Positions 1 to 46,487 of a stretch of DNA of 46,487 nucleotides are shown here, piece after piece. The position numbers and the translations under genes were made by a program. Numbering within the stretch: the first letter of the stretch is position 1; every line of letters begins with the position of its first letter. The notes under the pieces are model-generated. The model saw only the letters and a list, made by a program, of their open reading frames with translations, had not been told where the DNA came from and searched no databases. The stretch comes from an uncultured Alphaproteobacteria bacterium (GTDB lineage: Bacteria > Pseudomonadota > Alphaproteobacteria > Bin95). The stretch is from the NCBI GenBank assembly GCA_937891825.1, contig CALAHN010000112.1, forward strand, positions 1-46,487, read 5' to 3'.

Positions 1-57
1 TCATGCTCAGAAGGCTCTCTAATCCCGCGCTATGATCCCGGACAGACTCTAAGGCAT

Positions 58-1290
58 TCAAATTACCCCCGCCGCCTCCAGCCGCGCGATTTCGCTCGTG
101 TCGAGGTCGAGGAGGTCGGTCAGGACTTCGTGGGTGTGGGTGCGCGGCAGGGCGGCGGGGCTTCGATAGCCGGTTTCGGCGTTGCTGAATTTCAGGGGAA
201 AGCCGGGGGCGCCGACGCCATCCAGGTTCCCGAGCGTGGGGTGGCCCAAGGTTTCATACATGCCGCGCGCGCGGAGATGCGGCCAGTTCGCCAGCTCATC
301 GGGACCATGAATGGCGGCGGCGATAGCGCCGGCGGCGCGCACGCGCTCGACCGCTTCGGCGACCGTCAAGGCCGTCGCCCACTCCTGCACCACCCGATCG
401 ACCGCGGCATTGTTGGCCAGACGCCATTCGACCCTGGACCAGTCCGGATCGTCGAGTAGGTCCGCCCGGCCGATGACTTGAAGCATGCCCCGCCATTGGG
501 CCGTCGTCGCGGCGCCAAGCACGACCCAGCCGTCCGCCGCCTGGTAAGTGTTCACCGGCGAGAAGCGCAGGATGCGATTACCCTGGCGCACCGGGATGCC
601 GAGGCGCTCGTACCAGTCGATCGGATCGTCGAACAGCAGCGAGAACAGGCAGTCGATCATCGAGACGTCGACGAACTGGCCGACGCCCGTCTTCTCCCGG
701 TCGTACAATGCTGCCACGACGCCGGACATGGCGAAGGCGCCAGAGATCGCGTCCGAGAGCGCGGTGCCGGCCTTCATCGGCGGCTGGCCTGGCAGGCCGG
801 TCACGCTCATCAGCCCGGCGGCGGCTTGCACCGTGACGTCATAGGCCTTCAACCCGGCGTCCGGACCTGTCGAACCGTAGCCGGTCAATGCGCAGTAAAC
901 AATGCGCGGGTTGCGCTTGGCTACAGCGGCATAGTCGACGCCCAACCGCGCCATGACGCCGACGCTGAAATTCTCGACCACGACGTCGGCCTTTTCAACC
1001 AGCCGCAGAAAGAGCTCTCGTCCCTCCGCCTGCTTCAGGTCAAGGCAGATGGCTTTCTTGCCGCGCGATCGCTTCAGGAAGTTGACGCCGAGGTCATCCG
1101 GCGACTGGCGCTCCAGCGCGACGCCGTGCGGGCCAGCATAGGGCGGAGCGTGAGCGACGGTCGCCGCCGTCGCCGGCGAGTCGATGCGGATAACCTCCGC
1201 CCCAAGCCCGGCCAGGTACAACGTGGCCTGCGGGCCAGAAAAGAACTGCGTCAGGTCCAGAACGCGAACGCCGTCAAGTATGCGGTGCAT
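58..1290 (-). CDS. CaiB/BaiF family (family III) CoA-transferase
   Basis: Predicted cytosolic family III CoA-transferase that moves CoA between carboxylates through an enzyme-bound anhydride; the substrate cannot be told. The N-terminus (LDGVRVLDLTQFFSGPQAT), GLGAEVIRID and the later KAYDVTVQAAAGLMSVTG segment are typical of the family. In ALSDAISG the Asp, about residue 180 from the ATG used here, matches the conserved catalytic Asp. The 410-aa length is normal. I chose the ATG at 1290, which has AGGGG 8 nt upstream; the frame stays open to a TTG at 1329 that would overlap the preceding gene. It is the last gene of the minus-strand operon, 25 nt after the UGSC selenoprotein. It may activate or recycle the acyl product of that system, but this is inference. 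Fold and family are secure; reaction partners are not. Confidence 0.9.
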   Translation of the reverse strand: MHRILDGVRVLDLTQFFSGPQATLYLAGLGAEVIRIDSPATAATVAHAPPYAGPHGVALERQSPDDLGVNFLKRSRGKKAICLDLKQAEGRELFLRLVEKADVVVENFSVGVMARLGVDYAAVAKRNPRIVYCALTGYGSTGPDAGLKAYDVTVQAAAGLMSVTGLPGQPPMKAGTALSDAISGAFAMSGVVAALYDREKTGVGQFVDVSMIDCLFSLLFDDPIDWYERLGIPVRQGNRILRFSPVNTYQAADGWVVLGAATTAQWRGMLQVIGRADLLDDPDWSRVEWRLANNAAVDRVVQEWATALTVAEAVERVRAAGAIAAAIHGPDELANWPHLRARGMYETLGHPTLGNLDGVGAPGFPLKFSNAETGYRSPAALPRTHTHEVLTDLLDLDTSEIARLEAAGVI

Positions 1291-1315
1291 GGCCGGGCCC
1301 CTCGCAGCGCTGGCG

Positions 1316-1855
1316 TCAGGCGCCGACAAGGATGCGCCGAACTTGTCCCGCCGCCTGGACTGCCCGGGCGGCGATCTCGTCGTCCGTGCAACTGGACAGC
1401 GGGTGATCGACGACGACGGGCTCGATATCCTCCATCCCCAGCGCCGCCCGCTGGGTGACGCATTCGTTCACGAATTCCGTCGTCACAATTATCGCCGTCG
1501 GCACGCCGAGGCTCTCGAGGCTGATTCCGTCACGCATACAGCACGACGTACAGGAGCCTCAGTCGCCGATCGCAGTGATCACCACATCGTTGTTGGCGGC
1601 GATCTCGGCGATCATCTCCGGCGTCGCGACGTAGGAAAAGCCTTCCTTCAGGTAGTAGTTTACCGCGGCAAGGTCGTGGTCCCGGCGCAAGATGTCGGTC
1701 GTGCCGTCCAGCAGTTTGCGCGCCTTCATCTTGGCGTTGTCGAGCACGCCGATACGCAGGCCATCGAGGCTGGCGACGCGGGGCGCGAGCGACAGCCGGT
1801 CAGCCACGACGCTGCCGCGAGGATCGTAACCGTATATCGGCGTTGCAAAGTTCAT
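1316..1855 (-). CDS. UGSC-family selenoprotein (in-frame UGA read as selenocysteine)
   Basis: The frame from ATG 1855 to the stop at 1316 is interrupted once, by TGA at 1561-1559, exactly where the UGSC family has Sec or Cys. Around it the protein reads VVITAIGD-U-GSCTSCCMRDG, giving 179 residues with Sec at position 99. Coding character continues on both sides without a frame change. An SD-like AAAGG lies 8 nt before the ATG. The first 98 residues look like a Rossmann-type alpha/beta domain (RIGVLDNAKMKARKLLDG); the second part is Cys-rich next to Sec (Cys102, 105, 106). A U-x-x-C motif suggests thiol/selenol redox chemistry or nucleophilic catalysis. It resembles the Sec motif of glycine/betaine reductase B subunits, from memory. 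A hairpin of bSECIS type begins right after the UGA (separate entry). A single annotated ORF here would split into 98-aa and 73-aa pieces. The function of the family is not established. Confidence 0.9.
1517..1561 (-). promoter_or_regulatory. bacterial SECIS element of the UGSC gene
   Basis: Read on the minus strand, UGA (1561-1559) is followed after 10 nt by an 8-bp stem, CGTCGTGC (1548-1541) with GCGTGACG (1535-1528), closed by the 5-nt loop TGTAT. The stem contains G-U pairs in its middle. The loop starts 18 nt after the UGA and its second base is G, which fits the known bacterial SECIS rules (apical loop about 16-37 nt downstream, G among its first two bases). A lower stem pairs GAGGCT (1560-1555, overlapping the UGA) with AGCCTC (1522-1517), enclosing the upper hairpin. 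The same bases also encode the conserved GSCTSCCMRDG segment. Confidence 0.82.
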
Positions 1856-1906
1856 GTAGTGAGCCTTTCAAGGTTGGCTGGCGAGACGATAATCGCAACT
1901 CGACGA

Positions 1907-3040
1907 TCAGAGATAGCAGGTGCCGTCAACGCAGATTGGGCCATGTCCGGTTGGCAATTCGCCGTCGATCGCCCGCAGCACGGGGTTGTTATAGTGGCCC
2001 CAGCCAGGGATGAACGAGGAGAACCGCCCGGCCGTTCCGCCGACGACAAAGAGGTGGATGTTGTCCGGAGACGGCACGATCGGAATGTCGGAATCTAGTT
2101 GGCGACGATACCAGCGCGGCAGATGGCGGTTGTAAACCTTGCCGTATTTGTGGTCATGGGCAAGAACGCCGAACTTGTTTGTCGCGTACATCTGCAGATA
2201 GCAGCGCACGTCGTGCCGGGTCCAGCCGTGCGCCGCGATCGACCGGGCATGCTCCGGCGAGAGCACGACGGTGCAGTGTCCGCTGGCGCGCGCATTGTTA
2301 TGCCCGACCGTTGTCATCGTCGAAATCACGTCGTTAAGGATGCCCTCTGGGTCGTTCGGCAATGGGCTGTTGATGTTGTGGTTCGATTCCGCGCCGATGA
2401 CGAAAACTGTCGACGCCGTCTCGCGGTAGCCATGCTCCACGTGATACGGCGCCCAGGGACTCTCTTCCTCGTTTTCGGCGACGCAATAGGTGTATTTCGC
2501 CGGCGTTCCCTGGGTGCTCTTGTCGAGGACGCCCGGCTGCGCGCCCCCCACATTCAACATCACCAAACGGATCGCGCGGCCAATGGTGGCGTTCGCGCGG
2601 TTGCCGGGGCCAAAGGCGCCGTGGCCTGCGTTCATCCCAATCGCGTTGCGGATCGGGCCATTGACGATAGTCAGGGGGGCGACGACATGCGTCGTCGCCT
2701 GAATGGCGTTCAGATTGAAGTGCGGCTCCATCATCGCCTTCAGCGCCGCGCGTACGACGGGCGCGTACTCCGGACGACACCCCGCCATGACAATGTTGAT
2801 CGCGAGCGTTCGGCGGCTCAACACGCCCCACCGCGGCGGGACACGGCCTTCCTGGAAATCCGGGTCGCCGCCCAGCGCCGTGACGACAGCGGCCACGGTC
2901 TCCGGCGTTGGCGGCGCGATCGGCAATCCATCGGTGTAACCGCGCTCAGCATACCATTCCTGCGGATCGACGCCGCTTATGCTTGTCATGTCAGGCGGCA
3001 GATCGTCCGGACGATGGTCGACGGCTAAGTCATTCGGCAT
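1907..3040 (-). CDS. 377-aa conserved protein of unknown function, partner of the UGSC selenoprotein
   Basis: Cytosolic protein without signal peptide or membrane segment. It carries long stretches that look strongly conserved: AERGYTDGLPIAPPTPE near the N-terminus, NIVMAGCRPEYAPVV, HVVAPLTIVNGPIRNAIGMN, GAFGPGNRANATIGRA and YTYCVAENEEESPWAP. Several Cys sit in such motifs, and the C-terminus ends PICVDGTCYL. From memory, this GYTDGLP family is often found beside or fused to a UGSC domain; I could not check that. The start at 3040 is supported by GGGAG 8 nt upstream; an upstream in-frame start at 3106 lacks such support. It is the first gene of the three-gene operon, 51 nt before the selenoprotein, so the two probably form one enzyme. 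Being rich in His, Cys and Asp, it may hold the main active site or a metal, but no known catalytic motif was recognised. Confidence 0.85.
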   Translation of the reverse strand: MPNDLAVDHRPDDLPPDMTSISGVDPQEWYAERGYTDGLPIAPPTPETVAAVVTALGGDPDFQEGRVPPRWGVLSRRTLAINIVMAGCRPEYAPVVRAALKAMMEPHFNLNAIQATTHVVAPLTIVNGPIRNAIGMNAGHGAFGPGNRANATIGRAIRLVMLNVGGAQPGVLDKSTQGTPAKYTYCVAENEEESPWAPYHVEHGYRETASTVFVIGAESNHNINSPLPNDPEGILNDVISTMTTVGHNNARASGHCTVVLSPEHARSIAAHGWTRHDVRCYLQMYATNKFGVLAHDHKYGKVYNRHLPRWYRRQLDSDIPIVPSPDNIHLFVVGGTAGRFSSFIPGWGHYNNPVLRAIDGELPTGHGPICVDGTCYL

Positions 3041-3319
3041 GGCCTGCGCTCCCGACAAATGATTGATTGAAGGCCAAAGTACATCACCCCGAACCCGGCC
3101 GCGCAAGTCGAGGTCGGGTCAGGCTACGGCGTCGACCGGGCGTCAGTCGCCGACAAAGGGGCTGCCATCCATTAACTCTCTCGCTTCAGCCCACGGCAGA
3201 TAGAATCACTGGCCGCCGCTAATGCAAATCAGCGCGAAGCCGCGCCAAGCGATTACCGTCCCCTTAAATGACTGGGACGGCGCAGCGATCCGCCGCCACA
3301 ACAGCCAGAGGAGGTCGGG
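3041..3319. other. intergenic region between divergent genes
   Basis: About 280 bases between the minus-strand UGSC operon and the plus-strand small-gene cluster. It must hold promoters in both directions. I see no clear -35/-10 pair, hairpin or repeat. The only defined element is AGAGGAGG just before the ATG at 3320. Confidence 0.5.
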
Positions 3320-3622
3320 ATGCAGCAAAGGACGTATTTTCCGCAGGGACCCCTACAATTGCGGCTCATCTTCGATACCGCAGTCTTCTCCTTCAATATC
3401 GCTGCGGACGCCACGCTCGAGGATGTCGCCCGCAAGCTGCGCAAGCTGCCTCTGGATATTTACGGCCGACCGGTCGGGATTGACGTTACGCCGGCAGGCC
3501 GCGACGCGCCTACGGCCGCCCGGCCTGCCATCGCGCGACCCGCCGCCCCCCGTCCTGCCGGGCGGGGCCTTGGGTTTCGCGCCCTGTTCCGCAGCAATGG
3601 CGGCGAAATGCTGCAGATCTGA
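3320..3622 (+). CDS. hypothetical protein, 100 aa
   Basis: Not recognised. The ATG has an excellent SD (AGAGGAGG, about 5 nt spacing), which is the main argument that it is real. The first 60 residues look like a small folded domain (LQLRLIFDTAVFSFNIAAD, then an amphipathic helix EDVARKLRKLPLDIYGRPVG). Residues 60-85 are a low-complexity Ala/Pro/Arg linker, followed by a short basic tail (GRGLGFRALFRSNGG). No signal peptide or membrane segment is seen. It stands 156 nt upstream of the PRC-barrel gene in the same direction and may belong to the same transcription unit. Confidence 0.6.
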   Translation: MQQRTYFPQGPLQLRLIFDTAVFSFNIAADATLEDVARKLRKLPLDIYGRPVGIDVTPAGRDAPTAARPAIARPAAPRPAGRGLGFRALFRSNGGEMLQI

Positions 3623-3778
3623 AGCACGCAGCGGCGGCGAACGTCCCCTGCCGCCGAACGCTTCAAAATTCTCAAGGCCCGCCAATGCCAGCGGCGAATC
3701 AACGCTGGCTAGGCGCTGCCCTCCCTCATACGCGCCGTCGATCGGCGCGCCGCACAACCGCATCGAAAGGAAATCGAC

Positions 3779-4537
3779 ATGCTGAATATTGCATCGAAGA
3801 CCATTGGCTACGACATCGTCGCGACCGATGGCGAGCTTGGAACCGTGAGCGACTTTCTGTTTGACGACGCGAGCTGGAAAGTTCGCTGGCTGGTCGTCGA
3901 TACCGGCAACTGGCTGCCCGGCCGCAAGGTCCTGCTGCCCCCGATGGTCCTGGGGCACCCGAACCCGGACGAGAAGCAATTCCCGGTTCGCATGACCAAA
4001 CAGCAGGTCAAGGACAGCCCCGACATCGATACCGAACGTCCGGTATCGCGCCAGATGGAAGCCGACGTTTACGAGTATTACGGCTGGAGTCCCTATTGGG
4101 GCACGGGCTTCTACATGGGCGGCTACATGCCGGGATATGGCTTTATCGAGGGCGCACGCATGCAGCCTGCCGCCTCGGAAGCCCCCGGGCGCGCCCAGCA
4201 GATCACCGCGGCGCGTCAGGAAGACGGCGACCCGCATCTCCGTAGCATCAAGGCGGTCATGGGGCATCACATCAATGCGACAGACGGCGAGATCGGCCAC
4301 GTCGAAGACTTCCTCATGAACGATACCGACTGGAACATCCATTACCTCGTCGTCGATACCAAGAACTGGTGGCCGGGCAAGAAGGTGTTGATCTCGCCGC
4401 GGTCGGCGCAGGAGATCGATTGGAACGAGAAACTGGTGCACCTCGACGTCACGCGCCATCAGGTCAAGGAAAGCACGCCATACGATGCTTCCAAGCCGCT
4501 CGGTCGGACCTACGAACGCCGCCACGCCGCCGAATGA
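3779..4537 (+). CDS. protein with two PRC-barrel domains
   Basis: Contains two tandem PRC-barrel beta domains, residues about 5-80 (IGYDIVATDGELGTVSDFLF, WLVVDTGNWLPGRKVLLPP) and 160-235 (VMGHHINATDGEIGHVEDFL, YLVVDTKNWWPGKKVLISP). They are joined by a Tyr/Gly-rich linker near residues 98-122. PRC barrels occur in RimM, in photosynthetic reaction-centre H subunits and in many alphaproteobacterial stress proteins. This length and two-domain form fit the stand-alone stress type, whose exact role is unknown. There is no signal peptide. An SD AAGGAA lies 6 nt before the ATG. Its stop overlaps the start of the next gene by ATGA, implying translational coupling to the phasin-like protein. Confidence 0.88.
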   Translation: MLNIASKTIGYDIVATDGELGTVSDFLFDDASWKVRWLVVDTGNWLPGRKVLLPPMVLGHPNPDEKQFPVRMTKQQVKDSPDIDTERPVSRQMEADVYEYYGWSPYWGTGFYMGGYMPGYGFIEGARMQPAASEAPGRAQQITAARQEDGDPHLRSIKAVMGHHINATDGEIGHVEDFLMNDTDWNIHYLVVDTKNWWPGKKVLISPRSAQEIDWNEKLVHLDVTRHQVKESTPYDASKPLGRTYERRHAAE

Positions 4538-5052
4538 AACCCCGGAAGCGCCGCGGGCCCAAGGGCGGCTCGACTGGCGGCGATACGGTTGTCGATATGG
4601 TCGCGATCGCCACGCGCAACGCCAGTCAAAGCACCGACATCGCAAGAGCTGCTTCGCAAGTCGTCGCGCAGCGGATGGCCCTTGCGATGGCCGCCGCCTT
4701 CGACCCGTGGCGCGCGGATCATGGCGAATTCGCCCGGATGGTCCCGGAGAAGATGCAGGCGTTTTCTGCCGCCAGCCAAGTCGCGCTTCGGCAGTCGGAC
4801 CTGGCCGGCCGGCAGATGCGGCGGATCCGTTCAAATGAAACCGCGATCGCCAATCGCGCCGTCGCGGACATGATCGGTTGCGCCGGCCCGGCTTGCCTGG
4901 CGGAGACGCAGTTCAGGTTCGCGAGCGCATGGTTCGAGCGGGCGACCGCGACCTGCATCGCCATGGGCATGCTGGCGCTGTCCGGTCAGGCCGCGACGAT
5001 GGCGCCAATCTACAACACGGTCGTCGCGAACGCCAATCGCATGGCCCGGTGA
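4534..5052 (+). CDS. phasin-like helical protein
   Basis: A 172-aa, almost wholly alpha-helical, Ala-rich protein with a basic N-terminal tail (MKPRKRRGPKGG). Residues about 20-150 resemble phasin-family proteins, amphipathic helices that coat polyhydroxyalkanoate granules or bind membranes (repeated ASQ and AAA segments, ATRNASQSTDIARAASQVVA). The start is set by the ATGA overlap with the PRC-barrel stop; the open frame extends further upstream inside that gene but without a plausible start site. No PHA synthase or depolymerase is in the window, so the PHA link rests only on sequence character. It may instead be a general stress or nucleoid-associated helical protein. Confidence 0.6.
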   Translation: MKPRKRRGPKGGSTGGDTVVDMVAIATRNASQSTDIARAASQVVAQRMALAMAAAFDPWRADHGEFARMVPEKMQAFSAASQVALRQSDLAGRQMRRIRSNETAIANRAVADMIGCAGPACLAETQFRFASAWFERATATCIAMGMLALSGQAATMAPIYNTVVANANRMAR

Positions 5053-5200
5053 CGGCCGGCCTGAAACAAAAGCGGCGAAAAGCGGCGAAAGGCGGCGGCG
5101 GGAGGCGTGAACGCCGCGACGGCGGCCCTCTCCCATACGATCCGCGAATTAGCCCGCGACGCTAGAGCTTTAGCAATAATGGATAGGCCCGCCCGCGCCG

Positions 5201-5473
5201 TCAGCGGCGCCGGGGGATGACGTCGAAGTCGTCCCAGATTTGCTCAAGGTTCCGCTTGAGGTCGGCGAAGGCGCCTTCGCCAGCCGATTTCAGTTCGTCG
5301 ATCTTCGCTTCCGCGGCTTCGCGCTTGGAGCGGAGGTCGCTCAGGGTCTTTTCATACTCGATCTCGGCATCCGCGCCGGCTTCCTTGGACTTTGCCTTGT
5401 ACGTTTCGATCTCGGCATTCGCCCGATCGATCCGCGCTTCCATCTTCTTGATATAGGCGTCTTTTTCACTCAT
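5201..5473 (-). CDS. small coiled-coil protein, 90 aa
   Basis: Highly charged protein with continuous heptad-like character over residues 5-75 (KKMEARIDRANAEIETYKAK, SDLRSKREAAEAKIDELKSA), ending in an IWDDFDVIPRRR tail. It is of the short alphaproteobacterial and cyanobacterial coiled-coil type often listed simply as coiled-coil domain protein. Mechanism unknown; cytoplasmic by sequence. The SD AAGGAGG about 8 nt before the ATG is strong. It faces the phasin-like gene convergently and diverges from the 80-aa gene to its right, within a block of small stress-type genes. Confidence 0.8.
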   Translation of the reverse strand: MSEKDAYIKKMEARIDRANAEIETYKAKSKEAGADAEIEYEKTLSDLRSKREAAEAKIDELKSAGEGAFADLKRNLEQIWDDFDVIPRRR

Positions 5474-5673
5474 GCCTTAAGCCTCCTTCTCCGTTCTGCC
5501 GCGAGCGTCGAAATGCCTGCGGCTTGCAAGAGGAACGCGCCATGATTGGAATTTGTTCCCCTTGGACGTCAGGAAGCCGAAACCGCAAGGACAAGAAACT
5601 TGGGAACCCAGGGCGCGCTTGGTTCGTTCATGACGCAGGAACCCAATGTCACGCCAATCGGGAGAGACAAGTC

Positions 5674-5916
5674 ATGGCCACTCCGAAACACGACGACGCC
5701 GTCGCCGAAATCATCAAGGACCCGTTCAGCAAGTACGACACGCCAATGGCGGTCGTTGACGACGACCGGCTTTCGATCGATCAGAAGCGCCGGGTCTTGA
5801 ACGCCATGAAACAGGACGCGCGCGACCTCGCGACCGCCGCCGATGAAAACATGACCGGCGGCGAGACAAACCAGCTCGGCCGCATTCTCGAAGCCAAGCG
5901 GAAGTTGCCCGAATAA
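5674..5916 (+). CDS. conserved small protein, 80 aa, unknown function
   Basis: Acidic, soluble 80-aa protein starting MATPKHDDAVAEIIKDPF. The pattern (DPF-x-Y-x-TP, D-D-x-L-S-x-x-Q-K, DAR-L-x-A-x-x-E-x-M-x-GGE, L-x-x-I-L-x-A) recalls a short hypothetical family I have seen in Rhizobiales and Rhodospirillales, often near stress genes. No catalytic motif is visible. The start was chosen at the ATG preceded by GGGAGAG about 6 nt upstream; the frame is open further upstream to 5524, but that part has no SD and poor coding character. Confidence 0.75.
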   Translation: MATPKHDDAVAEIIKDPFSKYDTPMAVVDDDRLSIDQKRRVLNAMKQDARDLATAADENMTGGETNQLGRILEAKRKLPE

Positions 5917-5955
5917 CGGACGGCGCACATCCGGGCGGACAAGCAGTACCTGCCC

Positions 5956-6951
5956 TCAGTTCGGCAGCGGCAACGCCATGGGCCGGCTTTTGCGCCATTG
6001 CCACAGGATATGGACGATCAGCGCCAGCAGCACCACGCCGCCGCCGATCAACGTGCGCTCTGCCGGCGTTTCCGCATGGATGAGCCATACCCATAAGGGC
6101 CCGAAGATCGGCTCCATCGTCGAGATCAGCGCCGCCAGCGCCGAGGGCACCAGGCGCGCGCCGGTCGCGAACAGGGCCATCCCCAGGCCGAGATTGAATG
6201 CGCCGAACAGCACCAGCAGCAACAGATCGCGGCTCGAAACCGCCAAGCTCGCCGCCTGGGCGACGCCGACGGCGGCGCCGATCATGACGCCGAGACACAC
6301 GGCAGGGGTCATCCGCACATTGGAATAGCGCCGGGTCAGCACGGTCGCGGCGGCGAAGACGACCGCGATCAGCAAGGCGAGGCCGTCGCCGATGAAGGAT
6401 ACGTTCGCCGCGAACGAGTCCGACACCATCACCCCAATGCCGGCGATTACCGCCAGCACCGCCGCCCAGGTCACCCGGTCCACCGCCTCACGCAGAAAGA
6501 TCACGCCAAGCAAGGCTGCGATCAACGGCACTCCAGCTTGCATCAGCAGGATATTGGCGACGCTGGTATGGCCAAGCGCCACCACAAATGAAACCGATGC
6601 AATGGCGAAACACAGGCCGACCGCGACGCCCGGCAGGCCCATAGTCCGGAACAGCCGGAGCGTTCCCCTCGGTCCATCGCGCCAGAGCATGAAGGCCATG
6701 AGGAAAAGCGCCGCAAAGATCGAACGCCAGGCGACGATGGTCCAGGGATCGGCGGCTTCGATGCCGCGGGCGATCGCGCCGCCGAAGCTCCAGGCAAGGG
6801 CGGCGCCGAAGACCAACAGCGCGCCGCGGCGAAGGTCGGAGGCAGGCGGCGTTGCAGGCGGTCGGGCAGAGCCCGGCGTAGATCGCGGATGCGGCATGGC
6901 TGTGCGTACTCTGTGGGAACGACGAGCGGGATGAGACGATTGCGCCGCCAT
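5956..6951 (-). CDS. EamA/DMT-family transporter
   Basis: Integral membrane protein with about ten hydrophobic helices arranged as two EamA repeats (residues about 42-175 and 190-320). Typical segments are LLVFGAALAWSFGGAIARG, TSVANILLMQAGVPLIAALL and ALISTMEPIFGPLWVW, the last being the conserved second-repeat PEP-like motif. Members of the drug/metabolite superfamily export metabolites; substrate not predictable. The start is uncertain: ATG 6951 gives 331 aa and ATG 6897 gives 313 aa; neither has a good SD. The gene is convergent with the 80-aa gene and its promoter side contains a 50-bp palindromic repeat. Confidence 0.88.
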   Translation of the reverse strand: MAAQSSHPARRSHRVRTAMPHPRSTPGSARPPATPPASDLRRGALLVFGAALAWSFGGAIARGIEAADPWTIVAWRSIFAALFLMAFMLWRDGPRGTLRLFRTMGLPGVAVGLCFAIASVSFVVALGHTSVANILLMQAGVPLIAALLGVIFLREAVDRVTWAAVLAVIAGIGVMVSDSFAANVSFIGDGLALLIAVVFAAATVLTRRYSNVRMTPAVCLGVMIGAAVGVAQAASLAVSSRDLLLLVLFGAFNLGLGMALFATGARLVPSALAALISTMEPIFGPLWVWLIHAETPAERTLIGGGVVLLALIVHILWQWRKSRPMALPLPN

Positions 6952-7018
6952 TTGTCAGATAAGCACGCCTCGCGTCCAGGCGGGCCTGCTGTCGATGCGG
7001 ACCTGATTGCTCGCCCTC

Positions 7019-7068
7019 GATCAAATTATCCAATCTTGGGCGATTCCGCCTAAGATTGGTTTGATCTA
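7019..7068 (-). repeat. 50-bp palindromic repeat, copy A
   Basis: On the minus strand this reads in the same order as copy B at 43391-43440, differing at only four of 50 positions. It folds as an outer arm GATCAAA/TTTGATC and a 13-bp inner arm around the loop GAAT, with a 4-nt bulge on one side. One of the four changes is paired: G-C in copy B is A-T here. One stem position is mismatched (A-C). It lies between the divergent EamA and luciferase-like genes. Confidence 0.85.
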
Positions 7069-7112
7069 GCCTGTTCGTCCGAGACGGACCGCTTCGAGCG
7101 AAGGACGCCCCC

Positions 7113-7997
7113 ATGAAGTTCTGCCTGCATTTCGCGAACACTGCATACCCAGCGCCGGCGGATGCGAAGCGCCTGGCGATCGCCGCGGAAAGCGCTGGCT
7201 TCGAATCCGTGATGGCGACCGAGCATGTCGTCATTCCAACGAATTACCTCTCAAAATACCCCTATTCCGAGAGCGGGCGCATGTCGAGCACGATGGCCTC
7301 GCCCCGGCCCGACCCGCTCGCGTGGCTGACCCATGTCGGCGCATTGACCTCGCGCCTCAGGCTGATCACGGGCGTATTGGTGCTGCCGCAACGCAATCCG
7401 CTGGTGCTGGCAAAGCATGTCGCCACGATCGATCATCTGACGGGCGGTCGGCTTGAACTCGGAATCGGTGTCGGCTGGCTGCGGGAGGAATTCGAAGCGC
7501 TCGGCATTCCCTTCGCCCGCCGCGGCGCGCGCACGAATGAATATATCGAAGCGATGCGGACGTTGTGGGACAGGGACGATGCAAGCTTCGACGGGGAATT
7601 CGTGTCCTTCAAAGGCGTCAGTTGTAATCCGAAGCCGACGCACGGACGTGTCCCAATTGTCGTCGGCGGCAACTCGAAGGCGGCGCTCCGCCGCGCCGCG
7701 CGCTATGGCGATGGCTACTTTCCCGCCACCGGGGCCGCCGCATTCGATGTCAATGAGGCCATCCAGGCCCTGCACGCCGAAGCCAGGGACGCCGGACGCG
7801 ACCCAGGCGCGATCGAAATCATGACAGGCTGCCCGGACGCGCTGCCGGGTTCCGGCAAGGACCCGTTGGCCGCCGTGGCGGCGCGGGCGGCCGCTGGCGT
7901 GCATCGCATCGTCTTGCCGCTCGCCGCCTTCGAAGCCGACCTGGAAGGCATGCTGTCAGACTTCGGCGAGCGGGTGATCGCGCCGTTCAACAGGTAG
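7113..7997 (+). CDS. LLM-class (luciferase-like) F420- or flavin-dependent oxidoreductase
   Basis: A 294-aa TIM-barrel protein of the luciferase-like monooxygenase fold. Typical stretches include AIAAESAGFESVMATEHVVI, RLITGVLVLPQRNPLVLAKH, DHLTGGRLELGIGVGWLREE and PIVVGGNSKAALRRAARYGD. The pattern resembles the subgroup usually annotated as probable F420-dependent (TIGR03619-like), but sequence alone does not separate F420 from FMN. Substrate unknown; cytosolic. The SD GAAGGAC lies 7 nt before the ATG. It runs convergently into the CMD-domain genes, and oxidoreductases of this type are often found near such peroxidase-like proteins. Confidence 0.9.
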   Translation: MKFCLHFANTAYPAPADAKRLAIAAESAGFESVMATEHVVIPTNYLSKYPYSESGRMSSTMASPRPDPLAWLTHVGALTSRLRLITGVLVLPQRNPLVLAKHVATIDHLTGGRLELGIGVGWLREEFEALGIPFARRGARTNEYIEAMRTLWDRDDASFDGEFVSFKGVSCNPKPTHGRVPIVVGGNSKAALRRAARYGDGYFPATGAAAFDVNEAIQALHAEARDAGRDPGAIEIMTGCPDALPGSGKDPLAAVAARAAAGVHRIVLPLAAFEADLEGMLSDFGERVIAPFNR

Positions 7998-8049
7998 ATC
8001 ATGCAGCAGACGACGTAAGCGGCCACGCCCACGGGCGCAGAGCGCCCCT

Positions 8050-8637
8050 TCAGGCCGGACCGTCGCCTTCAATCGGGTCGCCCAGCGTATGCATCAGCCG
8101 GTTCGCCCACCCGAACAATGCCGCTGACAAGATCAGGTCGAGCACTTCTTCGGGGCCGAGGCCGGCGGCTGAAAGCGCCGCCATGTCGGCCGCCGAGGCC
8201 TCTGGCGGGCTTTTGGATAGCTTGACGGCAAAATTGAAAATTGCGCTTTGCCTTAAATTCAATTCAGCGGCCTCGCCGTCGGCGAAAATGCGCTCGATGA
8301 CCGTGACATCCTTCGCCAATTGGTTGTAGCGGCTGGCGTGCACGGCGGCGCAATAGATACAGCGATTGACGATTGAAGCGCCGACGGCCCCAAGCTCCCG
8401 TTCAGCCCGGGAAAGCCCGCCGCGATTATACATGATGGCGTTGAAGAGCGGCGTGCGGTCCCGCAGCGTTTCACTGTCCCGCGCCAGAACAAGCACATAG
8501 TCCGACACCTTCAAGTTCGACGGCGTGACCTGCAATGCCGCCAATTGATCTGGCGTCGCATCCTCCAGCCGAATCGGCGCGACGCGCGGGCGCCAGTTCG
8601 GTACGGTCGCCGTGAATGCGTGGATGGGTTCGCTCAT
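8050..8637 (-). CDS. carboxymuconolactone decarboxylase-fold peroxidase-like protein with CxxC
   Basis: AhpD/CMD-fold all-helical protein of 195 aa. Residues 93-100 read CIYCAAVH, the C-x-x-C-x3-H redox motif of AhpD-like alkylhydroperoxidases, embedded in a typical context (LSRAERELGAVGASIVNRC). The N-terminal extension and length match the group called uncharacterised peroxidase-related enzymes (Avi_7169-like, from memory). It would reduce peroxides or quench organic radicals using the Cys pair. Its start overlaps the stop of the preceding Cys-free CMD gene by ATGA, so the two proteins are probably made together and may form a hetero-oligomer. Confidence 0.88.
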   Translation of the reverse strand: MSEPIHAFTATVPNWRPRVAPIRLEDATPDQLAALQVTPSNLKVSDYVLVLARDSETLRDRTPLFNAIMYNRGGLSRAERELGAVGASIVNRCIYCAAVHASRYNQLAKDVTVIERIFADGEAAELNLRQSAIFNFAVKLSKSPPEASAADMAALSAAGLGPEEVLDLILSAALFGWANRLMHTLGDPIEGDGPA

Positions 8638-9140
8638 GACGCAGCCGCTCCCATCAATCTGAGGCCGATCGTCAGCCGGATCTGATAGCTGACGAAGGCG
8701 ACAAGTTCCGAGAGTCGCACGATATCGTCCTCCGACAGGCCCGCCATGGCGAGCGCCGCGATGTCATCGGCGACGACGGCCTTCACGTTGGCGGTCGCGA
8801 GGTCGGTATGGCGCAGGATCGCGCTGAGGCGGCCATCGCCGCCGCCGTCGAACGCCGGATCAGCGAGCCGCGCGGTCGCTGGCTGTGGGTCGACCTGGCC
8901 AAGCAAGGCGGAATAATACGCCGATAGCGCCGCCTCTCCCGACAGAAGCGCCATGCGGTAAGCCAGGGCGGCGCGCTCCCCGTGGGAAAGGCCGCCCGGA
9001 TCGACCGGCGCCAATGCCGCGTCATGGGCTTTCTGGGTCATCGTCAGGATGTCGCCCCGCAACGCCAGCGTCGCGGCAAGCGGGCTCTCCGGCCCAATCC
9101 CGCTCGCGCGGAGGGCGACGGTTTCGAAAATATCGGTCAC
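8634..9140 (-). CDS. CMD-domain protein without cysteines
   Basis: A 168-aa helical protein of the CMD type (Avi_7170-like, from memory), translationally coupled to the CxxC-bearing CMD protein by ATGA. It contains no cysteine, so it cannot do the usual AhpD chemistry; a structural or substrate-binding role is inferred. Segments such as LSHGERAALAYRMALLSGE and LSEDDIVRLSELVAFVSYQI fit CMD helices. The start is a GTG; the only in-frame upstream codons before a stop contain no other start. An AGGGA about 13 nt upstream is a weak SD. Confidence 0.8.
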   Translation of the reverse strand: MTDIFETVALRASGIGPESPLAATLALRGDILTMTQKAHDAALAPVDPGGLSHGERAALAYRMALLSGEAALSAYYSALLGQVDPQPATARLADPAFDGGGDGRLSAILRHTDLATANVKAVVADDIAALAMAGLSEDDIVRLSELVAFVSYQIRLTIGLRLMGAAAS

Positions 9141-9226
9141 GGGGTTCCGGATCCCTGTTCAGGCGGGCTGGAAAGCGGCCAGATCGACCCGGACCGCCTG
9201 GCGAAATCGCCGAAGCGCGGTTCGAG

Positions 9227-10057
9227 CTAGAACGGTTTATCCCCCTTGATCGTCACCCGGAAGCCGGACCGCACTTCCGGGAAATAATCCCACATCGCGT
9301 GATGCTGCACCGCGCGATTATCCCAGAACGCCACTGAATTCTCGCGCCAGCGAAAGCGCGCCTGAAACTGCGGCAGGGTGATGTGATCGGTCAGATATTT
9401 CAGCAGCGCGTCGCTTTCCTTGCGGGTCAATTGCGGGATCCGCGTTGTGAAGGTCTGGTTGACGAACAGGGATTTTCGCCCGGTCACCGGGTGGGTGCGG
9501 ACAATCGGATGCTCCGCCTTGGGATATTGCTTGCCGGCGTCCTCGACGCCCTGATGCTTGTAACGGCCGCGATAGACCTGCTCGCCGGAATGGATCGCGG
9601 TCAGCGGCGCCAGGAACGCCTTCATCGGCGCCGAGAGCGCGTCATAGGCGGCCCCGGCGCTGGCGAAGAGCGTATCGCCGCCGCAAGACGGCAGTGTGTG
9701 CAGATGCAGGATCGAGCCCATCGGCGGCTCCGGCAAACAGGACACATCGGAATGCCACGCCTCGCCCGCCACATGCTTGGAGTTCGCGTCGGCGTGGATC
9801 ACCAGGATTTCCGGGTGGCCTTCAGGCCCGGGCGAGCCTGGATGCACGTCCAGTTCGCCGAACTTCGCGCCGAACGCCTTGTGCTGATCCAGCGTCATGG
9901 TCTGGTCGTGAAAAAAAATCACTTCATGGCGCATCAGCGCGTCATGGATTTCCTGGAACTGCTGGTTGCCCATCGGCGCGGCGAGATCGACGCCGCCGAT
10001 CACGGCGCCGATGCGCGGCGTCATGGGATCGACGGAGATGGCTGCATACTCGGTCAT
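9227..10057 (-). CDS. TauD/TfdA-family Fe(II)/2-oxoglutarate dioxygenase
   Basis: Non-haem iron dioxygenase of 276 aa. The H-x-D iron motif is His102-x-Asp104 in GEAWHSDVS, preceded by the usual N-terminal RIGAVIGGVDLA. The distal His lies in AVQHHAMWDYFPEVRSGFR, whose last Arg is the expected 2-oxoglutarate ligand. Family members hydroxylate taurine, alkyl sulfates, 2,4-D, carnitine precursors and others; the substrate here is open. The start at 10057 has AAGGGG 8 nt upstream; an in-frame ATG at 10084 lacks one. It follows the NIPSNAP-like gene by 45 nt on the same strand. Confidence 0.92.
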   Translation of the reverse strand: MTEYAAISVDPMTPRIGAVIGGVDLAAPMGNQQFQEIHDALMRHEVIFFHDQTMTLDQHKAFGAKFGELDVHPGSPGPEGHPEILVIHADANSKHVAGEAWHSDVSCLPEPPMGSILHLHTLPSCGGDTLFASAGAAYDALSAPMKAFLAPLTAIHSGEQVYRGRYKHQGVEDAGKQYPKAEHPIVRTHPVTGRKSLFVNQTFTTRIPQLTRKESDALLKYLTDHITLPQFQARFRWRENSVAFWDNRAVQHHAMWDYFPEVRSGFRVTIKGDKPF

Positions 10058-10102
10058 GGCGTTTCCCCTTGGATTTTGCGCCATGATCGCGCCGAACGGC
10101 GT

Positions 10103-10741
10103 TCACGTCCAGCGGGCGTCGTCGCTTCGATCGGCGGCGGAAAGCAGGGTCGTCGTGACGACATGGGTGTCGAGGCAGAGATCGTAGCGCCGGGACAAAG
10201 CCGCCCGGACCGTGGCCTCCGCCGCGCCCTGGGGCAGCTTGGAGCGCTCCCACATCGCAAGGTCCGGCCGCCGGGTCAGCAACAGCGTCTCGACCAGACC
10301 GGGTCCGGGGGCGGCGTCGAAGCGCCAGAGGCCGATGACCTGACTGTCATAAGCCGCCTCAAATCCCGGCCATGCGGCGGCGCAGAGGTCCAGAAATTCC
10401 GGCAGGTCCGCTTCAGGCGTCGTGAAGCGCCGGAAGGCATAATTCCCCTGGCGGCTTGGCGGCGCCCCCGTCGTCGGCCGCAGCAACGGCCGCATAACGG
10501 CGCTATCGAGGCGGCGCAGCTCCGGCAGGACCCCGCGGAGGAAGGCGTCGGCGCCGGCGGCCGCCGCGGCGTCATCCCAGCGGCCGACAATCGTCGCCAT
10601 GTCCCGCGGCTGGCCAATCTGCGCCCGCCAGGCCCCATAGAACGCCGCGCCCAATCCAGCCGCGGCCGCGCCGACAGCGGCCCACTCCAGAGGCTTCGCC
10701 AGGGCGAAATGAAGGCTGTAGACGGCCTGATCCTGCGTCAT
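10103..10741 (-). CDS. NIPSNAP-like (dimeric alpha/beta barrel) protein, tentative
   Basis: A 212-aa soluble protein. The second half (GNYAFRRFTTPEADLPEFLD, VIGLWRFDAAPGPGLVETLL, RRPDLAMWERSK) resembles NIPSNAP/dimeric alpha-beta-barrel domains, as does the first half more weakly (YSLHFALAKPLEW). Function unknown. The start ATG at 10741 overlaps the FolB stop as ATGA and has GGGAGGAG 5-6 nt upstream, so it is translated from the same message as FolB. The call rests on pattern resemblance and could be wrong at the family level, but the gene itself is well supported. Confidence 0.6.
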   Translation of the reverse strand: MTQDQAVYSLHFALAKPLEWAAVGAAAAGLGAAFYGAWRAQIGQPRDMATIVGRWDDAAAAAGADAFLRGVLPELRRLDSAVMRPLLRPTTGAPPSRQGNYAFRRFTTPEADLPEFLDLCAAAWPGFEAAYDSQVIGLWRFDAAPGPGLVETLLLTRRPDLAMWERSKLPQGAAEATVRAALSRRYDLCLDTHVVTTTLLSAADRSDDARWT

Positions 10742-11163
10742 CGCCGCTCCTCCCAATCAGCACGCATCAACGCCGTCGAAAGCGCTGGCGCGCCGCGGCC
10801 GTTAAAGACATCCGGCTTGGCGACGGAAGCTTCGACCGCCGCGATGCGCGGGTCGGTGAAGCAGAAATCCAGCACCTCCGCCAACACTGTTTCCAGCAGG
10901 TCCATATGCGGACGGCCGGCAAATCCTGTGAGAAATGTCTGCAGCGCTACATAATCGAAGCAATCGTCAATCGTTTGCTCGTGGCCGAATGCGTCCCTGT
11001 AGACGGCGACATTGAAGGTCAGGCGCTGGCGCTTGCCGGCGGCGCGCTCCCAATCGGCGATGCCGATCCGAGCTTCGACAGTCAGATCTTCGATGGCGAT
11101 GCGCTGGCGCCCGTAGGCGAGGATGGGGTTGCTCAAGGGGTCAATGCTCCTCGAAAAAGGCAT
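10738..11163 (-). CDS. folB: dihydroneopterin aldolase-like protein
   Basis: A 141-aa protein of the FolB/FolX tunnel fold. Recognisable are IAIEDLTVEARIGIADWERA with the following Gly-Lys-Arg-Gln turn (the FolB start pattern), FDYVALQTFLTGF, HMDLLETVLAEVLDFCF with the conserved Glu, and VEASVAKPDVF with the conserved Lys. It would cleave 7,8-dihydroneopterin to 6-hydroxymethyl-dihydropterin in folate synthesis. No other folate gene is nearby, so a paralogue with another role is possible. The N-terminus overlaps the end of the glycosyltransferase by 23 nt. Confidence 0.82.
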   Translation of the reverse strand: MPFSRSIDPLSNPILAYGRQRIAIEDLTVEARIGIADWERAAGKRQRLTFNVAVYRDAFGHEQTIDDCFDYVALQTFLTGFAGRPHMDLLETVLAEVLDFCFTDPRIAAVEASVAKPDVFNGRGAPALSTALMRADWEERR

Positions 11164-12031
11164 AGCGCTCGGCCTCGGTCATCGGCTGGCTGTTGAACCG
11201 GATCGCGAGCAGTTCATGGGTCAATCCGGGATCGGCGGCCAGGGTCCGTCCGAAGGGCCGCGCCTGGTTCAGGTTCTTGGCGATTTCGTACAGGGTCAGG
11301 TCGGCGACATCCGGCGCCAGCGCATAATCGCCGGCCGCTATCGCCTGAATGATCGCGAGATAAGCGGCGCGCGAGCGGGCGGTCATGCTCTCCGACATGG
11401 TCATGGAGCCGGGGCGCTTCTCATAGAGGTAGCCGCCAAGCGGCGCGATCCGCATCGCAGGCGCGGCCGACAGCAGCTCCAATGAGAAGATCACGTCGGA
11501 AGCATGGGGCAGTTGCCGCCAGGAGAGTGCCCCAAGCTCCCGGCGCCACATCGGAAAGACCGGCACCCGGTCGCGCAGTATGATTGCGGCCGTCGCTGGG
11601 ACAGGACGGTTCGCCGCCGCCTCGCCGCCATGCAGCAGCGACGCGATCAGCTTACCCTTGAGGATCAGTTGGGTGTTGTCCAAGGCCGCCCCATCGGCCA
11701 GCGCCAGCGTCGCCATCGCCGCTAAGCGGCCCGGCGCATAAGCGTCGTCGGCGTCGATGATCGTGACGAGGCCGCCCGTCGCCGCCGCAAGGCCAGCATT
11801 GCGGGCGCTCCAGTCGCCGGTCCCGACGCCGCCGGTCGAAGCGGTCCGGATGCGGGCGTCGTCGATGCCCGCCCTGCCGGCCAGGAGCGCCCGATAGTCG
11901 ACGCCATCGTCGGAGGCCAGAATCAGCTCCAGCTTCGGCCAGGTCTGGGAGAGGACGCTTGCCGCGGCGCGCGCGATCGTGGCCTCGGCCCGGAAGCACG
12001 GCATCACGACGGAGATCAGCGGGTCTGACAT
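11141..12031 (-). CDS. family 2 glycosyltransferase
   Basis: GT-A fold transferase of 296 aa. It begins with the standard ISVVMPCFRAEATIARAAAS beta-alpha unit, then ELILASDDG, ARNAGLAAATGGLVTIIDAD and the metal-binding DADD (DxD-like) motif around residue 95. The C-terminal half (residues 150-296) is less typical and may set acceptor choice. No membrane helix, so probably a soluble or peripheral enzyme acting on a nucleotide-sugar. No other cell-surface sugar genes are in the window. It heads the minus-strand run towards FolB, NIPSNAP-like and the dioxygenase, and is transcribed divergently from the aldo/keto reductase. Confidence 0.9.
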   Translation of the reverse strand: MSDPLISVVMPCFRAEATIARAAASVLSQTWPKLELILASDDGVDYRALLAGRAGIDDARIRTASTGGVGTGDWSARNAGLAAATGGLVTIIDADDAYAPGRLAAMATLALADGAALDNTQLILKGKLIASLLHGGEAAANRPVPATAAIILRDRVPVFPMWRRELGALSWRQLPHASDVIFSLELLSAAPAMRIAPLGGYLYEKRPGSMTMSESMTARSRAAYLAIIQAIAAGDYALAPDVADLTLYEIAKNLNQARPFGRTLAADPGLTHELLAIRFNSQPMTEAERYAFFEEH

Positions 12032-12154
12032 GGCCGACGGCGTTCCTGTAACTCGCGGACCTGAAGCCTATCGCATTCCGGGCGGCCCGGATACTTGACG
12101 CAGCCCCGCCCGGGCGCATGTTTAAGGCATCATATTCCACAGGGAGTCGCGCAG

Positions 12155-12988
12155 TTGCAATCTCTTACGCTGCCGAACGGCGGCACGATTCCGAAGCTCG
12201 GGCTCGGCACCTGGGGCATGGGCGAAACGGCAGGCGAAGCCGCGGCCGAGGCGCGGGCCATCGCCCACGCGCTCGACAATGGCGTCACGCTGCTGGATAC
12301 GGCTGAGATGTACGGCGGCGGCGGCGCGGAGGAAGTGATCGCCCAGGCGCTGCGCGGCCGCGCCGACCGGCCGTTTATCGTATCCAAGGTCTATCCCTAT
12401 AACGCCTCGCGCCAGGGCGTCGTCGAAGCGTGCGAACGCTCCCTCCGCCGGCTGGAGGTCGAGCGGATCGACCTCTACCTGCTCCACTGGCGCGGCGCGA
12501 CGCCTTTTGCGGAAACCATCGAGGGCTTCGAGCGGTTGATGGCTGCCGGCAAGATCGGCGCCTGGGGCGTCTCGAATATGGACGCCGACGACATGGCGGA
12601 AATCTGGTCGACGCCGGGCGGCGACGGCTGCCAGGTCAATCAGGTGCTGTACAACCTGACGCGGCGCTGGCCGGAGGATGCGCTGGCGCCCGCGCTGGCG
12701 GCCAGGGGCGTTCCGCTGATGGCCTATTCGCCGCTGGAGCAAGGCGCGCTTGCGCAATCGGCGCCCTTGAAGCGGATAGCGGCCGCGGCTGGGCTCCCGC
12801 CCATGCAACTGGCCCTCGCCTGGACGCTCGCCAGGCCGAACGTCTTCGCCGTGCCGAAAAGCGTGCGGCCGAAACGCATCGACGAGTTCCTCGAAGCCGC
12901 GTCGCTCGCCCTCGACGACGATGTCCTCAAGGCGCTTGACGCCGCCTTCCCGCCGCCGCCGCCCGGCGCGCATCTGGAAATGTTGTAA
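12155..12988 (+). CDS. aldo/keto reductase
   Basis: NADPH-dependent carbonyl reductase of the AKR superfamily, 277 aa. The catalytic tetrad is visible: Asp48 and Tyr53 (LLDTAEMYG), Lys78 (FIVSKVYP) and His111 (LYLLHWRG). Cofactor-binding segments follow (AYSPLEQGAL, FAVPKSVRPKRI). It resembles the bacterial 2,5-diketogluconate-reductase-like group. I place the start at the TTG 12155, which has CAGGGAG 8 nt upstream and leads into QSLTLPNGGTIPKLGLGTWG; the frame continues upstream to 12095 without a better signal. Convergent with fabH. Confidence 0.9.
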   Translation: MQSLTLPNGGTIPKLGLGTWGMGETAGEAAAEARAIAHALDNGVTLLDTAEMYGGGGAEEVIAQALRGRADRPFIVSKVYPYNASRQGVVEACERSLRRLEVERIDLYLLHWRGATPFAETIEGFERLMAAGKIGAWGVSNMDADDMAEIWSTPGGDGCQVNQVLYNLTRRWPEDALAPALAARGVPLMAYSPLEQGALAQSAPLKRIAAAAGLPPMQLALAWTLARPNVFAVPKSVRPKRIDEFLEAASLALDDDVLKALDAAFPPPPPGAHLEML

Positions 12989-13019
12989 GCTTGGCCTGCC
13001 CTGTCCGGCGCTGGAAAAC

Positions 13020-13991
13020 CTACCAGCGCAGCAGCGACGCGCCCCAGGTGAACCCGCCGCCCATCGCTTCCAGCAGCAGGAGGTCGCCCCGCTTGATGCG
13101 CCCATCCCGGACCGCTTCGTCCAGGGCGAGCGGCACCGATGCGGCGGAAGTATTGGCGTGGCGGTCGACGGTCATCACGACCCGGTCAAGGTTCATCTTC
13201 AGTTTCTTGGCGGCGCCCGCGATGATCCGCTGATTGGCTTGATGCGGCACCAGCCAGTCGATCGCGTCCGCTTCCAGGCCGTTGGCCTCAAGCGCTTCGA
13301 TCACGACGTTCGAGAGATTGGCGACGGCATGCTTGAAGACTTCGCGGCCCTCCATGCGCAGATAGCCGACTGTCTGGGTGGCTGACGGACCGCCATCGAC
13401 ATACAGCATGTCCCGGTAGCGGCCGTCGGAGTGCAGATGCGTCGAGAGGATGCCGGGCGCATCGACGCCCTCGCCCTCGCCGGCGCCCAGCACCAGCGCG
13501 CCCGCGCCGTCGCCGAAGAGCACGCATGTCCCCCGGTCTTCCCAGTCGAGAATGCGGGAAAAGGTTTCCGCGCCGATCACCAGCGCCTTCTGGCATTGCC
13601 CGGCGCGGATGAAATTATCGGCGGTCGCGAGCGCGAAGATGAAGCCGGAGCAGACTGCCTGCAGGTCGAAGGCGGCGCCGCCATGCATGCCGATCGCCGC
13701 CTGGACGGTCGTCGCGGTCGAGGGGAACGTGTTGTCGGGCGTCGCAGTCGCGAGCACGATCAGATCGATATCGGCGCCGGTGACGCCTGCCGCCGCCATG
13801 GCGGCGTTCGCGGCATGGATGGCGAGGTCGGAGGTTTTTTCGCCCGCCGCCGCAATATGGCGCTGCTTGATGCCCGTCCGCGCCTGGATCCATTCGTCGG
13901 TGGTGTCGACCCGCTCGGCGAGTTCCGCGTTGGTCAGGATCCGCGCCGGCAGATAGGAGCCGGAGCCGAGTGCAAGGGAACGTCGCGCCAT
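13020..13991 (-). CDS. fabH: beta-ketoacyl-ACP synthase III
   Basis: Condensing enzyme that starts fatty-acid synthesis by joining acetyl-CoA (or a short acyl-CoA) with malonyl-ACP. The catalytic triad is complete: Cys114 (AVCSGF), His250 (VPHQANQRI) and Asn280 (HANTSAAS). The N-terminus [15 protein letters not shown] and the [10 protein letters not shown] motif are typical, and the 323-aa length is normal. The start at ATG 13991 places it 16 nt after the plsX stop; a longer frame to 14072 overlaps plsX and is unlikely. plsX-fabH is a conserved pair linking phospholipid and fatty-acid initiation. Confidence 0.97.
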
Positions 13992-14007
13992 CAGATTCGC
14001 CAGTCGC

Positions 14008-15063
14008 TCAAAGGGAAGCCGTTTTGTTTTCGAGGCCCAGCGTCTGCAGGCGCTCGAACTCGGCGCGGACATTCTCGAGGAAGCCGTGCCGGGCCATATC
14101 TATCGCGACCCCGACCGCATTCGCAAACCCGATCGCGTCGGACCCGCCATGGCTTTTCACGGCGATGCCGTTCAGGCCAAGGAACACGGCGCCATTATAT
14201 TTGCGCGGATCCAGATGCTCGCGCAGCCGCTTCAGCGCCGGCCGCGCCAGGAGATAGCCCATCCGCGCGCGGGGCGAGGAACTGAACGTGCTGCGCAGGA
14301 ACTGACCGAACAACCGGGCGGCGCCCTCGGCCGTCTTCAACGCGACATTGCCGGAGAAGCCGTCGGTGACGACCACATCGACCTTGCCGCCGATGATATC
14401 GTCGCCTTCGATGAACCCGGCGAAGCGCAAGGGCAATTGCCCTTCGCGGGCGCGCAGCATCTGCGCGGCCGCTTTGATCGTGTCCGAACCCTTGAGCTCT
14501 TCCGCGCCGACATTGAGCAGCCCGACCGTCGGCCGGTCCATCGCCAGCGTCGCATGGGCGAAGAGCGCGCCCAGGATCGCGAATTGAAACAGATTGTCGG
14601 CGTCGCATTCCAGGTTCGCGCCGAGATCGAGCATCACCGTCTCGCCCGTCGCGGTTGGCATGATGCTTGCCATCGCCGGACGATCGACGCCGGCCGGCAT
14701 GCGCAGCACGAATTTCGAGATGGCCATGAGAGCGCCGGTATTGCCCGCCGAAACCGCCGCCGTCGCCTCGCCTTGCTTCACGGCGTCGAGAGCGCGCCAC
14801 ATGCTGCTGTCGCGGCCGGTCCGGAGCGCGTGGGAAGCCTTAGCGTCGGCGGAAATAACGGTCGATGCGTCACGATATTCCGCCTGGGCGGCAAGCGCCT
14901 TGTTTTCGGCGATCAAGCTGCGCACACGGTCGCCGCCGCCGAAAATCAAAAACCGGGTGTCCGGAAAGCGCTCGCGCGCTATCGCGGCGCCGCACACCAC
15001 GATCTCGGGGGCTGCGTCGCCGCCCATCGCATCCAGTGCGATTGTCGGTCCCTTACTTGCCAT
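14008..15063 (-). CDS. plsX: phosphate acyltransferase PlsX
   Basis: Makes acyl-phosphate from acyl-ACP and phosphate for phosphatidic acid synthesis at the membrane. The N-terminal [19 protein letters not shown] motif is diagnostic, followed by [28 protein letters not shown]-like [16 protein letters not shown] and [16 protein letters not shown]. The 351-aa length is normal. I chose ATG 15063 (GAGCGG 5 nt upstream) because the family starts just before this motif; the frame extends to 15129 with no support. It is followed by fabH 16 nt downstream and preceded by yceD across a 126-nt gap. Confidence 0.97.
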
Positions 15064-15189
15064 AATCCGCTCATTTTCTAGGCGCGACGGAATCGCCGAA
15101 TGCTGAATGTAGCGGCAAAACCCGCGCAACGCACATTATATTTACCAGCATTTTGGACCGCGAGGGGCTTGATATTTCACGCCGACGCA

Positions 15190-15756
15190 TCAGCGCTTGC
15201 GCTGCTTCTCCGCCAGCAAGCGCCCAAGATCGGCGAACGGACGGCGTTTGCCGTCGCCGACGACCGCGACCGGAGCGTCCGCCGCCTGATCCGCGGCCGG
15301 GTCCGTCGGCGCTTGCGCTTCCGGATTGACCGGGAACGGATCGAGGGCCATGGCGAGGTATTGCAAGGCGATTTCGCCGACATCGATTTCGCCGTCGGTC
15401 ACCAGGGCGATCTCGGTCTCGTCCTCGCCAAGCGGCGTCATGTCGTCCACGACCGTCGCGGATTTGGGGTTCGAGGTCAGCAGCTCATCGAAATCCGTTT
15501 CCGTGACATCGACGAACGGCTCCAGCAAGACCGTGCAAGTACGCTCCGCCGCCATGCTCACGATGCCCTGGACGCGGTAGATATCGCCGGGCGGGCAAAT
15601 GCGCGTCGTCGCCGCGACGCTGACCGCTTCGACCGACGCCAGGCCAAGACGCGCGGCGATCCGGGCGCAGGCCTCGGCGGTCGCGTCGACGGCGATTTCA
15701 GCAGGCTTGCGATCGAGCCGGTCAAGCCGCACACGGGCCTCAAGTTCAGTGGTCAT
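15190..15756 (-). CDS. yceD: YceD family protein (DUF177)
   Basis: DUF177/YceD protein of 188 aa; in E. coli YceD affects 23S rRNA accumulation, and the family is widely linked to ribosome assembly. The C-terminal motif TDGEIDVGEIALQYLAMALD with DPFPVNP is the clear signature. It ends in an acidic Pro/Ala linker and a basic RRPFADLGRLLAEKQRKR tail, as in many alphaproteobacteria. The start overlaps the stop of the cytochrome bc1 chaperone gene by 4 nt. The gap to plsX is too short for rpmF, which sits between these genes in many bacteria. Confidence 0.92.
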   Translation of the reverse strand: MTTELEARVRLDRLDRKPAEIAVDATAEACARIAARLGLASVEAVSVAATTRICPPGDIYRVQGIVSMAAERTCTVLLEPFVDVTETDFDELLTSNPKSATVVDDMTPLGEDETEIALVTDGEIDVGEIALQYLAMALDPFPVNPEAQAPTDPAADQAADAPVAVVGDGKRRPFADLGRLLAEKQRKR

Positions 15757-16304
15757 AGGACGGGCGCCTTTCCGTCAACGATGTTTGAATCGGCATGCCC
15801 GCGCCAGAGCGCGCCCAGGCGGCCGACCTCCGCCGCGGCGCGCGCCAGGGCCTTTGGGTCATCCGGCAAGCCCTGCTTATAGAGGTTTCGGGCGAGCGCG
15901 TCTTCCACAGCCGCCGCGTCCGACCCGTCCGCGAACGCCGGCGCATAGATCGCGAGCCGCCCATAGAGCCGTTCGGTCAGGGCCTTCACCCGTTTGCCGA
16001 CGCCCAGATCGCCGGCGCCCAGATCGCGCAAGCTCGCATCCATGTCTGCGACGAACGCATCGCCGACCGACCGGCGCATCCGCCTGACGTCCGGCCCGCC
16101 GGCATTCATCCGCGCCCATGCGGCGGCAAGATGCAGCGCCAGCAATTCGAACCGGCATTCCGGCGAATCCTCCAGGCCGAACAGCGCAAGCCGCTCTGGC
16201 TGGACCGCGGGCGTCGCGATCAACCGATACAGCTCCCACGCGGGATCCGCCGTGCGGTTGACCCTTGCCGCCCAATACGCTTTCAATCTGCCAATTGCGC
16301 CCAT
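15753..16304 (-). CDS. ubiquinol-cytochrome c chaperone family protein
   Basis: A 183-aa helical protein of the Cbp3/UQCC1-like chaperone family, which in mitochondria helps fold cytochrome b of the bc1 complex. Characteristic are FELLALHLAAAWARMNAG, VADMDASLRDLGAGDLGVGK and RVKALTERLYGRLAIYAPAF. No membrane segment. Its stop overlaps the yceD start (ATGA). It is transcribed divergently from bamE with only 26 nt between the two start codons, an arrangement I recognise from other alphaproteobacteria. Clear family; function in bacteria largely inferred from the eukaryotic homologue. Confidence 0.9.
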   Translation of the reverse strand: MGAIGRLKAYWAARVNRTADPAWELYRLIATPAVQPERLALFGLEDSPECRFELLALHLAAAWARMNAGGPDVRRMRRSVGDAFVADMDASLRDLGAGDLGVGKRVKALTERLYGRLAIYAPAFADGSDAAAVEDALARNLYKQGLPDDPKALARAAAEVGRLGALWRGHADSNIVDGKAPVL

Positions 16305-16330
16305 GCCGTCCCTCGACTATTTAAGGCCAC

Positions 16331-16774
16331 ATGAGCCATCGTATTATCCTCGCGGCTTCGGCCGCCCTGCTGTTGCTTAGCGCATGCGCCGAGCAGGTAT
16401 CCACCCATGGCCAGATCCTGCGCACGGCCACCGTAGAGGATGTTAAGCCCGGCGTCGCGACCAAGCGCGACGTCCGCGCCATCCTCGGCTCGCCGACGAG
16501 CGTCGCGCCGTTCGATACCAGCGTCTGGTACTACATCAGCCAGGTGAAAGTGCAGGAAGCTTTTTTCAAGGCCGAGACGGCGCAGCAGCAAGTCCTGATC
16601 ATGCACTTCGACGGCGCCGATGTGGTCGACAGCATCGGCGTGCGCGGCGAGGAGGACAGCGAGGAAATCCTGCTGGTCTCCCGCGAAACCCCGACCGCCG
16701 GCCACAAGCTGACCTTCCTCGAACAGTTGATCGGCAATGTCGGCCGCTTTACCAAGGAAGAAGGCGCCAAATAG
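16331..16774 (+). CDS. bamE: outer-membrane assembly lipoprotein BamE (SmpA/OmlA)
   Basis: Lipoprotein of 147 aa. The signal peptide ends in the lipobox LLSAC with Cys19. The mature domain holds the SmpA/OmlA pattern: VKPGVATKRDVRAILGSPTS, TSVWYYISQVKVQEAFF and QVLIMHFDGADVVDSI. It is an accessory subunit of the BAM complex that inserts beta-barrel proteins in the outer membrane. The SD-like AAGG lies 5-6 nt before the ATG. The C-terminus (LTFLEQLIGNVGRFTKEE) matches the usual alphaproteobacterial BamE tail. Confidence 0.95.
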   Translation: MSHRIILAASAALLLLSACAEQVSTHGQILRTATVEDVKPGVATKRDVRAILGSPTSVAPFDTSVWYYISQVKVQEAFFKAETAQQQVLIMHFDGADVVDSIGVRGEEDSEEILLVSRETPTAGHKLTFLEQLIGNVGRFTKEEGAK

Positions 16775-16806
16775 CGCCGCCGCCCTGGCCGGCCTCCGGA
16801 ATGATA

Positions 16807-16883
16807 TGGCGTCTCCGGCTGGATTCGAACCAGCGGCCCCAGGATTAGGAATCCTGTGCTCTATCCGACTGAGCTACGGAGAC
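16807..16883 (-). tRNA. tRNA-Arg (anticodon CCT)
   Basis: Read on the minus strand: acceptor arms GTCTCCG and CGGAGAC pair perfectly; the D arm contains AGCTCAGTCGG; the anticodon stem CAGGA/TCCTG closes the loop TTCCTAA with anticodon CCT; the T arm has GGTTCGAATCC. Discriminator G and an encoded CCA end at 16807. It is a 77-nt gene without intron, lying 32 nt from the bamE stop and opposite in strand. Confidence 0.97.
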
Positions 16884-16939
16884 ACGCGGCGCACTCTAGC
16901 GGGTACTGCGCCGAGCGTCGAGCGGTTGCTGCGACAGCG

Positions 16940-16967
16940 TTGACAATTGGCTTAAACCCTATACTAT
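16940..16967 (+). promoter_or_regulatory. sigma70-type promoter of the cold-shock gene
   Basis: A perfect -35 TTGACA (16940-16945) is followed after 16 nt by TACTAT (16962-16967), or with shorter spacing by TATACT (16960-16965). Transcription would start near 16975, giving a 5' leader of about 145 nt before the ATG at 17121, which is usual for regulated csp genes. Confidence 0.65.
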
Positions 16968-17120
16968 GTCATGCACGTCTTCGTTTCGATCGTTCTCTGC
17001 GTGCAATCGGCTGACCGGCTATCGCCTCTCGGCCCCTTCGCTCAGCGGCGCTCTGCTGACGTTCGACGACGCGAGCCTCACGTGAGGCTGGCACGGACAA
17101 ATATGAAGGGAGTACACCCG

Positions 17121-17330
17121 ATGGCCAAAGGCACGGTTAAGTGGTTCAACGCCACCAAAGGTTACGGATTTATCGAGCCCAGCGAAGGCGGCAAGGATGT
17201 GTTCGTGCACATTTCAGCGCTGGAACGCGCTGGCCTGCGCTCGCTGCAGGACGGTCAGGCCGTCACCTACGAACTCGGCGAAGATCAGCGCGGCCGCGTT
17301 TCGGCTGAGAACATCGTCGTCAGCGGCTAA
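17121..17330 (+). CDS. cold-shock family protein (CspA-like)
   Basis: Single cold-shock domain, 69 aa, an RNA/ssDNA chaperone of the CspA type. RNP1 (KGYGFIEP) and RNP2 (VFVHIS) are both intact, as is the opening [18 protein letters not shown]. The start has AAGGGAG 8-10 nt upstream. The long leader contains a perfect 16-bp palindrome (17074-17089) shortly before the SD, so expression may be tuned by RNA structure. A strong terminator follows 60 nt after the stop. Confidence 0.96.
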
Positions 17331-17390
17331 TCCAGTCTGAAATTCCGGGCGCGCGTCTAGCAGCGCCCAGGAATACTGGCCAACCGAATG

Positions 17391-17428
17391 AAATGCGCCG
17401 GAACGGTGACGTTCCGGCGCATTTTTTT
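17391..17428 (+). terminator. rho-independent terminator between csp and slyD-like gene
   Basis: Arms 17391-17405 and 17410-17424 pair over 15 bp (core GCGCCGGAACG with CGTTCCGGCGC) around a GTGA loop and run into seven Ts ending at 17428. It is the clearest terminator in the window. It ends only 23 nt before the next ATG. Confidence 0.95.
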
Positions 17429-17451
17429 ATTCTAAAACAAAGGACTTCAGT

Positions 17452-17892
17452 ATGCGACAGGCGACCAAAGGCGATCGGGTCAGCGTCCACTACACCGGCA
17501 CGCTCAAGAACGGGTTGGAATTCGACTCGTCCCGCGGCCGCGAACCGATGGACGTCGCCATCGGCGCCGGGCGCCTGATCAAGACCTTCGAGCATGCCCT
17601 CCTCGGCATGACCGTCGGCGCGGTCAAGACAATCACCGTTTCCCCCGAGGACGCCTATGGTCCGCGCCACGAGGCGATGGTCCACGTGGTCGCGCGCGAG
17701 CAATTGCCGCCCAATCTGGACGTCGCGATCGGCATGGCGCTGGAAGCGACCGACCAGGCCGGCAACCCGATCTCCTTCCGCGTCAAGGCCTTCGACGACG
17801 ACCGCGTGACGCTCGACGCCAACCATCCGCTGGCGGGCGAAACCCTCAACTTCGAGATCGAACTGGTAGCGTTCGCGGCCGACGAGGACTGA
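17452..17892 (+). CDS. FKBP-type peptidyl-prolyl isomerase, SlyD-like
   Basis: A 146-aa SlyD-type FKBP: an FKBP half (GDRVSVHYTGTLKNGLEFDS, MTVGAVKTITVSPEDAYG) with an inserted-flap domain at residues about 75-125 (EAMVHVVAREQLP, VTLDANHPLAGETLNFEIEL). It catalyses proline isomerisation and acts as a chaperone in the cytosol. The His/Cys-rich metal-binding tail of E. coli SlyD is absent; the protein ends AADED. The SD AAAGGA lies about 7 nt before the ATG. The only space for a promoter is inside or before the csp terminator. Confidence 0.93.
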   Translation: MRQATKGDRVSVHYTGTLKNGLEFDSSRGREPMDVAIGAGRLIKTFEHALLGMTVGAVKTITVSPEDAYGPRHEAMVHVVAREQLPPNLDVAIGMALEATDQAGNPISFRVKAFDDDRVTLDANHPLAGETLNFEIELVAFAADED

Positions 17893-17920
17893 CCCGCAGT
17901 CCGGAGACGCCGGCTTCGGG

Positions 17921-20599
17921 CTATGCCGCTTGCTGGTCCGGCGCCGACGGGTCATAGCCCAGGACCGGCGAGAGCCAGCGTTCGACGGTTTCCAGATCGA
18001 CGCCCTTGCGCGCCGCATAATCGGCCGCCTGGTCCCGCTCAACCCGCGAGACGCCGAAAAAACGGGCTTCCGGATGGGCGAAGTACCAGCCCGAAACCGA
18101 GGCGCCCGGCGTCATTGCGAAGCTTTCGGTGAGCGCCATGCCGGTCCGGGCTTCCGCCTCCAGCAACCGGAACAGGCCGGTTTTCTCCGAGTGGTCCGGG
18201 CAGGCCGGGTAACCCGGCGCCGGGCGAATACCCTGAAAACGCTCGCGGATCAGGTCTTCGTTCGGCAAGGCCTCGTCCGGCGCGTAACCCCAATGGGTCG
18301 TGCGGACGCGTTCATGCAGGCGCTCGGCGAAAGCTTCGGCCAGGCGGTCGGCCAGCGCCTTGGTCAGGATGGCGTTGTAGTCGTCGTTCGCTTCCTCGAA
18401 GCGCCGGGCGATGGCGTCCGTTTCTGCGCCTGACGTGACCGCGAAGGCGCCGACATAATCCGGAATGCCGGAATCCGCGGCCGCGACGAAGTCCGCGAGG
18501 CAATCGTTCGGCTGGCCTTCCCGCTTCGGCACCTGCTGGCGGAGACACCGGATATGGGTCAGCACGGTCTCGCGGTCGTCGTCGGTATAGAGCGCGATAT
18601 CGTCGCCGACCCGGCCGGCCGGCCAGAAGCCCGCCACACCCCGTGGAGTCAGCCAGGCTTCATCTACCATGCGTTGCAGCAGCGCCTTGGCGTCCGTGAA
18701 AAGCGAGCGCGCCGCCTCTCCGACCTTGGCGTCCTCCAGGATGCGCGGATAGGTTCCATGGAGTTCCCATGTCCGGAAGAACGGCGTCCAGTCGATCCGG
18801 TCGACCAGATCGGCGAGCGTGATGTCGTCGACCGTGCGCGGCCCCAGGAACGTCGGGCGCTTCGGCGTATAGGCCGTCCAGTCGACGGCGCGGGAATTGG
18901 CGCGGGCGACCTCGATCGGAACGCGCGCGACCTTGCGGCCGCCGGCCCGAGCGGTTCGGATATCGGCATACTCAGACGCGATCGTCTGGCGGAATTCCGC
19001 GCCGCGCCCGCCGTCCGACAAGAGCGCCGAGCACACGCCGACCGCGCGCGAGGCGTCGAGCACATGGACCACGCCCTGGTCATAGGCAGGCTCAATCCGA
19101 AGCGCCGTGTGGGCTTTCGACGTAGTCGCGCCGCCAATCAACAGCGGCAGGGCGAATTTCTGCCGGCGCATTTCGCTCGCGACATTGACCATCTCGTCGA
19201 GCGACGGCGTGATCAGGCCGGAGAGGCCGATGATGTCCGCCTGTTCGCGCTTCGCTGTCTCCAGGATCTTCTCGGTCGGCACCATCACCCCAAGGTCAAT
19301 GACCTTGTAGTTGTTGCACTGAAGCACGACGCCGACGATGTTCTTGCCGATATCGTGGACATCGCCCTTGACCGTCGCCATGACGATGACGCCGGCATTG
19401 CTTTGGTCGCCCGCCTGCTTCTCGGCCTCGATATACGGGGTCAGATAGGCGACCGCTTGCTTCATCACCCGCGCCGATTTCACAACCTGCGGCAGAAACA
19501 TCTTGCCCGCGCCGAAGAGGTCGCCGACGACATTCATGCCCGCCATCAACGGCCCCTCGATCACGTCGAGCGGGCGCACGGACTTGGCCCGGGCTTCTTC
19601 CGTATCCGCCTCGACGAAGGTCGTGATGCCGCGCACCAGGGCATGTTCCAGCCGCTGCTCGACCGGGCGTTCGCGCCAGGTCAGGTCTTCCTTGGCGGCG
19701 GCTCTGCCCTTCTCGCCGCGGTAACGCTCGGCGATTTCCAGCAGCCGCTCGGTGCCGTCGGCGCGGCGGTTCAATACCACGTCCTCGACCCGCTCGCGGA
19801 GTTCGGGATCGATATCGTCATACACATCGAGCTGGCCGGCATTGACGATGCCCATGTCCATGCCAGCCTGGATCGCATGAAAGAGAAACACCGAGTGCAT
19901 CGCCCGGCGCACGATTTCATTGCCGCGGAACGAGAACGACACGTTCGAGACGCCGCCCGAGACATGGACGTCGGGCATTTCCTGCTTGATCTGGCGCGTC
20001 GCTTCGATGAAGGCGACGCCATAGCCGTCATGCTCGGGAATGCCGGTCGCGATGGCGAAGATATTCGGATCGAAGATGATGTCCTCGGGCGGCATGCCGA
20101 CGGTTTCCGTCAAGAGGCGGTAGGCGCGCCTGCAAATCTCGAGCTTGCGCTCGACAGTATCGGCCTGGCCGTCCTCGTCGAACGCCATGACGACGACGGC
20201 GGCGCCGTAGCGCCGGCAAAGCCGGGCTTGCTGCAGGAAAGCGGCCTCGCCTTCCTTCATGCTGATCGAATTGACGATCGATTTGCCCTGGACGCATTTC
20301 AGGCCGGTCTCGATGATCGACCATTTGGAGGAATCGATCATGATCGGCACGGCCGCGATATCCGGCTCGGCCGCGATCAGATTGAGGAACGTCTTCATCG
20401 CGGCTTCGGACTCGAGCAAGCCCTCGTCCATATTGACGTCGAGGACCTGGGCGCCGTTCTGCACCTGCTCCAGCGCGACCGCGAGCGCGGCGTCGTAGTC
20501 GCCCGCCATGATCAGCTTGCGGAAGCGCGCGGAGCCCGTGACGTTCGTCCGCTCGCCGACATTGATGAAGCGCGGCTGGTTTGACATGGGCTCGCTCAT
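17921..20599 (-). CDS. metH: cobalamin-dependent methionine synthase, C-terminal polypeptide (pterin, B12, activation domains)
   Basis: Second part of a split MetH, 892 aa. Order: methyl-THF/pterin-binding domain (about 8-265; [20 protein letters not shown]), B12 cap and Rossmann domain (about 310-550) with the cobalt-ligand His415 in DVHDIGKN, and the SAM-binding activation domain (about 570-880; [31 protein letters not shown]). It moves methyl from 5-methyl-THF through cobalamin to homocysteine bound on the partner protein. Its ATG overlaps the stop of the homocysteine-domain gene as ATGA. Two-gene MetH is known from other alphaproteobacteria, so this is a natural split and not a frameshift. 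Convergent with slyD-like. Confidence 0.96.
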
Positions 20600-21657
20600 G
20601 CCACGGCCACGAACGGCTCGAGGCCGGAAAGGCGGAGACGCCTCGGCAGGCCCGGCGGCGTGCGCGGCCGCTTGCCTTTGACCGCCTGCGCGATCGCGCG
20701 GATATGGTCAGGCGTCGTCCCGCAGCAGCCGCCGACAATGTTGACCAGCCCGGAATCGGTCCATTCCGCGAGGTGCGCTGCCGTTTCGTCCGGCGTTTCG
20801 TCATATCCGCCAAGATCGTTCGGCAGGCCCGCATTGGGATGGGCCGAAACGCGCACGTCCGCCACCCGCGCGATCGCAGCCACATGCGGCCGCAATTGCG
20901 CGGCGCCGAGCGCGCAATTGAAGCCGACGCTGAAGGGCCGCGCATGCATGATCGAGTGCCAGAACGCTTCAGGCGTCTGCCCGGAGAGCGTGCGGCCGGA
21001 GAGGTCCGTAATCGTGCCGGAAATCATGATAGGCACAGTCCGGCCGGTTTCCTCCGCGAGCGCCATCAACGCGAAGATCGCGGCCTTGGCGTTCAGGGTA
21101 TCGAACACGGTCTCCACCAGGAAGATGTCCGCGCCGCCCTCAAGCAGCGCGGTCGCCTGCTCCCGGTAGGCGACGACCAGTTCGTCGAAGGAGACGTTCC
21201 GGAAGCCCGGATCGTTCACGTCCGGCGAGATCGAGGCGGTGCGGTTGGTCGGCCCGATGGCGCCCGCGACGAAGCGCGGCCTGTCCGGCGTCGAGGCCGC
21301 ATCGGCGGCGGCGCGGGCGAGTTCCGCGCCCATGCGGTTGATATCGCCGACCGCCGCCTGCATGCCATAATCGGCCTGGGCGATCGCGGTGCCGTTGAAG
21401 GTGTTGGTCTTCAGGATGTCGGCGCCGGCTTCCAGATAGGCATCGTGGATTTTCCGGATCGCCGCGGGCTGGGTGACGTTCAAGAGGTCGTTATCTCCTT
21501 GCAGGTCCCAGTCCCAGTCCTTGAACCGGTCGCCGCGAAACGCCGCTTCATCCAATTTCAGGTTCTGGATCATGGTGCCCATCGCCCCGTCGAGCACCAG
21601 GACACGGGTCTTGGCGGCGGCGCACAAGGCGGCGATGCGCTCTTCGGGCGTCTGCAT
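20596..21657 (-). CDS. metH: methionine synthase, homocysteine S-methyltransferase polypeptide
   Basis: First part of the split MetH, 353 aa, the zinc-dependent homocysteine-binding barrel. Zinc ligands are Cys248 (GFNCALG), Cys311 and Cys312 (GGCCGTTP). The N-terminal [14 protein letters not shown] and [12 protein letters not shown] are typical. It must act with the B12-bearing polypeptide encoded next, to which it is translationally coupled. The start [11 protein letters not shown] follows a 257-nt region with a palindromic candidate operator and a hairpin repeat, so it probably has its own promoter. Confidence 0.96.
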
Positions 21658-21737
21658 TCTTGAAAACCCTCATTCGATCGGACCGCGCTTGAGCGGAAAC
21701 GCCGGGGCGCGGCCGGTCGGATCGTTATCATAAATCT

Positions 21738-21777
21738 GGACCATGGGCCGCGCCCTAACCTCGGCGCGCCATGCTCC
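21738..21777 (-). repeat. imperfect hairpin, type-2 repeat, copy 1
   Basis: CATGG (21742-21746) pairs with CCATG (21769-21773) and CGCGCC (21749-21754) with GGCGCG (21763-21768), with GC bulged and CTAACCTC in the loop; GGA at 21738-21740 and TCC at 21775-21777 extend it. The right arm CGCGCCATGCTC is identical over 12 nt to the hairpin at 43456-43493. It lies in the leader side of metH. Confidence 0.6.
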
Positions 21778-21806
21778 AGCAGCCGGATCGGCCGCATACA
21801 GATATA

Positions 21807-21824
21807 TGCATATTGTTATATGCA
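21807..21824. promoter_or_regulatory. candidate operator upstream of metH
   Basis: TGCATAT and ATATGCA form a perfect 7-bp inverted repeat with a 4-nt spacer, in the AT-rich core of an otherwise GC-rich gap about 150 nt before the metH start. The size and symmetry suit a dimeric winged-helix repressor; SAM/SAH-responsive ArsR-type regulators are known for methionine genes, but the regulator here is not identified. Confidence 0.5.
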
Positions 21825-21914
21825 AAGCAAGAAAACGGCCGCACGCCGAGCCTGAATGCCTGCGCGGCGCCCAGCCTAGGGCGGCAGCCTCACGCCGCCC
21901 GAGCGCGCTTCGTT

Positions 21915-23024
21915 CTAATAGACGACGACGCTCCGGATGCTTTCACCGGAATGCATCAGGTCGAAAGCGCTGTTGATCTTTTCGAGCGGCATGGTGTGGG
22001 TGATCAGCGGATCGATCGAGATCTTGCCCTCCATGTAGAGGTCGACGATCTTCGGGACATCCGTCCGGCCTCGCGCGCCGCCGAAGGCGCTGCCGCGCCA
22101 GACGCGTCCGGTCACGAGCTGGAACGGCCGCGTCTTGATTTCGGCCCCGGCGGGCGCGACGCCGATAATCACGCTTTCGCCCCAGCCCTTGTGGCAAGCT
22201 TCGAGCGCCACCCGCATGACATCGACATTGCCGATACATTCGAAGGTGTAGTCCGCCCCGCCCTGGGTCAGCTCGACCAGATGGCCCGCGAGATCGCCCT
22301 TGACCTTGCTTGGGTTTACGAAGTCCGTCATGCCGAACTGGGTCGCGAGCGGCACTTTGCCTTCATTGAGATCGACGCCGATGATCTGGCGCGCGCCGAC
22401 CATCTTCAGGCCCTGAATGACGTTCAGGCCAATGCCGCCCAGACCGAAGACTATCGCCCGGGACATCGGCTCGACCTTCGCGGTGAACATGACGGCGCCG
22501 AGGCCCGTCGTCACGCCGCAGCCGATATAACAGATCTTGTCGAACGGCGCGTCGGGACGCACCTTGGCGAGCGCGATTTCCGGCAGCACCGTGTAGTTCG
22601 AAAAGGTCGAGCAGCCCATATAATGCAGGAGCTTCTTGCCCTTGTAGGAAAAGCGGCTGGTGCCGTCCGGCATCAGCCCCTGCCCCTGGGTCGTGCGGAT
22701 CGACTGGCAGAGGTTGGTCTTCGGATTGAGGCAATATTCGCAGGTCCGGCATTCGGGCGTGTAAAGCGGGATCACATGGTCGCCTGGCTTCAGCGTCGAA
22801 ACGCCGGGGCCGACTTCGAGGACGACGCCAGCGCCTTCATGGCCGAGGATCGCCGGAAAAGCCCCTTCAGGATCGGAGCCGGAGAGCGTGAACTCATCGG
22901 TGTGGCATACGCCCGTCGCCTTGATCTCAACCAGCACTTCTCCCGCGCGCGGCCCGTCCAGGTCGACCTCGACGATCTCCAATGGCTTGCCCGCTTCGAA
23001 CGCGACTGCCGCCTTGCTTTTCAT
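21915..23024 (-). CDS. frmA: S-(hydroxymethyl)glutathione dehydrogenase (class III alcohol dehydrogenase)
   Basis: Zinc-dependent, NAD-linked enzyme that oxidises S-hydroxymethylglutathione in formaldehyde detoxification and acts as GSNO reductase. It is 369 aa. Catalytic zinc ligands are Cys40, His62 and the Cys in YIGCGVTTG; the structural zinc site is Cys92, 95, 98 and 106. The NAD motif is [24 protein letters not shown] and SIRTTQGQG (with the class III Arg) separate it from other ADHs. An inverted repeat sits just upstream of the start. No FrmB esterase or glutathione genes are adjacent. Confidence 0.96.
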
Positions 23025-23034
23025 GGCCCCGTAT

Positions 23035-23064
23035 CCCCTTGATCGATAGCGCTACATCAAGGGG
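23035..23064. promoter_or_regulatory. inverted repeat in the frmA leader
   Basis: CCCCTTGAT (23035-23043) and ATCAAGGGG (23056-23064) form a perfect 9-bp inverted repeat with a 12-nt spacer. Its near arm begins 11 nt before the ATG and supplies the A/G-rich SD (AAGGGG on the minus strand), so a hairpin or bound repressor there would block initiation. Confidence 0.5.
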
Positions 23065-23120
23065 AAACCTATCGCGGGCGCGCTGCATCTGTCCACGGGG
23101 GTCCGGCAATACTTCCAGGC

Positions 23121-23170
23121 GAATGATCCACTCGTCTTCGGGCGATTCCGCCGAAAGCCAGCCCGATCTA
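23121..23170 (-). repeat. 50-bp palindromic repeat, diverged copy C
   Basis: Aligns without gaps with copy A. Thirteen central bases (GGGCGATTCCGCC on the plus strand) and the terminal GATCTA are identical, while the outer arms have drifted. The stem is imperfect. As in copy B, the repeat's terminal TAG is the stop codon of the adjoining ORF. Confidence 0.6.
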
Positions 23171-23437
23171 GCGGAGCAGATCGATCGTCACGAGGCCCGC
23201 CGCGACCGCAAAGCACACTGCCGCAAGCGTTGAAAGCGCCGACTGGATCAGCTTATGCCAGGCGGCCGCGACCGCCTCGTCGGCTGTCAGGCCGGCTTCG
23301 GCGGCCTCCGTCAGCACGCCCGGCGGCTGCCCGTACAACGACCAACGACGGAGAACCAGCCAATCCCGGAACAGCCCGAGCGTCCGGGCGCCCATCAAGA
23401 GCGGAATGCAGACAATCAGGATGAGGATGAACCGCAT
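23168..23437 (-). CDS. small membrane protein, 89 aa, unknown
   Basis: Unrecognised. An N-terminal hydrophobic helix (FILILIVCIPLLMGARTLG) and a C-terminal one (ALSTLAAVCFAVAAGLVTID) flank a soluble stretch of about 40 residues (RDWLVLRRWSLYGQPPG, then an acidic helix). This is a plausible two-helix membrane protein with normal codon use. No clear SD is seen before the ATG. The stop TAG is supplied by the end of the palindromic repeat. It follows the EamA gene on the same strand after 144 nt. Confidence 0.5.
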   Translation of the reverse strand: MRFILILIVCIPLLMGARTLGLFRDWLVLRRWSLYGQPPGVLTEAAEAGLTADEAVAAAWHKLIQSALSTLAAVCFAVAAGLVTIDLLR

Positions 23438-23581
23438 GGCGGCCAGGCTGCGCCGTCAACCGACGGGGGGACCGCCCGCCGGCGCCAGGAAGCTCGCCGC
23501 CAGAGCGTCGCCCGCATGGCTGTGCTTGTTCATGGTCGGACAGTGCTGGGATTATCGAATTCTGTAAAGCGCTGGCCAGGT

Positions 23582-24493
23582 TCAGACAGCCGCTTTACGT
23601 CGGGCGGTTTCGCGCCACAGCACATAAAGGCCAGAGGCGATGACGATGCCGCCGCCGACGAACGTCCAGAGGCCGGGGGTCTCCTCGAACAGGACATAGC
23701 CGAGGCCGATCGCCCAAAGCACGCGCACGTAGTTGAAGGGCGCAACCAGCGACGCATCCGCCGCGCTCAAGCTTTGCAGCATGGTGAGATGCGCGAGGAA
23801 GCCCAGCACGCCCATGCCGGCGATGCTCGCGATCTCCCAGAGCGTCAGCGGCTTCCAATCGATCAGCGCCGCCGCCGTCAACACCACGACGGCGCCGACG
23901 GCGAACGAGTAGCAGAGCGTCGTCTCGAAGCTGTCCCGCCCTGCAAGCAGCCGGGTCACGATCTGATAGAAGGCGAAGAAGATCGCCCCGATCAGCGGCA
24001 GCAGCGCCAGCCACTGGAAAATCGCCGTGCCCGGCTGCATGACGACCGCGGCGCCGGTCAGGCCGATCAGCACCGCCGCCCAGCGGCGCCAGCCGACCGG
24101 CTCGCCGAGCAAGGGAACGGAGAGCGCGACGATCCAAAGCGGCGACGTGAAGCTGATGACCGTCGCCTCGGCCAGCGGCAGATGCTTGAGCGCGATGAAC
24201 AGCATCGAGAGCGACATGACCAGCATCAACCCCCGCAGCACCTGCAGGCCGGGCGCGGCGCTGGCATAAAGCCGCTTCAGCGGGATGCCCTTCGCCAGCC
24301 CCAGGATCATAGCGCAGACCCAGATCGCCAGAAAATACAGGCCGACGACCTGAAGCTGGGGCACTGTCTGCATCACGAGCTTGCCAAAGGCGTCGACGAT
24401 GCCGATGCAGCTCATCGAGAACAGCATCATCACGATCCCATAGACCGGACGATTGCGTTCAAGCGGTTTGAGGGAGGTTCTCGGGGCGCGCAT
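23582..24493 (-). CDS. EamA/DMT-family transporter
   Basis: Ten-helix drug/metabolite transporter of 303 aa made of two EamA repeats (about 18-150 and 160-298). Typical parts are MSCIGIVDAFGKLVM, ATVISFTSPLWIVALSVPLL and VAPFNYVRVLWAIGLGYVLF. It probably exports a small metabolite. It starts 9 nt after the SSS kinase stop on the same strand, so it likely shares the transcript. It is only distantly similar to the EamA protein at 5956-6951. Confidence 0.92.
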   Translation of the reverse strand: MRAPRTSLKPLERNRPVYGIVMMLFSMSCIGIVDAFGKLVMQTVPQLQVVGLYFLAIWVCAMILGLAKGIPLKRLYASAAPGLQVLRGLMLVMSLSMLFIALKHLPLAEATVISFTSPLWIVALSVPLLGEPVGWRRWAAVLIGLTGAAVVMQPGTAIFQWLALLPLIGAIFFAFYQIVTRLLAGRDSFETTLCYSFAVGAVVVLTAAALIDWKPLTLWEIASIAGMGVLGFLAHLTMLQSLSAADASLVAPFNYVRVLWAIGLGYVLFEETPGLWTFVGGGIVIASGLYVLWRETARRKAAV

Positions 24494-24502
24494 GGCGCCA
24501 GC

Positions 24503-27193
24503 CTACTCCGCCCTGGCGTCGGCGCGATAGATGGCGAGATGCAGGCGGAAATAGCTGGCGCCGCCGGGCAGGAACTCGACGGTCAGGTCGCCGCCCATGG
24601 CGCGCATGATCGCCAGACTGATCGGCAGGCCAAGCCCGGCGCCGCGCACATCCCCGGCGGCGCCGCCGCGGGCGAACTTCTCGAAGATCTTCTCCGCCTC
24701 CGGGCGTTTAACGCCGCCGCCATTATCGATGACGTCGATCATCACCGTATCGCCCCGGCGCGTCGCCCGGACCGCGATCTCGGGCGCATCGGCGCGATTA
24801 TACTTGATCGCATTGCCGAGCAGATTGATCAGCGCCTGCCGGAGCCGATCCTCGTTCGCCTGAACCTCGACGCCCGTCAGTTGGGCCATCGGCTCGATGA
24901 TCAGCTTCACATGCTCCGCCTGAGCGAGGGCGGAGACGGTATTGCATGCCGCGCGGACCGCCCCTTCCAGGGCCACCGCGCCGACCGGCAGCGCGAGCGC
25001 GCCGGCCTCCAGGCGGCTAACTTCCAGGATTTCATCCAACAAGCGCGTCAGGCGTTGGCTTTCTTCATTGATGATCCCGACGAAGCGCTGGCGTTCCTCG
25101 CTGGCCAAGCTCGGCTCGCTCAACAGGATTTCGGTGAACGACCGGATCGAGGTCATCGGCGTCCTGAGTTCATGGCTGACCTGGCTCAGGAACTCGTCCT
25201 TCTGGGCGTCCAGCACCCGCAGGCGCTCATTCGCCTGGGTCAATTGCAGGGCCGTCGCTTCAAGCTCCGCCGACTTCTCGGACAATTGCCGCGTCGTCTC
25301 GATCAGGCGCTGGGCTTCGTCGGCGATATCGATCAGCTCGGTCATGCCGACCAGCCGCTGTTCGGCGACGCGGCCGACCATCGCATGGGCCGAGGCTGCG
25401 CCGACGGACCCGGCGAGCACGCGCTCCAACTGCCCGATCACGGCTTCCGTCGGACGCGGCAAGCCGGACCGTTCGCCCTGGGCGCGCGCCATGTCGTCGA
25501 ACAGCGCCCGCGCCGGCTCCGCGCCGAGAATGCGCTGGGCCAGGATGAACAGATCCTCTGCCGCCGCTGCGCCGAAGGCGATGGCGGGCGCATCGTCCGA
25601 CCGGGCGCTGAACACGTCGACGAACTGCGCCACTTGGAGCCGCTCCAGCGGCGACGCTTCCGTCAGGACGGAGACGACCAGGAACAAGCCTGCATTGGCT
25701 CCCAGGCTGACGACCAGCGCATGCACCAGGGGATCGACGCCATCCAGGCCAAGCAAAGCATGGGGACGCAGCGCCGCTATCCCCCAGGGCCCGTTGGCGA
25801 TCGCGCTGGCGCTCAGAATAAGGTCGCCGCCAAAGCTCGGCAGAAACAGGGTGTAGGCCCAGAGCAATATGCCCGCGATCATGCCTGCGAGCGCGCCGGC
25901 CCGCGTCGCGCCCCGCCAGAACAAGCCGCCGAGCAAGCTTGGCAGAAACTGCGCGACCCCCAGGAACGCGATCAAGCCGATGGCCGAAAGCGCATCGGTG
26001 CCGCCCGTCAGCGAGAAATAGAGAAAGCCCAGCGCCAGAACGAGCCCGATCGAAAACCGGCGCGAGACCAGCAGCAAGCGCCTGAGGTCGCCCGAAACCT
26101 GGCTCGCCCCGGATATCACGTTCAATGCGATCGGCATGACGATATGGTTCGAGACCATGGTCGAGACCGCGATGGCGGCGACGATCACCATCGAGGTCGC
26201 GGACGAGAAACCCCCAAGAAACGCCAGAAGCGCCAGTTCGCTCCGCCCCTCGGCAAGCGGCAGGGTCAGCACATAGAGGTCCGGATTGGCGCCGAGCGGC
26301 ATGAGCTTCAGCCCGACGATGGCGATCGGGGCGATAAACAGCGTCATCAAGAACAGGTAGAGCGGGAAAAGCCACGACGCGGTAGCCAGATGCCGCTCGT
26401 CGATATTTTCGACGACGGTCACCTGAAACTGACGCGGCAGGCAGATGATCGCCGTCGCGGAGAGAAACATCAACGCGACCCAGCGCGGCCCGAAGATATC
26501 GGCGCCGCCATAGATCATCTCCATCGGCACGTCGGCGAAGACGGCGTCCAGGCCGCCCGCGACGCCCCAGATCACGAATACGCCGACGGCGATCAACGCG
26601 ATCAGCTTCACCACGGCCTCGACCGCGATGGCGGCAACGACGCCGTGGTGGCGTTCGTTTGCATCGACATTGCGGGTGCCGAACAGAATGGCGAAGGCGG
26701 CCATGCCGAGCGCCACCCAGAAAGCCGTCGTGATTCGGTCCGCTTCGCCAGCGATCACCTGATAGCTCAAGGTAACGGACTGCAATTGCAGCGCGATATA
26801 GGGCGTCGTCGCAATCACGGCGATCAAGGTCGCGAGCACGGCGAGGCTGCTGCTCTTGCCATAGCGCGACGAGATCAGGTCGGCGATCGACGTGATGCGA
26901 TTGGCGCGGCCAATGCGGACCAGCTTCCGCAACAGCCACCACCAGCCGACAAACACCAGCGTCGGCCCGAGATAGATGGTGATGAACTCAAGGCCGTTCC
27001 GGGCGGCGGAGCCGACGGCGCCGTAAAAGGTCCAGGACGTGCAATAGACGGAAATCGACAGGGTGTAGATCACCGGCGACGAGAGCCAGCGCAGCCGCCC
27101 TGCCCGCGTGCGCCGGTCGACGATAAACGCAATGCCGAACAACAGCGCCACATAGGCGATGCAGACCGTCAGGAGCAGGTCGACGGAAATCAT
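24503..27193 (-). CDS. SSS-domain (solute symporter) sensor histidine kinase, CbrA/CrbS-like
   Basis: An 896-aa fusion. Residues about 1-490 form the sodium/solute symporter domain with about 13 helices (YTLSISVYCTSWTFYGAVGS, LAFLGGFSSATSMVIVAAIA). A cytoplasmic linker and a coiled coil (LSEKSAELEATALQLTQANE) follow, then HisKA with His674 in FLSQVSHELRTPM, and a HATPase domain with RLRQALINLLGNAIKYN, DNGGGV and GAGLGLPIS boxes. Proteins of this plan (CbrA, CrbS) control carbon/nitrogen or acetate use, the transporter part acting as sensor or as a true carrier. There is no receiver domain and no response regulator nearby, so its partner lies elsewhere. Its ATG overlaps the upstream 76-aa gene by 4 nt. 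Confidence 0.93.
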   Translation of the reverse strand: MISVDLLLTVCIAYVALLFGIAFIVDRRTRAGRLRWLSSPVIYTLSISVYCTSWTFYGAVGSAARNGLEFITIYLGPTLVFVGWWWLLRKLVRIGRANRITSIADLISSRYGKSSSLAVLATLIAVIATTPYIALQLQSVTLSYQVIAGEADRITTAFWVALGMAAFAILFGTRNVDANERHHGVVAAIAVEAVVKLIALIAVGVFVIWGVAGGLDAVFADVPMEMIYGGADIFGPRWVALMFLSATAIICLPRQFQVTVVENIDERHLATASWLFPLYLFLMTLFIAPIAIVGLKLMPLGANPDLYVLTLPLAEGRSELALLAFLGGFSSATSMVIVAAIAVSTMVSNHIVMPIALNVISGASQVSGDLRRLLLVSRRFSIGLVLALGFLYFSLTGGTDALSAIGLIAFLGVAQFLPSLLGGLFWRGATRAGALAGMIAGILLWAYTLFLPSFGGDLILSASAIANGPWGIAALRPHALLGLDGVDPLVHALVVSLGANAGLFLVVSVLTEASPLERLQVAQFVDVFSARSDDAPAIAFGAAAAEDLFILAQRILGAEPARALFDDMARAQGERSGLPRPTEAVIGQLERVLAGSVGAASAHAMVGRVAEQRLVGMTELIDIADEAQRLIETTRQLSEKSAELEATALQLTQANERLRVLDAQKDEFLSQVSHELRTPMTSIRSFTEILLSEPSLASEERQRFVGIINEESQRLTRLLDEILEVSRLEAGALALPVGAVALEGAVRAACNTVSALAQAEHVKLIIEPMAQLTGVEVQANEDRLRQALINLLGNAIKYNRADAPEIAVRATRRGDTVMIDVIDNGGGVKRPEAEKIFEKFARGGAAGDVRGAGLGLPISLAIMRAMGGDLTVEFLPGGASYFRLHLAIYRADARAE

Positions 27194-27420
27194 GGTCGGT
27201 CGGGGCCGCGCAGCTTGGGCGCAAGCAGCCGGGCCATGACGATGAGCGCCGCCCAGACAAAGAACAGATACAGCAACGTCGCCGGCAGCCCGAACAATGT
27301 GCCTCGGACATCGAACAACAGCGCAATCGGCGGCAACAGCAAGGCGATGCCCGCCAGGAGCGTCGCCAGCGACCGGTCCCGCGCCTTGCGCTGACGCATC
27401 TGTAATTCCGCACGGTCCAT
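27190..27420 (-). CDS. two-helix membrane protein, CbrX-like partner of the SSS kinase
   Basis: A 76-aa protein with a basic N-terminus (MDRAELQMRQRKARDRS) and two hydrophobic helices (ATLLAGIALLLPPIALLF, LYLFFVWAALIVMARLL), basic at the end. Small two-helix proteins are encoded just before SSS transporters (YjcH/DUF485 with ActP) and before cbrA in Pseudomonas (CbrX). Here the stop overlaps the kinase start as ATGA, giving strict translational coupling. A role as accessory subunit of the symporter domain is inferred. Confidence 0.8.
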   Translation of the reverse strand: MDRAELQMRQRKARDRSLATLLAGIALLLPPIALLFDVRGTLFGLPATLLYLFFVWAALIVMARLLAPKLRGPDRP

Positions 27421-27459
27421 GCCAGCGACTATATCAGCGGCCCCGCGGCGACGGGAGCG

Positions 27460-28854
27460 CTATTCGCCGAGCGGGTCCTCGACGCGGTGCGGACAGGCCT
27501 TGCGCGGACAAAGACGGCAAGCCGGGCCGACATCCTCCAGCAAGGTATCGGCGCCTGGGGCATAGACCGTCAGGCGGGCGCTCGCCTCGCTCATCGCCAA
27601 CATATCCGTCACATAGTGGCGCGGCCGCCCGAAGCCCGCAGGCCCCGCCGGCCGCGCCCGCGCCAGGAACACGAAGCGCGCGCCAGTAGGAAACAGCGTC
27701 CGCTGGCGCAGGACCTGGCCCGGCGATTGCTGCGCCCGGTAGAGCGCCCACAAGGGACATGCCGCGGCATAGCGCGGCGCCGCGAGGCCAGGCAGGCCGC
27801 GCATCTCGATGATCGCGCCGGCGGCGTTCGCGCGGAAATAGCCAAAGCGCGGCGTTCCAGCCGCCTCTGGCAACGCCGTTAGCCGCCGGCAAGCGATCTC
27901 GATATCGACGGCGGCGGCGTCCGCGATCGCCTCCACATCGTAGCCAAGCGACGCCGCCAGCGGTTCGAAGCGATCCATCGGCGCCAAGATGGCATGGGCG
28001 CCGTAGGCCAGAAGCGACGCACGCGCCCGCGCCCGCGCCGTATCGGTAGCGATTTCCTGGCCCTGGCCAAGTACGGCGTCGATCTCCGCCGCCAGGTCCG
28101 AGCGAGCGAGTTCACGCGCCGCCGCCAGCCGGGCGGCCGGCGATGGTTCGACGATCTGCCGGTGCAACGCCGTCGCCGCCGCCTCGATGCCTTCGAAGCG
28201 GTTGGCGTTCGCATCGAACAGCGCCTCGACCTCATCGAGCGGGGTCAGGGATCGCTCCGCCTCGCCGATCCGATCGAAATAGGCGGCGAGCGCTTCCGCG
28301 ACGCCGGTCAGGGCCTTGGCCTCCGTCAGAATGATCCCCTGGAACTCCGTCTGCCGGTCGGCGGGCACGTTCGGGGTCTCGACCAGGATCTCCGCAGCGG
28401 AGCGGATCGCCGCGATCCGGGTCAGCATGCGGTGCACGCTTTCGCCGAGGAACACGTCATGGGTCAGCCGGTCGCCGAGCGCCCGCGCCCGGTTCCAGGC
28501 TTCCTGCTCCGACCGGGCGAGCGCCGCCAAGGCTCGCGCCCAGCCGGGATGCCGGCCGACAAGTGCGCCCAAAGCCTCAGTCTCGACGCCGAGGCCCTGG
28601 AGCGCTGGCAAACGGGCGATTTCATTCAAGCTGTCGACCAGCCGCATCTCGCCCGAGCTGTCGAGCGCATCGACCGCGACGCCAAGGACGCCAGCGATGC
28701 GCCGAAGCAATGCGCCGGCGATCGGGCGCTTGTCGTGCTCGATCAGGTTCAGGTAAGAGGCGGAAATCTTCAGGCGTCGCGCCAGTTCGGCCTGGGTCAG
28801 GCCGGCCTGCCGGCGCCGCTCCCTGACGCGCGCGCCCAGAATGCTTTGATCCAT
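27460..28854 (-). CDS. XRE-family short-chain-fatty-acyl regulator (ScfR/RamB-type)
   Basis: A 464-aa regulator. An N-terminal XRE helix-turn-helix (about 8-65; RQAGLTQAELARRLKISASY) is followed by a long helical region and a C-terminal ScfR domain (DUF2083-like; ACPLWALYRAQQSPGQVLRQ) ending in a Cys cluster CRLCPRKACPHR. Known relatives (RamB, MccR, PccR, IbcR) sense short acyl-CoA-related signals and control acetate, propionate or methylcitrate genes. The IrrE-like part lacks an HExxH protease motif. It is transcribed towards the SSS kinase genes (39-nt gap) and divergently from an ABC importer. A palindrome 45 nt before its start suggests autoregulation. Confidence 0.9.
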   Translation of the reverse strand: MDQSILGARVRERRRQAGLTQAELARRLKISASYLNLIEHDKRPIAGALLRRIAGVLGVAVDALDSSGEMRLVDSLNEIARLPALQGLGVETEALGALVGRHPGWARALAALARSEQEAWNRARALGDRLTHDVFLGESVHRMLTRIAAIRSAAEILVETPNVPADRQTEFQGIILTEAKALTGVAEALAAYFDRIGEAERSLTPLDEVEALFDANANRFEGIEAAATALHRQIVEPSPAARLAAARELARSDLAAEIDAVLGQGQEIATDTARARARASLLAYGAHAILAPMDRFEPLAASLGYDVEAIADAAAVDIEIACRRLTALPEAAGTPRFGYFRANAAGAIIEMRGLPGLAAPRYAAACPLWALYRAQQSPGQVLRQRTLFPTGARFVFLARARPAGPAGFGRPRHYVTDMLAMSEASARLTVYAPGADTLLEDVGPACRLCPRKACPHRVEDPLGE

Positions 28855-29095
28855 CGTCCAAAAAACCCATGCCGGTCCGCGCTCTACCGCGCCGCAATGT
28901 AAAGTATTTACTTTTCAACGCGGTCGCAACAACAAACATTTACTAAATTTCCACGTATTTTCAAACCATTATTGACCAATTGACTAAATCAGCGGACATT
29001 CATTAACGGACACATGGTCCCCATCAGACCGACTCCCGCAACTCATCTCTGCGGCAGGGAAGGCACTCTTAGGAAACGCTCGGAAGGAGACATCC
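28855..29095. promoter_or_regulatory. divergent promoter region, scfR-like / ABC importer
   Basis: An AT-richer 241-nt gap. GTAAA-gta-TTTAC (28899-28911) and ATTTA-c-TAAAT (28938-28948) are palindromes sharing the half-site TTTAC or close to it, with centres 38 bp apart. They are plausible sites for the neighbouring regulator and would affect both directions. They do not match the TTTGC-type sites I recall for other ScfRs. No unambiguous -35/-10 pair was found, though TTGACCAATTGACTAAATC near 28973 is -35-like for the importer. Confidence 0.5.
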
Positions 29096-30436
29096 ATGAG
29101 CAAGTTTGAATTCAGCCGTCGCGGCGTGCTGAAAAGCGCGACCGCTCTGACAGCCGGCCTCGCGGCGCCGACCATCTTCACCAGCTCCGCCTGGGCCGCC
29201 GGGTACACCAACGAACCCAAGGGCGGGACCGTCACTTTCGGCTTCAACGTGCCGCAAAGCGGCGCCTATGCCGATGAAGGCGCGGACGAACTGCGCGCCT
29301 ATCAGCTTGCGGTCGAGCATATCAACGGCGAAGGCGACGGCGGCATGCTCGGCACCTTCTCCTCGAAGGCGCTCACGGGCAATGGCGTCAATGGCAAGAA
29401 GGTCGTGTTTGTCACCGGCGACACCCAGACCAAGTCCGACGCCGCGCGCGCCAGCGCCAAGCGCATGATCGAAAAGGACGGCGCCATCATGATCACCGGC
29501 GGCTCGTCCTCCGGCGTCGCGGTCGCGGTTCAGGGCCTCTGCCAGGACGCGGGCGTCATCTTCATGGCCGGCCTGACCCATTCCAACGACACGACCGGCA
29601 AGGACAAGCGCGCGAACGGCTTCCGGCACTTCTTCAACACCGAGATGACCGGCGCGGCCCTCGCGCCGGTGCTGAAAAACAACTACGGCACCGACCGCAC
29701 GGCCTATCATCTGACCGCCGACTATACCTGGGGCTGGTCGCAGGAAGGCTCGATCCAGAAGTACACGGAAGCGCTTGGCTGGAAGACGGCGTCCGCCGTC
29801 CGCACGCCTTTGGGCGCCGGCGACTTCTCCCAGTACATCACGCCGGTCCTGAACTCCGGCGCGGACGTGCTGATCCTGAACCACTATGGCCGCGACATGG
29901 TCAATTCGCTGACCCAGGCGGTGCAGTTCGGCCTCCGCGACAAGATGGTCAACGGCAAGAAGTTCGAGGTCGTGGTGCCGCTCTACAGCCGTCTGATGGC
30001 GCAGGGCGCGGGCGATGCGGTGAAGGGCATCTTCGGCTCCACCAACTGGCATTGGTCCTTGCAGGACGAAGCCTCCAAGGCGTTCGTCAAGTCCTTCGGC
30101 CAGAAGTACGGGTTCCCGCCGTCCCAGGCGGCGCACACGACCTATTGCCAGGCGATCCTTTACGCGGACGCGGCGCAACGGGCTGGCACATTCCGGCCCT
30201 CCGGCGTCGGCAAGGCGCTCGAAGGCTTCAAGTTCGACGGCCTGGGCAATGGGCCGACCGAATACCGCGCCGAAGATCATCAATGCTTCAAAGACGTGCT
30301 TGTCGTGAAGGGCAAAGAAAACCCGACATCCAAGTTCGACCTGCTTGAGGTTGTCGAGGTCACGCCGCGCGCTCAGGTCGAATACCCGGCCTTACTGCTC
30401 GGCGGCGAACTCGGCCCCTACAACGACGGCGCCTAA
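29096..30436 (+). CDS. branched-chain-type ABC transporter substrate-binding protein
   Basis: Periplasmic-binding protein of 446 aa in the LivK/urea/amide class. The signal peptide carries a Tat-like SRRGVLKSATALTAG motif and is cut after SSAWA near residue 34. The mature part begins GGTVTFGFNVPQSGAYADEG, then MIEKDGAIMITGGSSSGVAV, LTADYTWGWSQEGSIQKYTE and AHTTYCQAILYADAAQ. Tat export suggests folding or a ligand before export. The ligand is not predictable; the class takes amino acids, amides, urea or aromatic acids. SD GGAAGGAG lies 6-7 nt before the ATG. It is first of five importer genes and lies opposite the ScfR regulator. Confidence 0.93.
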   Translation: MSKFEFSRRGVLKSATALTAGLAAPTIFTSSAWAAGYTNEPKGGTVTFGFNVPQSGAYADEGADELRAYQLAVEHINGEGDGGMLGTFSSKALTGNGVNGKKVVFVTGDTQTKSDAARASAKRMIEKDGAIMITGGSSSGVAVAVQGLCQDAGVIFMAGLTHSNDTTGKDKRANGFRHFFNTEMTGAALAPVLKNNYGTDRTAYHLTADYTWGWSQEGSIQKYTEALGWKTASAVRTPLGAGDFSQYITPVLNSGADVLILNHYGRDMVNSLTQAVQFGLRDKMVNGKKFEVVVPLYSRLMAQGAGDAVKGIFGSTNWHWSLQDEASKAFVKSFGQKYGFPPSQAAHTTYCQAILYADAAQRAGTFRPSGVGKALEGFKFDGLGNGPTEYRAEDHQCFKDVLVVKGKENPTSKFDLLEVVEVTPRAQVEYPALLLGGELGPYNDGA

Positions 30437-30461
30437 GTCCCTAGCCTAGGCGCTTCAACTG

Positions 30462-30491
30462 CCGGCCGCTTCTTTAACGAGAGGCGGCCGG
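30462..30491 (+). terminator. hairpin after the binding-protein gene (attenuator or 3' stabiliser)
   Basis: CCGGCCGC (30462-30469) pairs perfectly with GCGGCCGG (30484-30491) across a 14-nt loop, followed by TCTTCTTTG. The T-run is interrupted, so partial termination is likelier than full. Such hairpins behind binding-protein genes commonly raise that protein's level over the permeases. Confidence 0.6.
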
Positions 30492-30546
30492 TCTTCTTTG
30501 CCAAAGCTGGCATCTGAGCGCGCTCAAGCTCGGAGGAACCGCATCG

Positions 30547-31575
30547 ATGGACGCTATTTTCCTGCAAATCCTGAACGGCCTGGATAAGGGCGGCGCCTAC
30601 GCGCTGATCGCGCTGGGGCTGACGATCATCTTCGGCACGCTCGGCGTCGTGAATTTCGCCCATGGCGCGCTCTTCATGCTCGGCGCCTTCTGCGCCGTCA
30701 GCATCAAGGCGCTGTTCAGCATGAACAAGGTGGCGCTTGACCCGACCCAGATGACCGCGTGGGGCACGCCGATGGAAATCCGCACGCCCTATATCATCGA
30801 CTGGTTCGGCGATTTCGGCGCGACCTTGCTGGATTATTCGGTTCCCGTCTCCATCCTGATCGCCATACCGGTGATGCTGCTGCTGGGCGTCATTATGGAA
30901 CGCGGCTTGATCCGGCATTTCTACAAGCGCCCCCATGCCGACCAGATCCTGGTCACCTTCGGCCTCGCCATCGTCCTTCAGGAGTTGGTCAAGAGCCAGT
31001 TCGGCGCGAACCCCATCCCCCAGCCGGCGCCCGAAGCGGCGCAAGGCATGATCGATTTCGGCCTCGCCATCGGGTTCGACGCGGGCAATGTCGTCTACCC
31101 CGCCTGGCGGCTGATCTATTTCCTGTTTTCGCTCGCCATCATCGGCATTGTGTTCGCCTTCCTGCAGTTCACGACCTTCGGCATGGTCGTCCGCGCCGGC
31201 ATGGCCGACCGGGAGACCGTCGGCCTGCTCGGCATCGATATCGACCGGCGCTTCACCATCGTCTTCGGCATGGCGGCTGTGGTCGCCGGCCTCGCGGGCG
31301 CGATGTACACGCCGATCCTCAGTCCCGACTACCACATGGGCATGGACTTCCTGGTGTTGAGCTTCGTCGTCGTCGTGGTCGGCGGAATGGGCTCGCTCGG
31401 GGGAGCGGTCGCGGCGGGCTTCCTGCTCGGCATCCTGCAAAGCTTCGCCTCGATGAACGAGGTGAAGAACATTTTCCCCGGCATCGACCAGATCATCATC
31501 TACCTGATCGCGGTCGTCATTCTGCTCGTGCGCCCGCGCGGCCTGATGGGCCGCAAAGGCGTGATGGAGGGCTAA
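30547..31575 (+). CDS. branched-chain-type ABC permease, LivH-like
   Basis: Inner-membrane permease of 342 aa with about eight helices. Family marks: [36 protein letters not shown] and the C-terminal [20 protein letters not shown] loop that meets the ATPase. A soluble insertion at residues about 60-90 ([19 protein letters not shown]) is longer than in E. coli LivH. SD GGAGG lies about 9 nt before the ATG. It pairs with the LivM-like gene 4 nt downstream. Confidence 0.93.
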
Positions 31576-31579
31576 GACG

Positions 31580-32710
31580 GTGCCGACACGCAATGACATG
31601 CTCCTGCTCACGGGCTTCGTCGCCGTCGTCCTGGCGGCGCCCTTCCTGTTCGAGCCGATCGGCGCCGGGTATCCGGACCTGCTGCAGAAGTTCGCGATTT
31701 TCGGCATCTTCGCCATCGGCTTCAACATCTTGTTCGGCCTGACGGGCTATCTCTCCTTCGGCCATGCCGCGTTTCTGGGCGTCGGCTCCTATACGGCGGT
31801 CTGGACGTTCAAGCTGCTCAGCATGAACCCGCTGCCGGCGATCGTGCTGGCGACCCTGTTCGGCGGCCTGTTCGCGGCGTTGATCGGGTTCATTTCGCTG
31901 CGGCGGACGGGCATCTATTTCTCGATCCTGACGCTGGCGTTCGCGCAGATGAGCTACAATCTAGCCTATTCCGTGCTGACGCCGATCACCAACGGCGAGA
32001 CGGGGCTGCAACTCAGCCAAGGCGACCCGCGCGTGCTCGACATCGCCTTCGGGCGCGATTACGGCGCCGTGCTGCCGTCGTCCGATCTGTTCGGCCTGGA
32101 GATGACCGGCTATCCGGGATTCTATTTCTGCGGCGCGATGCTGATCGTCTGCTTCTATATCGCGCTCAGGATCTTCCGTTCGCCGTTCGGGATGATGCTG
32201 CGCGCGGTCAAATCGAACCAGAACCGCATGAACTACACGGGCCTGAACACGCGCCCCTATGCCCTGACGGCGTTCATCATTTCCGGCATGTATGCCGGTC
32301 TGGCGGGCGGCCTCCTGGCTGTCACGGACCCGCTCGCCGGCGCCGAGCGCATGCAGTGGACAGCATCCGGCGAGGTCGTGCTGATGACGATCCTCGGCGG
32401 CAGCGGCACCTTGCTCGGCCCCGTCATCGGCGCGGCGGTCATCAAGTATTTCGAGAACATCTTCTCGGCCTTCAACAAATCGATGCTGGGCGACATCTTC
32501 AGCTTCCTGCCCGAAAGCCTGCAGAGCGGCGCGGTATCGGTCGCCTCGCTGTTTGTCGGCGAAGGCTGGCACCTGACGCTTGGCGCAATGTTCGTGCTGA
32601 TCGTGATCTTCCTGCCGGGCGGCCTGATGGAGGGCATCCGGCGGATCGGCGCCCTGGCCCGACGCAAGAAGCCCGGCGGCGGCGCGTCCGCATCCACCCC
32701 GGCGGAATAG
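31580..32710 (+). CDS. branched-chain-type ABC permease, LivM-like
   Basis: Inner-membrane permease of 376 aa. Key segments: [60 protein letters not shown] and [20 protein letters not shown], the last being the ATPase-coupling loop. The start is GTG 31580, 4 nt after the LivH-like stop, with GGAGGG overlapping the end of that gene; an ATG ten codons in is possible. The C-terminus is a basic Gly/Ala tail. Confidence 0.93.
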
Positions 32711-32724
32711 GAGACGTCTCCCCC

Positions 32725-33483
32725 ATGGCCAGCATCCTGACTGTCCAGAACGTCAACAAGCGCTTCGGCGGCCTGAAAGCTCTCGACAACGTCAATCTCG
32801 AGATCGAAGCCGGCACGGTGCATGCGATCATCGGGCCGAACGGCGCCGGCAAGTCGACGCTCCTGAACTGCTTCATCGGCCGGCTTGAGCCGGATACCGG
32901 CACGGTGATCTTCGATGGCGTCTCCTTGCTCGGCATCAAGCCGCACGAGATCAACCAGGTCGGGGTCTCCCGCGTGTTCCAGACGCCTGAGGTCTTCGGC
33001 AACCTGACGCTCCGGGACAATGTCATGATCCCGGCGTTCGCCAAGCGCGACGGCAGCTTCAGGATCAACGCCTGGAAAGGCGTCAAGCGCGAAACCGATA
33101 TCGAAGCCAAGGCGATGGCCATGCTGGAAAATGTCGGCCTGGCGCGGAAGGCCGATGAGATCGCCGGCCAACTCTCCCGCGGCGACAAGCGCCGCCTGGA
33201 GCTTGCTATGTGCCTGGTCCAGGAACCGAAACTGCTGCTGCTCGACGAGCCGACCGCCGGCATGGCCCGCGCCGAGACGAACACCACCATCGATCTTCTC
33301 AAAAAAATCGCGGAGACAGGCATCACCATGGTCGTGATCGAGCATGACATGCATGTGGTCTTCTCCCTGGCCGACAGGATTTCCGTGCTGGCCCAGGGCA
33401 CGGTGATCGCCGAGGACCTGCCCGAGCGGATCAAGGGCAATCCCAAGGTTCAGGAAGCCTATCTCGGAGGGGCGCACCTATGA
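32725..33483 (+). CDS. branched-chain-type ABC ATPase, LivG-like
   Basis: Cytosolic ATPase of 252 aa. Walker A GPNGAGKST, Walker B LLLLDEPTAGM and the switch His in VVIEHDMHVV are intact. The ABC signature is LSRGDKRRLEL in place of the usual LSYGQQRRLEI, a variant also remembered from some proteobacterial importers of this class. The start at ATG 32725 has AGGAG 11-12 nt upstream and the usual ILTVQNVNKRFGGLKALDNV opening; the frame is open further upstream inside the permease gene. The stop overlaps the LivF-like start (ATGA). Confidence 0.95.
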   Translation: MASILTVQNVNKRFGGLKALDNVNLEIEAGTVHAIIGPNGAGKSTLLNCFIGRLEPDTGTVIFDGVSLLGIKPHEINQVGVSRVFQTPEVFGNLTLRDNVMIPAFAKRDGSFRINAWKGVKRETDIEAKAMAMLENVGLARKADEIAGQLSRGDKRRLELAMCLVQEPKLLLLDEPTAGMARAETNTTIDLLKKIAETGITMVVIEHDMHVVFSLADRISVLAQGTVIAEDLPERIKGNPKVQEAYLGGAHL

Positions 33484-34283
33484 CGAACGATCCGAAAGCG
33501 CCGCTGACGCTGCTGGACGAGAAGAACTATGCCTTCGATGCGCCGCGCGTGAAGCCGACGCAGTCCAAGGGCGGACAGTCCGCCTACTTCTCCTGCTGGG
33601 ACATCCATGCCTATTACGGCGAAAGCTACATCGTCCAGGGCGTCAGCTTTGACATTCGCGAAGGCGAGATCGTCGCCCTGCTCGGCCGCAACGGCGCCGG
33701 CAAGACATCGACGCTCCGCGCCATTGCGCGGGTCGATAATCCGGCCCTGAAGCACGGGGAGATCTGGCTGGACCACCAGCCGCTCCATGAGATGAAGGCA
33801 TGGCAGGCGGCCCGCGTCGGCATCGGCCTCGTGCCGGAGGACCGGCGCATCATTCAGGGCCTGACGGTCGAGGAGAACCTGAAGCTCGCCCAGATCGCGC
33901 CGCCCCACGGCTGGTCGATTGAGCGGATCTACGACCTGTTCCCCAGGCTCGGCGAGCGGAAATCTCAGGAAGGCACGACGCTGTCCGGCGGCGAACAACA
34001 GATGCTGGCCATCGGCCGCACCCTGGCCCGCGACGTGAAGCTGCTGCTCCTGGACGAACCCTATGAAGGCCTGGCGCCGGTCATCGTGCAGGAGATCGAG
34101 CGGACGCTGGAACAGATCAAGCAGCTTGGCATGACGACGATCATCGTCGAGCAGAACGCCATCGCGGCGCTGCATCTGGCCGACCGGGCGATCATTCTGG
34201 ACATGGGCACGGTCGTCTTCGACGGCGGCGCCCAGGAAGTGCTGGATAACGCCGATCTCCGTCAGGAATATCTGGCGATCTGA
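33480..34283 (+). CDS. branched-chain-type ABC ATPase, LivF-like
   Basis: Second ATPase of the importer, 267 aa. Walker A GRNGAGKTS, signature LSGGEQQMLAIGRTL, Walker B LLLLDEPYEGLAP and switch TTIIVEQNA are all present. An extra segment of about 35 residues (MTNDPKAPLTLLDEKNYAFD onward) precedes the normal LivF start (DIHAYYGESYIVQGVSFDIR) and has no obvious motif. Its ATG overlaps the LivG-like stop. It ends the operon; the next gene is convergent and begins its stop codon 7 nt away. Confidence 0.95.
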   Translation: MTNDPKAPLTLLDEKNYAFDAPRVKPTQSKGGQSAYFSCWDIHAYYGESYIVQGVSFDIREGEIVALLGRNGAGKTSTLRAIARVDNPALKHGEIWLDHQPLHEMKAWQAARVGIGLVPEDRRIIQGLTVEENLKLAQIAPPHGWSIERIYDLFPRLGERKSQEGTTLSGGEQQMLAIGRTLARDVKLLLLDEPYEGLAPVIVQEIERTLEQIKQLGMTTIIVEQNAIAALHLADRAIILDMGTVVFDGGAQEVLDNADLRQEYLAI

Positions 34284-34289
34284 ACCCGA

Positions 34290-34850
34290 TTATTCGCCTT
34301 TCCTCAGCACATCGACGGCATGGGCGGCGCCGCGGATGTCGGCGACGCCCCAGAGGCCGTCCTGGAAGGATGACGTGAGCGAGCTGCCGTTCCGGCCGCG
34401 CTTCCCTGTCTGCCTGAGGCGCATGTCGCCGCTGCCGTCCTCTCGATCCCAGCGCTCATAGTCGTCGATCTCATGCGGGAGAACCGCGGTCGTTGCGAAG
34501 GCGTCGCCGCTGGTGACGATAATGACGCGTTGATTGGTGATGGCGTAGTAGGTGCGCCTGGCCTGGCGCGCATAGCGCAGCGGCGTCGCGACCATCCAGG
34601 CGCCAATGGCGATGAACGGCAGCCCGAAGAGGGCGAAGTTGCCGCCAGTTAACGCCATCGCGGTCCAGAACAGCGAAAAGCCGAGGAAAAACACGCCGAA
34701 CAGGCATTCCATCGACCCGAGCTTCGCCGCGCCCCCCGGCCGCGGCCGTCCCTTCCAGACGATTCGCTCGCCCTTCTGCAGGACCGACCGCTCCACGAAG
34801 TTCAACGCCGCCAAATCCTGACGCAACTCCTCGGCGTCATCATCCGCCAT
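34290..34850 (-). CDS. membrane protein with PH-like domain
   Basis: A 186-aa protein. A short soluble N-terminus (LQKGERIVWKGRPRPGG) leads to two membrane helices (about 48-68 CLFGVFFLGFSLFWTAMAL, and 72-90), then a bacterial PH-like beta domain starting RRTYYAITNQRVIIVTSG. This layout matches small PH-domain membrane proteins of unknown role. Start at ATG 34850; the GST gene ends 15 nt upstream, so the two are probably co-transcribed. Confidence 0.75.
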   Translation of the reverse strand: MADDDAEELRQDLAALNFVERSVLQKGERIVWKGRPRPGGAAKLGSMECLFGVFFLGFSLFWTAMALTGGNFALFGLPFIAIGAWMVATPLRYARQARRTYYAITNQRVIIVTSGDAFATTAVLPHEIDDYERWDREDGSGDMRLRQTGKRGRNGSSLTSSFQDGLWGVADIRGAAHAVDVLRKGE

Positions 34851-34865
34851 CGACTATCGCCGCCT

Positions 34866-35486
34866 TCAGCCTGCCTTCTGGATCTCCTTGACCCGGCCAT
34901 AAGCCTCGCGGCCGAGGCAGGCGTCGAGCCAGCGGGCGACATTCGGATAGGGGCTGAGGTCGAGCCGCGCGGTCTTCGCCCAGGCAAGCACGCTCGCGAC
35001 ATTGAGGTCGGCGATAGTAAAGCGACCGCCCATCAGATAATCGCCCTTGGCCAGGGCCCCGTCGAGCACCTTGAGCGGCCGCGCCAGTTCGGCCATGCAC
35101 TCCGCGACGATTGCGGGGTCTTTCTCATAGCCCATGATGCCGAGGCTGTGGAACAACGCCCGAAGCGTCGGCTTCTCGACTTCCGTCATCGCCCAGAGCG
35201 ACCACTGCTCAGCCGTCGCATCTTCGGCGAGGCCTTTCGGCGCCAGTGGGCCGCCGGCCTTCTTGGCGATATAGGAATTGATCGCCAGGCTCTCGAACAG
35301 GGCGAGATCGCCGTCTATCAGGGCCGGCACCCGGCCGTTCGGGTTGACCTTCAGAAACTCCGGCTGCTGCGCCTCGCCGCGCATGTGCGTCTTGACGTGA
35401 TCATAGGGCAGGCCAGCTTCCTCTAGCGCCCAGAGGCAACGGGCGGCGCGGCTTTGGGCGATGCCGTAAAGCGTGACTTTCGACAT
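34866..35486 (-). CDS. glutathione S-transferase family protein
   Basis: A 206-aa cytosolic GST. N-terminal thioredoxin-like domain (1-75): VTLYGIAQSRAARCLWALEE with the Ser/Arg catalytic region, VNPNGRVPALIDG with the cis-Pro, and LFESLAINSYIAKK with the Glu-Ser glutathione-binding pair. C-terminal helical domain (85-200) with the conserved N-capping Asp in GGRFTIADLNVASVLAWA. It would conjugate glutathione to electrophiles; class and substrate not assigned. Divergent from the DUF1489 gene. Confidence 0.93.
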   Translation of the reverse strand: MSKVTLYGIAQSRAARCLWALEEAGLPYDHVKTHMRGEAQQPEFLKVNPNGRVPALIDGDLALFESLAINSYIAKKAGGPLAPKGLAEDATAEQWSLWAMTEVEKPTLRALFHSLGIMGYEKDPAIVAECMAELARPLKVLDGALAKGDYLMGGRFTIADLNVASVLAWAKTARLDLSPYPNVARWLDACLGREAYGRVKEIQKAG

Positions 35487-35603
35487 GGGAACAATGCTCC
35501 TGGATGGGGTCGGTCGGTAATTGCCCGGTGAAAATACGCTGGCCCCGGTTCATCCACAATCCACCCCATGGACGCGCGCGCCCTGGACGATAGATTGCCC
35601 GGC

Positions 35604-36047
35604 ATGACCTTGAACATGCGCAAACTCTCCGTCGGCTCGGAGAGCCTCGACAGCCTCGCCGAATTCCAGGCCATGCGCCGGGCGGAACGCCGGGCGCGCG
35701 GCGAGCCGGATTTCAGCCGCCACATCACCCGCATGTGGCCGAAGCGGGCGGACGCGATTCTGCAGTCCGGCGGATCGATGTACTGGATCATCAAGGGCGT
35801 GATGCAAGCGCGCCAACCGATCCTGGACTTCGAGGAGGTCATCGGCGCGGACGGCATCCGGCGCTGCGGCATCGTTCTGGCCCCTGGCCTGATCCCCGTG
35901 GCGCCCCGGGCCACGCGGCCCTTCCAGGGCTGGCGCTATTTCGAGGCGAAGGACGCGCCGCCCGATCTGACGGCGCTCTCCGGCGACATCGACCCCGCCA
36001 TGCCGCCCGAAATGCTGGCGGAACTCAGGGAGCTTGGGCTGGTATAG
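35604..36047 (+). CDS. DUF1489 family protein
   Basis: A 147-aa soluble protein of an alphaproteobacterial family of unknown function. The signature is clear: MTLNMRKLSVGSESLDSLAE, HITRMWPKRADAILQSGGSM, YWIIKGVMQARQPILDFEEV and RPFQGWRYFEAKDAPPDL. I placed the start at ATG 35604 because the family normally begins at this MTL motif; an in-frame ATG at 35568 adds 12 residues. Neither has a strong SD. Same strand as, and 83 nt before, the MFS gene. Confidence 0.88.
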   Translation: MTLNMRKLSVGSESLDSLAEFQAMRRAERRARGEPDFSRHITRMWPKRADAILQSGGSMYWIIKGVMQARQPILDFEEVIGADGIRRCGIVLAPGLIPVAPRATRPFQGWRYFEAKDAPPDLTALSGDIDPAMPPEMLAELRELGLV

Positions 36048-36130
36048 TTTCGCTTGTCGGTCTGCCATGGGCGGGCGATCATGGCGGCGATTACTCTGTT
36101 TATCCTCAAACTCAGGCGCGCCCTTCCCCG

Positions 36131-37357
36131 ATGTTGAGCTCATTTGCCGAACGCCGGCCCGAACGCGCCGCAGCTTGGGCGGTCTGGCTGTTCGGGATCG
36201 GCGAAACCATTATCTGGGCTGGGCTGTTCTACGTCTTCGCCGCCATGCTGCTGACCTGGGAAACCACGCTCGGCTGGGACAAGACCGAGCTGACCCTTGG
36301 GCTGACCGTCGCAATCCTGGTCGCCGCGGCCGTCTCCCCCTTGAGCGGCCGGCTGATCGACGCGGGCTACGGGCGCTGGACCCTGGGGCTCGGCGCGCTC
36401 TGGGGCGCAGCGGCCCTGGCGTGCCTTGCCTTCGTCGAAACGCCGCTGATGTTCGTCGTCTTCTGGGCGGCCATCGGCGTCGCGAACGGGGCTGCGATGT
36501 ATGAGCCGTGTTTTTCCGTCGTGACCCGCGCGCGCGGCGCCGCCGCCCGCCCCGCGATCACCAAGATCACCCTCGTCGCCGGCTTCGCCTCGACGGTCTC
36601 GTTCCTGTCGGCGGCGGCGTTGATGGAGCATCTGGGCTGGCGCGGCGCGATGCTGGCCTTCGCGGCCGTCGTCGCGTTCATCGGCGCGCCGATGCTCTAT
36701 GCGGCGACCGTCCTGATCGAGGCGACCAATCCCGACCCGGCGCCGCCAGCGCCCAAGGCCGCGAACAAGGCGGCATTGCGGGCGGCGCTCAGGAAGCCGC
36801 AGTTCTGGTTGATCGCCATCGCCTTCCCGATGATGGCCTTGAACCACGGCATCCTGCTGAACCACATCATGCCGCTGATGGCGGAGCGCGGCATCGCCGC
36901 ATCGACGGGCTTGCTGGTCGCCAGCACGATCGGCCCGATGCAGGTCGCGGGCCGCGTCGTGCTGATGCTGCTGGAAAAGCGGATCAACAGCCTCGCCATG
37001 GCGGCGGTCGCTTTCGGCGGCGTGACGCTGGCGTCGGTCATCCTCCTCCTGGCGGGCGCCTCGCCGACGATGGCGTTCGCGTTCGCGATCATGCAAGGCG
37101 GAACCTATGGCCTGACCAGCATTCTGAAGCCCGCGATCACGGCGGAGTTTCTGGGCCGCACAGGCTTCGGCGCCATCGCCGGCTGGCTGGCGCTGCCCTA
37201 CCTCGCCGCTTTCGCCTTCGCGCCGCATCTGGGCGCCTTGATCTGGAGCGCCGGCGGCTACGACCTCGTGGTGCCGGCGACGCTCGTCCTGGGCGCGACA
37301 GGCGCCGCCTGCGTCGCCATCCTCGCAATCTTCGGCGGCAAACCGAGCGCGACTTAG
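36131..37357 (+). CDS. MFS transporter
   Basis: A 408-aa major facilitator protein with 12 predicted helices and a central soluble loop (about 195-215; NPDPAPPAPKAANKAALRAA). Motifs: GRLIDAGYGRWTLGLGAL (the helix 2-3 loop) and AAIGVANGAAMYEPCFSVVT, which recalls the monocarboxylate/oxalate-type MFS group. Substrate unknown. Start ATG 36131; no clear SD. Its TAG stop shares two bases with the TAA stop of the convergent permease gene. Confidence 0.9.
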   Translation: MLSSFAERRPERAAAWAVWLFGIGETIIWAGLFYVFAAMLLTWETTLGWDKTELTLGLTVAILVAAAVSPLSGRLIDAGYGRWTLGLGALWGAAALACLAFVETPLMFVVFWAAIGVANGAAMYEPCFSVVTRARGAAARPAITKITLVAGFASTVSFLSAAALMEHLGWRGAMLAFAAVVAFIGAPMLYAATVLIEATNPDPAPPAPKAANKAALRAALRKPQFWLIAIAFPMMALNHGILLNHIMPLMAERGIAASTGLLVASTIGPMQVAGRVVLMLLEKRINSLAMAAVAFGGVTLASVILLLAGASPTMAFAFAIMQGGTYGLTSILKPAITAEFLGRTGFGAIAGWLALPYLAAFAFAPHLGALIWSAGGYDLVVPATLVLGATGAACVAILAIFGGKPSAT

Positions 37358-38148
37358 CTCCGCCAGGCGAGCAGCCGCCGCTCCAACTGCCCGATCCCCC
37401 AGGACACGGCGACGCCGAGCGCCGAAAGCATGATGACGCCGGCAAAGAGCCGCTCCAGATCGTAGAGACTGCCGGCCTCCAGGATATAGGCGCCGATGCC
37501 ATGCTGGGCGCCGAGCATCTCGGCCGCGACCAGGAGGATGATCGCAATGGCGAGGCTGACGCGCAGCCCGCTCAACAGCGCCGGCAGCGCCCCCGGCAGC
37601 ACGATCTTGCGGACGATCGACATCCAGGAAAGCCCGAAGCTCTGGCCCATGCGGATCAGGCCCCGGTCGACATTGTCGACGCCGCCATAGGTGGCGACGA
37701 CCGTAGGCGTGAAGACGCCGAACGCGATCAGCGCGTATTTCGAGCCTTCATCGATGCCGAACCAGATCACGAACAGCGGCAGCAGGGCGATCTTCGGGAT
37801 CGGGAACAGCGCCGCGACCAAGGGCACGAGGCCAGCCCGCGCCAGGCTGAACAGGCCGATGGCGAACCCGACCGCGACGCCCGCGGTCAAGCCCATCAGC
37901 GACCCGACCGCGAAACGCTGCAAGCTTGGGATCACATGCTTGAAGAGCAATCCGCTCTCCCAGAGATACACGTAAGTCATGGCCACATCGGAGAGGCGCG
38001 GCAGCGTCAGGTTGCTGATGACGCCCGTCGCCGTCAGCAGTTCCCAAAGGCCCAGCAGAACGACGAAGACCAGCCAGCCGACGCCGCGCCGCCGCTCCGG
38101 CCGGAAGCCGCCGCCGCGAAAGGGCACGGCATTCAGATCATCGGCCAT
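37354..38148 (-). CDS. NitT/TauT-type ABC transporter permease
   Basis: Inner-membrane permease of 264 aa with about six helices. The coupling motif (EAA loop) is around residues 160-200: MGQSFGLSWMSIVRKIVLPG, ALPALLSGLRVSLAIAIILL. PIPKIALLPLFVIWFGIDEG is the SsuC/TauC/NrtB hallmark. Start ATG 38148 has GGAGC 7 nt upstream and overlaps the ATPase gene by 11 nt; the frame continues upstream only as out-of-frame reading of that gene. The import system has no binding-protein gene in the window. Confidence 0.93.
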   Translation of the reverse strand: MADDLNAVPFRGGGFRPERRRGVGWLVFVVLLGLWELLTATGVISNLTLPRLSDVAMTYVYLWESGLLFKHVIPSLQRFAVGSLMGLTAGVAVGFAIGLFSLARAGLVPLVAALFPIPKIALLPLFVIWFGIDEGSKYALIAFGVFTPTVVATYGGVDNVDRGLIRMGQSFGLSWMSIVRKIVLPGALPALLSGLRVSLAIAIILLVAAEMLGAQHGIGAYILEAGSLYDLERLFAGVIMLSALGVAVSWGIGQLERRLLAWRS

Positions 38149-38905
38149 CGGCCAGCTCCCGGTCCGCCGCCAGCGCCTCGTCGCGCATGGCGCCCCAGAG
38201 CCGCTTCTGGATCGCCTCCAGCGCCGGATCGCCGATGGCGCGCTCCGCCAGCGGCCGGTCGATATCGACGATGTCCCGGATGCGGCCGGGCCGCCGGGAA
38301 AGCACGACAATCCGGGCGCCAAGCCGCGTCGCCTCATAGAGATTGTGGGTGACGTAAACGCCGGTGAACGGCTGGCGCGTCCAGAGATCGACCAGATCGT
38401 CGAGCAGCAATTCCCGCGTCTGGGAATCCAGGGCCGACAGCGGCTCGTCCAGCAGCAGCGCCGCCGGGCGGACAGCGAGCGCCCGCGCGATCGCGACCCG
38501 CTGCTTCATCCCGCCGGACAATTGCTTCGGCAGCGCCTGGGCGAACTCCGAAAGTTTGGTGCGCGCCAGCACATCCTGGACGATGGCCGCCCGTTCGCTC
38601 GCCGACAGCGCGTGGTCTTCCAGCACGAGCGCGACATTCCCGGCGACCGTGCGCCAGGGCAGCAAGGCAAAGTCCTGAAAGATATACGTCAGCGGGTTCA
38701 AGCTGTCGGCGGGCGGCGCGCTCGCGAGGACACGGCCCGCCCCCGGCTGCTCCAGCCCGCCGATCAGGCGCAGCAGCGTCGACTTTCCGCAGCCCGACGG
38801 GCCGATCAGGCAGACGATCTGGCCCGAGGGAATGTCGAGCGATATGTCTTCCAGCACGGTCTGGCCGTTATAACTGTGGCCAACGCTCTGGAGCATCAGG
38901 TCCAT
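38138..38905 (-). CDS. NitT/TauT-type ABC transporter ATPase
   Basis: A 255-aa ATPase of the SsuB/TauB/NrtD class. Walker A GPSGCGKSTLLRL, Q-loop in YIFQDFALLPWRTV, signature LSGGMKQRVAIARAL, Walker B ALLLDEPLSALD and switch VYVTHNLYEA are all intact. The start lies 1 nt after the GMC oxidoreductase stop, so the oxidoreductase, ATPase and permease form one operon. This links uptake to oxidation of the same or a related compound (inference). Confidence 0.95.
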   Translation of the reverse strand: MDLMLQSVGHSYNGQTVLEDISLDIPSGQIVCLIGPSGCGKSTLLRLIGGLEQPGAGRVLASAPPADSLNPLTYIFQDFALLPWRTVAGNVALVLEDHALSASERAAIVQDVLARTKLSEFAQALPKQLSGGMKQRVAIARALAVRPAALLLDEPLSALDSQTRELLLDDLVDLWTRQPFTGVYVTHNLYEATRLGARIVVLSRRPGRIRDIVDIDRPLAERAIGDPALEAIQKRLWGAMRDEALAADRELADGR

Positions 38906-38906
38906 C

Positions 38907-40547
38907 TCAAGCCGCCGCCTGGGCAGCGCCGCGATCCGCCAGGATCATCGCCGCGCCTTTTTCAGCGATCATCAAGGTCGGGCTGTTGGTGTTGCCGCTG
39001 GTGATCGTCGGCATGACCGACGCATCGGCGATCCGGAGATTAGCCAGCGCCTTCAGGCGAAGTCGGCTGTCGACGGGCGCATCCGGCCCCTCGCCCATGC
39101 GCGCGGTGCCGACGGGGTGAAAGATCGTCGTCGCGATATCGCCGGCCGCCCGGGCCAGGGCCTCGTCGCCGTCGATCTCGGGACCGGGCTTGAACTCCTC
39201 CGGCCGGTAGCGCTGGAGGGCGGGCATGCTCGCGATATGGCGGGTCAGGCGCACGGCCTGCGCGGCGACCAGCCGATCCGCCGGGTCCGAGAGATAGTTC
39301 GGTCGGATCGAAGGCGCATCGCGGAAATCGGCCGAGGCGGCGCGCACCTCGCCCCGGCTTTCGGGCCGGAGATTGCAGACCGACGCCGTGAACGCCGGGA
39401 ACGGGTGCAGCGGCTCCCCGAACCGCTCCAGGCTGAGCGGCTGCACGTGATATTGCAGATTGGGCGTCTCGCGGGAGGGATCGGACTTCGCGAAGCAGCC
39501 CAACTGGCTGGGCGCCATCGTCAACGGCCCGCGCCGGAAGAGCGCGTATTCGAGGCCCATGCCCATCTTGCCGATCAGGGAGTTCGCCCGCTCATTCAGG
39601 GTTCTGACGCCGTGAACCTTGTAGGCCAGCCGCACCTGGAGATGGTCCTGCAGGTTCCGTCCGAGCCCATCGATATCCGCGACCGGGTCGACCCCGATCG
39701 CCTGCAGCCACGCCCCAGGCCCGAGGCCGGAGAGCTGCAACAGATGCGGCGTGCCGATGGAGCCGGCGGCCATGACAGCCTCGCCCAAGACGACGGCGCG
39801 CCTCGGCTGGGCGCCCGCGCCGACGCCTTCGCTATAGAGCACGGCAATGACCCGGCCGGCTTCGATCTCAAGCTTCTCGCAATGGGCGTTCGTCACGACG
39901 ACGAGGTTTTTGCGGTGAGCGATCGGACGGAGGAACGCCTTCGAGGCGTTCCAGCGGATGCCGCGCTTCTGGTTCACATGGAAATATCCCACGCCTTCGT
40001 TATTGCCCCGGTTGAAATCGTCGGTCGCGGGGATGCCGGCTTCTACGGCGGCGTCACGGAAGGCGTCGAGGATTTCCCATGAGAGGCGCGGCTCCTCAAC
40101 CCGCCATTCGCCGCCCGCGCCATGCAGATCGTCGACGCCGCCGTGAAAGTCCTCGGTCTTCCGGAAGACCGGCAGCACATCCTCCCACGACCAGCCGACG
40201 GCCCCAAGCTGGCGCCAGCCGTCATAGTCCCGGGCCTGGCCGCGCATATAAATCATGCCGTTGATCGAGGAGCAGCCGCCAAGCACCTTGCCGCGCGGAT
40301 AATCCAGCGCGCGGCCATTCAGGCCAGGCTCGGCGGCCGTCCGGTAACGCCAGTCCGTGCGCGCGTTCATCATGGTGTAGAGGTAGCCGACAGGGATGTG
40401 GATCCAGTGCCAGTCGTCCTTGCCGCCAGCTTCGAGCAACAGCACCCGATTGGCCGGGTCGGCCGACAGCCGGTTCGCCAGCAGGCAACCGGCGGTGCCG
40501 GCGCCGACGACGACGTAATCGAAGCTTCCGATGGTTTCCCGTGTCAT
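38907..40547 (-). CDS. GMC-family FAD-dependent oxidoreductase (choline/alcohol dehydrogenase-like)
   Basis: A 546-aa GMC flavoenzyme. The FAD motif is VVVGAGTAGCLLANRLS, with the GMC signatures PRGKVLGGCSSINGMIYMRG and AGSIGTPHLLQLSGLGPG. The active-site His is in TIFHPVGTARMG and the second conserved position is Asn in SGNTNSPTLMIAEKG. It oxidises a primary or secondary alcohol; choline, polyethylene glycol and long-chain alcohol enzymes all look similar. The start at ATG 40547 has AAGGGGG 5-6 nt upstream; the frame extends to 40640 without support. First gene of the operon with the ABC ATPase and permease. Confidence 0.95.
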   Translation of the reverse strand: MTRETIGSFDYVVVGAGTAGCLLANRLSADPANRVLLLEAGGKDDWHWIHIPVGYLYTMMNARTDWRYRTAAEPGLNGRALDYPRGKVLGGCSSINGMIYMRGQARDYDGWRQLGAVGWSWEDVLPVFRKTEDFHGGVDDLHGAGGEWRVEEPRLSWEILDAFRDAAVEAGIPATDDFNRGNNEGVGYFHVNQKRGIRWNASKAFLRPIAHRKNLVVVTNAHCEKLEIEAGRVIAVLYSEGVGAGAQPRRAVVLGEAVMAAGSIGTPHLLQLSGLGPGAWLQAIGVDPVADIDGLGRNLQDHLQVRLAYKVHGVRTLNERANSLIGKMGMGLEYALFRRGPLTMAPSQLGCFAKSDPSRETPNLQYHVQPLSLERFGEPLHPFPAFTASVCNLRPESRGEVRAASADFRDAPSIRPNYLSDPADRLVAAQAVRLTRHIASMPALQRYRPEEFKPGPEIDGDEALARAAGDIATTIFHPVGTARMGEGPDAPVDSRLRLKALANLRIADASVMPTITSGNTNSPTLMIAEKGAAMILADRGAAQAAA

Positions 40548-40620
40548 GCTTCCCCCTTCGCGCAAGCCGGTTCGCCAGCCTATACTTGTCGCAAACGAAC
40601 CTAAGGGGGAATGCCGGAAC

Positions 40621-41418
40621 ATGGAATGGGTTGAGGCCAACGACGCCGTCTTCAGGACGGAGCGCGTCGGCGGCGGCGCCGGAACGCCGCTTTTGCTGAT
40701 TCAGGAACTGGGCGGCGACCTGACGAGTTGGGACCCGGCCTTGCAGGCCGGTCTCTGCGATGGGCGGCCGGGCCTCCGTTTCGACTGGCGCGGCGCCGGC
40801 GTCTCCGAGAAAATTCGGGGGCCTTTCGATATCGATGTGATGTGCGCCGATATCGCCGGGATCCTCGATGCGACCGGCTTCGGCGACGGCAAGCCTGTCG
40901 ATATTCTGGGCATCGCGCTTGGCGGCGGCGTCGCCATCGCCTTCGCCGCCAGATATCCCGACAGGGTCCGCCGCATGGTCTCGACCAGCTCCGCCATCGG
41001 CGGCATCGCGGCGACGGCCGAGAACCTGCGCAAGCGCGCCAAAGGCGTCGAGGAAAACGGCATGCGGCCCTATTGCGAGGCCAGCCATGCCGTCTCCTTC
41101 GCCGAACATCTTCGCACCGATCCCGACCTCTATGCCTGGTACCGCAAGAAGTGGATCGCCCAGGACCCGTCGAGCTTCGCCGCCCATAACCGGATGCTGG
41201 CCGACATGGATGAGAACCCGAACCTCGGGAAGATCAAGGCGCGCAGCCTGATCCTCTCCGGCACGCACGATCCCCTGCGGCCACCGGCGCTGGTCAAGGA
41301 GATCGCCGCCGGGATCCCCGGCGCGGAATACGAAGAACTGCCGACCGGCCACTTCATCCATGTGCAAACGCCGACGCTCTGCGCCAAGCGCGTCACGGCG
41401 TTCCTCGACGCCGCCTGA
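40621..41418 (+). CDS. alpha/beta-hydrolase-fold protein lacking the nucleophile serine
   Basis: A 265-aa protein resembling PcaD-type enol-lactone hydrolases (QELGGDLTSWDPALQAG, RFDWRGAGVSEKIRGPFDID). The nucleophile elbow reads G-I-A-L-G-G, with Ala99 where Ser, Cys or Asp is expected. The acid Asp (ILSGTHDPLRPP) and the His (LPTGHFIHVQTP) remain. Either it is catalytically silent, acts as a binding protein, or uses a mechanism without acyl-enzyme. The start at ATG 40621 fits the family N-terminus; AAGGGGG lies 12 nt upstream. It leads a plus-strand operon and diverges from the GMC gene across 73 nt. Confidence 0.88.
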   Translation: MEWVEANDAVFRTERVGGGAGTPLLLIQELGGDLTSWDPALQAGLCDGRPGLRFDWRGAGVSEKIRGPFDIDVMCADIAGILDATGFGDGKPVDILGIALGGGVAIAFAARYPDRVRRMVSTSSAIGGIAATAENLRKRAKGVEENGMRPYCEASHAVSFAEHLRTDPDLYAWYRKKWIAQDPSSFAAHNRMLADMDENPNLGKIKARSLILSGTHDPLRPPALVKEIAAGIPGAEYEELPTGHFIHVQTPTLCAKRVTAFLDAA

Positions 41419-41433
41419 GAAAGGATTTCAGCG

Positions 41434-42240
41434 ATGAACGACACCTATGAGCTTTACGCGATCAAATACGGCTCCGTCCTGAACCGGCCGATGAGCGAGA
41501 ATTTCATCGGCGGCGATCCGCACGACTTGAGCAAGCACCTGGACTACTTCATCTGGGTCGCGACCAATTCGGAGCGCACCTTCGTCATCGACACCGGCTT
41601 CAACCACGAAGCCGCGACGGCGCGCGGCCGCAAGATCGACCGCCTGCCCCGCGAAGGCCTCGCCCTCCTCGGCATCGACGCCGCGTCGGTCAAGGACGTC
41701 ATCATCACCCATCTCCACTACGACCATGCCGGCACCTTCTCCGACTTCAAGAATGCGCGCCTGCACCTCCAGGACAGCGAGATGGAGATGGCGACCGGCC
41801 GCTGCATGTGCCACGCGCCCCTGCGGCTGCCCTACAATGTCGAGGACGTCTGCGAAATGGTCCGCAAGGTCTATGCCGAACAGGTCGACTTCCATGACGG
41901 CGACCGGGAGATCGCGCCCGGCATCAGCGTCCACCTTTGCGCCGGCCATGCGGCGGGCATGCAGTCGGTGCGCGTCAAGACCCGGCGCGGCTATGTCATG
42001 GTCGCCTCGGACGCGACGCATTTTTATATGAACTTCAAGGACAAGAAGCCCTTCCCGATCCTGGTGAACATGGCCGACATGCTGGAAAGCTGGGGCAAGC
42101 TGAAGCGGCTTGGCGATTCCATCGACCACATCATCCCCGGCCATGACCCGGCGGTGCTGGACTACTACCCCGCCGCCGATCCCAAGCTGGAAGGCATTGT
42201 CGTCCGCCTGGACGTCGCGCCGAAGGTCTCGATCGCATGA
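41434..42240 (+). CDS. metallo-beta-lactamase-fold hydrolase, N-acyl homoserine lactonase-like
   Basis: A 268-aa MBL-fold enzyme with the dizinc motif H-x-H-x-D-H at residues 93-98 (THLHYDHAG), further ligands His in CAGHAAGM, Asp in VASDATHFY and His in IIPGHDP. It belongs to the AiiA/AttM-like group, which opens lactone rings; quorum quenching is possible but not implied, since no LuxI/R genes are nearby. More likely it opens a lactone in the pathway of the surrounding genes. SD AAAGGA lies 9 nt before the ATG; its stop overlaps the next start (ATGA). Confidence 0.93.
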   Translation: MNDTYELYAIKYGSVLNRPMSENFIGGDPHDLSKHLDYFIWVATNSERTFVIDTGFNHEAATARGRKIDRLPREGLALLGIDAASVKDVIITHLHYDHAGTFSDFKNARLHLQDSEMEMATGRCMCHAPLRLPYNVEDVCEMVRKVYAEQVDFHDGDREIAPGISVHLCAGHAAGMQSVRVKTRRGYVMVASDATHFYMNFKDKKPFPILVNMADMLESWGKLKRLGDSIDHIIPGHDPAVLDYYPAADPKLEGIVVRLDVAPKVSIA

Positions 42241-43103
42241 CCAGTTGGACCGACCGCCGCAAGGCCTTCCGCGCCGTCATCGAAGGCGACGCCTGCGTTC
42301 ATCCGGGCTCCGTCTTCGATCCCATGTCCGCCCGCATCGCCCAGGACCTCGGCTTCGAAGTCGGCATGCTGGCGGGCTCGACCGGCTCATTGACCGTGCT
42401 CGGCGCGCCCGACCTCATCACCCTCACCCTGACCGAGTTCGCGGCCCAGGCGCTTCGCATCAACCGGGCGGCGGAAATTCCGCTGATGGTCGATGCCGAC
42501 CACGGCTACGGCAACGCCCTCAACGTCATGCGGACCGTGCAGGAACTGGAGACGGCGGGCGTATCCGGCATGTCGATCGAGGACACGGAACTGCCGCGCC
42601 CTTACGGCGAACCGCGCCCGCGTATGCTGTCGGTCGAAGAGGGCGTCGGCAAAATGCGGGCCGCGATGGCGGCGAAGGAAGATCCCGCGCTCGTCGTCGC
42701 CGGCCGCACCAGCGCCGTCGCCATCGCCGGGCTGGATGAAGGCGTCAGGCGCGCCAGGGCCTATGAGGCGGCGGGCGTCGACGCGATCTTCATGGTCGGC
42801 GTCGAGACCCGCGCGCAACTGGACGCGATCGCGGCCGCGACGACGCTGCCGTTGATCCTCGGCGGCGGCACGCCGGAATTGAAGGACAAGACCTATCTGG
42901 CCGCCCGCCGGGTGCGCATCGCCCTCCAGGGCCATCAGCCGATCATGGCGGCGCAGCAGGCTGTCCATGCCACGCTGAAGGCGCTCCGCGACGGCGTCGA
43001 TCCCAAGGACCTGACAGGCCTGCCCGGCAAGGACCTGATGCGCGTCGCGACCCGTTCCGACGCCTACGACCGCTGGACCAAGGATTATCTGGGAGACGGA
43101 TGA
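42237..43103 (+). CDS. oxaloacetate decarboxylase-like member of the PEP mutase/isocitrate lyase superfamily
   Basis: A 288-aa (beta/alpha)8 enzyme. VDADHGYGNALNVMRTV (residues 85-101) with the metal-binding Asp86 and Asp88, SIEDTELPRPYG and ALQGHQPIMAAQQAVH match the PA4872 oxaloacetate decarboxylase group. The ICL/MICL lid motif KKCGH is absent, which argues against a C-C lyase for isocitrate. It would cleave or decarboxylate a 2-oxo acid with Mg. Coupled to the MBL-fold gene by ATGA and to the 97-aa gene by a second 4-nt overlap, so the three are co-translated. Confidence 0.9.
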   Translation: MTSWTDRRKAFRAVIEGDACVHPGSVFDPMSARIAQDLGFEVGMLAGSTGSLTVLGAPDLITLTLTEFAAQALRINRAAEIPLMVDADHGYGNALNVMRTVQELETAGVSGMSIEDTELPRPYGEPRPRMLSVEEGVGKMRAAMAAKEDPALVVAGRTSAVAIAGLDEGVRRARAYEAAGVDAIFMVGVETRAQLDAIAAATTLPLILGGGTPELKDKTYLAARRVRIALQGHQPIMAAQQAVHATLKALRDGVDPKDLTGLPGKDLMRVATRSDAYDRWTKDYLGDG

Positions 43104-43393
43104 TGACGCCCGAAAGCTTCAAAGCCAGCCTGCAGGACGCCGCGCCGCCCACGGGGGCATCGGTCCCGCTCCAGGCGCTCTGGCACGCGGCCAGGGACGA
43201 ATGGGATACAGCCCACGGCCTCGCCCAGTCTGACGAGGGCAAGGACGCCGCCTGGGTCCACGCCCACCTCCACCGCATCGAAGGCGGCCTCGCCAACGCG
43301 GGCTACTGGTACGCCCGCGCCGACCGCCCTGCTTCCGACGCAGCGCTTGAAGCGGAGTGGGCGGAGATTGTGGGGGCTATAGTCGGGCGCTAG
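43100..43393 (+). CDS. conserved small protein, 97 aa
   Basis: Not assigned to a known function. It is a soluble protein with MTPESFKASLQDAAPP at the start and two conserved-looking helical segments, LQALWHAARDEWDTAHGLAQ and DAAWVHAHLHRIEGGLANAG with YWYARADRP. The His/Trp-rich pattern recalls a common short hypothetical family found near metabolic genes. The ATG overlaps the stop of the decarboxylase-like gene and has GGGAG 5-6 nt upstream. Its TAG stop is the first trinucleotide of palindromic repeat copy B. Confidence 0.75.
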   Translation: MMTPESFKASLQDAAPPTGASVPLQALWHAARDEWDTAHGLAQSDEGKDAAWVHAHLHRIEGGLANAGYWYARADRPASDAALEAEWAEIVGAIVGR

Positions 43394-43440
43394 ATCAAAC
43401 CAGTCTTAGGCGGAAACGCCTAAGACTGGATAATTTGATC
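43391..43440 (+). repeat. 50-bp palindromic repeat, copy B (perfect hairpin)
   Basis: After TA, the outer arm GATCAAA (43393-43399) abuts CCAGTCTTAGGCG, loop GAAA, CGCCTAAGACTGG, then a 4-nt ATAA bulge and the outer arm TTTGATC (43434-43440). The 13-bp inner stem is perfect. It is nearly identical to copy A (four differences). Confidence 0.92.
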
Positions 43441-43455
43441 GCTATCAATAAGATA

Positions 43456-43493
43456 GAGCATGGACCGCGCGTCCACTTGGACGCGCCATGCTC
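43456..43493. repeat. imperfect hairpin, type-2 repeat, copy 2
   Basis: GAGCATGG (43456-43463) pairs with CCATGCTC (43486-43493) and CGCGTCC (43468-43474) with GGACGCG (43479-43485); ACCG is bulged and ACTT is the loop. It sits 15 nt after repeat B between convergent genes and may stop transcription from both sides, though no T-run follows. It shares a 12-nt arm with the hairpin at 21738-21777. Confidence 0.7.
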
Positions 43494-43506
43494 GAGGATC
43501 GATCCC

Positions 43507-46487
43507 TCAAGCCTCGTCGTCGATCGCCTCGCGCACCTTTGTGGCCAGGTCTGCGCGGCGAAATGGCTTGAGGAGGAGACGCACGCCCTCTTTCAGCCGG
43601 CCGTGATGGACGATGACGTTCTCCGTGTAGCCGGACATGTAGAGCACCCGCAGATCGGGCAGCGCCGCTTGCGCGGCTTCCGCGACCTGGCGGCCGTTCA
43701 TGCCGCCGCCGAGGATGACATCGCACAGCAGGAGGTCGAACTCCCCGTCGGCCTCGAGCATGGCCAGGGCGGCGGGGCCATCGGCGACGGCCGTTACGTC
43801 GTACCCAAGGGAGGTCAGCGCCAACGTCGTGAACTCGCGCACCAGCACGTCATCCTCAACGACGAGAATACGTTCCGTGCCTTGGCTGACGGTCCCGGCG
43901 CCATTGGCCTCGCCTTCGGCGACGGCCTGCCCCTGAGCGCATGGCAGGTACAGCTTGACGATGGTCCCTTCGCCTAGCTCGCTGTAAATATTCACATGGC
44001 CGTTGGACTGCTTGATGAAGCCGTAAACCATCGACAGCCCGAGGCCCGTTCCCGCGCCGGCCCGTTTCGTCGTGAAGAAGGGCTCGAACGCGTGCGAGCG
44101 AACCTCAGGCGACATGCCTCCCCCGTTGTCGCCAACCGCAATCATCACGTAGCGGCCAGGCTCGGCATAGATATGCGTCTCGACGTAATCCGCTTCGATC
44201 TCGACCTCGGCCGTCTCGACGCTCAGTCTGCCGCCTTCCGGCATCGCGTCGCGCGCATTGACCGCGAGATTGATGATCGCATTCTGCAACTGCCCGGCAT
44301 CGACAACAGCCCTGTCGATCCCGTCCTGGCAGGTAAACCGAATGTCGTACTGCTCGCCCAGGGTTCGCCTGAGCAAGGGCTCCAACTCGCCGACCAGCTT
44401 ATTGACGTCGACCGCCTTCGGATCCAGCGGTTGCCGGCGCGAGAAGGCCAGCAGGCGTTGAGTCAAATCGCTCGCGCGTTCCGCGGCCTTGTCGATCATC
44501 GAGACTAGCCGATAATCGACGCTCGCCTTGTCCATGCCGGCAAGCACGGCCTCGGCATTGCCGAGGATTACGGTCAGCAGGTTGTTGAAATCATGCGCGA
44601 CGCCGCCGGTGAGCTGGCCGACTGCTTCCATCTTCTGGGACTGACGGAGCTGCTCTTCCTGTACGACCCAGTTCGAGACATCCTGGAAATAGACGGTCAG
44701 TCCGCCAGCTTCCTGCGGAAACGCCCGGACCTTGAACCAGCGCTTCAGCGGCGGATAGTAGAATTGAAACTCTACGTCCACATTCTCATCGCGCACCTTG
44801 CGATATTGCTCGTAGACTACGGTTTCGGCGGCTTCGGGAAATTCCTCCCACACGTTTCGCCCGATCAAATCCTCCGCCGTGCGTTCGAGGAATTCCTCGG
44901 CCTGACTGTTGAGGAAGGTGAAGCGCCAATCGCTGTCCAGCGCATAGACGGCGTCTCCAATCGAGGTGAGAACCTTCTCGATTTCATTGCGGGCTATCGC
45001 TTCCGATGCCCGCGCAGCTTCCGCCGACGCCCGGAACTGCTCGGCCGAGGCCACGGCGCCGCGGAGATCGTCGGCCATCTTGAGCCGCTGGATGACCACG
45101 CTCGCCACATGCGCAAGCTCGAGCATCAGGGCCTCGTCCTCGGCGGTAAATTCGCCGCTCGCGCGATCCGACAACTGAATGAGGCCGAGATTCTTCCCGT
45201 CCTCCGTCGTCAGGGGCACGGCCAGCCATCCGCGCATCGGCGGATGCCGGTCTTTGGCTTCGCCAAAGCCCGTCCATCCCGCATGCGCTTCGAGCTCCGC
45301 CTGCGTCAAGCGCATGGGCCGGTTCGTCTCGCAGACCTGGCGGTAGACGCCGCTGCCGTCGGGGCTTTCATCATAGTCCCGCCACGCCGAATATTTGTCG
45401 GACAGGGAGACGGTCTGGATCGCCTGCGCCATGGAGGGATGCACCGTCAGGCTGGCCAACGCCTGGTGGCATGGAACCAGGTCGCGCGCCATCTCCGTGG
45501 CGCGTTGCAATGCCGTAGCGACATCCGGGCTTTCCAGGAGCGCTGTGGATATCTCGGTCAACTTTCTTAAATGGCCGACCCGCCTCTCCTGTTCGCGCTG
45601 GCGCTCGTCAAGCCGGCGCGCCAGAAAGGCGCTGAAACCGCCGATGCTCAGGATGGCCAGCAGTCCGATACCGCTGTCGACGAGGGCGCGTTGACGCCAC
45701 CCCGCCAGTCGCTCGCTCGCGGAAACCCCGGCATAGACGACCACCGGGAAGTCAGGCACGCGGCCATATGCGACAATCCTGTCGACCCCGTCGGTGACGA
45801 AATCCGCGCGAAAGACGCCCCGATCGGCCGCCGGCAGCATCTCGCGGTGCAGCTTCGTGTCCATCAGAACCCGGCCCACATAATCTTCGTTGAACGGACT
45901 CCGGGTCATAACCGTGCCGTCGTCCTTCGATATCCCGACGACGCCGTCGCGTCCCCGCCGCAAGGCGTCGTAGAATTCGTTGAGATAGGCCAGAGACATC
46001 GCAGCCGCGACAATGCCGGCGAAGCCGCCATCCGGATGATTGAGCCGTCGGCTGATCGTGATAATCCATCTGTCCTTGGCATAGCCCACCTTGCCCTTGC
46101 GCGGCGGCTCGATGAACAGGCCGATGGACGGATCGTCCCGATGCGCGATGAACATCTGCTCCGCCGATAAGTCGACCACATCCGGACTTGGGGTACGTGA
46201 GGTGCCAGCAAGTCGACCTTCCTGGTCGAGGATGAAAATCGCGAAGCTGGGCGCGAACATGGCCTGCCGCATAGCAAGCGCCCGATCGGTCGCCTCGCGC
46301 CCGAGATCGGCCGTGTCGATATCTTCCCCAATGCCGCGCAAGGCCAAGTCGACCGCCGCGAGCGTTTGTCGGGCATGCTCGCTCATGGCGTCGCGCAGGT
46401 TCGCCACATCCGACGTCGCATCGGCGACAATCCGCTCCCGATCGGTCCGTAGCTGGAGTGCAATGACAACGACGATCGCCAGAATTG
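43507..46487 (-). CDS. hybrid sensor histidine kinase (PDC sensor, GAF, PAS, HisKA, HATPase, receiver), partial
   Basis: Runs off the right edge. Codons upstream of the GTG at 46407 stay open to 46487 and encode a membrane helix (ILAIVVVIALQ), so the true start lies beyond the window. Counting from that GTG (966 residues): extracytoplasmic PDC/Cache-like sensor (about 10-230), second helix (about 243-263; GIGLLAILSIGGFSAFLARR), GAF (about 285-445), PAS (about 475-590), HisKA with His605 in GGVAHDFNNLL, HATPase (GDNGGG, GTGLGLSMVYG) and a C-terminal receiver with phospho-acceptor Asp896 (LLLCDVILGG) and Lys in LLLKPFRR. It senses a periplasmic ligand and passes phosphate within the protein; no output regulator is adjacent. 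Confidence 0.94.
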   Translation of the reverse strand, partial: ILAIVVVIALQLRTDRERIVADATSDVANLRDAMSEHARQTLAAVDLALRGIGEDIDTADLGREATDRALAMRQAMFAPSFAIFILDQEGRLAGTSRTPSPDVVDLSAEQMFIAHRDDPSIGLFIEPPRKGKVGYAKDRWIITISRRLNHPDGGFAGIVAAAMSLAYLNEFYDALRRGRDGVVGISKDDGTVMTRSPFNEDYVGRVLMDTKLHREMLPAADRGVFRADFVTDGVDRIVAYGRVPDFPVVVYAGVSASERLAGWRQRALVDSGIGLLAILSIGGFSAFLARRLDERQREQERRVGHLRKLTEISTALLESPDVATALQRATEMARDLVPCHQALASLTVHPSMAQAIQTVSLSDKYSAWRDYDESPDGSGVYRQVCETNRPMRLTQAELEAHAGWTGFGEAKDRHPPMRGWLAVPLTTEDGKNLGLIQLSDRASGEFTAEDEALMLELAHVASVVIQRLKMADDLRGAVASAEQFRASAEAARASEAIARNEIEKVLTSIGDAVYALDSDWRFTFLNSQAEEFLERTAEDLIGRNVWEEFPEAAETVVYEQYRKVRDENVDVEFQFYYPPLKRWFKVRAFPQEAGGLTVYFQDVSNWVVQEEQLRQSQKMEAVGQLTGGVAHDFNNLLTVILGNAEAVLAGMDKASVDYRLVSMIDKAAERASDLTQRLLAFSRRQPLDPKAVDVNKLVGELEPLLRRTLGEQYDIRFTCQDGIDRAVVDAGQLQNAIINLAVNARDAMPEGGRLSVETAEVEIEADYVETHIYAEPGRYVMIAVGDNGGGMSPEVRSHAFEPFFTTKRAGAGTGLGLSMVYGFIKQSNGHVNIYSELGEGTIVKLYLPCAQGQAVAEGEANGAGTVSQGTERILVVEDDVLVREFTTLALTSLGYDVTAVADGPAALAMLEADGEFDLLLCDVILGGGMNGRQVAEAAQAALPDLRVLYMSGYTENVIVHHGRLKEGVRLLLKPFRRADLATKVREAIDDEA

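Follow-up and report, generated by a model that had tools for sequence, protein, structure and literature searches.

The window analysed here, a stretch of 46,487 nucleotides from an uncultured alphaproteobacterium (GenBank assembly GCA_937891825.1), contains a reading frame that is interrupted by one TGA codon, which raises the question of whether this codon is read as selenocysteine (Sec) and, if so, what the protein does. The original prediction had placed a single TGA at 1561-1559 in an otherwise continuous frame of 179 codons, with G-D before it and G-S-C-T-S-C-C after it, and had assigned the frame to the UGSC selenoproteins. Coordinates, strand and codon proved exact (Table 1). The frame starts with an ATG at 1855-1853, ends with a terminal TGA at 1318-1316 and is continuous apart from the internal TGA, which is codon 99 and is flanked by the residues ...VVITAIGD and GSCTSCCMRDG.... 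A mechanical listing of open reading frames splits it into pieces of 98 and 73 amino acids. By codon position, the base composition is that of a coding sequence and differs little across the internal TGA, with GC contents at the first, second and third positions of 0.63, 0.41 and 0.84 ahead of it and of 0.66, 0.50 and 0.80 past it; the values for the upstream gene, referred to below as the partner, are 0.63, 0.48 and 0.78. Composition also identified five more long read-through TGA candidates in the window; two of them, at 41416 and 10105, resemble the ends of ordinary genes. The sole Rfam match within the window is an ordinary tRNA gene (16810-16883, minus strand).

Table 1. Features of the UGSC locus (positions in the window) and GrdB-like genes elsewhere in the host genome, G000 (positions by contig).
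Feature	Position	Strand	Remarks
UGSC-family selenoprotein gene	1316..1855	-	179 residues, Sec at 99; family profiles and read-through translation
In-frame UGA as Sec codon	1559..1561	-	Opens the U-G-S-C-T-S-C (UxxCxxC) motif; TGA or Cys codon in relatives
SECIS-like apical hairpin	1529..1547	-	7 bp, 5-nt loop with GU; from 11 nt past the UGA, inside the coding sequence
Shine-Dalgarno-like GAAAGG	1864..1869	-	8 nt before the UGSC ATG; read from the sequence
Partner protein gene	1907..3040	-	377 residues; upstream of the UGSC gene
Family III CoA-transferase gene (PF02515)	58..1290	-	Starts 25 nt past the UGSC stop
GrdB-like L083	G000 C44:1404-1619		Motif PVUPNC
GrdB-like L089	G000 C152:8769-9167		Motif ANUPVC
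GrdB-like L090	G000 C48:12613-13017		Motif PAUPLD; without the +3 Cys

The read-through product scored 189.7 bits against the profile PF24696 (“UGSC family”; cut-off 25), which it matched over its whole length, and 146.9 bits against NF041046 (“UGSC family (seleno)protein”; cut-off 125). Chance can be excluded because the genome-wide search gave an E-value of 2.2e-53 for the PF24696 match across the whole frame, and because ten orthologues, nine with 63-71% identity and one with 57%, have a TGA at the same codon. In an alignment of 41 sequences (A1), residues 99-102 (Sec/Cys-Gly-Ser-Cys) are invariant. It is nearly certain that the product of the window gene is a UGSC-family selenoprotein. It adds one member to a known, uncharacterised family, and the novelty of the gene itself is low. 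The 2008 paper that described the family from Global Ocean Sampling data (PMC2398784) counted 255 Sec forms and 21 Cys forms and ranked it among the selenoprotein families of highest abundance; a 2026 review lists it as NF041046 (PMC13188914). The window copy resembles the family in the invariant Sec/Cys-Gly-Ser-Cys and in the UGA with a SECIS-like hairpin downstream; nothing essential differs, and its subgroup keeps the gene order partner, UGSC, CoA-transferase.

TGA is normally a stop codon and the assembly is a draft, which is what speaks for a true stop, a pseudogene or a sequencing error, with the two halves being separate or dead. The probability of this is negligible in view of the conservation of the protein and the codon composition on both sides, the SECIS-like hairpin, the Sec machinery of the genome and the other copies of the family. 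Exactly one TGA is present in each of the 61 near-full-length UGSC copies from 14 genomes of the host's family (a search at the level of the order yields the same 14, all of which carry UGSC genes), and it is located at the U of U-G-S-C in every family copy read out. The lone match without a TGA in these genomes is a fragment of 46 positions at a contig edge. Each genome has two to six divergent copies; the host has five UGSC genes, with one in-frame TGA in each. The second Cys of UxxCxxC is not universal, and there are subfamilies in which Trp or Ala takes its place.

In an even sample of the phylum, the family was present in 5 of 398 genomes, host included, two of which have the Cys form: L080 (SDCGSCTSC) and L079 (VHCGSCTSS). 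Homologues were expected from the outset to have Sec or Cys at exactly residue 99, and this holds for the TGA copies and for both of these genes. SelB scored above the cut-off in every tested genome with the TGA form (four of four), but neither in G156 nor in G290, which have Cys forms; the exchange of Sec and Cys follows the presence of SelB in these genomes. The Cys-form gene in G290 (L079/L082, contig C6) also has a broken frame and is possibly a decaying copy.

The host genome (4.3 Mb in 163 contigs, 99.97% complete) contains the full machinery for Sec incorporation. The search for selA, selB, selD and tRNA-Sec, proposed along with the suggestion that the host is a Sec user, recovered all four past their family cut-offs: a tRNA-Sec with the anticodon TCA (71.5 bits, gathering score 47), selB (423.8 bits, cut-off 242) adjoining selA (512 bits, cut-off 268) on contig 43, and selD (276 bits, cut-off 125) on contig 104. 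The latter encodes a fusion of SelD with a pyridine-nucleotide-disulphide oxidoreductase domain (L065:6663-8828, G000 contig C104), like the Ndh-SelD fusions that were noted in 2008 (PMC2398784). One of the UGSC genes lies on the same contig and converges with the selD fusion; upstream of its partner gene, there is a gene for a molybdopterin oxidoreductase.

The 50 bases that start at the UGA fold with -20.4 kcal/mol (z = -3.1), a value equalled by 1 of 200 shuffles, and in the fold of 1561-1512 the lower stem starts within the UGA itself. The predicted hairpin has the features described for bacterial SECIS elements (PMC1088965), namely a stem-loop just past the UGA and a small apical loop containing a G. 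A hairpin with up to seven pairs and a five-base loop containing GU is possible 14-32 bases past the first base of the UGA in 39 distinct copies. Among 32 representative copies, 89.7% of the cells are paired, three pairs have changes on both sides, and the covariation score was reached by none of 500 shuffles, a conservation that is partly owed to the protein code. The strongest sign of a hairpin is a compensated change, in which the second Cys codon has become a Trp codon (TGC to TGG) with CC for GC on the opposite side of the stem (L036, L059, L070), together with L069/L076, where a different sequence forms a putative hairpin at the same place. The TGC to TGG exchange with a matching change in the opposite stem was observed in L064 as well, and in these four copies the RNA fold and the protein sequence may limit each other's changes. 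At the corresponding place in the Cys form L080, no unusual fold stability was found (z about 0). Judged from the sequences, decoding of UGA codon 99 as Sec by the host's own SelA, SelB, SelD and tRNA-Sec, with the hairpin just downstream, is strongly supported.

The nearest relatives of the window copy (57-71% identity) are found in metagenome-assembled genomes labelled Caenispirillum, Reyranella, Enhydrobacter, Limnohabitans and SAR324, whereas other copies within the host's own family have about 36% identity or less. Since the outside relatives are closer than the copies of its own family, the window copy may have been acquired by transfer. A literature search for Sec in Reyranella returned nothing relevant.

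What such a protein does is less straightforward. In 2008 (PMC2398784), the UGSC proteins were suggested to be thiol/selenol oxidoreductases, a grouping kept in the 2026 review (PMC13188914). The corresponding explanation here is a general oxidoreductase, i.e. a thioredoxin-like disulfide reductase or peroxidase, for which the partner would be a protein client or electron donor, and the UxxC spacing at the start of a helix is indeed typical of redox-active motifs. An AlphaFold2 model (pLDDT 91.8), for which Sec was replaced by Cys, has residue 99 between a strand (91-97) and a helix (100-115) in a fold of five alternating beta-alpha units. The best fold matches in the PDB are general alpha/beta folds, among them azoreductase, a flavodoxin-like domain, TIR domains and lumazine synthase; thioredoxins are absent from the 50 best. 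In view of the beta-alpha architecture of the model and these matches, the literature probably errs in assigning a “Trx-like fold” to the UGSC family. The model, together with a specific profile match to GrdB-like proteins and the two to six divergent copies per genome, mostly with a partner of their own, makes a general oxidoreductase unlikely, if still worth weighing.

The profile match connects the UGSC family to GrdB/PrdB (PF07355). Three PF07355 (GRDB) proteins were identified in the host genome, each with one TGA at a conserved Cys motif (Table 1), and these are probably further selenoproteins, as judged by the position of the TGA. We compared the UGSC alignment with a profile of six sequences (A3), two of which are GrdB-like proteins of the host and four of which are Cys relatives from other genomes. 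The hhalign score was 47.4, with a probability of 89% over 73-74 columns, and Sec was aligned with the Cys/Sec residue in N-[C/U]-P-V-C. With the columns of Sec and the resolving Cys masked, the score was 44.1, as compared to a mean of 13.5 and a maximum of 20.2 in 200 column-shuffled controls. The motif of the window protein, with U99, C102 and C105, is UxxCxxC, which is also the motif of GrdB (PMC13188914). A direct search with the window protein gave no match to PF07355 even at E <= 10. The profile comparison makes it very probable that the UGSC domain is distantly homologous to the segment of GrdB/PrdB-like proteins that bears the Sec, a kinship for which no earlier statement was found in the literature, as far as our partial coverage goes.

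The two families share the alignment of Sec on Sec/Cys and the UxxC(xxC) motif. Two GrdB-like genes (L086, L088) are also adjoined by genes for family III CoA-transferases, as in the UGSC subgroup of the window. They differ in that the N-terminal part of UGSC is unaligned and in that UGSC has a different, unnamed partner. Neither GrdE/PrdA-type proteins (PF09338) nor GrdA (PF04723) were found in the host genome, but the models matched no control genome either, so that this result does not establish their absence. With this reservation, a true glycine or proline reductase is unlikely.

The partner has no family match in Pfam or NCBIfam, and comparison of both the partner and UGSC with PDB sequences returned nothing convincing. 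Of the 44 UGSC genes in L022-L064, 41 have a relative of the partner in their locus, and relatives also occur beside Cys-form UGSC genes. Nine other loci (L022-L030) share the order partner, UGSC, family III CoA-transferase on the same strand, and in several paralogues (e.g., L058, L059, L064, L070) UGSC and the partner are joined in one open frame, with UGSC first. Gene order and fusions thus provide good evidence for an association of the partner with UGSC. Fusions of UGSC to a conserved domain of unknown function were also seen in the Global Ocean Sampling data (UGSC/Unknown_1, Figure S1A of PMC2398784), and the partner may be the same domain as Unknown_1. On contig C12 (L068:3567-7161), two tandem partner genes and a gene for a pyridine-nucleotide-disulphide oxidoreductase, similar to flavoprotein disulfide reductases, lie downstream of the UGSC copy and on its strand. 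The pairing is not universal: members of one orthologous group (L034/L066, L049, L063) have no partner nearby, to the limit of the sequence examined, and UGSC proteins of this solitary form may act on their own or with a partner encoded elsewhere.

Several further leads on the partner itself were followed. Its end, CVDGTCYL-TGA, raised the question of a second Sec, but homologues end with TGA, TAA or TAG at this position, as expected for an ordinary stop. When compared to A3, it showed no similarity (probability 0.1). Class I fumarate hydratases were the best PDB matches in a fold search (E about 9e-4), and two Cys residues, C88 and C186, are nearly invariant, which would suit a non-reductive enzyme in which the partner is a metal- or Fe-S-dependent, lyase-like protein and Sec a nucleophile or metal ligand. 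However, the fumarase-like and Toblerone-fold matches are weak (TM-scores of 0.2-0.3, rmsd about 17 A), C88 is replaced by Ala in the fusion subfamily, which is ill-suited to an essential Fe-S ligand, and the invariant Cys in UxxC favours redox chemistry. We consider a non-reductive enzyme quite improbable.

The reading that we prefer is that UGSC and the partner of about 380 residues form a two-part, Sec-dependent reductase with GrdB-like chemistry, and we give the mechanism as a whole a probability of roughly 50%. Against it stand the missing direct match of the window protein to PF07355, the small size of the A3 profile, the solitary UGSC group, the variable second Cys of UxxCxxC and, with the reservation given above, the negative searches for GrdE/PrdA and GrdA. 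The catalytic steps, which rest on distant homology and gene order, are modelled on the manner in which the Sec of GrdB/PrdB is thought to act in reductive cleavage. The substrate would be held by the partner, and Sec99, which directly follows a beta-strand and sits at the N-terminus of a helix, would attack an electrophilic atom of the substrate. Cys102 of the UxxC motif would resolve the adduct to give a selenenylsulfide, which thioredoxin or a dedicated flavoprotein disulfide reductase would then re-reduce. A flavoprotein would fit because an oxidoreductase gene is present in the UGSC/partner locus on contig 12. Family III CoA-transferases beside the UGSC subgroup and two GrdB-like genes suggest that the products are carboxylates, which the CoA-transferase of the operon would pass to CoA. 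The divergent copies, mostly each with its own partner, suggest that the substrates differ. More tentatively, UGSC and its partner could represent an unrecognised branch of the GrdB/PrdB superfamily, expanded to two to six copies per genome in one bacterial lineage, with the copies probably acting on several substrates and yielding carboxylate products that become CoA esters.

The kinship with GrdB/PrdB and the association with the partner go beyond the published accounts consulted. If both hold, a family that has been placed with thioredoxin-like proteins since 2008 would gain an enzyme class, two-part reductive cleavage, and the UGSC proteins would have a defined second subunit. This would also help to explain why some bacteria have many Sec-containing copies, and the host lineage, with a TGA in all of its near-full-length copies, would be suited to studies of the need for selenium.
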